A stretch of 64,000 nt of DNA from Mycobacterium pseudokansasii (GTDB taxonomy: Bacteria; Actinomycetota; Actinomycetes; Mycobacteriales; Mycobacteriaceae), in the NCBI RefSeq assembly GCF_900566075.1, contig NZ_UPHU01000001.1, positions 4,030,325-4,094,324 on the forward strand, read 5' to 3'. Each line of letters begins with the position of its first letter. The first letter of the stretch is position 1. Shown here one piece after another: positions 1 to 64,000 of this stretch. A program made the translations under genes and the position numbers. The notes under the pieces were generated by a model. That model worked only from the letters and a program-made list of their open reading frames with translations, made no database searches and was not told the DNA's origin.

Positions 1-935
1 ATCTCGTCGTATTGGGCGTATTCCGGGGTGCGGAAGTCGTAGTGGAAACCGGTCGGGAAGTCCAGCACCCGTACCCGGTCGGGCAGGAACCTCCACAGGA
101 CACCGGCCAGCCCGAGACCTCCCATGACCAGGGGTTCGACACCGGGGACTTTCGGCAGCTGAAGCTGGGCCCAGCGGTCGTTGATGACTCCGTCGGGCAC
201 CTGGTTGTAGTAATGCGCGAACAGCTCAGCGAGTTTGGACTGGGGCGGGTAGCCGATATCGTTCCACAGCACTGACGGCTGGTAGCGGTTAACGAGCTCA
301 CGAATGTGGTTGTCCGCGTATTGCGCGTACTCGTCGGTCTGGACGAGTGAGCTCGCCAGTCCCGGGAGGTCGGTGATGATCGTCGGGTCGAACGTCCAGT
401 CGAACCCACCCGAGTAGTACAGACCCATTTTTATGCCGCGGTCGCGGACCGCGCTGGTCAGGTCGCCGACCAGGTCGCGGTCGGCATGCCAGGATTCCTT
501 GTGCGGGTTGGGGTGCCGGCTGGGCCACATCGTAAACCCGTCATGGTGTTTGGTGGTGAGCACCACGTAGCGCGCGTTCGCTTGCTCGAAGAATGCGGCC
601 CAGGAGTCGGGATCGAATTGCTTCACCGCTTTGTTGAATATCGGCTTGAAGTCGTCGTACGTGAAGTCGGGGCCATAGGTTTCGACGTGGTGCCGCTGTG
701 ACGGGCTGCCCGGGATTCCGATGGTGTTCTGATACCACTCGGCATACGGGTTGTATTTCAGCCAATACGCGGGTCCCTTGGTGGCCATCAGCTCCTGGGT
801 GTCGGCCTCGAGCGGAGCCCAGCCGGGCACCGAGTACAAACCCCAGTGGATGAAGATCCCGAACTTTGCGTTCTCGAACCACTCGGGCACCGGATGCGTC
901 GCGAGCGACTCCTTGGTCGGTTCATAGTCGGTCAT
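1..935 (-). CDS. alpha-L-fucosidase, GH29 (3' end cut off)
   Basis: Glycoside hydrolase family 29 enzyme, expected to release terminal alpha-L-fucose. Translating from the ATG at 935 gives 311 residues before the window edge. The N-terminus has the GH29 signature (KFGIFIHWGLYSVP near residue 24), the TKHHDGF motif near 128, and WND near 224-226, where the Asp matches the family nucleophile. No signal peptide is visible, so a cytoplasmic enzyme or non-classical export is likely. The C-terminal part, including the acid/base region, is outside the window. Neighbouring genes do not suggest a fucose pathway. Family assignment is firm; substrate is inferred. Confidence 0.9.
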   Translation of the reverse strand, partial: MTDYEPTKESLATHPVPEWFENAKFGIFIHWGLYSVPGWAPLEADTQELMATKGPAYWLKYNPYAEWYQNTIGIPGSPSQRHHVETYGPDFTYDDFKPIFNKAVKQFDPDSWAAFFEQANARYVVLTTKHHDGFTMWPSRHPNPHKESWHADRDLVGDLTSAVRDRGIKMGLYYSGGFDWTFDPTIITDLPGLASSLVQTDEYAQYADNHIRELVNRYQPSVLWNDIGYPPQSKLAELFAHYYNQVPDGVINDRWAQLQLPKVPGVEPLVMGGLGLAGVLWRFLPDRVRVLDFPTGFHYDFRTPEYAQYDE

Positions 936-1084
936 CCACGCACCTTACTCGGAACGGCCGGCGTCCGTGGTAATGTCACGGATTTCGACGGCTGGGTCTG
1001 GCCACCGCAAAGCCCAACGGACGCAGGCGTTTTCGTGGATAAAGACCGCCGAACAGATCTCCTGGCGTTGCGACCGTTGTCGCA

Positions 1085-1837
1085 TCAGTACAGGTAGACG
1101 ACGGCGTCGTCGCCGCCGCGGCACACCACCAATCCCCCGTCGGCTGAGCAGGTCATGGTGTAAGACTGACCGGTCACCGGGCTGACGGCGGTGACCTGCC
1201 GAGGTGCCGGGCCGGCTGGTCCGCTGGCTCCGTATGCAAGCCGAACCTGTTCGGCGAACTGGCAGGATGTCGCCGACGATCCGACCGCGGACCGGCTCAA
1301 CCCGCCGGCGGGCCCGGCCGTGGTCGGACATGCGTGGGCACCCTCGGGCACCGTCACCGGCGTCGTCGAAGTCGTCGAAGTCGTCGAGGGGGCAGTAGCG
1401 CCGGAATCCAGCGTCCACGCCGGGCAGCGCTGCGTCTTGAACGCGACGTCCGTCGGCGCAATCTGCACGACCTGGGGCGCGGTTCCAGCGCCGTTGGCGA
1501 TGATGTCGTCGACGGTTCCGCCGAGCCCCCTGAGCCGTTCCCAATAACAGGCGTTGCTGCCTTGCGACCGGTATGTTCCGGGCCGGATGTCCACCCCGAC
1601 CCGGTAAGTGCCGTCGCCCGGGATGGTGTTCGCCGGACCCACCGGCGTAGTCGACGGCGGGATGGACACCGTCGTTCCGGGATATATCGGCGGCAGTCGT
1701 GATTCCTCGCGGTCATGAACCGGCACCGTCGGCCGGGCGGTCTTGCCACCCGCGCCGAAACACCCCGCCAGCCCGCACGCCGACGTCACCCCCACCGCGA
1801 TGGCCAATATCGCCCGGACCATGCTTCCGGTGCTCAT
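1085..1837 (-). CDS. putative lipoprotein, unknown function
   Basis: A 250-residue protein with a lipoprotein signal peptide: a short charged start, a hydrophobic stretch, and a lipobox ending LAGC near residue 26, so probably anchored on the outer face of the membrane. The middle (residues about 70-130) has a GDGTYRVGVDIRPGTY segment followed by CYWERL, a pattern seen in many actinobacterial secreted proteins of unknown role. A Thr/Pro-rich linker leads to a second Cys-containing domain. It starts 3 bp after the stop of the upstream AhpD-like gene, so the two are probably co-transcribed. I do not recognise a specific function. Confidence 0.75.
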   Translation of the reverse strand: MSTGSMVRAILAIAVGVTSACGLAGCFGAGGKTARPTVPVHDREESRLPPIYPGTTVSIPPSTTPVGPANTIPGDGTYRVGVDIRPGTYRSQGSNACYWERLRGLGGTVDDIIANGAGTAPQVVQIAPTDVAFKTQRCPAWTLDSGATAPSTTSTTSTTPVTVPEGAHACPTTAGPAGGLSRSAVGSSATSCQFAEQVRLAYGASGPAGPAPRQVTAVSPVTGQSYTMTCSADGGLVVCRGGDDAVVYLY

Positions 1838-1840
1838 CGG

Positions 1841-2698
1841 TCAGCCGAACACCGTCTGACCGTCGGCCCCGATCAGGTACCGCTCAGTGCCCTGCTTCAC
1901 CCTCGGCGCGTCAGCGCCCAGCGACACGGCAATCTTGTTGCTGGCGTTACGCATGATGTCAAAGGTCAGCTCGATGGCCTCCGCGTCGGCGAACCTTGAG
2001 CGCACCTCGGCGGCGACGTCGGCGGCGAGGTGCGCAGGCGTCCAAATTAACGCATCCGTATACCGCAGGGCGGCTTTTGCGCGATCTGCTAGCAGAACCG
2101 AGGTCTCGAAGCGCTCGATCTCGTCGTACAGCGTGTCCGAACCACCGGCATCCAGGGCGGTGCCCTCACGCAGCGACCTGCATAGCCGGCAGTTGTGCGC
2201 AGCCGCGCCCCGTAGCCGGACCAGCTCGGAGGTGACGGGATCGAGTGCGCGCATCCGGGCCACGGCGGGCAACAAGTCGTTGAACAAAACGCCGGGCCCC
2301 TCGGTCGCCGCGTGGTTCCACCTGACCGGCTGCCGCACCCATCCCAGGTACTGCGAGCCGGCGCCCAGAGCTTCCAGACCCGCGCGCACCCGCGGCACGA
2401 AGTCGGCGATGAAGATCGATACGACAGCCCCAAACGCATTGTCCCCCAACTGCTCAAGCAAACCCGATCGCTGCTCGGCGCTGATCTGCGACACGTCGAC
2501 GCTGAATTGTTCGGCGAACTCGGCAACGGCACGTTCTGCCTCCGACGCCGGCTCATCGACGGCCACCTCGGAAGGCACGGCGGGCAGCGACAACGTCCGG
2601 GCACATAGTCGCCGGACCAGGCTCGCCATCCGCCCGTCGCCCGGGGACCACGCAATCAACCGGGCCAGGCCGTCACCAACCGGTGCCTCCGCCGCCAT
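1841..2698 (-). CDS. AhpD/carboxymuconolactone decarboxylase-like protein
   Basis: A 285-residue soluble protein. Around residue 170 it has a CRLC motif in a context ([13 protein letters not shown]) typical of the AhpD/CMD fold, where a CxxC pair is redox-active. The following helices (alternating Ala/Arg/Glu, with [16 protein letters not shown] near the end) also fit that fold. Length is close to the conserved hypothetical Rv2313c of M. tuberculosis, which I recall lying next to the pmbA/tldD pair. Possible role in peroxide or thiol chemistry; the substrate cannot be told. It lies upstream of the lipoprotein gene on the same strand. Confidence 0.65.
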
Positions 2699-2738
2699 CT
2701 TTCACACGCTAGGGCGTGCCCTACGTCCCGGCAATCGG

Positions 2739-4112
2739 CTATTGCGCCTGGCTGACCGACGACATGTGGAAGTCCGGTATCCGCAGCGACGGCATCGCCG
2801 CCCGGGTGGCCCAATTCGCCCATTCCCGGGGCAGCGTGACCTCGCTGACACCGGCCTCGGTGGCGCGTCGCAGCAGGTCCAGCGGGCTTTCGTTGAACCG
2901 GAAGTTGTTGACCGCGGCCGTCACCGTGCCGTCTTCGATGAGGTAGACCCCGTCGCGGGTCAGCCCGGTGAGCAACATCGTGGTCGGGTCGACCTCGCGG
3001 ATGTACCACAACGTGGTCAGCAGCAGACCGCGCTCGGTGGCCGCGATCATCTCCGCCAGACCAGCCGAACCGCCCGTCATCAGCAGGTTCTCGGCCGCCA
3101 CGGCAACCGGGGCGTCGTACTTGGCGGCCGTGGCCCGCGGATAGGCCAACGCGTTGATCACCCCATCGCGGATCCAGTCCACATGGCCGACGTCCATGCC
3201 GTTGTCGAACACCGACACCGTCTCCGACGAGTTGCTCACCGCGACGAACGGCCTGCACGCCAGGCCCGGCGCCATCGGGTCGGAGAACAGTGTCAGCGGC
3301 AGTTCGGTGAGCCGCTCCCCTACCCTGGTCCCGCCGCCGGGGGCAGACAGCGCGGTGCGGCCCTCCTGTGCCCCGCGGCCGGCCATCGACCACGACAGGT
3401 ACAGCATCATGTCGGCCACCGTCGACGGCGGCATGATCGTCTCGTAACGTCCCGAGGGAAGCTCAACCCGGCGTTGCGCCCACCCCAGCCGGGTCGACAG
3501 CTGATCGAGCAGCACATCGATGGGCACACCGGCGAAATCGGGAGCCCCCACGCCCGCCCAGGCACTGGCGTCGCCGCGTTTGACGTTGATCTCCACCGCG
3601 CCGGCCGGTTGCGTGTAGCGCCGCCGCAAACCGGTCGACGACGCCAGGAATATCGTCGAAAGGCTGTGGTGCGCATAGCCGTACAGCCGGTCGCTACCCC
3701 CGAACTCGCGGCTCAGCGAAGCCGCGACATCGGCGAATGCCTCGACACCGGTGCGGGAAACCGGCGCGTCCCAGTCGACGGGAATCCCGGCATCGGCCAG
3801 CAGGGGTGCGACGTCACCGGCTTCGGGGGCAGAACGGGCCGCGTCCTGCGACGCGGCCACCAGCCCGGGCAACACCGATGGGTCGACCTCACCGGACTCC
3901 ACCGCGCCGACGAACGCGTTATCACCTTGGCGGACAATCGAAATAACGGTCACGTTGCGGCTGGTCGAAAGCCCGTTGGTGGTCATGGAATTGCTCGCCC
4001 ACCGCAACGTCGCCTCGGTTCGGTCGACGACGAGCACCATGGTCTCGTCGGCGCGGCCACGCTGTGCCGCTTCCGTCAAGACGATGTTGACGACATGCTG
4101 CGCAGTGATCAT
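2739..4112 (-). CDS. pmbA: TldE/PmbA-type metalloprotease subunit
   Basis: A 457-residue member of the TldD/PmbA family. In other bacteria TldD and TldE (PmbA) form a heterodimeric zinc protease that degrades unfolded peptides and matures modified peptides such as microcin B17; TldE lacks the zinc motif. No HExxxH is present here, as expected for the E subunit. The start at 4112 is chosen because its ATG overlaps the tldD stop (ATGA), giving translational coupling, and because the length then equals that recalled for Rv2314c. Longer in-frame starts run into tldD and are less likely. Confidence 0.9.
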   Translation of the reverse strand: MITAQHVVNIVLTEAAQRGRADETMVLVVDRTEATLRWASNSMTTNGLSTSRNVTVISIVRQGDNAFVGAVESGEVDPSVLPGLVAASQDAARSAPEAGDVAPLLADAGIPVDWDAPVSRTGVEAFADVAASLSREFGGSDRLYGYAHHSLSTIFLASSTGLRRRYTQPAGAVEINVKRGDASAWAGVGAPDFAGVPIDVLLDQLSTRLGWAQRRVELPSGRYETIMPPSTVADMMLYLSWSMAGRGAQEGRTALSAPGGGTRVGERLTELPLTLFSDPMAPGLACRPFVAVSNSSETVSVFDNGMDVGHVDWIRDGVINALAYPRATAAKYDAPVAVAAENLLMTGGSAGLAEMIAATERGLLLTTLWYIREVDPTTMLLTGLTRDGVYLIEDGTVTAAVNNFRFNESPLDLLRRATEAGVSEVTLPREWANWATRAAMPSLRIPDFHMSSVSQAQ

Positions 4113-5626
4113 CGGCCGCCTTCGGTACGGGTGTTGAGCACGTTGACGCCGCGGAACAACGCCGACGGACAGCCGTGGCTGACGGCCGCGATCTGGCTCG
4201 GCTGGGCCTTGCCACAGTTGATCGCGCCACATAGCCGCCAGGTCGATGGGCCGCCCACGGCCTCCATGGAATTCCAGAAGTCGGTGGTGGTGGCCTGATA
4301 GGCGACATCGCGCAACTGACCGTCCAGACGGCCGTCGCGGATGCGGAAGAATCGCTGACCGGTGAACTGGAAGTTGTAGCGCTGCATGTCAATTGACCAT
4401 GATTTGTCGCCGACGATATAGATGCCGTCCGCCACCCGGCCGATGAGATCGGCGGTGCTGAGATCCTCGGGCCCGGGCTGCAACGAAACATTGGGCATCC
4501 GCTGGATCGGCACGTGATGGGGTGAGTCGGCATACGAGCAGCCGTTGGAGCGCTCCTTGCCGAGCCGCAGCGCGAACACCCGGTCGAGCTGATAGCCGAC
4601 GAACACTCCGTCGCGCACCAGATCCCAGCTCTGCGTGGCCACGCCTTCGTCGTCGTAACCGATACTGGCCAGACCGAATTCGACGGTGCGGTCGGCCGTC
4701 ACGTTCATCACCGGTGAGCCGTAGCGCAGGGTACCGAGTTTGTCCGGTGTGGCGAACGAGGTTCCGGCGTAGGCCGCCTCGTAGCCGATGGCACGATCGT
4801 ATTCGGTTGCGTGGCCGATGGATTCGTGGATGGTCAGCCATAGGTTGGTCGGGTCGATCACCAGGTCGGTGGGGCCTGCGGTCACGCTGGGCGCCTTGAG
4901 TTTCTCGGCTAGCAACGACGGTAGCTGAGCCAGTTCGTCGGTCCAGTTCCAGATCTCGTCGCCGGCGACCATCTCCCAGCCCCGGGCCGTCGGCGGCGCC
5001 AGGGTGCGCATCGAATCGAAGGTGCCCGCCGCCGCATCGACGGTGACCGCCTCCAGCGACGGGAACAACCGCACCCGCTGCTGGGTGATCGACGACCCGA
5101 AAGTGTCGGCGTAGAAGGTCTGCTCCTTGACCGCATTCAGACTGGCTAACGCATGATCGACGCCGTCGGCGCTTAACAATCGGCCGGAGTAGTCCTGCAG
5201 CACGGCGATCTTCTCGGGTGCGGGCACGCCGAACGGGTCGATCTGGTAATCCGACACCCAGCTGACGTCGGCGTACACCGGCTCGGGCGCCAGCTCGACG
5301 CGGTCGGTGTTCAGCGTGGCCAGCGTGGTGGCCACCTGCACCGCGCGGCGCGCGGTGTCGGCGGCCACCGACGGCGCCAGCTCGGCGTGCGAGGCGAAGC
5401 CCCACGTGCCGTCGACGATCACCCGCACCGCGAAGCCCACGTCGTGACTGGCGATTGCGGTCTCGAGCTCGCCGTCGCGCAGCTGGATGATCTCGGTGCT
5501 GGTTCGATGAATCCGCAGGTCGGCATGGCTGGCCCCGGCGGCGGTGGCCGCTGACAACGCGGCGTCGGCCAACGCGTGGCGCGGCAGGTCCAGGAAGTCG
5601 GAATCGATCCCGCGCTTCGGTGTCAC
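4109..5626 (-). CDS. tldD: TldD-type zinc metalloprotease
   Basis: A 505-residue TldD homologue, the catalytic partner of the downstream pmbA. The zinc-binding HESIGHATE motif (HExxxH) lies near residues 267-275. The N-terminal domain contains the typical DGELETA...GFAVRV strand pattern. The GTG at 5626 is the likely start: it matches the length recalled for Rv2315c and leaves 34 bp to the divergent uspA start. The gene overlaps pmbA by 4 bp, so the subunits should be made together. Cytoplasmic; physiological substrate in mycobacteria unknown. Confidence 0.93.
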   Translation of the reverse strand: MTPKRGIDSDFLDLPRHALADAALSAATAAGASHADLRIHRTSTEIIQLRDGELETAIASHDVGFAVRVIVDGTWGFASHAELAPSVAADTARRAVQVATTLATLNTDRVELAPEPVYADVSWVSDYQIDPFGVPAPEKIAVLQDYSGRLLSADGVDHALASLNAVKEQTFYADTFGSSITQQRVRLFPSLEAVTVDAAAGTFDSMRTLAPPTARGWEMVAGDEIWNWTDELAQLPSLLAEKLKAPSVTAGPTDLVIDPTNLWLTIHESIGHATEYDRAIGYEAAYAGTSFATPDKLGTLRYGSPVMNVTADRTVEFGLASIGYDDEGVATQSWDLVRDGVFVGYQLDRVFALRLGKERSNGCSYADSPHHVPIQRMPNVSLQPGPEDLSTADLIGRVADGIYIVGDKSWSIDMQRYNFQFTGQRFFRIRDGRLDGQLRDVAYQATTTDFWNSMEAVGGPSTWRLCGAINCGKAQPSQIAAVSHGCPSALFRGVNVLNTRTEGGR

Positions 5627-5660
5627 GACTCCACCGTATCGACCACGCTTTAATACACCC

Positions 5661-6533
5661 ATGCGCGCCACACGACGTCGACCCACCGCGCTGGCGTATG
5701 CCCTGCTGGCGCCCAGCCTGTTCGGCGTGCTCGCCTTTCTGTTGCTGCCCATCCTGGTGGTCGTCTGGCTGAGCCTGTACCGGTGGGATCTGCTGGGCCC
5801 GCTGCGCTTCGTCGGGCTGGCCAACTGGCGGTCGGTGCTGGCGGACTCCGGCTTCGGCGGCTCCCTGGTGGTCACCGCCGTTTTCGTGGCGATCGTGGTT
5901 CCGGCGCAGACGGTGCTCGGGTTGCTGGCCGCGATGATGCTGGCCCGCCAGCTTCCGGGCACCAATTTTTTCCGCACGCTCTACGTACTGCCGTGGGTCT
6001 GCGCCCCACTGGCGATCGCGGTGATGTGGCGCTGGATCCTGGCGCCCACCGATGGCGCCGTCAGCGCCGTGCTGGGCCGCCGCGTCGAATGGCTCAGCAA
6101 CCCCGACCTGGCCCTGCCCTTGGTGGCCGCCGTCGTCGTCTGGACCAACGTGGGCTATGTCTCGTTGTCGTTCCTGGCGGGCTTGCTGGCCATCCCGGAC
6201 GACATCCACGCGGCCGCGCGCACCGACGGCGCGACTGCCTGGCAGCGGTTCTGGCGGATCACCCTGCCGATGCTACGGCCGACGACCTTCTTCGTGCTGG
6301 TCACCGGAATCGTCGGCGCCGCACAGATTTTCGATATCGTTTACGCGCTGACCGGCGGCGGGCCCGAAGGCAGCACCGACCTGGTGGCTCACCAGATCTA
6401 TTCCGAGGCATTCGGTTCGGCGGCCATCGGGCGGGCGTCGGTGATGGCCGTGGTGCTGTTCGTCATTCTCGTCGGCGTCACCTTCGTTCAGCACCTGTAC
6501 TTCAGGCGACGGATCAGTTATGACCTCATCTAG
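5661..6533 (+). CDS. uspA: ABC sugar transporter permease UspA
   Basis: A 290-residue membrane protein of the MalF-type binding-protein-dependent permease family, with about six hydrophobic segments. The cytoplasmic EAA loop (HAAARTDGATAWQRFWRITLP) lies near residues 185-205. The ATG at 5661 puts a hydrophobic helix right after a short basic start. First gene of uspABC, and it overlaps uspB by 14 bp. In M. tuberculosis UspABC is associated with import of amino sugars or sugar derivatives; no ATPase is encoded here, so a shared ATPase encoded elsewhere must energise it. Confidence 0.94.
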   Translation: MRATRRRPTALAYALLAPSLFGVLAFLLLPILVVVWLSLYRWDLLGPLRFVGLANWRSVLADSGFGGSLVVTAVFVAIVVPAQTVLGLLAAMMLARQLPGTNFFRTLYVLPWVCAPLAIAVMWRWILAPTDGAVSAVLGRRVEWLSNPDLALPLVAAVVVWTNVGYVSLSFLAGLLAIPDDIHAAARTDGATAWQRFWRITLPMLRPTTFFVLVTGIVGAAQIFDIVYALTGGGPEGSTDLVAHQIYSEAFGSAAIGRASVMAVVLFVILVGVTFVQHLYFRRRISYDLI

Positions 6534-7401
6534 CCGCCGTTCGGCGACGATGCGGGCCGGCACGGCCCGAAGAGGAGCCGGACCATCAGGCGCGGCGGCC
6601 AACGCCGTGATCTACGCCGGCCTGATCCTCGGCGCGCTGATCACGTTGCTGCCCTTCTTGCTTGGGCTGCTCACGTCGTTCACCTCCGCCCACCAGTTCG
6701 CGACGGGCACACCGCTGCAGTTGCCGCGCCCGCCGACGCTGTCGAATTACGCCGATCTGGCCGGCGGGGGCTTCGGCCGCGCGGCGGTGGTGACCGCGCT
6801 GATGACGGCGGTGATCCTGCTGGGACAGATGACGTTTTCGGTGCTGGCCGGCTACGCATTCGCCCGGTTGGAGTTCCCCGGACGAGACGTGTTGTTCTGG
6901 GTCTACATCGCGACGTTGATGGTGCCGGCGACGGTCACGGTGGTGCCGCTGTATCTGATGATGGCCCAGCTGGGCCTGCGCAACACGTTCTGGGCACTGG
7001 TGCTGCCGTTCATGTTCGGATCGCCGTATGCGATCTTCTTGCTGCGCGAGCACTTTCGCATCATCCCGAACGATTTGATCAACGCCGCTTTCCTGGACGG
7101 CGCCAACACCCTGGATGTGCTGGTGCACGTGGTGATTCCGTCCAGCCGTCCGGTCCTGGCCGCCCTGACGCTGATCACCGTGGTCTCTCAGTGGAACAAC
7201 TTCATGTGGCCGCTGGTGATCACCAGCGGCCACAAGTGGCGGGTGTTGACGGTGGCCACGGCCGACCTGCAGTCCCGGTTCAACGCCCAGTGGACGCTGG
7301 TGATGGCGGCCACGACGGTCGCAATCGTTCCGCTGATCGTGCTGTTCGTCGCGGCTCAGCGGCATATCGTCTCGTCGATCCTCGTCTCGGGGCTCAAATG
7401 A
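6520..7401 (+). CDS. uspB: ABC sugar transporter permease UspB
   Basis: A MalG-type permease, up to 293 residues, with about six transmembrane segments and an EAA loop (NAAFLDGANTLDVLVHVVIP) near residues 188-207. The ATG at 6520 overlaps the end of uspA, consistent with coupling. A second ATG at 6550 would give 283 residues, nearer to the 274 I recall for the M. tuberculosis protein, so the first 10 residues are uncertain. Partner of UspA in the membrane channel and of the UspC binding protein. Confidence 0.93.
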   Translation: MTSSSRRSATMRAGTARRGAGPSGAAANAVIYAGLILGALITLLPFLLGLLTSFTSAHQFATGTPLQLPRPPTLSNYADLAGGGFGRAAVVTALMTAVILLGQMTFSVLAGYAFARLEFPGRDVLFWVYIATLMVPATVTVVPLYLMMAQLGLRNTFWALVLPFMFGSPYAIFLLREHFRIIPNDLINAAFLDGANTLDVLVHVVIPSSRPVLAALTLITVVSQWNNFMWPLVITSGHKWRVLTVATADLQSRFNAQWTLVMAATTVAIVPLIVLFVAAQRHIVSSILVSGLK

Positions 7402-7495
7402 CGCGTCATTGCACCGATATTGCCGTCAGGGCTGTCGTCCTGGCGGCAGGCTCAACGGCCGATCCACGACCGTCACGGCCATCTGGACGCAAACC

Positions 7496-8824
7496 ATGAC
7501 GCGACCCCGCTTTTCCACATTGGTCGCCGCCGCGCTCACGTCGATCGCGGCGCTTCTCGGGGTTACGGCGGTGGTGCTGGACCGTGCCGGCGAACCGGCC
7601 GCCGGCAGGATCATCGTCACCGTCCGGCTGTGGGCCGAGCCGATCGCATCGGCCTATCAGCGCTCGTTCGAAGCGTTCACCCGCACATATCCCGGCATCG
7701 AAGTCCGCACGAATCTCGTGTCGTATTCGAACTACTTCGACACCCTGCGCACCGACGTGGCCGGGGGCAGCGGCGACGACATCTTCTGGCTGTCCAACGC
7801 CCACCTCGCCGCCTATGCCGACAGCGGCCGGTTGATGAAGATCGACCCAGCCCTCGATCCGGGCGACTGGGAGCCGTCGGTGGTCGACCAGTTCACCCGT
7901 AACGGTGTGCTGTGGGCAGTGCCGCAGCTGACCGACGCCGGAGTCGCGGTGTTCTACAACGCCGACCTGCTGGCGGCGGCCGGTGTCGAGGCGGCCGAGC
8001 TGGACCGGGTGCGCTGGAGTCCCGGCCCCGACGACACATTGCGCCCACTATTGGCCCGGCTCACCGTCGACGCCGACGGACATGTCGCCGGCACAACGGG
8101 TTTCGAGGCCCGACGGGTCCGCCAGTGGGGCTACAACGCCGCCAACGACCCGCAGGGCATTTACCTGAACTACATCGGCTCGGCCGGCGGGGTATTCCAG
8201 CGCGGCAACGAGTTCGCCTTCGACAATCCGCCCGCCATCGAGGCTTTCCGTTATCTGGTCGGCCTGATCAACGACGACCACGTCGCGCCGCCCGCCTCCG
8301 ACACCAACGACAACGGTGATTTCTCCCGCAACCAGTTCCTGGCCGGCCGCATGGCGCTGTTTCAGTCCGGCACCTACAGCCTGGCGCCGGTCGCTCGCGA
8401 CGCCACCTTCCGCTGGGGTGTCGCGATGCTGCCGATCGGGCCGGTGGGTCGGGTGAGCGTCACAAACGGCATTGCCGCGGCCGGTAATTCGGCCACCAAG
8501 CATCCCGACGCGGTGCGCCGGGTACTGGCCTGGATGGGCAGCAGCGACGGCAACACCTACCTGGGCCGCGAAGGAGCGGCCATCCCGGCGGTGCTGTCGG
8601 CCCAGCCGGTTTACTTCGCCTACTGGAAAGCCAAGGGGGTCGACGTCACCCCGTTTTTCGCGGTGCTGAACGGACCGCGAATCCCGGCCCCCGGTGGTTC
8701 CGGATTCGCTGCCGGCAACGACGCCCTCAAGCCCTATTTCGACGAAATGTTCCTTGGCCGCGGCGATGTAGCGACAATCCTGAGGCAGGCGCAGGCCGCG
8801 GCCAACGCCGCCGCACAGCGCTGA
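7496..8824 (+). CDS. uspC: extracellular sugar-binding protein UspC
   Basis: A 442-residue extracytoplasmic solute-binding protein, family 1. A basic N-terminus and hydrophobic segment (residues about 8-32) act as signal peptide or anchor; no lipobox Cys is seen. The mature part has the family 1 core (VTVRLWAEPIASAYQRSFEAF, DVAGGSGDDIFWLSNAH). The ATG at 7496 is preferred over an in-frame upstream ATG at 7409 because the extra residues precede the signal sequence. It completes the uspABC unit, 94 bp after uspB. Amino-sugar binding is known for the M. tuberculosis protein; specificity here is inferred. Confidence 0.93.
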   Translation: MTRPRFSTLVAAALTSIAALLGVTAVVLDRAGEPAAGRIIVTVRLWAEPIASAYQRSFEAFTRTYPGIEVRTNLVSYSNYFDTLRTDVAGGSGDDIFWLSNAHLAAYADSGRLMKIDPALDPGDWEPSVVDQFTRNGVLWAVPQLTDAGVAVFYNADLLAAAGVEAAELDRVRWSPGPDDTLRPLLARLTVDADGHVAGTTGFEARRVRQWGYNAANDPQGIYLNYIGSAGGVFQRGNEFAFDNPPAIEAFRYLVGLINDDHVAPPASDTNDNGDFSRNQFLAGRMALFQSGTYSLAPVARDATFRWGVAMLPIGPVGRVSVTNGIAAAGNSATKHPDAVRRVLAWMGSSDGNTYLGREGAAIPAVLSAQPVYFAYWKAKGVDVTPFFAVLNGPRIPAPGGSGFAAGNDALKPYFDEMFLGRGDVATILRQAQAAANAAAQR

Positions 8825-9347
8825 CAGCCGGACATGCGGGGATGTCTCGTTTTGCCCATCTGGTGGCGACAAATTCGTTGCACCCCAGGGCTCCTCGCTC
8901 AAAGCGGTCGTGGGGCTGCGCTCCGGTGTTGGGAGATGGAAATCCCGTGCTGGCGCGGTTGGGTCGGTCGCTGACGGCGCCCGCTGCGCGCTGACGGCGT
9001 CGAGTGTGCGCTTGCGGCGTCGACTGTGCGCTGACGGCGTCGACTGTGCGCTGACGGCGTCGAGTGTGCCGTCAGGGCGGCCGATCGCGGCGGTTCCCGC
9101 CCTCCATACACGGTCAAAGCCGTCACTGCACACTCGATGCGGCGGTATGGCAGCCGACTCGGCGAACACGGGAGACATCCCCCAAACGCCCGCCATCTCA
9201 AGAGGTTTGAGCGAAGGTGGGGTATCGGCATGTCACCATGAACCTCCGAGTGAGCCGGGCAAATCGGCGCACCGACTCGACTTGGGGTCCACGTTAACGA
9301 CGTGATCGCTTGGTCCAGGACCACGCACAGCGTAGATCAGCACCGTC
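8825..9347. other. non-coding gap between convergent uspC and stress-protein genes
   Basis: A 523-bp stretch between two gene 3' ends. It holds a perfectly phased 20-bp tandem repeat at 8991-9070. The open frames that cross it are made by the repeat and have no recognisable domain. I see no RNA gene. Confidence 0.6.
8991..9070. repeat. 20-bp tandem repeat, four units
   Basis: Four head-to-tail 20-bp units (8991-9010, 9011-9030, 9031-9050, 9051-9070) built on CTGACGGCGTCGAGTGTGCG, differing at one to three positions each. Each unit contains a short GTCGA(C/G) palindromic core. It lies in the gap between convergent genes, so it could be a variable-number repeat locus or part of a bidirectional termination region. 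Confidence 0.85.
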
Positions 9348-10220
9348 CTAGCCGGGCAGCACCAACACCGGTACCGGGCTGTGACGGATGATCTTGCCGC
9401 TGCGGGAACCGAGAAAGACTCGGGCGATATCGCCGCGCGGTGAGGTGCCCAATGCCAATATCTCACCGTCCTGCCAGTCGGTGTGCTCCAGCGCGTGTTG
9501 CCATCCATTTCCGGTAATCACTTGCAGTACAACATCTTTGCCGACTACTCCGTCGGTCTTGAGCCTTTCCAGCATTCCTTGGGCCTGCGCCGCCCATGCC
9601 TCCAGCACCCATGACTCGGCGTGCAGGCCCACCTCGGGTGGATACATCGTCCGGCCGCGGACCGCAAAGGTGATCACCCGCAACGGCACGCCGTAGCGCC
9701 GGGCCAGCTCCGAGCACCGCTGCACCACCTCGATCGAGTCCGGCGCCGCAGAATACCCACAGGTGAGCCTGGTCAGCCGGCCGGTCTGGGAGTCGTACTG
9801 GCGAGGGCTGATCGCCACCGGCACCGGTGACGAATGCAGCAGCCAATCGGCGGTCGAGCCGATCAATACCCGCGCCCGTCGCCCACTCGGGAATGAGCCC
9901 AGCACCAGCATCTCGGCGTCGACTTCCTCGATCACCTCGATCAATCCGCCCGACACCGACCGGTGTTCGCGATGCAGATAGCTGACCTCGACCCCGTCGG
10001 CCACGGCGCGAACGTAACGCTGCGCCTCCGTCGCCGAGTCGGTGGCCAGCTCATCGGCCCACTGCGCATAATCCGGTTGCGACAGCGATGCCGGCAGCCA
10101 CGGCTTCGGCACGATAGTCGCCACCGTCAGCGACGTGTTCAGCGTCCGCGCCAACCGGACGCCCAGCTGCAGGGCCGACACACCAACCCGGCCGGCCAGA
10201 TACCCCACGACGACGCTCAC
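9348..10220 (-). CDS. universal stress protein, two-domain
   Basis: A 290-residue tandem universal stress protein (Rv2319c type). Each half ends in a UspA nucleotide-binding-like segment: GSFPSGRRARVLIGS near residues 130-145 and GTSPRGDIARVFLGS near 262-277, both followed by HSSPVPV or HSPVPV. Cytoplasmic; such proteins often bind ATP and respond to energy or hypoxic stress. The GTG at 10220 overlaps the rocE stop (GTGA), so it is probably translated with the permease, which suggests a regulatory link to amino-acid uptake. A longer frame into rocE is an artefact. Confidence 0.85.
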   Translation of the reverse strand: MSVVVGYLAGRVGVSALQLGVRLARTLNTSLTVATIVPKPWLPASLSQPDYAQWADELATDSATEAQRYVRAVADGVEVSYLHREHRSVSGGLIEVIEEVDAEMLVLGSFPSGRRARVLIGSTADWLLHSSPVPVAISPRQYDSQTGRLTRLTCGYSAAPDSIEVVQRCSELARRYGVPLRVITFAVRGRTMYPPEVGLHAESWVLEAWAAQAQGMLERLKTDGVVGKDVVLQVITGNGWQHALEHTDWQDGEILALGTSPRGDIARVFLGSRSGKIIRHSPVPVLVLPG

Positions 10221-11686
10221 AGCTCCTCCGCAGGTGGATCCGCAAGCAGCGCAGGGTTGTTGAGCGCGCTGTGGTGGCGCCCCCAGAAGAGGTAGAACAG
10301 CAGCGCCGCCGCCACCCAGGCGGTGAACGCAATCCAGGTGTACCAGTGCAGGCTGTAGAGCAGGTAGCCGCAGGCCAGCACCGACAGGACCGGTGTCACC
10401 GGGTAACCGGGGACCCAAAACCCCCGCGGCAGCTCGGGTGCACGCACGCGCAGGATGATCACCCCGACCGACACCACGATGAACGCGGTGAGCGTACCGA
10501 TGGACACCATGTCCGCCAAGCGGTCCAGCGGTACCACAGCGGCCAGGATCGACGCGGCGACCGCGACGATCACGGTGTTGCTCACCGGAGTCTGGGTGCG
10601 CGGATTCACCGCGGCGAACCGTGCCGGCAGCAGCCCGTCCCGTCCCATCGCGAACAGGATGCGGGTCTGGCCGTACAACGTGACCAGCGTGACGGTGAAA
10701 ATCGAGATCACCGCGCCGGCGGCCAGAATGGTGCTGGCCCAGGTGCCGTGGGTGACATTGTCCATAATCGTGGCCAGCCCGGCCTGTTCCTGGCCTGCGA
10801 AAAGCTGCCATGGCTGGGTGCCCAACGCGGCAAATGCGACAAGCACGTAGACGCCGGTGACGACAGCCAGCGCCGCCATCAATGCCCGCGGCACACTGTG
10901 CTGCGGGTTGTTCACTTCCTCACCGGCGGTGGACACAGCGTCCAGGCCGATGAACGAGAAAAAGATGGTGCCGGCCGCCGCGCCGATTCCGGCAACACCG
11001 AACGGGGCGAAGTGCCTGAAGTGATCGGTGCTGCAGGCCGTCAACGCAAGGACCACGAACATGCCCAGCACACCCAGCTTGATCAGCACCATGACCGCGT
11101 TGACCTTCGCCGACTCACTGGCACCACGGATCAGCAGCAACGCGCACAGCCCGATGAGGATGACAGCCGGAAGGTTCACGTATCCGTGTGGTTCGCCGGG
11201 TTGCGGATCCCACGGCGCCACCGACAACGCGCTGGGCAAATGGAATCCAAACACGTTGTGCAGCAGCTTGTTGACGTAACCGCTCCAGCCGACCGCGACA
11301 GCGGCGGTGGCCACGCCGTATTCCAGCAGCAGGCAGGCTGCCACGCAGATTGCCACCCCCTCGCCCAGGGTGGCGTAGGCATACGAATACGACGAACCCG
11401 AAACCGGTACCGCCGACGCCAATTCGGCGTAGCAGATGGCCGCAAGTCCGGCGGCGATACCGGCGATGACGAACGAGACGATCACGCCCGGGCCTGCCTG
11501 AGGCACTGCCTCGGACAGCACGAAGAAGATCCCGGTGCCGATCGTCGATCCGACCCCGAACATGGTCAGCTGAAAGGTGCCGATGCTGCGCTTGAGGCCT
11601 CCGTCGACCCCCGCAGCGACCGCGGCACCGACCACCGGGCGGCGCCGCAGCATCTGCTCTCTCAGACTGGCCGAAGTTGCCGGCAA
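10217..11686 (-). CDS. rocE: APC-family cationic amino-acid permease RocE
   Basis: A 489-residue amino-acid/polyamine/organocation permease with about 12 to 14 hydrophobic segments. The first helix has the APC signature GVGSTIGTGIFF near residues 44-55, and FSFIGLDAVSTAGEEVNNPQ near 245-264 is the conserved amino-acid permease segment. It matches Rv2320c by position and type; arginine or ornithine is the inferred substrate. In M. tuberculosis the arginine-catabolic genes rocD2 and rocD1 follow; here they are absent and the next gene upstream is the ECF permease. The gene overlaps the stress-protein gene by 4 bp. Confidence 0.88.
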   Translation of the reverse strand: MPATSASLREQMLRRRPVVGAAVAAGVDGGLKRSIGTFQLTMFGVGSTIGTGIFFVLSEAVPQAGPGVIVSFVIAGIAAGLAAICYAELASAVPVSGSSYSYAYATLGEGVAICVAACLLLEYGVATAAVAVGWSGYVNKLLHNVFGFHLPSALSVAPWDPQPGEPHGYVNLPAVILIGLCALLLIRGASESAKVNAVMVLIKLGVLGMFVVLALTACSTDHFRHFAPFGVAGIGAAAGTIFFSFIGLDAVSTAGEEVNNPQHSVPRALMAALAVVTGVYVLVAFAALGTQPWQLFAGQEQAGLATIMDNVTHGTWASTILAAGAVISIFTVTLVTLYGQTRILFAMGRDGLLPARFAAVNPRTQTPVSNTVIVAVAASILAAVVPLDRLADMVSIGTLTAFIVVSVGVIILRVRAPELPRGFWVPGYPVTPVLSVLACGYLLYSLHWYTWIAFTAWVAAALLFYLFWGRHHSALNNPALLADPPAEEL

Positions 11687-11786
11687 GTGCCCTCCTGGTG
11701 CTGGACCAGGCTGATTATGAACCCGGCGTGCCGCACTCCGGCAGCGAACCGCTGAATGGCCGGGCCGATCGGCGTCGAACCGCCGC

Positions 11787-12647
11787 TCAGGTGACCCGCA
11801 GCAGCGTCTCGATCGCCACCGCTGCGCCGCCGGTGACGGCGGTGATCATCAGGGCCGTCCAGTCGGTGAGTTTGGGTCGCGCCGGGTACGCCGACAGCTG
11901 CCCGGTGCCGCCACGGGCGGTGATGGCATCGCCCATCTCGTCTGCGCGTCGCAACGTCACGGTGATGGCAGCCGCGAGTAGGTCGATCACTTCGGTAGTG
12001 CGCCGCTGCCGCCGGGCCTTGCGACTGCGCGGTATCCGTTTGGGCCGCAGCCGGCGGGCGGCGTAGAGCACCTGGAATTCGTCGATCAGCATCGGGAAAG
12101 CGCGCAGCGCCAGCGCCAGGGTGACCGCCCACTCGTCGACCGGGATCCGCAGCAGTCGCAGCGGCCGGCCCAAACTCGCCAGCGCAGGCCCGATTTCGGC
12201 GACGTTGGTGGTCCAGGAAACCATCGCACCCAACGCCAGCAGCACGATCGACAGCGCGGTGATCCGCAGGAAGTTCAACGCTCCACCCAGTTCGAGCTCC
12301 ACTCCGGCCACCGCGATCGACGGGGCGCCGCCGGCCAGCGCGGCCGTAATGCCGCCGATCGCCAGTACCACCCATAACCAGCGAGGTACCGACGGCACCG
12401 CACCGCGCGGGATGTGCGCGAGCCTGGCCGCCGTGAGCACCAGCGCCGCCATCAGCCCGATCGTCACCCAGCCCGGATAGAACGTCAGCAGCACGGAAAT
12501 GCCAAAGACCACCAGCAGTTTCGTGCCGGCCCATAAGTCGTGGATGACCGAGGTGCCCGGTACCGGAACCAGCAGGACAACCGGTCGGGTGGGGCGACGG
12601 GCGCCGCGTCCGTCGGCGTCGGAGGCGGCGGTTGCCGACAGCGTCAT
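11787..12647 (-). CDS. ECF transporter transmembrane (T) subunit
   Basis: A 286-residue EcfT/CbiQ-family protein (Rv2325c type), with about five transmembrane segments in the first 180 residues and the coupling-helix region with the Arg signature ([15 protein letters not shown]) near residues 230-245. It overlaps the stop of the ABC gene (ATGA at 12647), so the two proteins form one importer. The substrate is probably a vitamin or metal ion, not identified. A longer upstream frame reaches into the ABC gene and is not needed. Confidence 0.88.
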
Positions 12648-14707
12648 GACATGCTCCCCGTCCCGCCCGCGGCGCTCGTCGACGCCGGTTCCATGGCGCC
12701 GTTGCGCAGATACAGGGTTCGGGGGCAAAGCTCTTCCATCCCGGCGAAGTCATGAGAAATGACCACCACCGTCAGACCCTGCTCGCGGCGCAGGTCTTCC
12801 AGCAGTCGCAGCAAACCGCGTTGGCTGGCGGCATCCAAACCCGCCAGCGGCTCGTCGAGAATCAACGCCCGAGGTGAACATGCCAGCAGCCCGGCCAGCA
12901 CCACCCGGCGCATCTGGCCACCGCTGAGCTGATCGATACTGCGCCCGGCCAGCGTGGGATCCAGCCCGACGACACTGAGCGCCGCGGCCACCCGGTCGTG
13001 ATCGCGGGGCGAAAAGCCCGCCGCGGAGGCGACTTCCAGGTCGACCCGGCTGCGCATCAGCTGCAGCCGGGCCGCCTGGAATGACAACGCCACCGCACCG
13101 ACCTGCTCGTGGGTGGGCCGGCCATCGAGCAGGCAAACGCCGGTGGTGGGAACCGTCAGTCCAGCCATGATCCACGCCAGCGTGGACTTGCCAGAGCCGT
13201 TGCCGCCGTGGATCAGCACCCCGTCGCCCTGTTCCACGACGAAGCTGATATCCCGCAACGCGGTCTTGGCCCACGGTGTGCCCGTGGCGTATTCGTGTCC
13301 GACGCCGATCAGTTCGAGCGCCGGTTTGTGCCCCAGGCCACCCACCGCGACGGCCGGCGCCGGAACATCTGCCGTCTCGACCATGTCGGCGTTGTCGGGA
13401 GAGTCGCTGAGGTTGATCGTGCGGTCGGCCGAATCGGCCTCATTGTTGTAGTGCGTGATGTGTACCAGAGCAGTGCGGTGATGTTTCGTCAGGCCGGACA
13501 ACACGCCCAGCAGCGCATCGCGGCCCTGCTGGTCCACCATCGTGGTGACCTCGTCGGCGATCAGCAGCGCCGGTTCTCTGGCCAACGCCGCCGCCAGCGC
13601 TAGCCGCTGCAACTCACCACCGGACAGGCTGCCGGTGTCACGTTCGGCCAGTCCGTCCAGGCCGACTTCGGTGAGCAACCGGGCGACGTCGATCCTGGTG
13701 CCCGGCGGCAGGCCCCACACCACGTCGTCGGCGACGCGGGTGCCCAGCACTTGGCTTTCCGGATGCTGCAAAACCACTGCCGTGCCGCGCAGCTTGCCCA
13801 GACCCACCGCGCCCGGACGCTCTACTGTGCCCGACGTCGGCTGCCGGCCCGCGAGTACCAGCATCAACGTGGTCTTGCCGGAACCATTGGCGCCGGTGAT
13901 CGCCACGTGTTCACCGACCCGCACAGCCAGGCTGACCTGACGCAACGCGTCTTGGGCGGCACCGGGATAGCGGAACCGCACATTGTCCAATCGCACCGGA
14001 ACCGGTCCTATCGGGTCCGTTGAATCACCGGCCGGAGCGTCCAGTTGGTGCACGTCGGGAATTCCGCGCATCCGCTCCAGCAGCCGCGACAGTGCCCACC
14101 AACCGATCAGCGACACGATCACGATCCCGAGCGTGAAGTAGCCCAGCAGCACCCACGGCCAGTACTGCAAACCGTCGGCGAAGTATCGCTGCAGGTCGGC
14201 GGCAGCGCCCTGCAGATGGATCCGGGTCATAAAAGACGCAAGACCCTCGACGTTTGCGGTCATCACATCGAAAATCAGGTGCCGCAGCCGGCTCAGAGCC
14301 GCCAGCATCGCGACCATCGCCGCGCCGAAGGCCAACCCGGCGATCAGTGACGACACAATGACCGTCGGCGTGCCCCGCCCCCGGCGTTTGACGATTCCGG
14401 TCAGCCCGCCGATGTAGGCGCTGTGGACCACGCCCATGAAGCCGCCCATTCCGGCGATCAGGAAGGCGATCACCCCGGCGGCAACTGTCGCGGCAATCAG
14501 CACGCGCAGCCGGAAGCGGTAGGCCAGCAGCCCGGTGGGCACGGTGCCCAGCAGCGCCAGTCCCGCGGCGAACGGAACGATGACCGAGATGATGGCGGTC
14601 ACCGCGCACAGCGCGGCCATCACCGATGCCTGGGCCAGTTCCACCGGTTGCAGCCGCCCGCGTCGATGTCGCCGATGTCGCGAAGCAACGGGGGCCGGCA
14701 CAGTCAC
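12644..14707 (-). CDS. ECF-type importer: membrane S-like domain fused to two ABC ATPases
   Basis: A fusion of about 687 residues (Rv2326c type). Residues about 20-200 form a multi-helix membrane domain resembling an ECF substrate-binding component. Two ATPase domains follow: the first with Walker [10 protein letters not shown], signature LSGGE and Walker B LLIADE; the second with [14 protein letters not shown] and LILDEP. Both look catalytically intact. With the T subunit it would form a complete single-operon importer. The GTG at 14707 is chosen because an ATG at 14833 would overlap the divergent MarR gene and add residues with no membrane pattern. The MarR regulator is a plausible controller. 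Confidence 0.87.
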
Positions 14708-14795
14708 CTCACCGATTCTGCCAGGTGAAGCCGCATGCGGCGGCAGCACACAGCCGCCCGTCGGATTGGCTTGCCAGCGCCCACGATTGGTGTCA

Positions 14796-14810
14796 CATAG
14801 CAAAGCTATG
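14796..14810. promoter_or_regulatory. 15-bp palindrome, likely MarR operator
   Basis: CATAGC-AAA-GCTATG is a perfect inverted repeat 14 bp before the marR start and 89 bp upstream of the divergent ABC start. MarR proteins bind such sites between divergent genes, so autoregulation and control of the importer are inferred. Confidence 0.55.
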
Positions 14811-14823
14811 CAACGATGGGGCC

Positions 14824-15309
14824 ATGAGTTCATCCGCCGCCACCGACCAAGCCGGGGCAGTGGTGCCCCATCAGGGTCTCGGCGCCGATTTGCTGGGTGT
14901 GGTCGCGCGACTCAACCGGCTGGCGACCCAACGCATCCAGATGCCGTTGCCGTCGGCGCAGGCCCGGCTGCTGGCAACCATCGAAGCCAAGGGCGAAGCA
15001 CGCATCGGCGACCTCGCCGCGGTCGATCACTGTTCCCAACCCACGATGACCACACAGGTACGACGCCTCGAAGAGGCCGGTCTGGTGACCCGGACGGTCG
15101 ACCCCGGCGATGCCCGCGCGGTCCGCATTCGGATCACATCGGAAGGGCAGCGCACGCTGGCCGCCGTGCGGGCCGACCGTGCTGCCGCGATCGAACCGCA
15201 ACTGGCCCGACTCGGACCGGCGGACCGGCAGGTGTTGGCTGAGGCCGTCGAGGTGCTGCGCCGGCTGCTCGACAACGCGGCGGCCACCCCGGGCCGCAAC
15301 ACATTGTGA
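14824..15309 (+). CDS. MarR-family transcriptional regulator
   Basis: A 161-residue winged helix-turn-helix protein (Rv2327 type). The HTH and wing segment ([31 protein letters not shown] then [10 protein letters not shown]) lies at about residues 60-105, with dimerisation helices at both ends. The ATG at 14824 starts just downstream of a perfect palindrome; longer in-frame starts overlap the divergent ABC gene. Its ligand is unknown. Position suggests it regulates itself and the neighbouring ECF importer. Confidence 0.9.
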
Positions 15310-15391
15310 CCGTCGCGGTGCATCCTGGATAGATAGACCCGCCCGCCGGGTACTCAGTCAATATCGATCGTCGCTGCGGTGACGACATTCG

Positions 15392-17866
15392 GTGACGAAA
15401 GGTGGCGGCCGCATCTTGATACCGAACGCCCCGCCGTTGACCGTCTGGTTCGGATCGATGCGGTACGTCTTTGCCCCGGGCCGTGACGTGCTGGCGGGGT
15501 CCGGCGAGCACTGCGACATCCGCCTGCACCACCCCGGTCCTGGCGGCCGCCCCGCCCCGGATGTGGTGCTGCGGTTCCAGGGCACGCATTGGGTGGCCAT
15601 GGACGGCAGCGGCAACGGCATTTTCGTCGACGGCACCCGGCTGTCGGCAGTCGACATCCGCGACGGCCAGACGATCGCCATCGGCGACCCCCGCCGGGGA
15701 CCCCGGCTTACCTTCCAGCTCGCCGCGCCCGCGGGAGCGCCGACGGCATCGGCCGATCCGCCGCAGGCGCACCGGCCGACCCCGCCGCCTACCGGTCAGT
15801 GGCGCAAACCCGGGAAACCGACCGAGCAGGCCACGCAGCGGATGCCGGCCACGTCGATCACCCGCCCAGAACCCGCCCAGGCGGCGGCGCAGCGCATCGT
15901 CGCAGAGTCGGCGACCCAGCGAATCCCCGCGGCCCCGACGTTCGGCAGGGCTACCAAGCCCATCCGATTGACACCACAGGAAACGCCGCCCGCGCCGGAG
16001 GCCGGGCACCCGCCACCGGCTGACCAGCCCGCGCCGGCGGGTGAGCAGCCCGTGCAGGCGGCTGAGCAGCCCGGGGGACGCGGTCTGTTCGAGCGGATGA
16101 CCGGTGCCACCCGGAAGCTGCTCGCGGCGGGACCCGACGCCGGATCCGCGGAGGAGGGGCCGACAACCAGCCGGCTGCCGCTGACACCCGGCGCGCGCAC
16201 GGTCGGCGTGGCGGCATATCGATTGGGACTGACCGTCGACGGGCGCGAACTGCTTTCTGACATCTCGTTCACCGCACGGCCGGGAACGTTGATCGCGGTC
16301 GTCGGGCCGTCGGAAAACCGCACCACCGCCTTGATCGAGCTGCTTGCGGGCCTGCGGCCGCTCGGTTCGGGAGTGCTGACCGTGGACGGCCACGACGTGC
16401 AGGCCGAGCCCGACTGGACGAGATCGCGCATCGGGGCAGTGCCGCGCCACGATGCGGTACCCGGCTGCCTCACCGTCGGCAAGGCCCTGGGTTACGCCGC
16501 CGAGCTGCGGCTACCGCCCGATACCACTCCCGAGACCCGCGACCGGGTGGTGGACCATGTTCTCGACGAACTCGAACTGACGCCGCATCGCAACACCCGG
16601 GTGGCCAAACTTGCGCCCGAAATGCGCCGGTGCGCGTCGATGGCTGCCGAACTGGTCTCCCGGCCGTCGCTGCTGGTGGTCGACGAACCGAACGCCGGGC
16701 TGGATCCGGCGCAGGAAAGCCACGTCATGGCGATGCTGCGCCGACAGGCCGACCTCGGCTGCGTCGTCGCGGTGGCGACGACGTCGCTTGCTCACCTGAA
16801 CTTGTGCGACCAGGTGTTGCTGCTCACCCCGGCCGGCACCTTGGCTTTCGCCGGGCCGCCGGTGCAGCTGGAACCGGCGATGGGCACCACCGACTGGTCC
16901 GAGGTTTTCGCGCAGGTCGACGCCGATCCCGGCGGTGCGCATCAGGCGTTCCTGAACCGCCAGCAGGCATCTGGATCACTACGGCCGGCACCGCCCGCGG
17001 TGGCGGCTCCCGGGCGGCCGCCCGCCGAGCTCACTGCCGACCAGCAGCTCGGGCTGGCGATTCGTCGTCAGGTCCGCCTGTTCGTCGCCAGGCGGGTGTC
17101 CTTGCTCTGCCTGTTGCTGCTGCCGTTTGTGTTGGGCGGCTTGACGCTGCTGATTCCCGGAGATTCCGGGTTCGACCGCGCTGGCCGGTCGGCGCCCAAC
17201 CCGCACGAGGCGACCGAAATCCTGGCCGCGATGAACCTCGCCGCGGTGCTGATGGGCATCCTGTTGACGATTGGCGATCTCGTCGGCGAGCGGCAGATCT
17301 TGCGGCGCGAGCAGTCTGTCGGGTTGTCGACGCCGGCCTACCTTGTCGCCAAGCTCACGGTGTTCGGCCTGGTCGCGGCGATCCAGGCCGCCATCCTCAC
17401 CGCCATCGTCGTCGCCGGCAAAGGTCCGCCCGTCCATGAGGCGGTGCTACTGCGCAATGCCACTGTGGAGCTCTACGTGAGCGTGGCAGCCACGGCCGTC
17501 GTCTCGATGATCGTCGGCCTGGCGCTGTCCACGCTGGGCAGGTCGAAGCGGGAGGTGCTGCCGCTGGCGGTGCCGGTGATCCTGGCGTCCGCGCTCTTCG
17601 GCGGCGGGCTGCTGCCCCTGGTGGGCACCTGGGGTTTCGACCAGGTCGCCTGGCTGATTCCGGCCCACTGGGGCTTCGCCGCAGCGGCCTCCACCGTTGA
17701 TCTGCGGCGGGTCGACCCGCTGGCGGCCCATAACGGGGTGTGGACGCACTACACCGGCTGGTGGGCCTTCGACATGGCCATGCTGGCCATCATGGGTGCG
17801 TTGTGGGCCGGTTTCGTGTTGTTCCGGCTACGTCCGCCCGGTCACGGCATGACCGCCCGATCGTGA
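15392..17866 (+). CDS. FHA domain - degenerate ABC ATPase - ABC-2 membrane fusion protein
   Basis: An 824-residue protein with Rv1747-like architecture. Residues about 10-105 are a forkhead-associated domain (phosphothreonine binding), followed by a Pro/Ala/Thr-rich linker (about 110-260) with many TQR and TxP sites suited to Ser/Thr kinase action. An ABC ATPase domain spans about 275-480 and an ABC-2 type membrane domain with about six helices spans about 560-815. The ATPase is degenerate: Walker A reads GPSENRTT (305-312) without the Gly-Lys, the signature loop reads LAPEMRR instead of LSGGQ, and the H-loop His is replaced (VATTSL). Only Walker B (LLVVDEP) is kept. The start is a GTG. Possibly a kinase-controlled scaffold or a subunit needing an active partner. 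Confidence 0.85.
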   Translation: MTKGGGRILIPNAPPLTVWFGSMRYVFAPGRDVLAGSGEHCDIRLHHPGPGGRPAPDVVLRFQGTHWVAMDGSGNGIFVDGTRLSAVDIRDGQTIAIGDPRRGPRLTFQLAAPAGAPTASADPPQAHRPTPPPTGQWRKPGKPTEQATQRMPATSITRPEPAQAAAQRIVAESATQRIPAAPTFGRATKPIRLTPQETPPAPEAGHPPPADQPAPAGEQPVQAAEQPGGRGLFERMTGATRKLLAAGPDAGSAEEGPTTSRLPLTPGARTVGVAAYRLGLTVDGRELLSDISFTARPGTLIAVVGPSENRTTALIELLAGLRPLGSGVLTVDGHDVQAEPDWTRSRIGAVPRHDAVPGCLTVGKALGYAAELRLPPDTTPETRDRVVDHVLDELELTPHRNTRVAKLAPEMRRCASMAAELVSRPSLLVVDEPNAGLDPAQESHVMAMLRRQADLGCVVAVATTSLAHLNLCDQVLLLTPAGTLAFAGPPVQLEPAMGTTDWSEVFAQVDADPGGAHQAFLNRQQASGSLRPAPPAVAAPGRPPAELTADQQLGLAIRRQVRLFVARRVSLLCLLLLPFVLGGLTLLIPGDSGFDRAGRSAPNPHEATEILAAMNLAAVLMGILLTIGDLVGERQILRREQSVGLSTPAYLVAKLTVFGLVAAIQAAILTAIVVAGKGPPVHEAVLLRNATVELYVSVAATAVVSMIVGLALSTLGRSKREVLPLAVPVILASALFGGGLLPLVGTWGFDQVAWLIPAHWGFAAAASTVDLRRVDPLAAHNGVWTHYTGWWAFDMAMLAIMGALWAGFVLFRLRPPGHGMTARS

Positions 17867-17879
17867 CGTCGCGGGCCGC

Positions 17880-18626
17880 TCACAGCACGGCCGCGATCAG
17901 CAATCCCACCAGATAGGTGGCTGCCACGGCGGCGGCGCCGAAGATCAGTTGCCGCGACGCCGCCCACCACACCGCTTTGCCGGTGAACCGGGAGGTCAGG
18001 CCGCCGGCGACCAGCAGCCCGGCCCCGCCACATGCCAGCCCGGCAACCAACGACCCGAAGCCGAGCAGGTAGGGGATCAGCGGCAGCAGCGCCCCGATGG
18101 CGAACATCGCGAACGACGACCCGGCTGCCACCCGCGCCGACGGCTTGGCGGCCGGATCGACGCCGATCTCGCGCACCAGGTGAAAGTTGACCGCTTGGTT
18201 CTCGTCGCGGTGAATTTCGTCGGTGGCGATCTCCGCGGTTTCCGCGCTCATACCCAGCTCCCGCAACATCGCAACCAATTCGGCCCGTTCGTCGTGCGGA
18301 CGCGAGCGCAGGGCCCGACGCTCGAGATGGACTTCGGAGTCGATCTGCTCGTTGGCCGTGGTCACCGACGTGTATTCGCCCAAAGCCATGGAGAACGCGC
18401 CGGCCAGCAGCCCGGCGATACCGCTGACGATGGTGGCGTGGACACTTTCGGCCGCGGCCACACCGGCGATCAGGCTGGTGTTGCTGACCAGGCCGTCCAT
18501 CGCGCCGAAGGCCGCCGCCCGCAACCAGCCGCCGCTGACGTCGGAGTGCGAGTGCCCGACGTCGAAGGCCGGTTCGCCGGATTGACCCGATTCGCCCGGC
18601 CGTGACCCGGGTTCAGGATTCGCCAT
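17880..18626 (-). CDS. VIT1/CCC1-family iron/manganese transporter
   Basis: A 248-residue membrane protein of the vacuolar iron transporter family. The first membrane helix carries the conserved AAFGAMDGLVSNTSLIAGV segment near residues 37-55, the second has GLLAGAFSMALGEYTSV, and a Glu/His-rich cytoplasmic helical region (residues about 85-145) matches the metal-binding domain of VIT1. Three further helices end the protein. The N-terminus is polar and disordered. Such proteins export Fe2+ or Mn2+ from the cytoplasm in bacteria. It is convergent with the FHA-ABC gene (13 bp apart) and divergent from the acyl-CoA oxidase-like gene. Confidence 0.85.
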   Translation of the reverse strand: MANPEPGSRPGESGQSGEPAFDVGHSHSDVSGGWLRAAAFGAMDGLVSNTSLIAGVAAAESVHATIVSGIAGLLAGAFSMALGEYTSVTTANEQIDSEVHLERRALRSRPHDERAELVAMLRELGMSAETAEIATDEIHRDENQAVNFHLVREIGVDPAAKPSARVAAGSSFAMFAIGALLPLIPYLLGFGSLVAGLACGGAGLLVAGGLTSRFTGKAVWWAASRQLIFGAAAVAATYLVGLLIAAVL

Positions 18627-18733
18627 GGCGCTATCTAAACCCACAGGGGCGAAACGACATATGTGCCTTCCGTATTCGGACACCGATGTCGTCTGTTGGC
18701 CCACACTGTGGTTGACGGGGTTACGGTTCGGGT

Positions 18734-20686
18734 ATGGCGCCGGACATGACCAACACTGCCGACACTGCCGAACATCTGCGCAACGCCCTCGACGGGCGCT
18801 TCCGCGACGTGAAAAACGACATGCGCAAGAAGCTGAACCTGGAGATCTTCCGCCCGCACTACACACCCAACACCGTCATCGCCCGCGCCAAGGTGGCCGA
18901 GCAGATGCAGTTGTTGGCCGCCGCGGGCGCCGCCGAAGACAGCTTTCGCAAGGAGCATGGCGGCACCGGCAACGTGGGCGCGGCGATCACGATGATCGAG
19001 ATGCTGGCCATGTCGGATCTGTCCCTGATGGTCAAGGCCGGAGTGCAGTGGGGCCTGTTCGGCGGTGCCGTCGAGAACCTGGGCACCCAGCGCCATCACG
19101 AGGAGTACGTGCCCAAGATCATCAACCTCGGCATCCGCGGCTGCTTCGCGATGACCGAGACCGGGCACGGCAGCGACGTGCAGTCGTTGGAGACCACCGC
19201 CACCTACGACGCCGAGACCGAAGAGTTCGTCATCGACTCCCCCACCCCGACGGCGCGCAAGGACTACATCGGCGGGGCGGCCGAAACCGCGCGCCTGGCA
19301 GCGGTTTTCGCGCAACTGATCACCACCGGAAACGGCGAGCAGGTCAACCACGGGGTGCACTGCTTCCTGGTCCCGATCCGTGACGACGAGGGCAACGACC
19401 TGCCGGGCGTGACGACGTCGGACTGCCTCTACAAAGGTGGCCTGCCCGGCGTCGACAACGGCCGAATCATGTTCGATCACGTCCGTATTCCGCGGGTGAA
19501 TCTGCTGAACAAGTACGGCGACGTCGCACCGGACGGCACCTACAGCTCGCCGATCGAAAACGCCAGCCGCCGTTTCTTCACCATGATCGGCACGCTGATC
19601 CGCGGCCGGGTGACGGTCGGCGGCAGCGCGGCCGCGGCGGCACGCGTCGCGTTGGATATAGCCACCCGATATGCGTTGCAGCGCAGGCAATTCGGCGCAC
19701 CCGACGACGACAACAACGAAGTTCTGATCATGGACTACCTGGTCCACCAGCGGCGGTTGTTCCCACTGATCGCGCGGTCGTATGCGCTGCAGTTCGCCCA
19801 GAACGAGCTGGTGTCCAGGTGCCATGACATGCAAACCGCAGACGACCCGGACGCCGAGGAGCAGCGTGAGCTGGAAGCCCGGGCCGCGGGGTTGAAGGCC
19901 GCCAACACCTGGCACGCCAGCCGCGCCATCCAGGAGGCCCGGGAGGCCTGCGGCGGAGCCGGTTACATGGCCGAGAACCGGCTGATCGCACTGCGTGCGG
20001 ACACCGACGTGTTCACCACGTTCGAGGGTGACAACCACGTGCTGACCCAGCTGGTCGCCAAGGAGCTGCTGACCGCCTACGCCGACGACATCCGCAGCAT
20101 GAGCCCGGTGGAATGGGTGCGCTTCGCCGCCAACACCGTCGGTCAGCGGGTGCTGAAACGCACCGCGGCCGAGACCATCATTCAGACGGTCGTGGACGCC
20201 CGCCAGGACAACGAGGAAGAGGGCAGCCTGTTCAACCGCGGCACCCAGGTCAAGATGTTCGAGGACCGTGAGGAGTATCTGCTGTCCTCGGTGGCGCGGC
20301 GGCTGCAGAGCAAATCCAACGAGATGTCGGCGTTCGACGCCTTCAACGCGGTTCAGGATCACGTGCTGCACGCCGCGCAGGCACACATCGACCGGGTGGT
20401 GCTGGAGGCATTCGTCGCCGGGATCGAATCCTGCCCGGACCGCGAGGCCCGCGAAGTGCTCGAGGCGGTGTGCGACTTGTACGCCTTGTCGGTGATCGAG
20501 GACGACAAGGCCTGGTACATCGAACACCGGTTCCTGTCGACGGAACGAGCCAAGGCGGTCACCCGCGGCATCAACGACCGGTGCCGGGTGCTACGCCCCC
20601 ACGCCAAGACGTTGGTGGACGGCTTCGGGATCCCCGAACCGTTGCGCTACGCCGAGATGTTGCATCCGGAGAACCTGCCCGACTAG
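18734..20686 (+). CDS. acyl-CoA oxidase/dehydrogenase-like flavoprotein
   Basis: A 650-residue acyl-CoA dehydrogenase superfamily protein. Its length and the C-terminal extension resemble acyl-CoA oxidases rather than the 380-residue dehydrogenases. FAD- and substrate-binding segments are clear: CFAMTETGHGSDVQSLETTA near residues 138-157, ALQRRQFG near 315, CGGAGYMAENRL near 407-418, and FEGDNHVL near 432, whose Glu is the expected catalytic base. It would oxidise acyl-CoA to enoyl-CoA; whether it uses O2 or ETF cannot be told. ATG at 18734 or 18746 are both possible. It ends 1 bp from the convergent narK1. Confidence 0.88.
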   Translation: MAPDMTNTADTAEHLRNALDGRFRDVKNDMRKKLNLEIFRPHYTPNTVIARAKVAEQMQLLAAAGAAEDSFRKEHGGTGNVGAAITMIEMLAMSDLSLMVKAGVQWGLFGGAVENLGTQRHHEEYVPKIINLGIRGCFAMTETGHGSDVQSLETTATYDAETEEFVIDSPTPTARKDYIGGAAETARLAAVFAQLITTGNGEQVNHGVHCFLVPIRDDEGNDLPGVTTSDCLYKGGLPGVDNGRIMFDHVRIPRVNLLNKYGDVAPDGTYSSPIENASRRFFTMIGTLIRGRVTVGGSAAAAARVALDIATRYALQRRQFGAPDDDNNEVLIMDYLVHQRRLFPLIARSYALQFAQNELVSRCHDMQTADDPDAEEQRELEARAAGLKAANTWHASRAIQEAREACGGAGYMAENRLIALRADTDVFTTFEGDNHVLTQLVAKELLTAYADDIRSMSPVEWVRFAANTVGQRVLKRTAAETIIQTVVDARQDNEEEGSLFNRGTQVKMFEDREEYLLSSVARRLQSKSNEMSAFDAFNAVQDHVLHAAQAHIDRVVLEAFVAGIESCPDREAREVLEAVCDLYALSVIEDDKAWYIEHRFLSTERAKAVTRGINDRCRVLRPHAKTLVDGFGIPEPLRYAEMLHPENLPD

Positions 20687-20687
20687 C

Positions 20688-22226
20688 TCAGCGACCCATC
20701 AGCTCGACGGCGGCCGGCTGCGCCACGAGCTCGACGGCGGCCGGCTGCAGAGCCGGAATGTACCCCACCGGCCGGCGAACGTAGACCTTCCACGTCAGGG
20801 CGGCCGCACCGGCGTAGAACGCCATGAAGATCCAGAACGCGTCGGTCGCGGCCCCGGTGGCCACGTAGGACTCGCGCAGCGCCAGGTTGATTCCGACCCC
20901 TCCGAACGCACCCAAGGACGCCACCAGCCCGATGGCCACCCCGGAGATCAGCCTCGACCAGTCCCGGCGCTCGGCTTCGCCGAGATCCGAGCCGAGATGC
21001 AGCTCGCGGCTGCATGCCTCGAAAATCGTCGGAATCATCTTGTACACGGACCCGTTGCCCAACCCGGACAGGATGAACAACGCAATGAAGCAGACGAAGT
21101 AGCCGGCCATGCTGGCTCCCCGCATGGGGCCGCTGTGCCGGTCTTCCAGGCTGCCGGCGCCGATCAGCAGCCCGGCAACCAGCGTCATAGCGACAAAGAC
21201 CACCAGGGTGAGACGGCTGCCGCCGAGCCGGTCGGCCAGCCGGCCGCCGTAGACGCGGGCCAGCGCGGCCAGCAGCGGTCCCAGGAAAGCCAATTCGGCG
21301 GCGTGCAACGCCGCCTGCGCGGTGCTTTGACCGGCTGCCACGAAGTTGGTCTGCAGCACCTGCCCGAATGCGAACGAAAACCCGATGAACGAGCCGAAGG
21401 TGCCGAGGTAGAGCAGTGCCAGCAGCCAGGTGTCGCGAATGGCAAGGACAGCGGAGATGATCGGGCGCAGCCGGTTGGCCTTCACCCGGTGTTGCTCGAC
21501 GTTGTTCATGAACAGCGCCACACCGATGGCCCCGCCGGCCAGCAGCACCGCGTAGAGCCCACACACCAGGTACGGCTTTCCGTCCCCGAACACGGCGATG
21601 ATCAGCAGCCCGACCAACTGGATGGTCGGCACCCCGAGATTTCCCACGCCGCCGGCAATGCCGAGCGCCGAGCCTTTCAGCCGATGCGGGTAAAACGCGT
21701 TGGCGTTGCTCATCGACGCCGCGAAGTTACCGCCGCCCAGCCCGGTCAGCGCCGCGCACACCAGATACGGCCACAACGGCAGCCCCGGATGAGTCAACAG
21801 CACCAGCGTGCCGATGGTGGGGACCAGCAGCGCGGTCACCGAGAAAATCGCCCAGTTGCGGCCGCCGAAGATCGTCGTGGCCAGCGAGTACGGCAGCCGC
21901 GTACACGCCCCGACCAGGGTTGCGACGGTGTCGAGCATGAATTTGTCGCCGGCGGAAAAACCGTAGACGCTCTGGGGCATGAACAACACCAGTACCGGCC
22001 ACAGCGTCCACACGGAGTAGCCCAGATGCACGGTGACCACCGACCAGAACAGATTGCGCCGGGCAATGACCTTGTTGCCGGCTTCCCATGCCGCGACATC
22101 CTCGGCGTCCCAATGCGAAATATGCCGCGAGCCAGTCCTGCGCCTTGCTGAAGTATCCGAATTGTGCTGAGCGTGGCCGGAATTGCTCAGCGGCTCCTCA
22201 CGTTGCAGCAGCATCTGCTGTTCCAT
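20688..22226 (-). CDS. narK1: nitrate/nitrite transporter NarK1
   Basis: A 512-residue major facilitator protein of the NarK/NasA type with about 12 membrane segments. The nitrate signature appears as GLGGGNFAASMSNANAFYP (residues about 165-183) and GLGNGSVYKMIPTIFE (about 400-415). The ATG at 22226 has a good ribosome site (AAGGAGAG, 22231-22238) and gives a length close to Rv2329c. The N-terminus is a polar cytoplasmic tail before helix 1. The divergent fused nitrate reductase beyond lppP suggests uptake for assimilation. Confidence 0.92.
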   Translation of the reverse strand: MEQQMLLQREEPLSNSGHAQHNSDTSARRRTGSRHISHWDAEDVAAWEAGNKVIARRNLFWSVVTVHLGYSVWTLWPVLVLFMPQSVYGFSAGDKFMLDTVATLVGACTRLPYSLATTIFGGRNWAIFSVTALLVPTIGTLVLLTHPGLPLWPYLVCAALTGLGGGNFAASMSNANAFYPHRLKGSALGIAGGVGNLGVPTIQLVGLLIIAVFGDGKPYLVCGLYAVLLAGGAIGVALFMNNVEQHRVKANRLRPIISAVLAIRDTWLLALLYLGTFGSFIGFSFAFGQVLQTNFVAAGQSTAQAALHAAELAFLGPLLAALARVYGGRLADRLGGSRLTLVVFVAMTLVAGLLIGAGSLEDRHSGPMRGASMAGYFVCFIALFILSGLGNGSVYKMIPTIFEACSRELHLGSDLGEAERRDWSRLISGVAIGLVASLGAFGGVGINLALRESYVATGAATDAFWIFMAFYAGAAALTWKVYVRRPVGYIPALQPAAVELVAQPAAVELMGR

Positions 22227-22411
22227 CACTCTCCTTAGCCCCGGCCACGTTGCTTCCCGCCGGGAAACAACCACGAACTCCCAGAGTGCCAAACTTGCAG
22301 TCGCGCGGCACGTTGTGGGCAGCCTGAATCTGCTGAAGAACAGCTGAACAAGTCCTGTAGGCGCCTACCGTGACCGGTTGGCTACGTCGGCGTAACCAAC
22401 TGTGGGCCAAT

Positions 22412-22464
22412 GCTATTGGTCGCTATTGGTCGCTATTGGGTCGCTATTGGGTCGCTATTGGGTC
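22412..22464. repeat. 10/11-bp tandem repeat between lppP and narK1
   Basis: Five head-to-tail copies: two of GCTATTGGTC followed by three of GCTATTGGGTC, then decayed copies up to the lppP stop codon at 22478. It sits in the 249-bp gap upstream of narK1. A repeat of this kind can vary in copy number by slippage and would alter the spacer between lppP and narK1. Confidence 0.85.
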
Positions 22465-22475
22465 GCTACAGGCCG

Positions 22476-22994
22476 CTACGGGTGCGGTATCGGGCCCAGT
22501 GCCTTCAGCTTGCCGTCGAGACCTATCTGAAATCGAACCGTGCCCATACCGCTGGGACAGCATTCGGGATCACCGCCGACTCGCCACCGGTACTGGACCG
22601 TCACGGTGTCATCACCAGGAGGCAGCACCGTGATGTAGGGCTTCGGATCGGGGGTCGGCGACCCCAACGGGGTGTTGCGGTCGAAGAACAGCAATTGTTG
22701 CGGAGTCGACTCCGAGGCGATGGTAGGGATGATCTGCACCCAGTACAGCCGGCATTTCCTGGTGTGTCCCCGCGCGATTTCCACCCAGCTGGAGCCAGGC
22801 ACCTCGATCGGAACAGCGGCTATGGACTGTCGCACCGTCTCGGCTGCCGGGCCGTCGGACTGCTTGCAGGTATCCGGCGGCGGAGGCGGCGGTGTCGGCG
22901 ATTTCCCGGCGCAACCCGCAGCCCCGGCAATTCCGGCGATCCCGAGCATCACACCCAGGCACAGACGAATCAGAGTCGGCCGCCTACGCACCAC
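22476..22994 (-). CDS. lppP: lipoprotein LppP
   Basis: A 172-residue lipoprotein of the LppP/LprE family. The signal peptide ends in a lipobox (GAAGC near residue 28), followed by a Pro-rich spacer. The domain includes paired Cys residues (DTCKQSD, RKCRLYW, PECCPSG) and WVQIIPTIASESTPQQLLFFDRNT, matching Rv2330c in my memory. Start GTG at 22994. The stop lies within the decayed edge of the tandem repeat. Exported and membrane-anchored; function unknown, though the gene is needed for growth in some infection screens in M. tuberculosis. Confidence 0.88.
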   Translation of the reverse strand: MVRRRPTLIRLCLGVMLGIAGIAGAAGCAGKSPTPPPPPPDTCKQSDGPAAETVRQSIAAVPIEVPGSSWVEIARGHTRKCRLYWVQIIPTIASESTPQQLLFFDRNTPLGSPTPDPKPYITVLPPGDDTVTVQYRWRVGGDPECCPSGMGTVRFQIGLDGKLKALGPIPHP

Positions 22995-23417
22995 CTGGCG
23001 AGCTTAGCGAAATCTGTGCAGTACCAGGTAAATCTCTGTAGGCGAACCTCTTGGGATCTCCTCAGATCCCGTCCGGGACGAACGCCGAGAGCTGGGCGAA
23101 AACTGTGAATCTTCCCCACGTTTCGTCACAACTGCGGGTGTGGCGGCGCGAGGGGCGTCACCGCAGGTCAGTCGCGGGTAATCTGGCCTCGAGAACACCG
23201 GTCGATGACGACCTGGGATGAGCGGGTCGGCCTGAGGGCCCGATCGACGGGCTCACCGGTTTCCAGCAACGCACCGGCACGTTTAACCCGGTGCGAGAAG
23301 ACCGTAAAACGGCCGAAACGTCGCACATCCCGTACCGAAACATCCCTGTCGCAGGATTTGGCGAATACCCCGTTGCACAGCGGTGTGTAAGCAGCGGCTG
23401 TGAGAAAGGAAGTAGGC
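22995..23417. other. divergent promoter region, lppP / nitrate reductase
   Basis: A 423-bp gap between divergent lppP and the nitrate reductase gene. It contains a GlnR-like box at 23304-23319 and a strong Shine-Dalgarno sequence (AAAGGAAG, 23405-23412) that points to the GTG at 23418 as the reductase start. No convincing small ORF or RNA gene is seen. Confidence 0.6.
23304..23319 (+). promoter_or_regulatory. possible GlnR box upstream of nitrate reductase
   Basis: GTAAA-N6-GAAAC follows the actinobacterial GlnR half-site pattern (GTnAC-N6-GAAAC), about 100 bp before the start. A second GTACC...GAAAC-like stretch follows at 23332-23341 with imperfect spacing. GlnR activates nitrate assimilation in mycobacteria; binding here is inferred only. 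Confidence 0.4.
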
Positions 23418-26400
23418 GTGTCCAGGGAACTCATGGCGCCCGGTAAGGACGCCGTGGAGACTATGTGCGCCTATTGCGGCGTGGGCTGCGGCATTGTGCT
23501 GCAGGTCACAACGGACGCGGAAACCGGAAAGCGCCACATTGCCAAGTCAATTGGCCGCACCTCCCATCCGGCCAACTTTGGGCGGTTGTGCACCAAGGGG
23601 GCCACGACGGCAGACCTGCTCGCCGCGCCGGGACGGCTGGAGTCGGCATGCCTGCGCAATGACCGTGGAGAGCCCCTCGAGCCGGTCGGCATCGACGACG
23701 CCATCACCCAATGCGCCAAGCGGTTACGCGACATCATCGACGAGCACGGCCCCGACGCCGTCGCGGTGTACGTATCGGGACAGATGTCGATCGAGGCCCA
23801 GTACCTGGCCAACAAGCTGACCAAAGGGTTCATCGGCACCAACCAGATCGAGGCCAATTCGCGGCTGTGCATGGCGGGGGCCAGTTCGGGATACAATCTG
23901 TCGTTGGGCGCCGACGGACCGCCCGGCTCGTATCAGGACTTCGATCAGGCCGATCTGTTTCTGGTCATCGGCGCCAACATGGCCGACTGCCACCCAATCC
24001 TGTTCCTGCGGATGATGGAACGCGTCCAGGCCGGCGCCAAATTGATCGTCGTCGACCCGCGCCGCACCGCGACCGCCGACAAGGCGGACCTGTTCCTGCA
24101 GATCGCTCCCGGCACCGACCTGGCGCTGCTCAACGGCTTACTGCAGCTGATCGTCGAAAACGGCCACACGGACCCGCATTTCATCGCCGAGTTCACCGAG
24201 GGCTGGGAGGTGATGCCGAGCTTTCTCGAGCAGTTCCCACCCGACAAGGTCAGCGAAATCACCGGTCTTCCTGTCGAAGACATCCGCACCGCAGCGCGCT
24301 GGATCGGCGAAGCCACCAACTGGATGAGCTGCTGGACAATGGGACTCAACCAGAGCACCCACGGCACCTGGAACACCAACGCGCTGTGCAACCTGCATCT
24401 GGCCACCGGCGCCATCTGCAAGCCGGGCAACGGCCCCTTCTCCCTCACCGGGCAGCCCAACGCCATGGGTGGACGCGAAATGGGTTATATGGGGCCGGGT
24501 CTGCCGGGACAGCGCTCGGTGCTCTCGGCCGCCGACCGCGAATTCGTGGAGCAGCAATGGGGCATTGCCCACGGGTCGCTGCGCACCGAAGTCAGCGCCG
24601 GTGTGGTCGATATGTTCTCCCGGATGGCCGCCGGCGACATCAAGGCATGCTGGATCATGTGCACCAATCCCGTAGCCACCGTGGCTAATCGGAAGACTGT
24701 GCTGGCCGGGCTGGAGAAGGCCGAATTGGTGATCAGCCAGGATGCGTTCGCCGAGACCGAGACCAACGAGTACGCGACCGTGTTGCTGCCCGCGGCCCTG
24801 TGGGCCGAGTCCGAGGGGGTGATGGTCAATTCCGAGCGGACCCTGACGTTGTTCCAGAAGGCCGTCGAGCCGGTCGGGCAGGCACTGCCGGACTGGCAGA
24901 TCATCGCCCGGATCGCTTGCGAGATGGGCTATTCGGAGTCGTTCAGCTACCAATCCGCCGCGGAGGTGTTCGAAGAGATCAAGCGGTTCTCGAACCCGGC
25001 GACCGGATACGACCTGCGCGGGGTCAGCTACGACAGGTTGCGGCAGACACCGTTGCAGTGGCCCTGCCCACCCGAAAGCGATGGCCGCAGCCCGATCCGC
25101 TACCGCAACGACGGGGTCAGCCAGACCCTGTTGGTTCGCGACGACGGGACGGTGCCGCGGTTGGCGTTCCCGACCGCCAGTGGGCGTGCGGTGTTCTTCG
25201 CCCGTCCCCATCTGCTGCCCGAGGAGATGCCCGACGGTGACTACCCGTTCCTGCTCAACACCGGGCGCCTGCCGCACCAGTGGCACACACTGACCAAGAC
25301 CGGAAAGGTGGCCAAACTCAACAAACTCAACCCGGGACCGTTTGTCGAGATCCATCCCGATGACGCCGCACAACTGCACGTCTGCGACGGCGACGACGTC
25401 GAGATAGCGTCACGTCGCGGTCGCGCGGTGTTGCCCGCCCTGGTCACCGACCGGGTGCGGCCCGGCAACTGTTTTGCTCCCTTCCACTGGAACGACGTCT
25501 TCGGCGAGTACCTCTCGATCAATGCGGTCACCAACGACGCCGTCGACCCGATATCACGGCAACCGGAATACAAGGCGTGTGCGGTCACCTTGACCAAAGT
25601 CGCCCAAACCGCGGCGTGGCCACGTTCGGCAGACGAACCCAGCGGGGCCGACGCACCCGAACCGGAGTTGCTCACCGACACCCCGCGCCTCGCTGTGGCC
25701 GACATCGACGCGCTCGCCGAATTCCTCGGAGTGGCAACCGAACCGATGCCCCAGTTCGGTCCGTTCGCTCGTTCCTACCTTGCCGGTTTGCTGGCGGGGC
25801 TGCGCACCGAAACCGGTCGGCGCATGGCCGGGGTGCCCACCGTGCCGGTCAGCGCTCCCTTCGACACGCCCACCCGGCTGTGGCTGACCGGCCTACTCGC
25901 GGGAATGTTCGCGCGCGCCGAGATGCCGCAACCGGTGCCGGTCATGCGGCCCCACGGTGCCGACGGCGACCGCCAAAAGCCCACTGCGGCAACCGCCCCG
26001 ATCGTGGTGTTGTGGGCGTCGCAAACCGGGACGGCCGAAGAACTCGCCGCTGACGTCGCGGCGCAACTGCGTGCGGCCCGGCTGCCGGTCGCATTGCACG
26101 GCATGGACGAGTTCCCGGTGTCGCAGCTGCCGACGGCTCAGCAGCTGCTGCTGATCACCAGCACCACCGGGGACGGCGAGCCACCGGACAACGGCGCAGC
26201 TTTCTGGCGGGCGCTGTCGGCTGAAACCGCGCCGCAGCTGGCCGGCACCCGCTACGCCGTCCTGGCGCTGGGCGATTCCAACTATGGCAACTTCTGCGGT
26301 CACGGGCGGGCGCTGGACCAGCGCCTGGCCGAACTGGGAGCGGCCCGCATCATCGACCGCGTCGACTGCGAACCCGACTACGAGGATCCTGCCGCCGACT

Positions 26401-27623
26401 GGCTGAGCCGGGTTCTGCACGAGCTGCGCGGCACGGTGTCGACCACGGCCACAACGCTTCAGGCGTCGCCGACGGCTACCCCAACACCACGGGCGTTCAC
26501 GAAAAAGAACCCATTGATCACCAACGTGGTCCGCAACACCACGCTCAGTAAACCGCGTTCAGGAAAAAACGTGCGGCAGTTGGTTTTTCACGCACCCGAG
26601 CAAGCGGTCAGCTACGAAGCCGGCGACGCGCTGGGGGTGTGGCCCCGCAACGACAGCCGGCTGGTCGACGAATGGCTGACGGTGACCGGACTGAATGGCC
26701 ACACCGAAGTCGATGTCGCCAATCACGGGTCGATGTCGCTGCGTGCGGCATTGACCGATCGGCTCGAGATCGCGCACATCAGCCCCGCCCTGCTGCGCTT
26801 CGTCCAGCAGCGCACCGCGGACTGCGACGTTGCCGGCCAGCTCGCCGACCTGATGCGCCCGGAAAACAAAGCCGCGCTTGCCGATTGGTCCTGGGGCCGG
26901 CAGTCAGTCGACCTGCTGGCTCAGGCGCCGGTCACCGCAACCGCCGACGAGTGGCTAGCTGTACTCAAACCGCTTCAGCCGCGGCTGTATTCGATATCGT
27001 CCAGCCCCAAACAGCATCCGGGGGAAGTGCATCTGACCGTGTCGCCGGTCCGGTACAACTTCCAGGGCGTGCCGCGGCGCGGGGTGTGCTCGACCTATCT
27101 GGCCGACCGCTCCCCTAGCGACGAGATCGCGGTCTATGTAAAGAAATCCAGCAGTTTCCGGCCCCCCAGTGACCCGCACACACCCATGATCATGATCGGT
27201 CCGGGAACCGGTATCGCGCCCTTCCGGGCTTTCCTGCAGGAGCGGCGCGCGCTCGGCCACACCGGGCCGAACTGGCTGTTCTTCGGCGAGCAGCACGCCG
27301 CCACAGACTTCTACTACCGTGAGGAAATCCAGGCGATGCACGCCGACGGCTTCCTCACCGAACTCGACCTGGCATTCTCGCGCGATCAGCACGAGAAGGT
27401 CTACGTGCAGCACCTGATGCGCCGGCGCGGAGCGCAGCTGTGGCGATGGCTGCAGGACGGCGCGCAACTGTACGTGTGCGGCAACGCCGACCCGATGGCT
27501 AAAGATGTCGACCGCACGCTGTGTGACATCGCCGCCGAGCACGGACACCTCGAGCCCGAAGCGGCCAACGCCTACGTGCAGTCGCTGAGCGCGGCCAAGC
27601 GCTACCACCGCGACGTCTACTGA
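23418..27623 (+). CDS. assimilatory nitrate reductase fused to NADPH-flavoprotein reductase
   Basis: A 1401-residue fusion. Residues about 15-75 bind a 4Fe-4S cluster (CAYCGVGCG ... FGRLCTKG). Residues about 75-720 are the molybdopterin oxidoreductase core with the Cys ligand in NSRLCMAG (near 160) and a MoCo-binding C-terminal domain ([13 protein letters not shown]). After a linker, a flavodoxin domain ([15 protein letters not shown], near 870; [11 protein letters not shown]) and a ferredoxin-NADP reductase domain ([39 protein letters not shown]) follow, ending in a Tyr as usual for CysJ-type reductases. Electrons should pass NADPH-FAD-FMN-FeS-Mo, reducing nitrate to nitrite. A similar NADPH-dependent enzyme (NasN) is described in M. 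smegmatis. Nitrite reductase genes are not in this window. The GTG at 23418 is preferred for its ribosome site. Confidence 0.93.
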
Positions 27624-27714
27624 CCCGATCTGTTCCTCTTGGGGCTCTTCACGGTGCGCTCACGTCCCCGGCGTTACCGTGACTTGACGCATCAGGTCAC
27701 GGACGGAGATGGTG

Positions 27715-29361
27715 ATGAGCGATGCCCGCGTGCCCCGGTTTCCGGCCGCACTGTCCACGCCGAGCCTCAATCGCGGGGTCGGCTTCACCCACGAGCAGCG
27801 GCGACAGCTTGGGCTCGTCGGTCGCCTTCCGTCCGCGGTACTCGCCCTGGACCAGCAGGCCGACCGGGTGTGGCATCAATTGCAGAGCCTGGCCACCGAT
27901 CTGGGCCGTAACCTGCTGCTGGAACAGCTGCATTACCGCCACGAACTGCTCTACTACAAGGTGCTGATCGACCATCTGCCCGAACTGATGCCGGTGGTGT
28001 ACACGCCCACGGTCGGGGAAGCGATCCAACGGTTCTCGGATGAATACCGTGGGCAGCGCGGGCTGTTCCTCAGCATCGACGAACCCGACGATGTCGCGGC
28101 CGCATTCGAAACCCTGGGCCTCGGACCCGACGACGTCGACCTGATCGTGTGCACCGACGCCGAAGCCATCCTGGGCATCGGCGACTGGGGCGTCGGCGGC
28201 ATCCAGATCGCGGTGGGCAAACTGGCGCTCTACACCGCCGGTGGCGGCATCGATCCCCGCCGCTGCCTGGCGGTGTCGCTCGACGTCGGCACCGACAACG
28301 AGCAACTGTTGCAGGACCCGTTCTACCTGGGCAACCGGCACGCCCGGCGCAGTGGCGCCGAATACGACGAGTTCATCAAGCGCTACATCGAGACCGCCCA
28401 CCGGATGTTTCCGCGGGCGATGCTGCACTTCGAGGACTTCGGGCCGGCCAACGCGCGGATGATCCTGCAAACCTACGGTGCGCAGTACTGCGTGTTCAAC
28501 GACGACGTGCAAGGCACCGGCGCGGTGGTGGTGGCCGCCATCGACGGGGGATCGCACGTCACCGGCGTCGGGGTCCGCGACCAGAAGGTGATCGTCTTCG
28601 GGGCCGGCACCGCGGGCATGGGTGTCGCCGACCAGATCCGGGACGCCATGGTGGCCGACGGCGCCACCGTCGAGCAGGCGACGTCGCAGATCTGGGCCAT
28701 CGACAAGCAGGGGCTGCTGTTCGACGACATGGAGGGTCTGCGGGAATTCCAGCTGCCGTATGCGAAAAACCGAAACCGGCTGGGCGTCCAGCCCGCGGCA
28801 CGGATCGGCCTGGTCGACGCGATCAAGCTGGCCTCCCCGACCGTGTTGCTCGGCGCCTCGACGGTCTCCGGCGCGTTCTCCCAGGAGGTCGTCGAAGCGA
28901 TGACGGCATCGTGCGAACGCCCGATGATCTTCCCGCTGTCCAATCCGACCTCGCGGATGGAGGCCATGCCGGCCGACGTCCTGACATGGTCGCACGGCAA
29001 GGCTCTGGTTGCCACCGGCACCCCGGTCGGGCCCGTGGAATCCGACGGCACCACCTATACCATCGGCCAGGCCAACAACGTGCTGGTTTTTCCGGGCATC
29101 GGTCTGGGCGTCATCGTGGCCGGAGCCCGGTTGCTGACTCAGGGTATGCTCCGCGCGGCGGCCAAAGCCCTTGCGCGCCGGGCTAATCCGACCCAGCCCG
29201 GGGATTCGCTGTTGCCCGACGTTCAGGACCTCCGCGGGATTTCGGCGACGGTCGCCGAGGCCGTCTATCACGCCGCAGTCGACGACGGCGTCGCCACCAA
29301 GGCCCATGACGACGTCGCACGAGCCATCGTCGAGACCATGTGGCTGCCGGTCTACGACTGA
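27715..29361 (+). CDS. mez: NAD(P)-dependent malic enzyme
   Basis: A 548-residue malic enzyme: oxidative decarboxylation of malate to pyruvate, making NAD(P)H. The active-site Tyr region (VVYTPTVGEA near 95), the metal site (HFEDFGPANAR near 240-250, FNDDVQGTGAV near 265) and the nucleotide fold (VFGAGTAGMGVAD near 298) are all present. The ATG at 27715 lies 6 bp after GGAG and gives exactly the length recalled for Rv2332; an ATG at 27709 touches the ribosome site. Convergent with the cysteine desulfurase gene. A cytosolic anaplerotic enzyme linking carbon flux and NADPH supply. Confidence 0.95.
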   Translation: MSDARVPRFPAALSTPSLNRGVGFTHEQRRQLGLVGRLPSAVLALDQQADRVWHQLQSLATDLGRNLLLEQLHYRHELLYYKVLIDHLPELMPVVYTPTVGEAIQRFSDEYRGQRGLFLSIDEPDDVAAAFETLGLGPDDVDLIVCTDAEAILGIGDWGVGGIQIAVGKLALYTAGGGIDPRRCLAVSLDVGTDNEQLLQDPFYLGNRHARRSGAEYDEFIKRYIETAHRMFPRAMLHFEDFGPANARMILQTYGAQYCVFNDDVQGTGAVVVAAIDGGSHVTGVGVRDQKVIVFGAGTAGMGVADQIRDAMVADGATVEQATSQIWAIDKQGLLFDDMEGLREFQLPYAKNRNRLGVQPAARIGLVDAIKLASPTVLLGASTVSGAFSQEVVEAMTASCERPMIFPLSNPTSRMEAMPADVLTWSHGKALVATGTPVGPVESDGTTYTIGQANNVLVFPGIGLGVIVAGARLLTQGMLRAAAKALARRANPTQPGDSLLPDVQDLRGISATVAEAVYHAAVDDGVATKAHDDVARAIVETMWLPVYD

Positions 29362-29379
29362 ATGCGGACGTAATCCCGC

Positions 29380-31299
29380 TCAGCCGGCGTTCATGCCGCC
29401 CTCGGCGATACGGCGTACCGCGCTGACGAACACGTCGACCTCGTCGAAGGTGTTGTAGAAGGCGAACGACGGGCGAACCGTGGCCTCCAAGCCGTAGCGA
29501 CGCAGAATCGGCTGGGCGCAGTGATGTCCGGCACGCACCGCGATGCCCTCGGCGTTGAGCGCCTTGCCGACCTCGAGCGGCTCATGGCCGGCCAGCACGA
29601 ACGACAGCACACTGGCCTTCTCGGTCGCGGTGCCCACCAGGCGGACACCGGGCACATCGGCCAGCCGCGGGGTCGCGTACCGCAACAGCGCATGCTCGTA
29701 GGCGGCGATGCGCTCGACACCCACCCGCTCGACGTAACGCAACGCCTCGCCGAGACCCACCGCATCGGCGATGTTGCCGGTGCCGGCTTCGAACTTGCTC
29801 GGCGGCTCCTGATACAGCGAGCGCTCCATCGTGACGTCGGTGATCATGTTGCCGCCCCCCTGCCACGGCGGTGTCTCGGCGAGAACGTCCTCGCGCCCGT
29901 AGAGCACACCGATTCCGGTGGGGCCGTAGACCTTGTGCCCGGAGAACGCGAAGAAGTCAGCTCCGAGCTCGGCAACGTCGATCGGCAGGTGCGGAATCGA
30001 CTGGGCACCGTCGATCAGCACCCGGGCGCCGTAGCGGTGTCCGAGCTCGACAATCTGGTGTACCGGCGTCACGGTACCGAGGGCATTCGAGACATGAGTT
30101 GCCGCAACGAGTTTGGTCTTCGGACCCAGCAGCGCCTCGAACTCCGACAACAGCAGATTGCCGGCTTCATCAACCGGGGCCACCTTCAGCACGGCACCGG
30201 TCTGCTGGGAAATAAGTTGCCACGGAACGATATTGGCGTGATGCTCCAAATGGGTGATGACGATCTCGTCACCCGGGCGCAGATGCTTTCCACCCCATGC
30301 GTAGGCCACCAGATTGATGGCCTCGGTGGTGCCGCGGACGAAGATGATCTCTTCGTCGCGGGCGGCGCCGATGAATCGACGGACGGTGTCGCGCGCCTCT
30401 TCGTAGGCATCGGTGGCCCGGGCGGCCAGCTCGTGCGCGGCACGGTGGATGTTGGAGTTTTCGTGGGCGTAGAAGTGCGCGAGCCGGTCGATGACCACTT
30501 GCGGCTTTTGGGTGGTGGCCGCGTTGTCGAACCAGATCAACGGCTTGCCGTTGACCGTCTCCCGAAGAATCGGAAAGTCGGCACGCACGGCCTCGACGTC
30601 GAAGACATCGATCGCCCGGTGATCGTCGGCCGGCTTGGGCACCGAGTCGGCCTCGGTGAGCAAGGGGGTGAGGAAGGCGTAGTTGCGCTCGTCACCGAGC
30701 GGCGTATCGCGGCGGGCCGGCACCGTGTCGGACCAACCGAGGTCGCCGACCGACGGCGCCGCACGCGGCCATTCGGGCCGCGGAACCGGCATCGAATCGT
30801 GCGGAGCGATCGGAACGTGGGGCGCCGCGCCGGCCAGCACCCCCGGAACCGTCGGCACGATGCCTGAACTCGGTACCGCGAACGCCGTCAGCCCGCCGGC
30901 ACCCGGTGGATACCGATCCGCCAGGCCGGCAGCTGCCGTGGATGCCGCCGGCGCCGCCGTCGTATCCGGAACGCTTCCGCGCAGAGCCACCGGTGCCGTC
31001 TGCGGCGGCCCCTCGGGCTCCGGTGACGTCGGCGCCGGAAGGTAGATGTCGGCTACGCCGACGGACGGAACCGCAGCCGGCGCCACGTCGAACGCGCCGG
31101 CAGCTGCCCGCCCGGCCGCTGCTGCGGCCGTCGTGTCGGGCATGTTGCCGCGCGGGGCCACCGGAGCCGCCTGCGGCGGGCTGTCGAAGCCCGGCCGAAT
31201 GCCGGCGGCGTAGAGCTGACCGGCAAATGCGGCCAGCTCCGCGGCGCTGATCGGCGCCTCACCTGCGGCGTCTGGCGCCGGGTACTCACTTGTACTCAT
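29380..31299 (-). CDS. encapsulin-targeted cysteine desulfurase with long disordered N-terminus
   Basis: A 639-residue protein. Residues about 230-635 are a SufS-type PLP cysteine desulfurase: WFDNAATTQKP near 256, HLEHHANIVPW near 350, PLP Lys in FSGHKVYGPTG (about K456), and catalytic Cys in RAGHHCAQPI (about C594). It converts cysteine to alanine plus enzyme-bound persulfide. The first 225 residues are Ala/Pro-rich and disordered, with two near-copies of PPQxAPVAxRGxxPDTTAA (about 41-59 and 98-116), typical of the cargo-loading domain of family 2A encapsulin cargo. The ATG at 31299 overlaps the shell gene by 14 bp, so shell and cargo are coupled. Confidence 0.92.
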   Translation of the reverse strand: MSTSEYPAPDAAGEAPISAAELAAFAGQLYAAGIRPGFDSPPQAAPVAPRGNMPDTTAAAAAGRAAAGAFDVAPAAVPSVGVADIYLPAPTSPEPEGPPQTAPVALRGSVPDTTAAPAASTAAAGLADRYPPGAGGLTAFAVPSSGIVPTVPGVLAGAAPHVPIAPHDSMPVPRPEWPRAAPSVGDLGWSDTVPARRDTPLGDERNYAFLTPLLTEADSVPKPADDHRAIDVFDVEAVRADFPILRETVNGKPLIWFDNAATTQKPQVVIDRLAHFYAHENSNIHRAAHELAARATDAYEEARDTVRRFIGAARDEEIIFVRGTTEAINLVAYAWGGKHLRPGDEIVITHLEHHANIVPWQLISQQTGAVLKVAPVDEAGNLLLSEFEALLGPKTKLVAATHVSNALGTVTPVHQIVELGHRYGARVLIDGAQSIPHLPIDVAELGADFFAFSGHKVYGPTGIGVLYGREDVLAETPPWQGGGNMITDVTMERSLYQEPPSKFEAGTGNIADAVGLGEALRYVERVGVERIAAYEHALLRYATPRLADVPGVRLVGTATEKASVLSFVLAGHEPLEVGKALNAEGIAVRAGHHCAQPILRRYGLEATVRPSFAFYNTFDEVDVFVSAVRRIAEGGMNAG

Positions 31300-32209
31300 G
31301 GAACTGGTCCACCGCCACGTCGTCGAGCACGGCAAGCGCATCGTCGGTGAGCACGGCCAAGGACGTGTAGAGGGTCACCAGGTAGGTCGCGATCGCCGAT
31401 TGGTTGATGCCGGTGAACCGCACCGACAGCCCCGGCGCCTGCTCCCCCACCAGCCCGGGCTGGAACAGGCCTACCACGCCCTGGCGTTCTTCGCCGGTGC
31501 GCACCAGGATGAACTTGGTCTTGCCGTCGACAACCGGCACCTTGTCGGAGGGAATCAGCGGGATGCCGCGCCAGGTGATGAACTGCGCGCCGAACAGGCT
31601 CACCACTGGCGGCGGCACGCCACGGTAGGTGGCCTCACGGCCGAACGCCGCAATCCCCTGGGGGTGGGTCAGGAAAAAGCTGGGCGTCTTCCAGACCTTG
31701 GTGATCAGCGCGTCCAGATCGTCCGGCGTGGGCGCTCCGGCCAGCGTCCGGATGGTCTGCCCGGGTGTCGCCTGGGCAAGCAATCCGTATTCGGGGCTGT
31801 TGACCAGTTCGAACTCCTGGCGCTCCTTGATGGTTTCGATGGTCAGCCGCAACTGCTGCGCGATCTGGTCGTGCGGGCTCGAGTAAAGGTCGGACACTCG
31901 GGTGTGGATATCGAGCAGCGTGGAGATGGTTCGCAGCGTGTACTCCCGCGGGCTGGTCTCATAGTCGACGTAGGTCTCCGGCAGCGGCCCGTCCGTTCCG
32001 GCGCCCGCTTCGGCCTTGATCGCCACCCGTTCGGGGTTGATCACCCGGTTCACCCGATAGATACCCGCTTCCACCGGCACCCAGCTGAGCAGATGCAGCA
32101 ACCAGCGGGGCGTGATCGTCGACAGCTGCGGGACCGTCTTGGTGGCGTTGGCAAGCTGCCTGGCAGCAAGATCACCCAGTGCCTGAGACTCGTTTTGCGG
32201 CGAACTCAT
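31286..32209 (-). CDS. family 2A encapsulin shell protein (MMP-I / SrpI type)
   Basis: A 307-residue HK97-fold shell protein, the same length as M. leprae major membrane protein I. Features include the N-terminal arm with LATRQL-like ALGDLAARQLANATKTVPQL, the VNRVINPERVAIK segment near residue 57, and the C-terminal FTGINQSAIATYLVTLYTSLAVL stretch. Such shells assemble into roughly 25-nm compartments that enclose cysteine desulfurase. The ATG at 32209 follows AAGGGA (32215-32220). First gene of the shell-cargo pair, divergent from the cysteine biosynthesis operon. M. tuberculosis has the unrelated stp gene in this position. Confidence 0.94.
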   Translation of the reverse strand: MSSPQNESQALGDLAARQLANATKTVPQLSTITPRWLLHLLSWVPVEAGIYRVNRVINPERVAIKAEAGAGTDGPLPETYVDYETSPREYTLRTISTLLDIHTRVSDLYSSPHDQIAQQLRLTIETIKERQEFELVNSPEYGLLAQATPGQTIRTLAGAPTPDDLDALITKVWKTPSFFLTHPQGIAAFGREATYRGVPPPVVSLFGAQFITWRGIPLIPSDKVPVVDGKTKFILVRTGEERQGVVGLFQPGLVGEQAPGLSVRFTGINQSAIATYLVTLYTSLAVLTDDALAVLDDVAVDQFHEYK

Positions 32210-32303
32210 CGTTGTCCCTTCCGTGCATGATCGATCCCTGCGCAGGCACCGGGCCTGGAGGTCGGGCGCAATCATCGTCGGCCGCGCCCAGACGTGCGCT
32301 GAG

Positions 32304-32331
32304 AGCGTATTCGACGCGGTCGCCCGGGCAA
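32304..32331 (-). promoter_or_regulatory. possible encapsulin promoter
   Basis: On the minus strand, TTGCCC (32331-32326) and TACGCT (32309-32304) are separated by 16 bp and lie about 95-120 bp before the shell start. A sigma-A-like arrangement, weak match. Confidence 0.3.
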
Positions 32332-32377
32332 AGCGTTACATCATCGCTGAGCCGAACAGCTGATATGCGGCATGCCT

Positions 32378-32383
32378 TATAAT
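32378..32383 (+). promoter_or_regulatory. -10 box TATAAT for the leaderless polycysteine ORF
   Basis: A consensus TATAAT ends 7 bp before the ATG at 32391, the spacing at which transcription starts on the A of the ATG. That makes the leader ORF leaderless. No strong -35 is seen, as is common in mycobacteria. Confidence 0.8.
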
Positions 32384-32390
32384 GGATGCC

Positions 32391-32465
32391 ATGCAACAGG
32401 CCGTACCGCTGCGCTTTGTCCTTACGCGCTGCATCGCCGCGGACTGTTGTTGTTGCTGCTGTTGA
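32391..32465 (+). CDS. leaderless polycysteine leader peptide (cysteine-responsive attenuator)
   Basis: A 24-codon ORF, starting MQQAVPLRF, with one Cys at codon 14 and ending in six consecutive Cys codons (TGT TGT TGT TGC TGC TGT) before TGA. The consensus TATAAT 7 bp upstream implies a leaderless transcript beginning at this ATG. Polycysteine leaderless ORFs upstream of sulfur genes, including cysK1, are established in mycobacteria as cysteine-responsive attenuators: when Cys-tRNA is scarce, stalled ribosomes expose the ribosome site of the next gene. Here TCTTC (32473-32478 area) downstream of the stop could pair with GAAGA in the next gene's ribosome site at 32548-32556. The peptide itself probably has no function. 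Confidence 0.9.
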   Translation: MQQAVPLRFVLTRCIAADCCCCCC

Positions 32466-32565
32466 TTCCTGACGTCTTCTGACCGTTCAGCAATCGTCGC
32501 GCTGCGGCGCTTCACACCTTGATGACGCGCGCGACCCAAAGTCTTCAGGAAGAGCAACGACCCCT

Positions 32566-33855
32566 ATGACTGTCTTGTCCATCCCGCACCGCGCGCCGGC
32601 CCCGGTGGCGACCCGTCGGCGCATCCGGGTACGACCGGCCACCGAGTTGACCCGGATGACCCGCTACCGAGGCGGGACCTACTCACACACCGTCGACCGG
32701 ATCGTGTTCGCCGACGGCACCACCGCCCGCACCGACCTGATCAGGTTGAACCCGAACGTGCAGGCCTACTCGCTGGATTTCACCGGCGTCGCACCACACC
32801 AGCCGTCGCCCTACCGCCTGGGCACCTGGTCCGCCCTGCCACATCTGCGCACCCGCGACTGCGAAGCCGAGGTGGACTGGATCCTGCGCAACTCTTTCCC
32901 GATGTGCCCGATCGCCGAGCTGAGCCGACGGCTCCGCGCCGCCGGGTATCCGCTGGGGCCGGCCAACATCAGCGAACACGAAGCCATCGCCGCAACGCAG
33001 GCGGCGATCTGGTACTTCACCAACGGCATGACGCTGGACACCCGCCCGCTCAATGCCCCCCTCGCGGTGCGCCGCGGACCGGGACCGGTGCTCACCTTCG
33101 AATTCGACGGGCGGCCACAGCTGGGCGGCTATTCGCTGTGGACGGCGTCCGACACCCCCGTGGCGGTGAAGCTGCAAAAGTCGACGGATGGCCTTGTCTG
33201 GCAAGACATCTCCGGATCCCAACTGACCACCGATGCCGGCCGAGGACGCTACCAGCGCACCCTCGGCGTCGGCAGCACCTTGTCGACCGCCAGCCACGGA
33301 TACGGCGCGCACGGCTACCGCTGCTACCGGCTGGTCGCCACCTCCGACACCACGCCGGTGATCGACCACGTCGACTTCTGGCTGACCGGTTCCAGCCACT
33401 ATCGCAACGCCGATCGAGTGGTGCATCTCTACAACTATCTGCTCGCGGGGGCATACACGGCCTTGCGGGACGACGGCGATCCGCACCTCCTCGACACCGC
33501 CGCCGCTGTCGACTCGGAACTCGTGGGGCCGTTCCGGATCCGAATTCCGTTGACGTTCAGCGTGCCTGACGGGCACGAGCTGGTCGACGCCGACGGGCGT
33601 GCCGTCACCGGAACCGTTCAACCCGGTGCGGACTTCTACCTGCGCCGAGCACCCGGCACCACGGCGACGACACTGACTGCCACGACTACCCACCACCACC
33701 TGGGTGGACGGGTGCTGACCGGAGTGGCGTTGGAGAGTACGACTCAGCGGCTCACGCCGGTTGCGCTGACGACACCCGTGCACGTGACAATCGAGTTCGA
33801 CATCAACTGGCAGGCCGCGGAGGCGCGCGCCGACATCGCTGGAGACCGCCAATGA
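32566..33855 (+). CDS. TQXA (thioester-fold) domain protein without the thioester Cys
   Basis: A 429-residue protein whose first 160 residues resemble the TQXA/thioester domain of Gram-positive surface adhesins: [16 protein letters not shown] near 36, AYSLDF at 67-72, and the TQAA motif at 144-147 in [14 protein letters not shown]. In the family a Cys in AYC forms an internal thioester with the TQ Gln; here that position is Ser69 (TCG). No signal peptide, sortase motif or membrane segment is visible, so it is probably cytoplasmic. A beta-rich C-terminal part follows. It lies between the polycysteine ORF and cysK1 and overlaps cysK1 by 4 bp, placing it in the cysteine operon opposite the encapsulin genes. 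Function unknown. Confidence 0.8.
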
Positions 33856-34784
33856 CCATCGCCGAAAACATCACCCAACTGATCGGGGGCACGCCGCTGG
33901 TCCGGCTGCGACGGGTCACCGACGGCGCAGTGGCCGACGTGGTGGCCAAGCTGGAATCCTTCAATCCGGCGGGAAGTGTGAAGGACCGCATCGGGGTAGC
34001 CATGATCGACGCCGCCGAGAAAGCGGGCCTGATCAAGCCGGACACCGTCATCGTGGAGCCGACCAGTGGGAACACCGGTATCGCGCTGGCGATGGTGGCC
34101 GCCGCGCGCGGCTACAAGTGCGTGCTCACCATGCCCGACACCATGAGCATCGAGCGACGCATGCTGCTGCGCGCTTACGGCGCCGAGCTCGTGCTCACCC
34201 CCGGCGCCGACGGCATGGCAGGCGCCATCGCCAAGGCCGAAGAACTGGCCAAGACCGACGAGCGGTATTTCATCCCGCAGCAATTCGAAAATCCGGCCAA
34301 CCCCGCGGTCCACGCCGTGACCACTGCGGAGGAGGTGTGGAAGGACACCGACGGCAAGGTCGACATCTTCGTGTCGGGCATCGGCACCGGCGGCACGATC
34401 ACCGGTGTCGCGCAGGTCATCAAGGAACGCAGGCCGTCGGCGCAGTTCGTGGCCGTGGAACCGGCCGCGTCGCCGGTGCTGTCCGGGGGTCAGAAGGGAC
34501 CACACCCAATCCAGGGCATCGGTGCCGGGTTCCTCCCGGCGGTGCTCGACATGGGCTTGGTCGACGAGGTCATCACCGTGGCCAACGACGACGCGTTCAA
34601 CCTGGCCCGCCGGCTGGCCAAGGAGGAAGGTCTGCTCGTCGGCATCTCCTCGGGCGCGGCCGCGTGGGCCGCGGTGGAAGTGGCCCGTCGGCCGGAGAAC
34701 GCCGGCAAACTCGTGGTCGTCGTACTTCCCGACTTCGGCGAGCGTTACCTGAGCACGCCGTTGTTCGCGGATCTGAGCGATTAG
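33852..34784 (+). CDS. cysK1: cysteine synthase A (O-acetylserine sulfhydrylase)
   Basis: A 310-residue PLP enzyme, same length as Rv2334. It makes cysteine from O-acetylserine and sulfide. The PLP Lys lies in [11 protein letters not shown] (about K44), the substrate loop in [12 protein letters not shown] (about 72-83), and the phosphate-binding [10 protein letters not shown] near 177-186. The ATG at 33852 overlaps the TQXA stop (ATGA). cysE follows after 2 bp, so sulfhydrylase and its acetyl-serine supplier are made together and may form the cysteine synthase complex. Confidence 0.97.
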
Positions 34785-34786
34785 CC

Positions 34787-35473
34787 ATGCTGGCGCAGAT
34801 TCGGCGCGACATCCGGGTGGCCAGGCAGCGCGACCCGGCCCGGCCGACCGCATTGGAGGTCGTTTTCTGCTATCCGGGTGTCCACGCGGTGTGGGGCCAC
34901 CGGATCAGCCACTGGCTATGGCTGCGCGGCGCGCGGTTGGCCGCCCGGGCGTTGGCGGAACTCACCCGCATCCTGACCGGTGTCGACATCCATCCCGGCG
35001 CCGTGCTGGGCTCGGGCCTGTTCATCGATCACGCGACCGGCGTGGTCATCGGTGAAACCGCCGAAGTGGGTGACGACGTCACGCTCTACCACGGCGTCAC
35101 GCTCGGCGGCACCGGAACCGATATCGGTAAGCGCCACCCCACGGTCGGTGACCGGGTGATCATCGGGGCCGGGGCCAAGATCCTGGGCCCGATCAAGATC
35201 GGCGACGGCAGCCGGATCGGCGCCAATTCCGTTGTGGTCAAAGAGGTTCCGTCCGCCGCAGTGGTGGTCGGCGTCCCCGGGCAGGTCATCAGCCGTAACG
35301 GTTCGTCCAGACACGACGACTCGGTGTTGCCCGACTTGGTGGGGGTCAGCCTCCAGTCGCTGCTCAGCCGGGTGGCCAGGCTGGAGGCCGCAGCCGACCA
35401 CCACCCGCCGGCCGGACGGGTGATCCGACCGCCCGAGGCCGGTGTATGGCATGGCGAAGATTTCTCCATCTGA
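34787..35473 (+). CDS. cysE: serine O-acetyltransferase
   Basis: A 228-residue enzyme that acetylates serine with acetyl-CoA, the committed step of cysteine synthesis. The left-handed beta-helix hexapeptide repeats ([32 protein letters not shown], here shown only in part as [20 protein letters not shown]) run from about residue 65 to 165. The catalytic His is in FIDHATG and YHGVTLGG. The C-terminal tail ends in DFSI, with the terminal Ile that docks into CysK in the synthase complex. It starts 2 bp after cysK1. Confidence 0.95.
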
Positions 35474-35495
35474 TCTATCTGAGGAAGACCCGACT

Positions 35496-35537
35496 ATGAC
35501 GACTATGACTACTATGAAAGGCATGGCGAGCCGATGA
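35496..35537 (+). CDS. 13-residue Met-rich leader peptide (MTTMTTMKGMASR)
   Basis: A short ORF with four Met among 13 residues. GAGGAAG at 35481-35487 is a strong ribosome site with about 8 bp spacing, better than anything directly before the thioredoxin gene. Its TGA overlaps the thioredoxin ATG (ATGA at 35534-35537), so thioredoxin is probably translated by re-initiation. It may be just a coupling device, or sense Met or general translation. Alternatively, any of its in-frame ATGs may be irrelevant if thioredoxin starts independently. Confidence 0.55.
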   Translation: MTTMTTMKGMASR

Positions 35538-35953
35538 GCTCGATCGCAATCGCTTCGATGGCGCTCATCGCAGCGTTGACAGGTGCGACGGCGATCGGTT
35601 GGACGGTCAATCGACGGTCCGGCGTGCTGCGGGAAACCGGCTCCGCAGTTCACCAGGACGCCTCCGATCTCGGCCTGTCCGACACCGGTCCCACCGTCGT
35701 GCACTTCAGCGCCGCGTGGTGCGGTCCGTGCGCAGTGGTGCGCCGTGTGGTCGACGAGGTGTGCGCCGGATTGCCCGATGTGGCACACGTCGAGATCGAC
35801 ATCGACACCAATCCGGTGGCCGCACAGCGGATGGCCGTGCTGTCGCTACCCACCACGTTCATTTTCGACGCGGACGGGCGGCAGCTGTACCGCACCGCGG
35901 GGGTGCCGAAGGCGGCCGATCTGCGGGCAGCGTTGCAGCCCCTGCTCACCTGA
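35534..35953 (+). CDS. membrane-anchored thioredoxin-like protein
   Basis: A 139-residue thioredoxin-fold protein. An N-terminal hydrophobic segment (residues about 3-25) probably anchors it in the membrane. The active site is WCGPC near residues 62-66, with cis-Pro in LPTTFIF near 105. The thioredoxin domain covers about 40-139. By topology the domain could face outside if the segment is a signal anchor. It follows cysE by 60 bp and is followed by a DUF4395 gene, a pairing seen in other actinobacteria. Role in thiol or persulfide reduction is inferred from the sulfur operon. Confidence 0.88.
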   Translation: MSSIAIASMALIAALTGATAIGWTVNRRSGVLRETGSAVHQDASDLGLSDTGPTVVHFSAAWCGPCAVVRRVVDEVCAGLPDVAHVEIDIDTNPVAAQRMAVLSLPTTFIFDADGRQLYRTAGVPKAADLRAALQPLLT

Positions 35954-35979
35954 GACCTTTGGTAAAAGGAGTGGTCTTG

Positions 35980-36447
35980 ATGCCGAGTAATCCTGGACAA
36001 GTGGACGTCCGCGGTCCGCGGTTTGCCGCGTGGATCACCACGACGGTCCTCGTCGTGGCCTTGATCGTCTCGGTGTTCAGCACCAAGGCGGCGGCGGTGA
36101 TACTGGTCGCCCAGGCGATCGTCTTCGCCATCAGCGCGCTGCGCGGTCCGCGCAACAGTCCCTACGGCCTGCTGTTCGCCAAGCTGGTAGCGCCCCGGCT
36201 GGGACCGGTGACACAGCGGGAACCGGTGCCACCGCTGAAGTTCGCCCAGCTGGTCGGACTTGTTTTCACGGTCATCGGAATCGTCGGCTTCGCCGTGGCG
36301 GTCCCGGTGCTGGGCGTGGTCGCGACCTCGTTCGCGCTATTCGCCTGTTTCCTGAACGCCGCCTTCGGCATCTGCCTGGGTTGTCAGCTTTACCCGTTGG
36401 TCGCCCGACTCCGCCGAACACCGATGGCCAAAGCGCCGCATGGCTGA
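35980..36447 (+). CDS. DUF4395 membrane protein
   Basis: A 155-residue membrane protein with about four hydrophobic segments and the DUF4395 hallmark CLGCQLY (CxxC) near residues 132-138 at the end of the last helix. The ATG at 35980 lies 9 bp after AAAAGGA; a GTG at 35971 abuts it. The CxxC and the adjacent thioredoxin suggest an electron-relay pair across or at the membrane, but this is not demonstrated for the family. Last gene of the sulfur operon. Confidence 0.8.
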   Translation: MPSNPGQVDVRGPRFAAWITTTVLVVALIVSVFSTKAAAVILVAQAIVFAISALRGPRNSPYGLLFAKLVAPRLGPVTQREPVPPLKFAQLVGLVFTVIGIVGFAVAVPVLGVVATSFALFACFLNAAFGICLGCQLYPLVARLRRTPMAKAPHG

Positions 36448-36507
36448 GCGATACCGAGCAGGCCGCCAACGAGCCGGCGGCGGGCGATAAGGCCGGTGCA
36501 GACCGAG

Positions 36508-36580
<73 letters not shown>

Positions 36581-36773
36581 CCGTCGCGTCCGCGCCAAGG
36601 TTGTCGCGGATCGCGGGACGACTCTAGCGTACTGGCATACCCGCGCCAACTTGCGGGATCAGCCAGACTGCCGAGCCCCGTCGGTGGGAACTCGCCTCGC
36701 AGGATTGGCACGCCCGCACTCGGGCGGATGAGGCAGGATAGAACGAACCGCGCTGATAGTCGGAGGGACCGCT

Positions 36774-37040
36774 TTGATCGGGTATGTCGCCGTGTTGGGG
36801 ATTGGGTACGTGTTGGGGGCGAAGGCCGGCCGTCGCCGCTATGAGCAGATCGCCGGCACCTACCGCGCGCTGACCGGGAGTCCCGTGGCCAGGTCGATGA
36901 TCGAGGGGGGCCGCCGTAAGATCGCCAATCGAATCTCCCCCGACTCGGGCTTTGTGACGGTGACCGAGATCGACGAGCAGACGGCCATCATCGAGCGGGC
37001 CGAGCGGATCGAACGGGTTGTCGAGCGCCAGGCGAAATAG
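36774..37040 (+). CDS. small conserved protein (Rv2342 type)
   Basis: An 88-residue protein. The first 16 residues are hydrophobic (MIGYVAVLGIGYVLGAKAG) and end in a basic GRRR, like a short membrane anchor with cytoplasmic tail. The rest is charged and helical. The start is TTG at 36774, with GGAGGG at 36762-36767 at proper spacing. Its position next to dnaG matches Rv2342. No function is known. Confidence 0.8.
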   Translation: MIGYVAVLGIGYVLGAKAGRRRYEQIAGTYRALTGSPVARSMIEGGRRKIANRISPDSGFVTVTEIDEQTAIIERAERIERVVERQAK

Positions 37041-37061
37041 CGCGCCGACGCCGTATCATCC

Positions 37062-39008
37062 TCACGCGGTCAGGTCGTTGCCGCTGGCCTGCTCCAGTAG
37101 GCTGCGCCGGTAGGCCTCCATGGCCACCAGATCGCCGAACAGCGCGTGATACTCGTCGCCCTGTTCGATCGGCGACATACGCTGCAGCTTGGACTTGACT
37201 TCGGCGATCTGCCGGCCCATCCACACCTCCTGTAGGCGGGCCAGCACTCCGCCGATATAGCGCGGCAGCTTGTCGTCGTCGACCGCAATCGCCTCAACCG
37301 CCAGCTCGTTGATCAGGCCGGTGGTCAACGGCGACGTGGTCTGCCGGGACACCATGTCCATCCACTGCGCCCCGGTGACCCCGGCCGATGTCCCTCCCGC
37401 GGCCTCGATGGCCGCACGCACGGCCGAGTATCCGGGGTGGGTGAAGCTCTCGACGGTCAGGGTGTCGAAAACCGGTCCGGCCAGCGCCGGATACTGCAGG
37501 GCCGACTTGAGCGCCTCACGCTGCGGCCACAGTGTCGGGTCGCGGGGGTCGGGACGAGCGGCGGCGGGTTCGGTCGAAGGCGCATCAGGGGGCTGCTGCG
37601 TCGCCCGCCGGGGCGCCTTTGATCCGGACGATCCGGGACCACCCCTACCCGGCGTTTTTGCGGTTCTGGCCTGACCGCGCACCCGGTCGACGACCTGGGC
37701 GACGTCATCCCAACCGACCCAGCCGGCCAACTGCCGGGCGTACTCGTCGCGCAGCATCGGGTCTTTGATCTGGCCCACCATCGGCACGCACCGACGCAAC
37801 GCAGCCACCCTGCCCTCGGCGCTGTTCAGGTCCGTCTCGGCGAGCGCGGACCGAATTGCGAACTCGAACAACGGAGTTCGCCGTGCCACCAGGTCCCGCA
37901 ACGCCGCGTCTCCCGAAGCCAGCCGCAGGTCGCAAGGATCCATGCCGTCCGGCGCGACCGCTACAAACGACTGACCCGCCAGGTTCTGTTCGCCGTCGAG
38001 GGCCTTCAGTGCGGCGGCGCGGCCGGCGGCGTCGCCGTCGAAAACATAGATCAGCTCGCCGCGGAAGAAGCTGTCGTCCATCATCAGCCTGCGCAGCATG
38101 GCCAGGTGCTCGTCGCCGAATGCGGTGCCGCAGGACGCGACCGCGGTGGTGACCCCGGCCAGATGCATGGCCATCACGTCGGTGTAGCCCTCGACGACCA
38201 CCGCCTGATGTCCCTTGGCTATGTCGCGTTTGGCCAGGTCGATGCCGAACATCACCGCCGACTTCTTGTACAGCAACGTCTCCGGGGTATTGACGTACTT
38301 GGCTTCCATCGGGTCGTCGTCGAACAGGCGCCGCGCCCCGAAACCGACCACCTCGCCGGCCGACGACCGGATGGGCCACAGCAACCGCCGATGAAACCGG
38401 TCCATGGGACCGTGCCGGCCCTGCCGGGACAGTCCCGCCGCTTCCAGCTCCTTGAACTCAAAACCCTTGCGCTGCAGATGCTTTGTCAGAGAGTCCCAGC
38501 CCGACGGCGCGAACCCGCAGCCGAAACGACGCGCCGCCTCGGCATCGAAGTTGCGCTGGGTCAGGTAGTGGCGGGCCGGTGCGGCCTCGTCGGATTCCAG
38601 AGCAGCCGCATAGAACTCGGCCGCGGCGGCGTTGGCCGCGAGGAGCCTGCTGCGACTGCCCCGGTCGCGCTGCACGCTGGTGGCCGCGCCGGTGTAGCTG
38701 ATGGTGTAGCCGATCCGGTCGGCCAGCAATTCGACCGCCTCCACGAAGCTGACGTGCTCGATCTTTTGGATGAATGCATAGACGTCGCCACCTTCACCGC
38801 AGCCGAAGCAGTGGAAGTGACCGTGGTTGGGCCGCACATGAAACGACGGTGACTTCTCGTTGTGAAACGGGCACAGGCCGCGCAGCGAGTCCGCCCCGGC
38901 GCGCCGCAGCTGCACGTAGTCGCCGACCACGTCCTCGATGCGGGCGCCGTCGCGGATGGCCGCAATGTCGCGGTCGGAAATCCTGGAGCGCCCAGCCGGA
39001 CTCGACAT
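37062..39008 (-). CDS. dnaG: DNA primase
   Basis: A 648-residue primase that makes RNA primers at the replication fork. The zinc-binding domain (LCPFHNEKSPSFHV ... FHCFGCGEGGD) lies at about residues 45-78. The TOPRIM catalytic core includes VVVEGYTDVMA near 275 and YVFDGDAAGR near 325. A variable linker rich in Pro and Thr (about 450-500) precedes the C-terminal helicase-binding domain. It starts 16 bp after the dgt stop on the same strand, so the two form an operon. Confidence 0.97.
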   Translation of the reverse strand: MSSPAGRSRISDRDIAAIRDGARIEDVVGDYVQLRRAGADSLRGLCPFHNEKSPSFHVRPNHGHFHCFGCGEGGDVYAFIQKIEHVSFVEAVELLADRIGYTISYTGAATSVQRDRGSRSRLLAANAAAAEFYAAALESDEAAPARHYLTQRNFDAEAARRFGCGFAPSGWDSLTKHLQRKGFEFKELEAAGLSRQGRHGPMDRFHRRLLWPIRSSAGEVVGFGARRLFDDDPMEAKYVNTPETLLYKKSAVMFGIDLAKRDIAKGHQAVVVEGYTDVMAMHLAGVTTAVASCGTAFGDEHLAMLRRLMMDDSFFRGELIYVFDGDAAGRAAALKALDGEQNLAGQSFVAVAPDGMDPCDLRLASGDAALRDLVARRTPLFEFAIRSALAETDLNSAEGRVAALRRCVPMVGQIKDPMLRDEYARQLAGWVGWDDVAQVVDRVRGQARTAKTPGRGGPGSSGSKAPRRATQQPPDAPSTEPAAARPDPRDPTLWPQREALKSALQYPALAGPVFDTLTVESFTHPGYSAVRAAIEAAGGTSAGVTGAQWMDMVSRQTTSPLTTGLINELAVEAIAVDDDKLPRYIGGVLARLQEVWMGRQIAEVKSKLQRMSPIEQGDEYHALFGDLVAMEAYRRSLLEQASGNDLTA

Positions 39009-39024
39009 CCGCTCATCTTAGGGC

Positions 39025-40308
39025 TCAGTGCAAAACCGTGGTCCGGCCCGGGAATTGACCAGCGTCGATGCGTTCCAGCCGCCCCTCGGTGTAGGAGGCG
39101 ATCTGATCGACGATGACCCGCATCCGGGCGGCATCGTCGGCCGCGGTGTGGTACGTCGCGGCAAAGACCGGGTCGAGCGTCCGCGGCGCACCGGAGGACA
39201 GCCACTGCGCCACCCGGTGGATGCGTTCCCGCTGGCGAGCCTGGGCTTGCAGATGCCGTGGGTCGGACATGATGAACTGCAGCGCCAGGATTTTCAGCAC
39301 CGCAACCTCGGCCCGCACCAGGTCGGGGACCTGTAAGTCGGCCTGGTAACGGCTCAACGGCCCGGACCCGGCCACGGCACGGGTGGTGGCGATAGCCGCC
39401 GAAGCAAACCGCCCCACCAGTTCGCTGGTCAATCGCTTCAGGGCGACCGACGCCGCCAACGTGGCGTCGTACTTGCCCACCGCCGCTACCACCGGTAGCG
39501 CTGACAGCCGGCGGGCGGCCGCCATCAACTCGTCGGCACCGACCCGGGGGAATTCGCTCTGGCCCAGCCTGGCCAGCGCGGCCGCGTCGTCGTGGTCGGC
39601 GAGCACCCGCAAGTCGATGCGTTCGGAGACGACGCCGTCCTCGACATCGTGCACCGAATACGCGACATCGTCGGCCCAGTCCATCACCTGTGCTTCCAGG
39701 CATGGCCGATCAGCCGGTGCACCGGCGCGCACCCAGGCCGCCGGCTGCTGATCTTCCTCGTAAAAGCCGAACTTGCGGCGCCCGTCACCGCGCGTCCACG
39801 GGTATTTGGTGACCGCGTCCAACGCTGCGCGGGTCAGGTTCAGTCCCGCGCTAAGCCCTTGGCTATCAAGAACTTTCGGCTCAAGGCTGGTCAGAATGCG
39901 GAAGTTCTGGGCGTTGCCCTCGAAGCCGCCGCAGCAGGCCGCGACGTCGTCGAGTGCCCGCTCACCGTTGTGCCCGTAAGGCGGGTGCCCGATGTCATGG
40001 GCCAAACCGGCCAGCTCGACCAGGTCCGGGTCGCAACCCAATCCGATCGCCATCCCCCGACCGATCTGCGCCACTTCCAGCGAATGAGTCAACCGGGTGC
40101 GCGGGGTGTCACCTTCCCGCGGTCCGACGACCTGGGTCTTGTCGGCGAGGCGGCGCAGCGCGGCGCTGTGCAACACCCGGGCGCGGTCCCGGGCGAAGTC
40201 GGTGCGGTGCTGCCCCTCCGTGCCCGGCAGACCCGCCGACTTCGGCGCTTCGACTACCCGCCGCTGGCGGTCGAGGTCGCCATAGGGGTCTTGCTGATTC
40301 GTGGTCAC
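39025..40308 (-). CDS. dgt: deoxyguanosinetriphosphate triphosphohydrolase-like protein
   Basis: A 427-residue HD-domain dNTPase that converts dNTPs to deoxynucleosides and triphosphate. Metal-binding HD residues are visible in [10 protein letters not shown] (near 70), [15 protein letters not shown] (near 100-113) and [13 protein letters not shown] (near 215). The GTG at 40308 gives the usual length; the longer frame to 40368 has no support. Co-directional with dnaG, 16 bp apart. It would control dNTP pools during DNA synthesis. Confidence 0.92.
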
Positions 40309-40430
40309 CGACCGACAGTCTGCCAGGCAGGCCGCTGCCGGTGGTGTCGTTGCGGCCCCATCCCGCAATGCGGCCGCAACCGCACCGCGCTTCCGTCGGA
40401 CCGGCCTTTTGGCCGGGCTAGATTAGCCGT

Positions 40431-42439
40431 ATGCGCATCGCTCGCCTGCTCGGCGTGGTTCTGACGATCGTCACTGTGGGCCTCGCCGGAGGCATGCTGC
40501 TGGCGCCCCCCACAGCCGCGCAACCGCCGTTTCGGCTACCGGGCTATGTGACCGACAACGCCGGCGTGCTGACCGGTTCTGATCGCGCCGAGGTCACATC
40601 GGCCATCAACGAGCTCTACGCCGATCGCCATATCCGGCTGTGGGTGGTCTATGTTGACAACTTCTCCGGCCAGAGCGCGATGAATTGGGGACAGAGCACT
40701 TTCCGGAGCAGCGAACTGGGGAGCTATGACGCCCTGCTGGCCGTCGCCACCGTCGCCCGGTCCTATGTCTTCCTGGTGCCGTCCACCGTGCCAGATGTCA
40801 GCGCCGGCCAGGTCGAAGACCTTCGCCGAAACCAGATCGAACCCGCGCTACGCAGCGGCGATTGGGGCGGTGCCGCTGTTGCGGCGGCCAACGGACTCAA
40901 TAAGTCACCCAGTTCGTCGGGAAAGGTGATATTGCTGGTGGCGCTGGGCGTCATCGTCGTTGCGGTGGTGATCCTGCTGGTGGTGATGCGTTACCGGGCC
41001 CGCCGGCGGCGCGCTGACGCGTTGGCCGCGGCACGACGCGTGGACCCCACCGATCAGCGGGCACTGGCCGCCGTGCCGCTGGATATCCTCGACGACTTGT
41101 CCCGGTCGATGGTGGTCGCTGTCGACAATGCGGTGCGCACCAGCTCCAACGAGCTCGCACTGGCGATCGACGAGTTCGGCCAAGAGCGCACCGCGCCGTT
41201 CACCCGGGCCGTGGACAACGCCAAAGCGGCTCTGGCCCAGGCGTTCAGCGTGCGCCAACAGCTTGACGACAGCGCTCCCGAGACACCGGCGCAACGGCGC
41301 GAGCTTTTGACCCGGGTCATCGTGTCGGCGGCCACCGCCGACCGCGAATTGGAGGCGCAGACGGAGGCCTTCGAACAGCTGCGCGACTTGGTGATCAATG
41401 CCCCGTCCCGGTTGGACATGCTGACCCAGCAGTACGTCGAACTCACCACCCGCATGGCCCCAGCCAGCAGCGGCTGGCCGACTTGCACCACGAATTCGGC
41501 GACACGGCGCTGACTTCCGTGGCTGCCAACGTCACCGCCGCCCAGGAACGACTGGTGTTCGCCGACCGCAACATCGGCATGGCCCGTGAGCTGTCCGCTC
41601 AAGCCGTCAGCGGCCGGCAGTCCGGCTTGGTGGACGCCGTTCGCGCCGCTGAATCCGCGCTCGGACAAGCCCGTTCACTACTCGACGCGGTAGACAACGC
41701 GGCCGGCGACATCCGGCACGCCGTCGCCGAGCTGCCGTCGGTCCTGGCTGATGTGGAGGCGGGCATCAAGCAAGCCGACGAGCAACTGCAGAAGATGCCG
41801 GGCAACACGTCGGCGCACACCCGCGAACTCGTCGCCGCGCGCGATGCAGCCGCACAAGCCCTCGAAGAGTCCCGCGACACTGGGGGCGCGGGCGTCTCCG
41901 ATCCGCTCGGCACTTTTGCCCGGGTGAGCAAGGCCGGCGCGGATCTGGATCGGCTCTTGACCACTGTGGCCCAGGAGCAGGCCAACGCCGAGCGACTCAA
42001 CCGCTCCTTCGAGCAGGCGTTGTTCACCGCGGAGTCGCGGGTGCGCGCGGTGTCGGACTATATCGATACTCGTCGCGGCAGTATCGGGCCCGAAGCACGG
42101 ACCCGGCTGGCTGAAGCGAAACGTCAGCTACACGCCGCGCGTGACAAACGTTCGACCAACATCACCGAAGCGGTCGGTCACGCCAATGCGGCATCGTCGC
42201 TGGCAGCCAACGCCCAGGCGCTGGCCAACGCCGACGTGCAAGCGGCTCAGCGTGCCTACACCCAGCAGGGCGGCGACAATGCGGGAGCGATCCTCGGCGG
42301 CATCATCATCGGGAACCTGCTCAGTGGGGGCCTGCGGGGCGGTTTCGGCGGCTGGAGCCCGACGTCGTTCGGTGGTTCTTCCAGCTCGTCCGGCGGCTCG
42401 TCCGGCGGCGGGTTCATGGGTGGCGGCGGGCGATTTTAG
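40431..42439 (+). pseudogene. TPM-domain protein (Rv2345 type), single frameshift
   Basis: Two overlapping frames encode one protein. Frame 1 (40431-41513) has a signal peptide (residues 1-30), a TPM domain starting PFRLPGYVTDNAG, a membrane helix near 165-185 (VILLVALGVIVVAVVILLVV) and a coiled-coil start. Frame 2 (from about 41462 to 42439) continues the coiled coil and ends in a Gly/Ser-rich tail (GGGFMGGGGRF). The frame shifts at CCCC at 41458-41461; one more C would restore a single protein of about 669 residues, similar to the 660 recalled for Rv2345. Either a true break, slippage in a homopolymer, or a sequencing error. Confidence 0.85.
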
Positions 42440-42443
42440 GGCC

Positions 42444-42468
42444 GTCCAGGCCCGGACTAGGGCTGGAC
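42444..42468 (+). terminator. hairpin after the TPM gene
   Basis: GTCCAGGCCC and GGGCTGGAC pair with one bulged G around a 6-nt loop, starting 5 bp after the stop codon. There is no T-tract, as is common for mycobacterial terminators. Confidence 0.5.
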
Positions 42469-42495
42469 CCGCGAGTCACGGCACAAAAAGTGCGA

Positions 42496-42535
42496 ACGCC
42501 TACGCACGAAGTTCTGACAACCCGTGCGTAGGCGT
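42496..42535 (-). terminator. strong hairpin terminator of esxP-esxO
   Basis: A perfect 13-bp stem (ACGCCTACGCACG / CGTGCGTAGGCGT) with a 14-nt loop, extended by 3 bp beyond one mismatch. On the minus strand it is followed by TTCGCACTTTTTG, a T-rich run, 77 bp after the esxO stop. A canonical intrinsic terminator. Confidence 0.75.
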
Positions 42536-42611
42536 GCGCAATCAATCGTGGAGGCGGGCGTACCGACTGCAACGCGCCGCCGGAAACGCAAACCTCTCCG
42601 TCCGGCAGAAG

Positions 42612-42896
42612 TTAGGCCCAGCTGGAGCCGACGGCGCTGTCGGTCTGTGCCATGTTGCTGCCGGCGGCCTGGACCTTCTGGCCGTGGGCGTTGGCCTGCT
42701 CGTAGATCACCTGGAAGTTGCGACCCAACTGGGTGATGAACTCCTGGCAGGCCACCGAACCGGCGCCGCCCCAGAAGTCGCCGGCGGCCAGCACATCGCG
42801 AACGATGGCCTGGTGCTCGGCCTCGAGCGACGCCGCCTGGGCACGGATCGTGGCGCCGTGGGCGTCGACATCGCCGAACTGGTAATTGATAGTCAT
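42612..42896 (-). CDS. esxO: WXG100 protein, Mtb9.9/EsxN family
   Basis: A 94-residue ESX-secreted small helical protein. The central turn carries FWGGAGS (WxG) near residues 41-47. The sequence MTINYQFGDVDAHGATIRAQ matches the Mtb9.9 family (EsxI/L/N/O/V). Forms a four-helix heterodimer with the EsxP-type partner encoded 38 bp upstream. By position next to dgt and the TPM gene this is the EsxO copy; within the family the members are almost identical, so the letter rests on synteny. Probably an ESX-5 substrate. Its sequence helps identify the esx remnants near 50.8 and 52.4 kb. Confidence 0.93.
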   Translation of the reverse strand: MTINYQFGDVDAHGATIRAQAASLEAEHQAIVRDVLAAGDFWGGAGSVACQEFITQLGRNFQVIYEQANAHGQKVQAAGSNMAQTDSAVGSSWA

Positions 42897-42934
42897 TGGT
42901 CTTGTCCTCCTGTATCGAAGCTGTCGGGCCGGGG

Positions 42935-43288
<354 letters not shown>

Positions 43289-43378
43289 TTATTTGTGCAG
43301 ATTGACTCCTAGTAGTGCCGACCGCGGTGATACCGAAGTCACCAATCGGTCATGAAGAACGACAGTCACCCCTTTCTC

Positions 43379-43702
43379 TCAACCGGCCGCCGGAGAATGC
43401 GGTACGACCCTGCTGCTACGCGGCACCTCGAACCGAGGTTCGGCATTGGCTGCCTCCCACTCGTTCCACTCCGCCCACTCGTCCCACTCGTCGGCGCTGG
43501 ATTCGGCGGGCTCGGGATCCACCGCACCGGGCACGACGGCAACCTCGGCAGCTTCATCCTCTTTGGCCCAGTGGTCATAGTCATCCGGTGGAACGGCCGT
43601 ACCCCAGCTGAGCGGAACCGATAACCCGCCAAGCATCCCCGACTCGCCGCGCTTCGCCGACACGGCATCGGGCGGCAAGGGCGGACCAAGAGGCAAAAGC
43701 AC
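43379..43702 (-). CDS. Rv2348c-like acidic antigen
   Basis: A 107-residue acidic protein, close to Rv2348c (108 residues) as I recall it. It starts LLPLGPPLPPDAV, has VPPDDYDHW near 35, and a Trp/Glu-rich segment DEWDEWAEWNEWE near residues 72-84, then ends PRSSRVVPHSPAAG. No signal peptide, yet the M. tuberculosis version is a strong T-cell antigen, so export through an ESX system is plausible. The GTG at 43702 follows GGAAGGGGA (43707-43715). Longer upstream frames are unlikely. It sits between plcC and esxP on the same strand. Confidence 0.75.
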   Translation of the reverse strand: MLLPLGPPLPPDAVSAKRGESGMLGGLSVPLSWGTAVPPDDYDHWAKEDEAAEVAVVPGAVDPEPAESSADEWDEWAEWNEWEAANAEPRFEVPRSSRVVPHSPAAG

Positions 43703-43996
43703 GCTGTCCCCTTCCAGTGCCGATTCCAGAAAACCAACCCTCAATGGCAACCACAAACCATCGGGCACTTTGCATCGTATGGCAATCCCGCGGCCAATAT
43801 GCCTATTTCTCCGATTTCTCTGCATGCCAGCCCGAGCAGGGGCGCTGCGGACCCACGTCGGGCGGCTTGGGTGCGGGCATCGCCGCGCGCAACGGCCAAG
43901 GCTGTCGGTCGATCCGCGCATCGGGAAACAACCCTGCACTGCACCGGCTTGCAGCGCAAGTGTGGTTTAGAGATGCATTCAAAAGGCATTCGATGG

Positions 43997-45918
<1,922 letters not shown>

Positions 45919-47478
45919 TCAGCAGATACCGCTGGGAATTCCGCGGGTCGGTGACGTTTCCTGGGTGGGCATCATCTGTGGAAATGGCACCCGATACGGA
46001 ATTGATGTCTTGGTCGTCGTTCCCAATACCGCGTTGGGAACGCACTGCGGCAGTTTGGGGACTGACTTCAGCAACGGGTGATCCAGATTGGGTTTCGACG
46101 GGTTCGGCGGGACCGCGAAATTGAACGTCGAAGTCATATCACCGACCACGCCGTTTCTCCAGGCGGTGAGGTTGGGAACGGGCACTCCAAACCGCGCACT
46201 GATCAATTTCAGCGTCGATGTGTGGTCGAACGTGTCGTGGACCATCAGCGGACCGCGACTGTAGGGCGAAATGACGATGCATGGGGTGCGGAAACCCAAA
46301 CCGATGGGCCCACGAATACCGCCCGAACCCGGCACCGCGTTGATATCGGGGACGGTGACGTACTCCCCGGGGGTACCCGGTGGCGGCGTCGGCGGCGTCA
46401 CGTGATCGAAGAACCCTCCGTTTTCGTCGTAATTGACGATCACCGCGGTCTTTTCCCACACCGCCGGATTCGACAGCAAAATCCGCAGCACGTCGACGAT
46501 TCCGACAGCACCGATGGAAACGGGTAATGCGGGATGTTCGGATAGCAAGAATCCCGGCAGCACCCAGGAAACTTTGGGCAGCGCATTGTTCTTGACGTCA
46601 GCGGCGAAGTCCAAGGGATACGTAGGGGCGATGCCGTACCGGGCCAGATTGGATCGCGGATCTGCGGCCTGCTGAAAATCGTTGATCAGTCCGTTGTAGC
46701 CCACAACCGTATTGTTGAGGGGACCTAGAAATTTGTTCTGGTAGACCTTCCAACTGACGGCGGCGTCTTCGAGGTTCTGCGGCATGATCCGCCAGCTGAG
46801 TTTTTGCTGCGGTTGGATGTTTGGTTCGATCAGAATCGGACCACCGTTGGTGCCGTCCGGGTCGATCCAGGCGCTCATCCAATACAGCCGATTGGGCGTG
46901 GTCCCGCCCAGCAGCGAGCAGTAGTAGCCGTCGCAAACTGTGAATGTGTCCGCAAGCAGGTAGTGGATCGGGAGATCCCGGCGAGTGTAATAACCCATCG
47001 TCACCGGGACGTTGCCCTGCAGCGGGCTGGACGCGGCCTGCGCCGGCAGCCAGCCGTCGTTGGCGCCGCCGTTCCATGAGTTATGCATCGCGATCCAGCC
47101 GTGATCGGGATCGTTGACGCATTCGCCGTCAAGCAGCGGCCCCCGGGTGGTGTCGAATCGAAACGGAATGGTGGTGCCGGCCGGATCGACCGCCTGCGTT
47201 GCCGGGTTCCAGCCCTTCTGCGCGAATGCCGGTGACGGATCGTTGAAACCCCGAGTGCCCGATAATGTGCCAAAGTAGTGATCGAATGACCGGTTCTCCT
47301 GCATCAACAACACGATGTGCTCGATATCGGTCAAATGCCCCGAGCAGGGCCCGGCTCCATAGGCCTTTTCGATAATCGGAGCGGCTAATGAGGTGAGAGC
47401 GCCGGCGGTGGTGGCGGCAGCGGCTTTAGCGAAAAATTGTCGACGGGTCATTCCGTCGACTGGGTGCTCGCTCCCCAC
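45919..47478 (-). CDS. plcB: phospholipase C, Tat-exported
   Basis: A 519-residue paralogue of the plcC product. The twin-arginine motif is [12 protein letters not shown] near residue 10, then a hydrophobic segment to [28 protein letters not shown] and [15 protein letters not shown] carry the catalytic metal/nucleophile region. The GTG at 47478 is favoured by AAGGAGG just before it; the ATG at 47451 is in the same frame. Order on the minus strand is plcA, plcB, plcC, as in M. tuberculosis. Its promoter-like motif is identical to that of plcA. Confidence 0.9.
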
Positions 47479-47513
47479 ACGCCCTCCTTGACGGCCGCTA
47501 CTCACATTCCCGA

Positions 47514-47525
47514 TCACGGTATAGT
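47514..47525 (-). promoter_or_regulatory. promoter-like motif before plcB
   Basis: TCACGGTATAGT (plus strand), identical to the 12 bp before plcA; on the minus strand ACTATACCGTGA. It is 36 bp before the plcB start, where a -10 region would lie. Confidence 0.5.
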
Positions 47526-47657
47526 CGCGCCGCCGATCAATCCTGATAAGCCCATCGGCGTGTCGGACCCGATACACAAGCCAGTGCTAATCATTTCGAT
47601 CCCGGAGCGCAAATCCGCCGCCGTCACCGAAAGCCGTAACGGCGGCTTCCCGGCCGA

Positions 47658-49217
47658 TCAGCAAAGCCCGCTGGGAATCCCGCGGGTGGGGCTGCTTTCC
47701 TGGGTGGGCATCATTTGGGGATAAGGCACCCGGTAAGGAATAGCCGGCAGCGTGCCGTCCGTCGTTCCCAATACGACGTTGGGGATGCATTGCGGCAGTT
47801 TTGGCACCGCGGCCAGGAGCGGATGGCTCAAGTTGGGTCTGGTCGGATTCGGCGGTGTCGCGAAGTTGAACGCGGAGGTCATGTCGCCCACGACGCCATC
47901 GCGCCATGCGGTCAAATTGGGAATGGGCACACCGAACCTGGCGCGAATCAATTTCAACTGCGAGGTGTGGTCGAAAACGTCATGGACCATCAACCCACCG
48001 CGACTGAACGGCGAAATGACCAGGCAGGGCACCCGAAAGCCCAGGCCGATCGGGCCCCGGATACCGCCGGACCCGGCCACAGCGTTGATGTCGGGCACCG
48101 TAACGTACTCACCTGGCGTACCCGGTGGTGACGTCGGCGGCGTCACGTGGTCGAAGAAACCGCCGTTTTCGTCATAGCTGATGATCAAGGCGGTTTTCTC
48201 CCACACCGCCGGGTTGGAAAGCAGGATGCGCAGCGCATTGACCATCGCCACGGCACCCAGCGCCACCGGCAATGCGGGATGCTCCGACTGGATGAACGGT
48301 GGAATTAGCCAGGAAACCTGCGGCAGCCGGTTGCCTTTGACGTCAGCCGCGAAGTCCAACGGGTAGGTCGGTGCAATGCCGAACCGAGCCAGGTTCGACC
48401 TCGGGTTTGCCGACTGCTGGAAAGCCTGTACTAGCCCGTTATTGCTGATCGGAGTGTTGATAAACCGTCCAGCATCTTTGCTTTGGTACACCTTCCAACT
48501 GATGCCGGCGTCCTCGAGGTTCTCCGGCATGATGCGCCAGCTGTACTGCTGCTCGGGCAGGAAGCCGGGCTCCACCAACTGCGGTCCCCCATTGGTGCCG
48601 GCCGGATCGATGGTGGCGCTCATCCAATACAGCCGATTAGGCAGCGTGCCACCGAGCAGTGAACAGTGGTAGCCGTCGCAAATGGTGAAGGTATCCGCCA
48701 GCAGATGGTGGATCGGGATGTCCTGGCGGGTGTAATAACCCATGACCATCGGGACATAAGGTCCGGTGCGCGTCGCCGACTGCGCCGGAAGCCAGTTGTC
48801 GTTGCCGCCGTTATTCCAGGAGGTGTGCATGGCGATCCAGGCGTGGTCGGGATCATTGACGCACTCGCCGTCCAGAATGGGGCCACGGGTGGTATCGAGC
48901 CGGAATGGAATGGTGATTCCCGCGGGGTCGAGCGCCTGCGTCATCGGGTTCCAACCCTTTTGCTGGTATGCCGGCGACGGGTCGTTGAAACCTCGGGTGC
49001 TCGAAAGCGTGCCGAAGTAGTGATCGAATGACCGGTTCTCCTGCATCAACAACACGATGTGCTCGATGTCGGTCAAATGCCCCGAGCACGGGCCCGCACC
49101 ATAGGCCTTTTCGATCACCGGGCCGGCAAAGTCCATCAGCAACGCCGCAGCGCCGGCGCCGGTGAGCTTTGCAAGAAACTCCCGGCGTGACATGCCCCGG
49201 AAGGGGTTTTCCGTCAC
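47658..49217 (-). CDS. plcA: phospholipase C, Tat-exported
   Basis: A 519-residue phospholipase C. Tat signal [12 protein letters not shown] near residue 9, then [17 protein letters not shown]. Catalytic segments [12 protein letters not shown] and [15 protein letters not shown] are intact. The GTG at 49217 is preceded by AGGGAGG (49226-49232). First of three tandem paralogues; all three look functional. Exported across the cytoplasmic membrane in folded form. Confidence 0.92.
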
Positions 49218-49246
49218 GTAATTCGCCTCCCTGCGCACAGTTCAGC

Positions 49247-49258
49247 TCACGGTATAGT
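49247..49258 (-). promoter_or_regulatory. promoter-like motif before plcA
   Basis: TCACGGTATAGT, the same 12 bp as before plcB, 30 bp before the plcA start. Confidence 0.5.
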
Positions 49259-49857
49259 TACGAAGCCGATGGATCGCGGCAGGCCGACCGGCGTGTCGCA
49301 GGCCTACTTTCACCTGCAGCAAACGCGCTGGAATCGGTTTCCGGGGGATCGGTATTGGCCGGTCGCGGTGTACTGGTGGGTACGGAGTTCCGGGTCTGTT
49401 GGCCGGCGTTGTCGAAGCCACCAGAACCGGGCGAACGGCCGAGGTCTGGTTAAGCCCCGGCTGGGAGCGGTGCTCACGCGGCGGCGACCCCCCGAAGCGC
49501 ACCGACCGGTTGCCCTGTTATCGAAGAAGACGGTACGCCGTGCCGCCGCGACCCATTGCGACCAACGTGCCAATACCCATCGGATTAAAGTGCGTCACGA
49601 CAAAAATTTATCGAATCTCACATTCCTAATCGATCCCTCATAGTGCTATTTCTCGGCTTGGCGCGGCGCCGGCAACTGCCCCGATTATTCGAGGTCAACG
49701 CCCGTTCTTCGACTTTTCAAACGAATGGCATTGGGCGCCGTCGGTCTTAATCTGAGGCCAGGAATGATGTCGTAGCGCGAGTAACCGGTCGTGATCGGAA
49801 AACCATTGTCTCGACCGGGGTTTCGTGATCGTCGTCGTCGTTGTAGCGTCCGTTGCC
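49259..49857. other. gap between plcA and the GAP-family gene
   Basis: About 600 bp between divergent genes with no recognisable gene. Its 3' half is AT-richer than the flanks (for example 49595-49650), which fits a promoter region or older inserted DNA. I see no RNA gene or repeat. Confidence 0.5.
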
Positions 49858-50580
49858 ATGTGGGGTACGGTGCTCGTGTTGGCGCTCGTCGCGACGGCCG
49901 ACCCGGTGCGGATCGGGATCGGCGTTCTCCTGTCGTCACGACCTCGTGCCGTCGGCCAGCTCGTTGCATTTTGGCTCGGCGGCATTGTCACCAGCGTTGG
50001 TCTGGCTTCGGGTGTGCTCTTCGGACTACGAGGATTCGCGCTCGACGTCCTGCACCGGGTGGAAGTTGCCACCGCCAGTTCCACCGCCAGACACATTCAG
50101 ATCGCGATGGGTGTCACGGCGCTGCTCGTCGCCGCGCTGGCGATTAGCCTCTCCCCAGGCCAGCGGATACGGCTGGGGATGACAGGCGCCAATCCATCAC
50201 AGTTGCAGGTCCGGACGTCCATGACGATCTCGAGGTTGTCGACGCGCGCCCAGTTCGCGTTGCAGGCCCGACCGCTGCGGGTGGCGTTCGTCCTCGGGGT
50301 CGGGATGTTGGCGGATCTCCGGTTCCTGGTGGCTCTCACTGCGATTTTGGCCTCGGGAGCTGCGGTGGCCACCCAGGTCACAGCGGCGGGGGTTTACACC
50401 CTTGTGGCGCTGGCATTCGTCGAGTTCCCACTCGCCAGCCAGCTGGCGGCGCCGGCTAAGACCGGCCAGATCATGTCGGTGCTGCAGCGCCGGGTCAAGG
50501 CTCGGCGGCACCAGATCTTCGCCGTCGTCATTGCCCTGCTGGGGGCATTCCTGATGACCAGGGGGATGGGCCGCGTATAA
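49858..50580 (+). CDS. GAP-family membrane protein (peptidoglycolipid export type)
   Basis: A 240-residue integral membrane protein with about six hydrophobic segments. The start MWGTVLVLALVATADPVRIGIGVLL matches the GAP (GPL addressing protein) family, typical ending of the first motif DPVRIG. Members help move glycopeptidolipids or related surface lipids in mycobacteria. The ATG at 49858 matches the family start; a GTG at 49825 would add 11 hydrophobic residues. It stands alone between plcA and the PPE genes. Confidence 0.75.
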   Translation: MWGTVLVLALVATADPVRIGIGVLLSSRPRAVGQLVAFWLGGIVTSVGLASGVLFGLRGFALDVLHRVEVATASSTARHIQIAMGVTALLVAALAISLSPGQRIRLGMTGANPSQLQVRTSMTISRLSTRAQFALQARPLRVAFVLGVGMLADLRFLVALTAILASGAAVATQVTAAGVYTLVALAFVEFPLASQLAAPAKTGQIMSVLQRRVKARRHQIFAVVIALLGAFLMTRGMGRV

Positions 50581-50678
50581 GCGCCCGCTCTGATTGCGGC
50601 TGCCGGCGCCGGTGCCCTCACCTCGTCACACATCGCGTCCGGCGCCGAGACCGCGGATCGCTTCGACTGACATGGTGA

Positions 50679-50718
50679 GGGCGCGGGTAACACTGGTTGG
50701 TTGGTGTTACCCGCGCCC
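50679..50718 (-). terminator. 15-bp perfect hairpin after PPE/esx remnant, copy 1
   Basis: GGGCGCGGGTAACAC and GTGTTACCCGCGCCC pair perfectly around a 10-nt loop, 35 bp after the esx remnant stop on the minus strand. Probable terminator for the PPE transcript; on the plus strand it would also stop read-through from the GAP gene. Confidence 0.7.
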
Positions 50719-50753
50719 TGTAGAGCTGGCTGGTGAGGCCGGCTCGGTGTTGG

Positions 50754-50882
50754 TCAGGTCCGGCTGGAGCAGCCGGCGGAGTCGGTTTGGGAGTGGGCGT
50801 TGGCTCGTTCGTAGATCACCTGGGTGTTGCGGCCCGACGCGGTGATCAACTCCTGGCAGGCCCCGCCGCGGAAGTCCCGGCC
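50754..50882 (-). pseudogene. esx (EsxN/O family) C-terminal remnant, copy 1
   Basis: A 42-codon stretch directly after the PPE stop and in the same frame reads DFRGGACQELITASGRNTQV then IYERANAHSQ and TDSAGCSSRT. This lines up with residues about 39-94 of the EsxO in this window (DFWGGAG..ACQEFITQLGRN, IYEQANAHGQ, QTDSAVGSSWA), with two internal deletions and no N-terminal half. In M. tuberculosis the PPE71-PPE38 pair is separated by the intact esxX-esxY; here only this relic of the EsxY-type gene remains. Confidence 0.85.
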
Positions 50883-52085
50883 CTACCCGATCCCGGTGCG
50901 CGGGATCACACTCGGGCGCGCCTGCACCACATGAGGATTAGCCCCCCCGCGACCCATCATCCCGCCGGGCATCCCCGCCCCGGCACCACCGGCACCCATC
51001 GGCATCGGCATCATCGGCATTCCGCCGGTGCCGGCCCCGCCGGCAGCCGCCGCCAGCTCCGCCGCCGTGGGCACCCCGCCCAGCCCCGCCATCGCCGCAC
51101 TCGACAACCCCTTGGGCATCGACCCCTCCCACGTCGGCGGCACCGACATCGCCCCCACCAACCGCGCCTTACCCAAGTCCGCGCCGATACCGGCACCCAC
51201 CCCCGCGCCGCCGCCGAGGCCCTTCATCGGATTGACATCACCGACAAACTTCGGCGCATCAGCCAGACCCTCCCACGCCGTTGCCCCGGCCAACCCCGCG
51301 GTACCCGCATTGGCCGTGCTGCCCAACTGCATCAGCGGCCCGAGCATCATGCTGGCGGGCTGCGCCGCAACCTGCGCCACCTGCATCACCGACGACAACG
51401 GCAGCGACGAGGCCAACGACTGCGCCCCCGCCACCACCCCCGGAACCCCCGCCAGCGCACCCTGCAACGCCGGCGACACCGCCGCCGTCGCCGTCGCCGC
51501 CAACCCCGCCGCCTGCGCACCCAGCTGCCCACCCAGCTGCGAGGCCAACCCCGCCAAATCCAACGGCGGCACACCAAACGGCATCAACTCCGCAGCCGCC
51601 GCCCCCGCCCCCGCGTCATAGCCCACCATCGCCCCCACGTCCTGAGCCCACATCTCCACATAATCGAACTCAGTGGCCGCAATCGCCGGCGTGTTCTGAC
51701 CCAAGAAATTGGTCGCCACCAACGCCCCCAACAACACCCGATTCGCCGCCACCGCCGCCGGATGCACCGTCGCCGCCACCGCCGACTCAAACGCCGTCGC
51801 CGCCGCCACCGCCGACGCCGCCGCCGTCTCCGCCTGCGCCGCCGCCGCGCTCAACCACCCCACATACGGCGCCGCCGCCGCCGCCATCGACACCGACGCC
51901 GGACCCGCCCACGGCCCACCCGTCAACCCCGCAATCACCGCATCAAACGACAACGCCGACCCCGCCAACTCCGCAGCCAACGCCTCCCACGCCGACGCCG
52001 CCGCAAACAACGGCCCCGCCCCAGCACCAGCAAAAATCCGCGCCGAATTGATCTCCGGCGGCAACCACGCAAACTCAGGAACCAT
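50883..52085 (-). CDS. PPE-SVP protein, PPE38/PPE71 type, copy 1
   Basis: A 400-residue PPE protein. The PPE motif (WLPPEIN) is at residues 6-12, the PPE domain extends to about 175 with the WEALAAEL helix, and SVPPTW near 315 places it in the SVP group. The C-terminus ([19 protein letters not shown]) matches PPE38/PPE71 as I recall. PPE38 is required for ESX-5 export of PE_PGRS and PPE-MPTR proteins in M. tuberculosis. The ATG at 52085 is the usual PPE start; the longer frame is unlikely. It is followed directly by an esx remnant and a hairpin. Confidence 0.9.
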
Positions 52086-52301
52086 TCCAACCCCAAACCA
52101 ACCAGCCGCACCAACGGCACCGACAACCAACCGAACCCGAACACTCACCAACCCATCGGCGGATCGTAAGCCAACCCACAGCGAAAAACTCCAGATTCGC
52201 CAAACGCTGAAACCGCAGGGGCATTCGGTGATCTCCGTGAGTTACGTCCTACCGAAGCGCTGGATTGCGACCAAGCGGCTGACAGGATGCTGACATGGTG
52301 A

Positions 52302-52341
52302 GGGCGCGGGTAACACTGGTTGGTTGGTGTTACCCGCGCCC
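52302..52341 (-). terminator. 15-bp perfect hairpin, copy 2
   Basis: Same stem and loop as at 50679-50718, placed after the second esx remnant. Confidence 0.7.
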
Positions 52342-52376
52342 TGTAGAGCTGGCTGGTGAGGCCGGCTCGGTGTTGG

Positions 52377-52505
52377 TCAGGTCCGGCTGGAGCAGCCGGC
52401 GGAGTCGGTTTGGGAGTGGGCGTTGGCTCGTTCGTAGATCACCTGGGTGTTGCGGCCCGACGCGGTGATCAACTCCTGGCAGGCCCCGCCGCGGAAGTCC
52501 CGGCC
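52377..52505 (-). pseudogene. esx (EsxN/O family) C-terminal remnant, copy 2
   Basis: The same 42-codon remnant as at 50754-50882, again in frame directly behind the PPE stop. By eye identical to copy 1, so the esx decay happened before the duplication, or the copies were homogenised. Confidence 0.85.
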
Positions 52506-53687
52506 CTACCCGACGCCGGTGCGCGGGATCACACTCGGGCGCGCCTGCACCACATGAGGATTAGCCCCCCCGCGACCCATCATCCCGCCGGGCATCCCCG
52601 CCCCGGCACCACCCATCCCCATCGGCATCGGCATCATCCCCATCCCACTACCGGTCCCCGCGGCCTGCGCCAACTCCGCCGCATTGGGCAAACCACCCAA
52701 CCCCGCCATCGCCGCCGACGACAACCCCTTGGGCATCGACCCCTCCCACGTCGGCGGCACCGACATCGCCCCCACCAACCGCGCCTTACCCAAGTCCGCG
52801 CCGATACCGGCACCCACCCCCGCGCCGCCGCCGAGGCCCTTCATCGGATTGACATCACCGACAAACTTCGGCGCATCAGCCAGACCCGCCGCCGTCGCCC
52901 CCGCCAACCCCGCCGTACCCGCATTGCCCGTGTTAGCCAACTGCATCAACGGCGAAATCAACATGCTCGCTGGATACCCCGCAACCTGCGCCACCTGCAT
53001 CACCGACGACAACGGCAGCGACGAGGCCAACGACTGCACCCCCGCCACCACCCCCGGAACCCCCGCCAGCGCACCCTGCAACGCCGGCGACACCGCCGCC
53101 GTCGCCGTCGTCGCCAACCCCGCCGCCTGCGCACCCAGCTGCGAGGCCAACCCCGCCAAATCCAACGGCGGCACACCAAAGGGCATCAACTCCGCAGCCG
53201 CCGCCCCCGCCCCCGCGTCATAGCCCACCATCGCCCCCACGTCCTGAGCCCACATCTCCACATAATCGAACTCAGTGGCCGCAATCGCCGGCGTGTTCTG
53301 ACCCAAGAAATTGGTCGCCACCAACGCCCCCAACAACACCCGATTCGCCGCCACCGCCGCCGGATGCACCGTCGCCGCCACCGCCGACTCAAACGCCGTC
53401 GCCGCCGCCACCGCCGACGCCGCCGCCGTCTCCGCCTGCGCCGCCGCCGCGCTCAACCACCCCACATACCGCGCCGCCGCCGCCGCCATCGACACCGACG
53501 CCGGACCCGCCCACGGCCCACCCGTCAACCCCGCAATCACCGCATCAAACGCCGACGCCGACCCCGCCAACTCCGCAGCCAACGCCTCCCACGCCGACGC
53601 CGCCGCAAACAACGGCCCCGCCCCAGCACCAGCAAAAATCCGCGTCGAATTGATCTCCGGCGGCAACCACGCAAACTCAGGAATCAT
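52506..53687 (-). CDS. PPE-SVP protein, PPE38/PPE71 type, copy 2
   Basis: A 393-residue near-copy of the preceding PPE gene product. The N-terminal 180 residues differ at only a few positions. It lacks a four-residue QLGG block near residue 187 and a short Ala/Gly stretch near the C-terminus, and differs between about 255 and 275 (GYPASMLISPLMQLANTG). SVPPTW and the C-terminal [17 protein letters not shown] end are kept. Two PPE38-like genes here mirror PPE71/PPE38 of M. tuberculosis. ATG at 53687. Confidence 0.9.
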   Translation of the reverse strand: MIPEFAWLPPEINSTRIFAGAGAGPLFAAASAWEALAAELAGSASAFDAVIAGLTGGPWAGPASVSMAAAAARYVGWLSAAAAQAETAAASAVAAATAFESAVAATVHPAAVAANRVLLGALVATNFLGQNTPAIAATEFDYVEMWAQDVGAMVGYDAGAGAAAAELMPFGVPPLDLAGLASQLGAQAAGLATTATAAVSPALQGALAGVPGVVAGVQSLASSLPLSSVMQVAQVAGYPASMLISPLMQLANTGNAGTAGLAGATAAGLADAPKFVGDVNPMKGLGGGAGVGAGIGADLGKARLVGAMSVPPTWEGSMPKGLSSAAMAGLGGLPNAAELAQAAGTGSGMGMMPMPMGMGGAGAGMPGGMMGRGGANPHVVQARPSVIPRTGVG

Positions 53688-53803
53688 TCCAACCCCAAAC
53701 CAACCAGCCGCACCAACGGCACCGACAACCGACCGGGCCCGAACACTCACCAACCCACGGGCGGATCGTAAGCCAACCCACAGCGAAAAACTCCAGATTC
53801 GCC

Positions 53804-54206
53804 GAGTTATTCATAAATATTGGATAAGAGCCGGTCCACCAGCGGGCAAGATCTCGGAACTATCTCGGCGGGGCCAGGCGGCCATGCCTGTCTCATGTCA
53901 ATGACGTGGACAAACAATGATCCGCTTGATTGGTTCGCCAAGTGATTTCCCTATCGCCACCACGACGGGAAGGTAATGCCCGACCGTCGGCTGCCGGGGC
54001 CTGTTCGTTCATGCGCACCGACGCGGCCAACTGCGAAGCGTATGCCAAGAACCGCCTGGTCAGCCTGTGGCGACCAGCTGCTACGCCGGATGTGTCGTCC
54101 GGCGGTTTGAGGTCCGCACGGTCAGCACCCGGCCATTGCCGGAGACCCCATACCCTCCAATACCCATCGACAGGCCTACCATCGGAAAATTGGCGTTCGG
54201 GCGCCG
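53804..54206. other. gap upstream of PPE copy 2
   Basis: About 400 bp between the duplicated segment and the stop of the PPE-MPTR gene. No gene, repeat or RNA recognised. It would carry the promoter of PPE copy 2. Confidence 0.5.
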
Positions 54207-56090
54207 CTAGAAAAGGTTCTTGAAGAAGCCCGAAAGCCCGTTGCCGAAGACCAACAGTCCCGAGCTTCCCGTCCCGGAGTTCAGGATGCCCGAAGTCATG
54301 ACCCCCGCGATGGCGATGCCCGCGTTCTGGACAGCCGCATTATAGAAACCCGCGTTCCCGTAGCCGGTGTCGAGCGCGCCAGAGTTGCCGCCGAAGATGC
54401 TCGTGGTACTGGTGTTGACGTAGCCCGAGTTGCCGAATCCCGAATTTTGAATACCCGAGTTACCGGTACCATTTGGGTCGTTCTGACCAAAGCCCGAGTT
54501 ACCGGTGCCGACATTGAAGAAACCGGAGTTAGGGCCGGGGTGGGCCGTAGCGCTGAAGAACCCGGTGTTGAGTGCGCCACCGTTGAAGCCTCCAGTGTTG
54601 GTGTTGCCCGCGTTGGCGAAGCCGGTATTGACGTCGCCCGCGTTCCCGAACCCGGAGTTGATGTCGCCCGCGTTGAAAAAGCCGGTGTTGACGTTGCCCG
54701 AATTGCCGAAGCTGGTGTTCGAGTTGCCGGCATTGAAGCTGCCCGCATTGAAGTTTCCGGAATCGTAGAAGCCGAAGTTGCCGGCCCCGGCATTTACGGC
54801 ACCGGTGTTTGTGCTGCCGCCGTTCCAGAACCCGGTGTTGACACTGCCCGCGTTTCCGAAGCCCGTGTTCCCCACGCCAGAATTACCGAAGCCCACGTTG
54901 CCGGTACCCGAGTTGAAAAAGCCCACGTTGCCGCTGCCTGAGTTGAACAAACCGATATTGTTGCTGCCGGAGTTCAACGCGCCGAAGCCAATTTGACCGT
55001 TGCCGGTGAGCCCGATGCCGATATTGTTGTTCCCGGTGTTGCCGAAGCCGAAATTCCCATTGCCGGTATTGCCGAAGCCGACGTTGTTACTCCCGGAATT
55101 TCCGCTGCCGAAGTTGAAGTTACCGCCATTACCGTTGCCGAAATTAGTGTCGCCGATATTGCCACTTCCCACGTTGGTGTTGCCGATATTACCGCCACCC
55201 AGATTGGTGCTGCCGATATTGCCGCTGCCCAGGTTCTGGCTGCCGAAGTTTCCGCTGCCAAAGTTGAAGTTGCCGGCGTTGCCGCTGCCGAGGTTGATGT
55301 CACCCCGGTTGCCACTACCGATGTTGGTGCTGCCGATATTGCCGCTGCCCAGGTTGAACGAGCCGACGTTGCCGCTGCCGATGTTCGTGTCACCGATGTT
55401 GCCGCTACCCAGGTTGAGGGAGCCGATGTTGCCGAAACCGAAGTTGATGCCCTGAAGAGGTGCCGGGACGACGCTGGCCGCCTGCGCCGACGACGGTGCG
55501 CCGGCCGCCGCCGCGCCGGTCCCCGTCGCGCCACCGACCAGACCCGACAACCCGGGCAGCCCCGCCACCGAACCCGACCACGACGCCAGCTGAGCAGCCG
55601 CCGCCGAGACCCCACCGTGATAACCCACCATGGCCGCCACATCGGCGGCCCACATCTCCTCATACACACCCTCGGCAGCCGCAATCGCCGGCGCATTCTG
55701 ACCAAACAGATTCGACATCACCAACTGCACAAACACATTGCGATTAGCCGCCACCGCCAACGGATGAACCACCGCCGCCCGCGCCGCCTCAAACGCCCCC
55801 ACCACCGCCTGCGCCTGCGCAGCCGCACCCGCAGCCCGCGCCGCCGCCGCACTCAACCACCCCGAATACGGAGCCGCCACCGCCACCATCGCCGACGCCG
55901 CCGGACCCTGCCACGCCGAACCCGGCCCCCCCGCCAAACCCGAAGTCACCGAACCAAACGCCGCCGCCGCCGACCCCAACTCATCAGCCAACCCCGCCCA
56001 CGCCGCCGCCGCCGCCAACATCGGCCCCGAACCCGCACCAGAAAACATCCGCAACGAATTAATCTCCGGCGGCAACACCGAAAAATTCAT
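54207..56090 (-). CDS. PPE-MPTR protein, first copy
   Basis: A 627-residue PPE protein. [12 protein letters not shown] starts the PPE domain (to about 180); a Gly/Ala linker follows, then from about 210 to the end MPTR repeats of the form NxGxGNxG (for example [25 protein letters not shown]). Surface-exposed or secreted through ESX-5 by family knowledge, probably in a PPE38-dependent way. ATG at 56090 with AAGGAGG upstream; TTG at 56093 is an alternative. Position near glyS corresponds to the PPE39/PPE40 region of M. tuberculosis. The first 200 codons and the 5' region match the next gene almost exactly. Confidence 0.92.
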
Positions 56091-56286
56091 CAACCCGCCC
56101 CTCCTTCAACGGAATATTCTCAACACCACCCGCAGGCGTTACCGCAACCACCACAGCACCGGCCACCGGCCACCACCCCACACCTGGCCAGCAACCACCG
56201 CTCCTGGCAGCGACCCTAGGCCACACCCCCCACCAAACCCGCGCATTTACCCCCACCACCCACCCGTGTCGACCACCCAACCACCA
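55492..56286. repeat. 795-bp near-identical block, copy 1
   Basis: Covers the first 200 codons of the first PPE-MPTR gene and 196 bp upstream. Aligned by eye with 57687-58481 at a constant offset of 2195 bp; one difference was seen, a C/T in the upstream part (near 56238 / 58433). Confidence 0.9.
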
Positions 56287-56389
56287 CGAGGACCACCGGG
56301 ACCGCGGGGACCACCGGGAAAGGGGTTCGCCGCGGCCGCCGCCCATGGCGGCGCGCACAAATCCGCTGAAGCCAGCCCAGACTCGGCAG

Positions 56390-58285
56390 CTACCGGAAAA
56401 ACCCGGAAATCCCTGAACCCGAATTGAATCCGCCGGAGTTCTGATCGCCGGAATTAACGACGCCCGAGCTGTCGTCACCGGAATTCGAGATACCTGACAG
56501 GGTATTACCCGAGTTGACAAATCCGGCATTGTTGGTACCGATATTGCCGAAACCGGAATTGAAGCCGGGGATCAGCGCGGGCCCCGCATTCGAGATTCCT
56601 GAATTACCGATGCCCGTGTTGAAGAATCCAGAGTTGACAGTACCGTTAGGATCACTGTTACCAAAGCCTGAGTTTCCGGCGCCTTGGTTATCGAATCCGG
56701 AATTCAAGACCGGCTGGTCCACCGCGCTGGCGAAGCCGGTATTGAGATTGCCGCCATTGAATCCGCCGGTATTGGTGTCGCCGCCATTGAAAAAGCCGGT
56801 GTTGACATTACCCGCGTTCCAGGCACCGGTGTTCGAATTGCCCGCGTTCATAAAGCCGGTATTTCCCGCACCAGAATTTCCGAAGCCGGTGTTATGGGTG
56901 CCCACGTTGAAGCTGCCGAAGTTTCCGTTTCCCGCGTCAAAAATACCGAAGTTGGCGCTACCTGCACTGCCGAAGCCGGTATTTGAGCTACCCGCGTTCC
57001 AGAAGCCGGTATTGAAGTCGCCAGCGTTACCGAAACCGGTATTCCCGTTGCCCGAGTTTATCCAGCCGATGTTATTGTTACCGGAGTTGAAGAAGCCGAT
57101 GTTGTTGTTGCCCGAGTTGAACAAACCGATATTGTTGCTGCCGGAGTTCAACGCGCCGAAGCCGATTTGACCGTTACCGGTGAGCCCGAACCCGATGTTG
57201 TCGTTACCCTTGTTGCCGAACCCGATATTGCCGGTACCGAGGTTTCCGAATCCGATGTTGCCACCACCGAGATTCCCGCTGCCGAGGTTGAAGTCGCCGG
57301 TGTTTCCGCTGCCCAGGGACACGTCGGCCAGGTTTCCGCCACCGATATTGATGGTGCCGAAGTTTCCGCTGCCCAGGTTGAGGCTGCCGATGTTGCCGCT
57401 GCCCAGGTTGCCGCTGCCGAAGTTTCCGCTGCCGAAGTTGTAGTCCCCGATGTTTCCGCTGCCGCTATTGGCGGTCCCGGTATTGCCACCGCCCCAGTTC
57501 TCGCTGCCGTAGTTCCCGCTGCCAATGTTGGTGTCGCCGATATTGCCGCTGCCGAGGTTGACCCCACCGATGTTGCCGCTACCCAGGTTGAACGAGCCGA
57601 TGTTGCCGAAACCCAGGTTGAAGACGAAGTCGTCAAGCCATTGCGAAACCGCCGCCGGGCCGGCAGTCGCCTGTGCGGCGAGCGCTGACGGTGCGCCGGC
57701 CGCCGCCGCGCCGGTCCCCGTCGCGCCACCGACCAGACCCGACAACCCGGGCAGCCCCGCCACCGAACCCGACCACGACGCCAGCTGAGCAGCCGCCGCC
57801 GAGACCCCACCGTGATAACCCACCATGGCCGCCACATCGGCGGCCCACATCTCCTCATACACACCCTCGGCAGCCGCAATCGCCGGCGCATTCTGACCAA
57901 ACAGATTCGACATCACCAACTGCACAAACACATTGCGATTAGCCGCCACCGCCAACGGATGAACCACCGCCGCCCGCGCCGCCTCAAACGCCCCCACCAC
58001 CGCCTGCGCCTGCGCAGCCGCACCCGCAGCCCGCGCCGCCGCCGCACTCAACCACCCCGAATACGGAGCCGCCACCGCCACCATCGCCGACGCCGCCGGA
58101 CCCTGCCACGCCGAACCCGGCCCCCCCGCCAAACCCGAAGTCACCGAACCAAACGCCGCCGCCGCCGACCCCAACTCATCAGCCAACCCCGCCCACGCCG
58201 CCGCCGCCGCCAACATCGGCCCCGAACCCGCACCAGAAAACATCCGCAACGAATTAATCTCCGGCGGCAACACCGAAAAATTCAT
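56390..58285 (-). CDS. PPE-MPTR protein, second copy
   Basis: A 631-residue PPE-MPTR protein. Its PPE domain (residues 1-200) is identical to the previous one, whereas the MPTR part differs in sequence and order from residue about 205 on, apart from a shared [27 protein letters not shown] section (cited only in part). It ends [19 protein letters not shown] at 58285. Expected at the cell surface or secreted through ESX-5. Recent copying or gene conversion of the 5' half, with free divergence of the repeat half, is inferred. Confidence 0.92.
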
Positions 58286-58481
58286 CAACCCGCCCCTCCT
58301 TCAACGGAATATTCTCAACACCACCCGCAGGCGTTACCGCAACCACCACAGCACCGGCCACCGGCCACCACCCCACACCTGGCCAGCAACCACCGCTCCT
58401 GGCAGCGACCCTAGGCCACACCCCCCACCAAATCCGCGCATTTACCCCCACCACCCACCCGTGTCGACCACCCAACCACCA
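57687..58481. repeat. 795-bp near-identical block, copy 2
   Basis: Second copy of 55492-56286, with the shared promoter region and PPE domain. The break at the 3' side falls exactly at the end of the PPE domain. Confidence 0.9.
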
Positions 58482-58600
58482 GAAAAAGATCGCCGGTCCG
58501 GAATGTGAACCGTGTTCGTCGCTCGGTCGAAGCCGCACGGGTACGCCGCGGGCGCCGCTGCCCCGCAGCAAACGGTCTGCGCGGTGAAATCCGGGTCCCG

Positions 58601-59995
58601 CTAACCGCAGCCCTTGAGCCGGACCGCCAGATAATCGGCGACCTTGTCGATCGCTAGCCGTTCTTGGGTCATGGCATCGCGCTCACGGACGGTGACGGCG
58701 TTGTCCTCGAGCGAGTCGAAGTCGACTGTTACACAGAATGGAGTCCCGATCTCGTCCTGGCGCCGGTAGCGACGCCCGATGGCACCCGCATCGTCGAAGT
58801 CGATGTTCCAGCAGCTGCGCAATTCGGCGGCGAGATCGCGGGCCTTGGGGCTCAAGTCCGCATGGCGGGACAGTGGCAGCACCGCGGCCTTGACCGGGGC
58901 CAGCCGAGGATCCAGTCGCAGTACCGTCCGCTTCTCCATCGCGCCCTTGGCATTCGGGGCCTCGTCCTCGCTGTACGCGTCGATCAAGAACGCCATGAAC
59001 GACCGGGTCAGGCCCGCTGCCGGCTCGATGACATACGGCGTATACCGAGTGTCGTTGACCTGGTCATAGAAGTTCAGGTCGGTACCGGAATGCTTTGAAT
59101 GCGTCGACAAGTCGAAGTCGGTGCGGTTGGCGACACCTTCCAGCTCACCCCAGGGATTGCCGAGGAAGCCGAACTTGTACTCGATGTCGACGGTGCGGTC
59201 GGAGTAGTGCGACAGCTTCTCCTTGGGGTGCTCCCACAAGCGCAGGTTCTGCGGATCGATGCCCAGGTCGACGTACCACTGCAGCCGGGTGTCGATCCAA
59301 TACTGGTGCCATTCCTTGGCCGTCGACGGCTCGACGAAGAACTCCATCTCCATCTGCTCGAACTCGCGAGTCCGGAAGATGAAATTGCCGGGGGTGATCT
59401 CGTTGCGGAAACTCTTACCGATCTGGCCGATGCCGAACGGTGGCTTCTTGCGGGACGTCGTCACAACGTTGGCAAAGTTGATGAAGATGCCCTGTGCGGT
59501 TTCCGGGCGCAGATAGTGCAACCCCTCCTCGGTCTCGATGGGTCCGAGGTAGGTCTTGAGCATCATGTTGAATTCGCGCGGCTCGGTCCACTGGCCGGGC
59601 TCGCCGGTGTCCGGGTCGCGAATATCGGCCAGCCCGTTGGGCGGCGGATGGCCGTGCTTGGCTTCGTAGGCTTCGATCAAATGGTCGGCCCGGTAGCGCT
59701 TGTGCGTGATGAGCGACTCGACCAGCGGGTCGTGGAAGACCTCCACATGGCCCGAGGCAACCCATACCTCACGCGGCAAGATGATCGACGAATCGATTCC
59801 CACGACGTCGTCGCGGCCGGTGACCACCGACCGCCACCACTGCCGTTTGATGTTCTCCTTGAGTTCCACCCCCAGCGGACCGTAGTCCCACGCCGACTTG
59901 GTACCGCCGTAGATTTCACCAGACGGATAGACGAAGCCGCGCCGTTTGGCCAGGTTCACCACAGTGTCGATGACAGACGCCACGCGGTACCGCAC
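58601..59995 (-). CDS. glyS: glycyl-tRNA synthetase
   Basis: A 464-residue class II aminoacyl-tRNA synthetase charging tRNA-Gly. Motif 1 is near residue 70, motif 2 lies around [25 protein letters not shown] (cited in part as [14 protein letters not shown], about 205-218), and motif 3 around [10 protein letters not shown] near 330. The start is a GTG at 59995 close to GGGAAGG; a GTG at 59983 is possible. Divergent from smtB. Essential housekeeping enzyme, matching Rv2357c. Confidence 0.96.
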
Positions 59996-60083
59996 TCCCT
60001 TCCCGGATCGGGCAACTGCATGCAGCGGGCAATCACTGCGCAGGAAACCTCAGTCATGGTAGCGATCGGCCGGCGGCTCTTTG

Positions 60084-60103
60084 ACATGCACCATCACGCA
60101 TGT
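60084..60103. promoter_or_regulatory. inverted repeat upstream of smtB
   Basis: ACATGC-N8-GCATGT, 85-104 bp before the smtB start in the glyS-smtB gap. SmtB-type repressors bind inverted repeats upstream of their own gene; this one is the clearest candidate. Confidence 0.4.
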
Positions 60104-60187
60104 GACAGTGGAGGACAGCCGCAGGTGTCCGCGAGCTGTTTCGGGACGAGCGGTCCCGATGCCGGTACGTTTCGAGGTGGTTCAGAT

Positions 60188-60580
60188 ATGGCGACGTCCC
60201 CCGCTACGCCTGTCGCCGTCGACGACCTGGTCGGTCATCATGAGCATGGCGCCGGCAGCTCTTCGGGACATCCCGCCTCCCCCGCGCCCCCGCCCCGGGA
60301 AATTCTCGACGCCGCCGGCGAGTTGCTGCGTGCGCTGGCCGCACCGGTACGCATCGCCATCGTGTTGCAATTGCGCGAATCGCAACGCTGTGTGCATGAA
60401 TTGGTGGACGCGTTGGGTGTACCGCAACCGCTGGTCAGCCAGCACTTGAAGATCCTCAAGGCGGCTGGCGTCGTCACCGGAGAGCGGTCGGGTCGTGAAG
60501 TGCTGTACCGGCTCGCCGATCATCACCTCGCACATATCGTCGTCGACGCGGTCGCCCACGCCAGTGAGGAGTCGCCGTGA
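60188..60580 (+). CDS. smtB: zinc-responsive ArsR/SmtB repressor
   Basis: A 130-residue ArsR/SmtB-family repressor. The winged HTH (ELVDALGVPQPLVSQHLKILK) spans about residues 75-96. The alpha-5 zinc site is intact: in ADHHLAHIVVDAVAHASEE the Asp, His+2, His+13 and Glu+16 fit the SmtB pattern. A His-rich N-terminus (GHHEHG) may also bind metal. In M. tuberculosis SmtB represses the smtB-zur operon when zinc is low. Overlaps zur by 4 bp (GTGA). Confidence 0.94.
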   Translation: MATSPATPVAVDDLVGHHEHGAGSSSGHPASPAPPPREILDAAGELLRALAAPVRIAIVLQLRESQRCVHELVDALGVPQPLVSQHLKILKAAGVVTGERSGREVLYRLADHHLAHIVVDAVAHASEESP

Positions 60581-60969
60581 CCGGAACCAGTGTCCGGTCC
60601 ACCCGCCAGCGCGCGGCGATCTCGACGCTGCTGGAGACGATCGATGATTTCCGCTCGGCACAGGAATTGCACGACGAACTGCGCCGCCGGGGCGAAAACA
60701 TCGGCCTGACCACCGTCTATCGCACCCTGCAGTCGATGGCCGCCGCGGGAATGGTCGACACGCTGCGCACCGACACCGGTGAGTCGGTCTACCGCCGGTG
60801 CTCGGAACATCATCACCACCATCTGGTGTGCCGCAGTTGCGGCTCCACCATCGAAGTGGCCGACCACGAAGTGGAGGCCTGGGCCGCGGAAGTGGCTGCC
60901 CGGCATGGGTTTTCCGACGTCAGCCACACCATCGAAATCTTCGGCAACTGCGCAGCCTGCCGGTCCTGA
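60577..60969 (+). CDS. zur: zinc uptake regulator Zur (FurB)
   Basis: A 130-residue Fur-family repressor, same length as Rv2359. The winged helix (TTVYRTLQSMAAAGMVDTLRT) lies at about 45-65. Metal ligands appear in SEHHHHHLVCRSCG (about 80-93) and the C-terminal GNCAACRS pair, forming the structural Cys4 site. With zinc it represses uptake and ribosomal-paralogue genes. GTG start overlaps the smtB stop. Confidence 0.96.
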   Translation: MTGTSVRSTRQRAAISTLLETIDDFRSAQELHDELRRRGENIGLTTVYRTLQSMAAAGMVDTLRTDTGESVYRRCSEHHHHHLVCRSCGSTIEVADHEVEAWAAEVAARHGFSDVSHTIEIFGNCAACRS

Positions 60970-61325
60970 CATTCGGAGCGCTGCCCCACCGTCATCGACA
61001 GCACCGCTCGAACTTTTCCGCGCTTTATGGGGCATTCAAAGTTGGCCGCTGTCGAAGCTCCCGATCTGCCCAGATCCTCTGCGAGAGCGCGTCGCGATGG
61101 ATGCAAAGCTGAAACCCGCTCTATCCGAAATCTGCACTCGAATGTGCGCCGGGGTGCCGCAGACGCGACAAGAGGCGACAAAGCCTCACCTGCGCACTCT
61201 CCGCCCGGCACGTCGATTCATAGGTAAGAGCGGGATGTGCCCCGGCGAGCGCCGGAGCCCATCCCGCTGCGTCGTGTTACCGCTGCGGCAGGGACAGCAG
61301 GTTGTTGGTCCAGCGCCCGTCCGCG
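60970..61325. other. gap after zur with left direct repeat
   Basis: A 356-bp gap. Contains the left 29-bp direct repeat (60994-61022). No convincing gene; frames crossing it have no recognised domain. Confidence 0.5.
60994..61022. repeat. 29-bp direct repeat, left copy
   Basis: Begins ATCGACAGCACC and ends CTTTTCCGCG. Matches 62359-62387 with a single C/T difference. The pair encloses about 1.34 kb. Confidence 0.85.
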
Positions 61326-61559
61326 TTAGGTACGGAGGTACATCGGGCCGTACGCGGGGGTCACAACCTTCACGTTGACGCGGTGCCCGCCGCTGTCTTC
61401 CACGTAAGCCTTGCCGTTCTCGTTCTCGATCCATGAGACGATCTCGGCCCGCGTGTTGTTACCCGTCTCGTTGGTGGCGGGGTTGACCCACCAGAGACGG
61501 GTGATGTGCGGATGATCGGTGCCACCCGAGAGGCGGATGGCGGTAATGCGAATAGCCAC
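61326..61559 (-). CDS. DUF3892-type small protein
   Basis: A 77-residue protein: MAIRITAIRLSGGTDHPHIT, WWVN near 24, a middle segment SWIENENGKAYVED, then HRVNVKVVTPAYGPMYLRT. This resembles the DUF3892 family, often found with mobile or accessory DNA. GTG at 61559 after TTAGGAG. It lies inside the segment flanked by the 29-bp repeats. Function unknown. Confidence 0.75.
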   Translation of the reverse strand: MAIRITAIRLSGGTDHPHITRLWWVNPATNETGNNTRAEIVSWIENENGKAYVEDSGGHRVNVKVVTPAYGPMYLRT

Positions 61560-62041
61560 GAGGGCTCCTAACTTTCGGGTTTCATTTCACGGAGCTGAAG
61601 TTTGGGCTCTACATTCGTGTCTGCAAGGACGGTCATGTAGTGGCCCAGGGGTTGGGTGGGCACGGCAATGCTCACTCAACCCTTTTGTACTTGGCCGAAA
61701 AGCCAACGCACGCATAGGAATCCGCGCGGTCACGGTGGACCCGCGGGACCAAGTTGGATGCCCAAGGTGTTGGTGGCCGGCGACCGAGGGACCGCGCCCG
61801 CGCAATTTGCGGCGGGGTATGCGGGAGGCGGCGAGCAGACTATGGCTCAGCCCGAAAGTTCGCTTACTGCATAGAGTCTCGGACAGTGAGCGACTCCATA
61901 TGCGCGGCGTAGGTGTGGCTGCTCGACATGCGACCTCTCCCGTCGTAGTGGTATTGCAACTGGCTGGCTGCCAGAAAGATACCGTCCAGGTTCGGCGGTG
62001 ATGCTCATCTCGCGCCGGGCGTGTCGCGCTCCAAGCATGAT

Positions 62042-62071
62042 GAGGCCCCGCCTCGGGTGAGACGGGGCCTC
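62042..62071. terminator. GC-rich hairpin
   Basis: GAGGCCCCGCCTC and GAGACGGGGCCTC pair with one mismatch around a 4-nt loop. It looks like an intrinsic terminator without T-tract, and its strand is unclear because no gene ends nearby. Confidence 0.5.
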
Positions 62072-62358
62072 TGTCGCTTATCGGTGTGTCCGGTGCCAGC
62101 CAGAACCACTTCGACAACCGCGCTCTCAGCGTGCATCACCCGGTGCCCTAAATCAAACACCAATTACATGCGTGTCATTCGCCCGGCCTGCCGCGCACGC
62201 TCGTCCAAGAGCTCATCGACCGGGCCGATCGACCGCGGCGGCCCGCCCGCGCCCCGCACTGCGACCAACAGGCGTAGCTGGGGTCGATCACTTCAGGGTC
62301 GCGCATTCCCCCAGCGTAGGACGCCGCGCGCTTCGCTGAGCATGTGTATTTGGTGGGT

Positions 62359-62387
62359 ATCGACAGTACCGCTCGAACTTTTCCGCG
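62359..62387. repeat. 29-bp direct repeat, right copy
   Basis: Matches 60994-61022 except for one C/T change. It ends 18 bp from the stop of the Rv2360c-like gene. Confidence 0.85.
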
Positions 62388-62405
62388 CCGCCGTCGAAAT
62401 CGGCG

Positions 62406-62843
62406 TCAGGGAGCCCCGGCGATCAGCGCGTCACGTATCCGGGCACCGGAATCGAGCACCAGCAGGATCAAGGTGCGCAGCGCGTCGTCACCCAGCCCGG
62501 CGCCGGGAAAGTTGTACCGCAGCATGACATCCCCGGTTTTGGACGCTGTCTTGGCCGCACCCTTGGCCGTACCGTTGCCGGGGCCCTTCTCCAGCACGGT
62601 GACTGCGCCGAAATTGACGTCACGCGCCTGCTTGGCCGCCCGATCGCGAATCTTCCTGGTCAGCGGCAGGTCCCAGGCCAGTATCTGGGTGAGCGACACC
62701 AACTCGAGGCCCTCGGCGATGCTCACCACCCGTAACGAAGCGAACGTGCCGTTGTGGCGGACCGTCAACGCGCCGTCGGGTTCCTGCTCGACGGAAAGGA
62801 CGTCGCGCAGAATCGATGCCAGACGCTGCTGCAGTGAGGGCAC
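62406..62843 (-). CDS. conserved protein (Rv2360c type, YbjN/chaperone-like fold)
   Basis: A 145-residue protein. The pattern LQQRLASILRDVLSVEQEPDG, a central beta strand-rich region (GTFASLRVVSIAEGLELVSLTQILAW) and the C-terminal helix pattern resemble YbjN or type III secretion chaperone-like folds. GTG at 62843 overlaps the uppS stop (TAGTG), so it is translated as part of the recO-uppS operon. Close in length to Rv2360c. Function unknown. Confidence 0.75.
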   Translation of the reverse strand: MPSLQQRLASILRDVLSVEQEPDGALTVRHNGTFASLRVVSIAEGLELVSLTQILAWDLPLTRKIRDRAAKQARDVNFGAVTVLEKGPGNGTAKGAAKTASKTGDVMLRYNFPGAGLGDDALRTLILLVLDSGARIRDALIAGAP

Positions 62844-63742
62844 TAGGCGCTCCCGAACCGTCGATTGCGGGAAGCGTACTCCTCGCAGGCCGCCCACAAA
62901 TCGCGGCGGTCATAGTCGGGCCACAACTTGTCCTGGAATATGTACTCGGCGTAAGCGGCCTGCCACAGCATGAAATTGCTGGACCGCTGCTCCCCCGAGG
63001 TCCGCAGGAACAGGTCGACATCGGGGATGTCGGGGCGCTGCAGATGACGGGCGATGGTGGACTCGGTGATCCGCTCCGGGTTCAACCGGCCGGCGGCCAC
63101 CTCGCGCGCGATTTGTCTTGTGGCGTCGGCGATTTCGGTGCGCCCGCCGTAGTTGACGCAGTAATTGATGGTGATGACGTCGTTGTACTTCGTCATCTGC
63201 TCGGCCACCGCCAGTTCGTTGATGACGCTGCGCCACAGCCGCGGCCGCGAACCCACCCACCGGATCCGCACACCCATCTCCTTGAGATTCTCCCGGCGTC
63301 GTCGCACCACATCGCGGTTGAAACCCATCAGGAAGCGGACCTCCTCGGCCGAACGCTTCCAATTTTCGGTGGAGAAGGCATAGAGGCTGAGCCATTTGAT
63401 TCCGAGTTCGATTGCGCCGCAGGCGATGTCGATCACCACCGCTTCGCCCATCTTGTGCCCCTCGGTGCGACGCAGGCCACGCTGGGTGGCCCACCGGCCG
63501 TTGCCGTCCATCACGATGGCGACATGATTGGGCAACCGGTCGGCCGGAATTCGGGGCGCAGCCGCCTTCGAGATGTGCTGCGGCGGCCGGCGCGGGCCGC
63601 CGTCGGGCGACGGCGGCAATGCCGGGAAGACAACCGGCCACGTCGAGGTGTCGGGGAAAGTCGGATAGTCGTCCGGTGCGGGGGGTAGCTGTGGGAAGTC
63701 GGTGGACGTCAGCGTTCGTTCGGCCTTGTTAGCCACACTCAC
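62843..63742 (-). CDS. uppS: decaprenyl diphosphate synthase (cis-prenyltransferase)
   Basis: A 299-residue cis-prenyltransferase (Rv2361c type) that extends isoprenyl diphosphates to decaprenyl diphosphate, the lipid carrier for peptidoglycan and arabinogalactan. The N-terminal 65 residues are a Pro-rich extension. The catalytic core starts at [12 protein letters not shown] (Asp near 77), with [10 protein letters not shown] near 122 and [11 protein letters not shown] near 246. GTG at 63742; it overlaps the recO stop by 14 bp, indicating coupling. Membrane-associated. Confidence 0.95.
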
Positions 63743-64000
63743 CTACCTGTCTGATCAGCGCGGCGCGACGCTCGGCAACGGTGTGATCGATCCGATAGGT
63801 CCGCTCCACCAGCGGCAACGTCTTGAGCTGACGTTCCAAGTGCCATTGCAAGTGCGCGGCCACCAACCCGCTGACATAGCCGCGATGCGATTGCGGGGCC
63901 TGCTCGGCGGCCGCCCAATCGCCGTCGTGTAGGGCGGACATCAACTCCAGCACGCCCAGCGGCGGTGTCGTCGCACCGGCGGGACGGCAGTGCGCGCAGA
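63729..64000 (-). CDS. recO: DNA repair protein RecO (3' end only)
   Basis: The last 90 codons of RecO. A C-x2-C pair (CAHCRPAG) near the edge matches the zinc-finger of RecO, followed by [15 protein letters not shown] and a C-terminal helix ending LIRQVGECG. RecO anneals SSB-coated DNA and loads RecA. The N-terminal OB fold lies outside the window. It overlaps uppS by 14 bp. Confidence 0.9.

Follow-up and report, generated by a model that had tools for sequence, protein, structure and literature searches.

Mycobacterial family 2A encapsulin genes are accompanied by a TED-fold TQXA protein behind a putative poly-cysteine attenuator

Genes and features of the locus

The window, a 64,000-nucleotide stretch of the Mycobacterium pseudokansasii genome, carries two divergent gene sets whose features are listed in Table 1. 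The first-pass annotation had described a minus-strand encapsulin shell and desulfurase cargo joined by a 14-bp overlap, and a plus-strand set of TQXA, CysK1, CysE, thioredoxin and DUF4395 proteins; profile matches and coordinates bear out both sets. The 14-bp overlap involves the stop of the shell gene and the start of the cargo gene (31286-31299), and a 4-bp overlap joins the TQXA stop to the start of cysK1.

Table 1. Coordinates of the genes and sequence elements, numbered from the first letter of the window.
Feature	Position	Strand	Basis
Cysteine desulfurase cargo, 639 aa	29380..31299	-	NF041166, 847 bits (cut-off 800)
Family 2A encapsulin shell protein, 307 aa	31286..32209	-	NF041162, 495.5 bits (cut-off 380); PF19307
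-10-like hexamer TACGCT upstream of the shell gene (putative function)	32304..32309	-	Alignment of 19 upstream regions
TATAAT, -10 element	32378..32383	+	
Mini-ORF, 24 residues, last six Cys (codons 32445-32462), putative cysteine attenuator	32391..32465	+	
TTCCTGA, anti-Shine-Dalgarno (anti-SD), directly after the mini-ORF stop codon	32466..32472	+	
TCAGGAA, complementary to the anti-SD, overlapping the SD-like AGGAAG of TQXA	32545..32551	+	
TQXA/TED-fold protein, 429 aa, encapsulin-linked partner	32566..33855	+	TIGR03934; PF08341; model and PDB match; co-occurrence
Ser69 in place of the thioester Cys	32770..32772	+	Motif definitions, accessible part of PMC4450167
Inserted CBM32/F5-8C (discoidin-like) beta-sandwich, TQXA residues 162-276	33049..33393	+	
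Pro398 at the position of the partner Gln	33757-33759	+	Motif definitions, accessible part of PMC4450167
cysK1, cysteine synthase A	33852..34784	+	TIGR01139, 473.6 bits
cysE, serine acetyltransferase	34787..35473	+	TIGR01172
Thioredoxin, WCGPC, N-terminal hydrophobic stretch	35534..35953	+	
DUF4395 protein	35980..36447	+	PF14340

The shell protein is of the SrpI type without a cNMP domain and matches the family 2A profile; the model for 2B encapsulins gives 399.9, just under its cut-off of 400, and only the shell part of that model is matched. The adjacent cargo, whose best-fitting model is named 'family 2A encapsulin nanocompartment cargo protein cysteine desulfurase', combines a long low-complexity N-terminal loading region containing PVAPRG-type repeats with a SufS-like C-terminal domain. 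A strong cargo match adjoins the shell in 63/63 loci uncut by a contig end (L024 and L037, which are cut, were excluded from this count), two of these cargo/shell loci being broken. The presence of the genes of a family 2A encapsulin system in the window is confirmed. A study of sulfur storage in Acinetobacter baumannii reportedly presents a family 2A encapsulin with its cysteine desulfurase as a sulfur store. The families of shell and cargo, as well as their adjacency, are those given for SrpI of Synechococcus elongatus in the accessible part of PMC8049743.

Upstream of the shell gene, the position of the TACGCT hexamer is kept in most of the aligned relatives, and no poly-Cys mini-ORF was found on the shell's own strand among the loci listed.

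The TQXA protein and its leader

The structural model predicts for TQXA a TED fold built from about residues 29-160 and 277-420 and interrupted by the beta-sandwich; a sequence search of the PDB with TQXA gave 0 matches. The thioester of TED proteins is defined by a [YFL]C motif and a Gln. Neither is present in TQXA; in alignments of 39 and of 80 orthologs, their positions are held without exception by Ser69 and Pro398. Among the other actinobacterial TED matches, 22 of 23 loci carry the Cys motif (L130 is without it by the pattern used), and the Gln is present in all 22 aligned TEDs of these other loci, which had been selected for the Cys motif and not for the Gln. Since both bond residues are replaced, TQXA was rejected as a live thioester protein. 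Gln145 was also considered as the thioester Gln and proved wrong, the Gln of the TQXA motif not being the bond partner according to the accessible part of PMC4450167. A crude criterion (12-mer mean above 1.6), applied in place of a signal-peptide program, revealed no hydrophobic N-terminal stretch in 316 of 323 orthologs. Altogether, TQXA is a thioester-dead TED fold that differs from secreted TED proteins by the lack of a visible signal peptide, by the replacement of the thioester Cys by Ser and of the Gln by Pro, and by a discoidin-like insertion of about 110 residues. Its location would be cytosolic.

The TATAAT element ends seven bases before the mini-ORF, a spacing which suggests that the mRNA is probably leaderless. 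The mini-ORF, ending in Cys codons and placed before a sulfur-linked gene, is the single match of the poly-Cys pattern in the window, against 0.00 expected from 100 shuffles. A scan of the same genome with TGYTGYTGYYGYTGA, a pattern too narrow to list the whole set of such leaders, gave 7 places, and a mini-ORF with a -10 element in front was seen only at that of the window. All 66 TQXA leaders contain a tract of Cys codons, with at least three consecutive in 62 and two in 4; a looser mini-ORF test includes the interrupted-Cys leaders L033, L037, L041 and L048, which the strict test missed.

On average, the leaders can also pair their anti-SD with the SD region (score of 14.93 versus 11.28 for shuffled sequences, with a maximum of 12.05 among 200), many species having the pair CCTG/CAGG and others TCTG/CAGA. 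In the fold model, the mean probability of an unpaired SD (n=66) was 0.19 for the free leader and 0.50 when a ribosome occupies the Cys codons, versus 0.20 and 0.22 in two controls; the rise exceeded 0.2 in 47 leaders and was 0.05 or less in 10. No release was obtained in this model for the leader of the window itself (0.39 to 0.36) and for L016-L018. If the fold model holds, ribosome stalling at the Cys codons should free the TQXA ribosome site, and TQXA would respond to the cysteine supply.

Poly-cysteine leaderless attenuators of mycobacteria were reportedly studied by Canestrari in 2020, and are said to raise expression when cysteine is short. The general attenuator mechanism is given in the Discussion of PMC13236596, which cites Canestrari 2020. 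The attenuators described in the accessible part of Shell 2015 (PMC4633059) likewise consist of a leaderless Cys-ending mini-ORF with sulfur genes behind it; by contrast, the first gene that the leader would control here is the encapsulin partner.

Conservation and loss of the TQXA-shell pair

A shell match was detected in 65 of 198 genomes of the genus, two being broken (G076 and G105), and TQXA is present in all 65. Six genomes have TQXA without a shell match: five contain only pieces of TQXA, and in the sixth (G184, locus L081) the contig end cuts the locus and leaves the edge of the shell visible. Shell and TQXA are divergent in 64/64 fetched encapsulin loci, 258-435 bp apart, and this arrangement is thus not due to chance. 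A second shell copy without TQXA occurs in G098 (L076). Full-length TQXA was found only within the genus among 345 genomes of the class, so that family 2A shells elsewhere do without it. Mycolicibacterium neoaurum is among the species that possess an ortholog.

The comparison across mycobacteria suggested by the first-pass annotation reveals a conserved neighbourhood for shell and TQXA but not for cysK1, which lies behind TQXA in only 34 of the 64 loci. By genome, 35 of the 65 with a shell have the linkage, the window included and one of them with a decayed cysK1, and 30 are without it. The pairing with cysteine synthesis and a cysteine sensor is real in the window, but cysK1 is not a fixed partner. 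That annotation had named the TQXA gene but missed its role as the conserved partner. Of 12 checked loci that lack cysK1, 9 have a convergent gene as the next one called, and TQXA thus seems to be the sole gene behind the leader there; 22 encapsulin-less loci of the same TQXA-linked type retain cysK1.

It had also been proposed that cysteine made at the locus feeds the shell and that thioredoxin recovers the sulfur. This would fit the gene order of the window. It is also favoured by eight loci in which a different cysK (61-64% identical) and a cysE follow the cargo gene, on the opposite side of the locus, and thereby link the shell to cysteine synthesis a second time. On the other hand, nearly half of the shell genomes lack the linkage, the genome contains no close serine acetyltransferase match apart from cysE (two weaker ones, 36% and 33%, have partial coverage), and the attenuator would act in the opposite sense, being on at low cysteine, which argues against a supply for storage. 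Moreover, in a reduced genome of 3.3 Mb (G075), cysK1, cysE and mez are fragmented and contain stops, and shell, cargo and TQXA are open. Thioredoxin occurs in 18 of 32 encapsulin loci and 10 of 23 without encapsulin (Fisher p 0.42; 7 loci with too short flanks left out) and is hence not associated with the shell. We consider this scheme very unlikely, and reject both cysteine synthesis and thioredoxin as the locked partner of the shell: that partner is the TQXA gene. Between G075 and G115, dN/dS is 0.45 for TQXA, 0.11 for the shell and 0.19 for the cargo, TQXA being under weaker constraint than the other two.

The strict co-occurrence would also suit a TQXA enclosed in the shell as a second cargo. 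A weak N-terminal PVAxR stretch does resemble the PVAPRG repeats of the desulfurase (median best score of 4.0 versus 1.9 for shuffled TQXA), but the best match lies in residues 1-40 in just 23 of 65 orthologs, dnaG scores 3.8, near the 4.4 of the window's TQXA, and the stretch is modelled as a strand and not as a loose tail. By loading motif, the case for TQXA as a cargo is weak, and we regard a second cargo as improbable.

In a tree of cysK1 and cysE from 62 loci, at least 10 changes of shell state fall on starred branches, and TQXA follows in 8.7 of 10 independent pairs, never in the opposite direction (median p 0.004). Of 22 loci of the TQXA-linked type that lack the shell, 19 retain the poly-Cys leader with both its neighbours gone; as this leader lies between shell and TQXA and survives the loss of both, more than one deletion is needed. 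Remnants of TQXA, some of them weak, persist in 13 of the 22. In two loci, L079 and L080, TQXA persists beside a broken shell; the breakage may be recent, and the TQXA of L080 has 403 aa.

Joint loss of neighbouring genes can occur without a functional link, a concern that the retained leader lessens and does not remove. One could thus assume that TQXA has a cysteine-linked or sugar-binding role of its own and merely travels with the shell genes. Island genes are often gained and lost together, and the CBM32-like insert could bind sugars, but a leader outlasting the units on both its sides and a shell-TQXA pair that stays together beside differing downstream genes make this explanation rather unlikely.

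Cysteine supply and the proposed role of TQXA

We propose, with a probability of about 0.55, that shell, desulfurase cargo and TED-fold TQXA form a three-part family 2A system in which the translation of TQXA is set by cysteine, the mycobacterial locus adding to known family 2A systems a partner with a poly-Cys attenuator in front of its gene. At ample cysteine, ribosomes would traverse the mini-ORF and the anti-SD would pair with the ribosome site of TQXA, keeping TQXA synthesis low; shell and cargo, encoded on the opposite strand, would be produced and remove sulfur from cysteine. When Cys-tRNA is low, ribosomes would stall on the Cys codons and cover the anti-SD, so that TQXA would be produced, along with CysK1 and CysE where their genes are located downstream, and would act in the cytosol on the shell-cargo particle, presumably by binding the shell.

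The best reading is that TQXA is a putative shell-acting protein induced by cysteine starvation, for which a brake on a cysteine sink is likelier than a supply of cysteine. That it stops the sink in this way is a tentative proposal. Less likely, TQXA made at cysteine shortage could open the shell or help a reductant, the stored sulfur returning as sulfide re-fixed by CysK1. The attenuated operon common to TQXA and cysK1 in about half of the shell genomes would agree with such a release, as would the enrichment of serine acetyltransferase beside family 2A desulfurase operons reported in the accessible part of PMC8346489 (it is also nearby in that of PMC8049743). However, G075 keeps TQXA open although its cysK1 and cysE have decayed, and TQXA seems alone behind its leader in most of the checked loci without cysK1.

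Going beyond the three-part system, and with distinctly less confidence, TQXA could be the first control factor dedicated to an encapsulin that stores sulfur: a cytosolic adhesin-type fold stripped of its thioester, with a discoidin-like docking domain, made only at scarce Cys-tRNA so that ribosome stalling on the mini-ORF would determine if the shell is filled or filling ends. In the lineage with linked cysK1, cysK1-cysE would then owe their cysteine switch to the TQXA leader, and this switch would outlive TQXA itself. The other cysK1 clade has no such leader within 420 bases of cysK1 in 6 loci, and this absence, together with the leaders kept after TQXA loss, would fit such an origin, which could explain the cysteine control of cysK1-cysE in some mycobacteria. 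If true, the proposal would connect a nanocompartment with a fold of the adhesin type. It bears on how a sulfur-storing shell is told to fill or stop, with a named candidate protein and a predicted signal, Cys-tRNA. In the literature collection searched, we found no paper pairing 'encapsulin' with 'TQXA', 'polycysteine' or 'thioester domain', nor one on a cysK pseudogene in M. lepromatosis. In the accessible part of PMC8049743, homologs of the shell are described as the protein with the highest antigenicity in patients with leprosy, which gives the regulation of the shell a wider relevance.

TQXA and the shell across the genus

All the genes named in the first-pass annotation were found where it had placed them. 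The shell, a family 2A encapsulin, and its cargo, a cysteine desulfurase, both score above the curated family 2A cut-offs, and their genes share a 14-bp overlap. The supposed cysteine sensor corresponds to a poly-Cys mini-ORF in front of the gene of the TED-fold protein TQXA, and such a run of Cys codons is not expected by chance within the window.

Features of the locus and its surroundings in the window
Feature	Position	Strand	Remark
Large ORF	23400-27623	+	1407 aa; judged by sequence alone, resembles a molybdopterin nitrate reductase carrying a flavodoxin/reductase part at its C-terminus
Cargo	29380-31299	-	repeats at N-terminus
Shell	31286-32209	-	
Poly-Cys mini-ORF	32391-32465		
Anti-SD TTCCTGA	32466-32472	+	directly after mini-ORF stop
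TCAGGAA	32545-32551	+	complement of anti-SD
TQXA	32566-33855	+	

In a sample of 198 genomes of the genus, taken evenly out of a larger group, the shell was matched in 65 (broken in two, G076 and G105) and TQXA in 71, including all 65 shell genomes. The other six consist of one genome whose locus runs off a contig end but still shows the edge of the shell (G184), and five that hold only pieces of TQXA without any shell match (G010, G057, G070, G089, G139). TQXA is divergent from the shell in 64/64 fetched shell loci (gap 258-435 bp, median 364) and a strong cargo match adjoins the shell in the 63/63 loci without a contig-end cut, but cysK1 follows TQXA in only 35/65 genomes (34/64 fetched loci plus the window, one copy decayed) and is absent there in 30. 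Eight of these 30 loci (L058, L059, L062, L063, L065-L068) carry a different cysK, 61-64% identical to that of the window, together with cysE, behind the cargo gene, on the opposite side from TQXA.

The cargo N-terminus, in the window and the fetched loci, displays PVAPRG[NS]xP-type repeats (130 copies across 64 rows, with two rows empty), which are candidate shell-binding repeats. One genome (G098) also possesses a second copy of shell and cargo, beside which neither TQXA nor a poly-Cys mini-ORF was seen.

A putative cysteine attenuator before TQXA

A Cys-codon tract is present in 66/66 TQXA leaders, with at least three consecutive Cys codons in 62 and two in 4, and the anti-SD lies directly behind the mini-ORF stop. 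The pairing varies between species, TTTCTG with CAGAAA being found elsewhere and an intermediate with a G-U pair in L036. The mean best anti-SD:SD pairing score is 14.93, as compared with 11.28 for shuffled anti-SDs (maximum of 200: 12.05) and 11.19 for mid-leader windows. Folding of the 66 leaders puts the mean probability of an unpaired SD at 0.19 for the free leader; it reaches 0.50 when a ribosome sits on the Cys codons, and is 0.20 or 0.22 when the ribosome is placed elsewhere. The increase is above 0.2 in 47/66 leaders and no more than 0.05 in 10/66. SD release was not seen in the folds of the window's own leader (0.39 to 0.36) or of those of L016-L018.

Twelve loci without cysK1 were checked for the next called gene after TQXA, and in 9 it is convergent. 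The shell has a separate promoter-like element of its own, and no poly-Cys ORF was seen upstream of it among the fetched loci. A TQXA gene of M. abscessus preceded by a mini-ORF was listed in 2016 (PMC4974804), a 2015 study described Cys-rich mini-ORFs ahead of other genes (PMC4633059), and six have been predicted in M. tuberculosis (PMC9094748). Downstream of TQXA, L043, L044 and L047 contain a further conserved poly-Cys mini-ORF, followed in L043 and L047 by a lipoprotein-like gene that may, as a guess from its sequence, encode a sulfate-binding protein.

Paired losses and a reduced genome

On a tree built from the cysK1+cysE DNA of 62 loci (decayed L031 excluded; L092 and L108, cysK1 loci of genomes with shell and TQXA elsewhere, set by hand to present), the shell state requires 14 changes, of which at least 10 fall on starred branches. 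Out of 10 independent pairs, TQXA goes the same way as the shell in 8.7 and the opposite way in none (median p 0.004); two rows, L079 and L080, are discordant, the shell being broken and TQXA still present. Since adjacent genes may vanish in one deletion, remnants were inspected at the 22 shell-less loci within the TQXA-linked part of the tree. The poly-Cys leader is retained in 19 of them, although it is sited between both lost units, so that its two flanks, shell and TQXA, went in separate deletions; TQXA remnants persist in 13, some at E 0.001-0.01. The retained leader would have continued to serve cysK1. No such leader was found within 420 bases in the other cysK1 clade (six rows: L092, L095, L106-L109).

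Genome G075 (locus L031) is reduced to 3.3 Mb; its cysK1, cysE and mez are fragmented, with stops or shifts, whereas the frames of shell (307/307 residues), cargo (639/639) and TQXA (419/429 aligned) are open. Against G115, where cysK1 and cysE are intact, dN/dS is 0.11 for the shell, 0.19 for the cargo and 0.45 for TQXA, the latter being under weaker constraint. TQXA thus seems useful even in the absence of these cysteine genes.

A possible role for TQXA

Altogether, the strict link to the shell, the persistence without cysteine synthesis, the cysteine-tuned leader and the lost thioester chemistry point to TQXA as a putative cytosolic factor that would act, perhaps by direct contact, on the particle of shell and cargo under cysteine shortage. 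TQXA could either act as a brake that stops the cysteine sink or let stored sulfur out. Because of G075, we favour the brake. It had been proposed that cysteine made at this locus flows into the shell; its regulation, through the cysteine-tuned leader, suggests otherwise.
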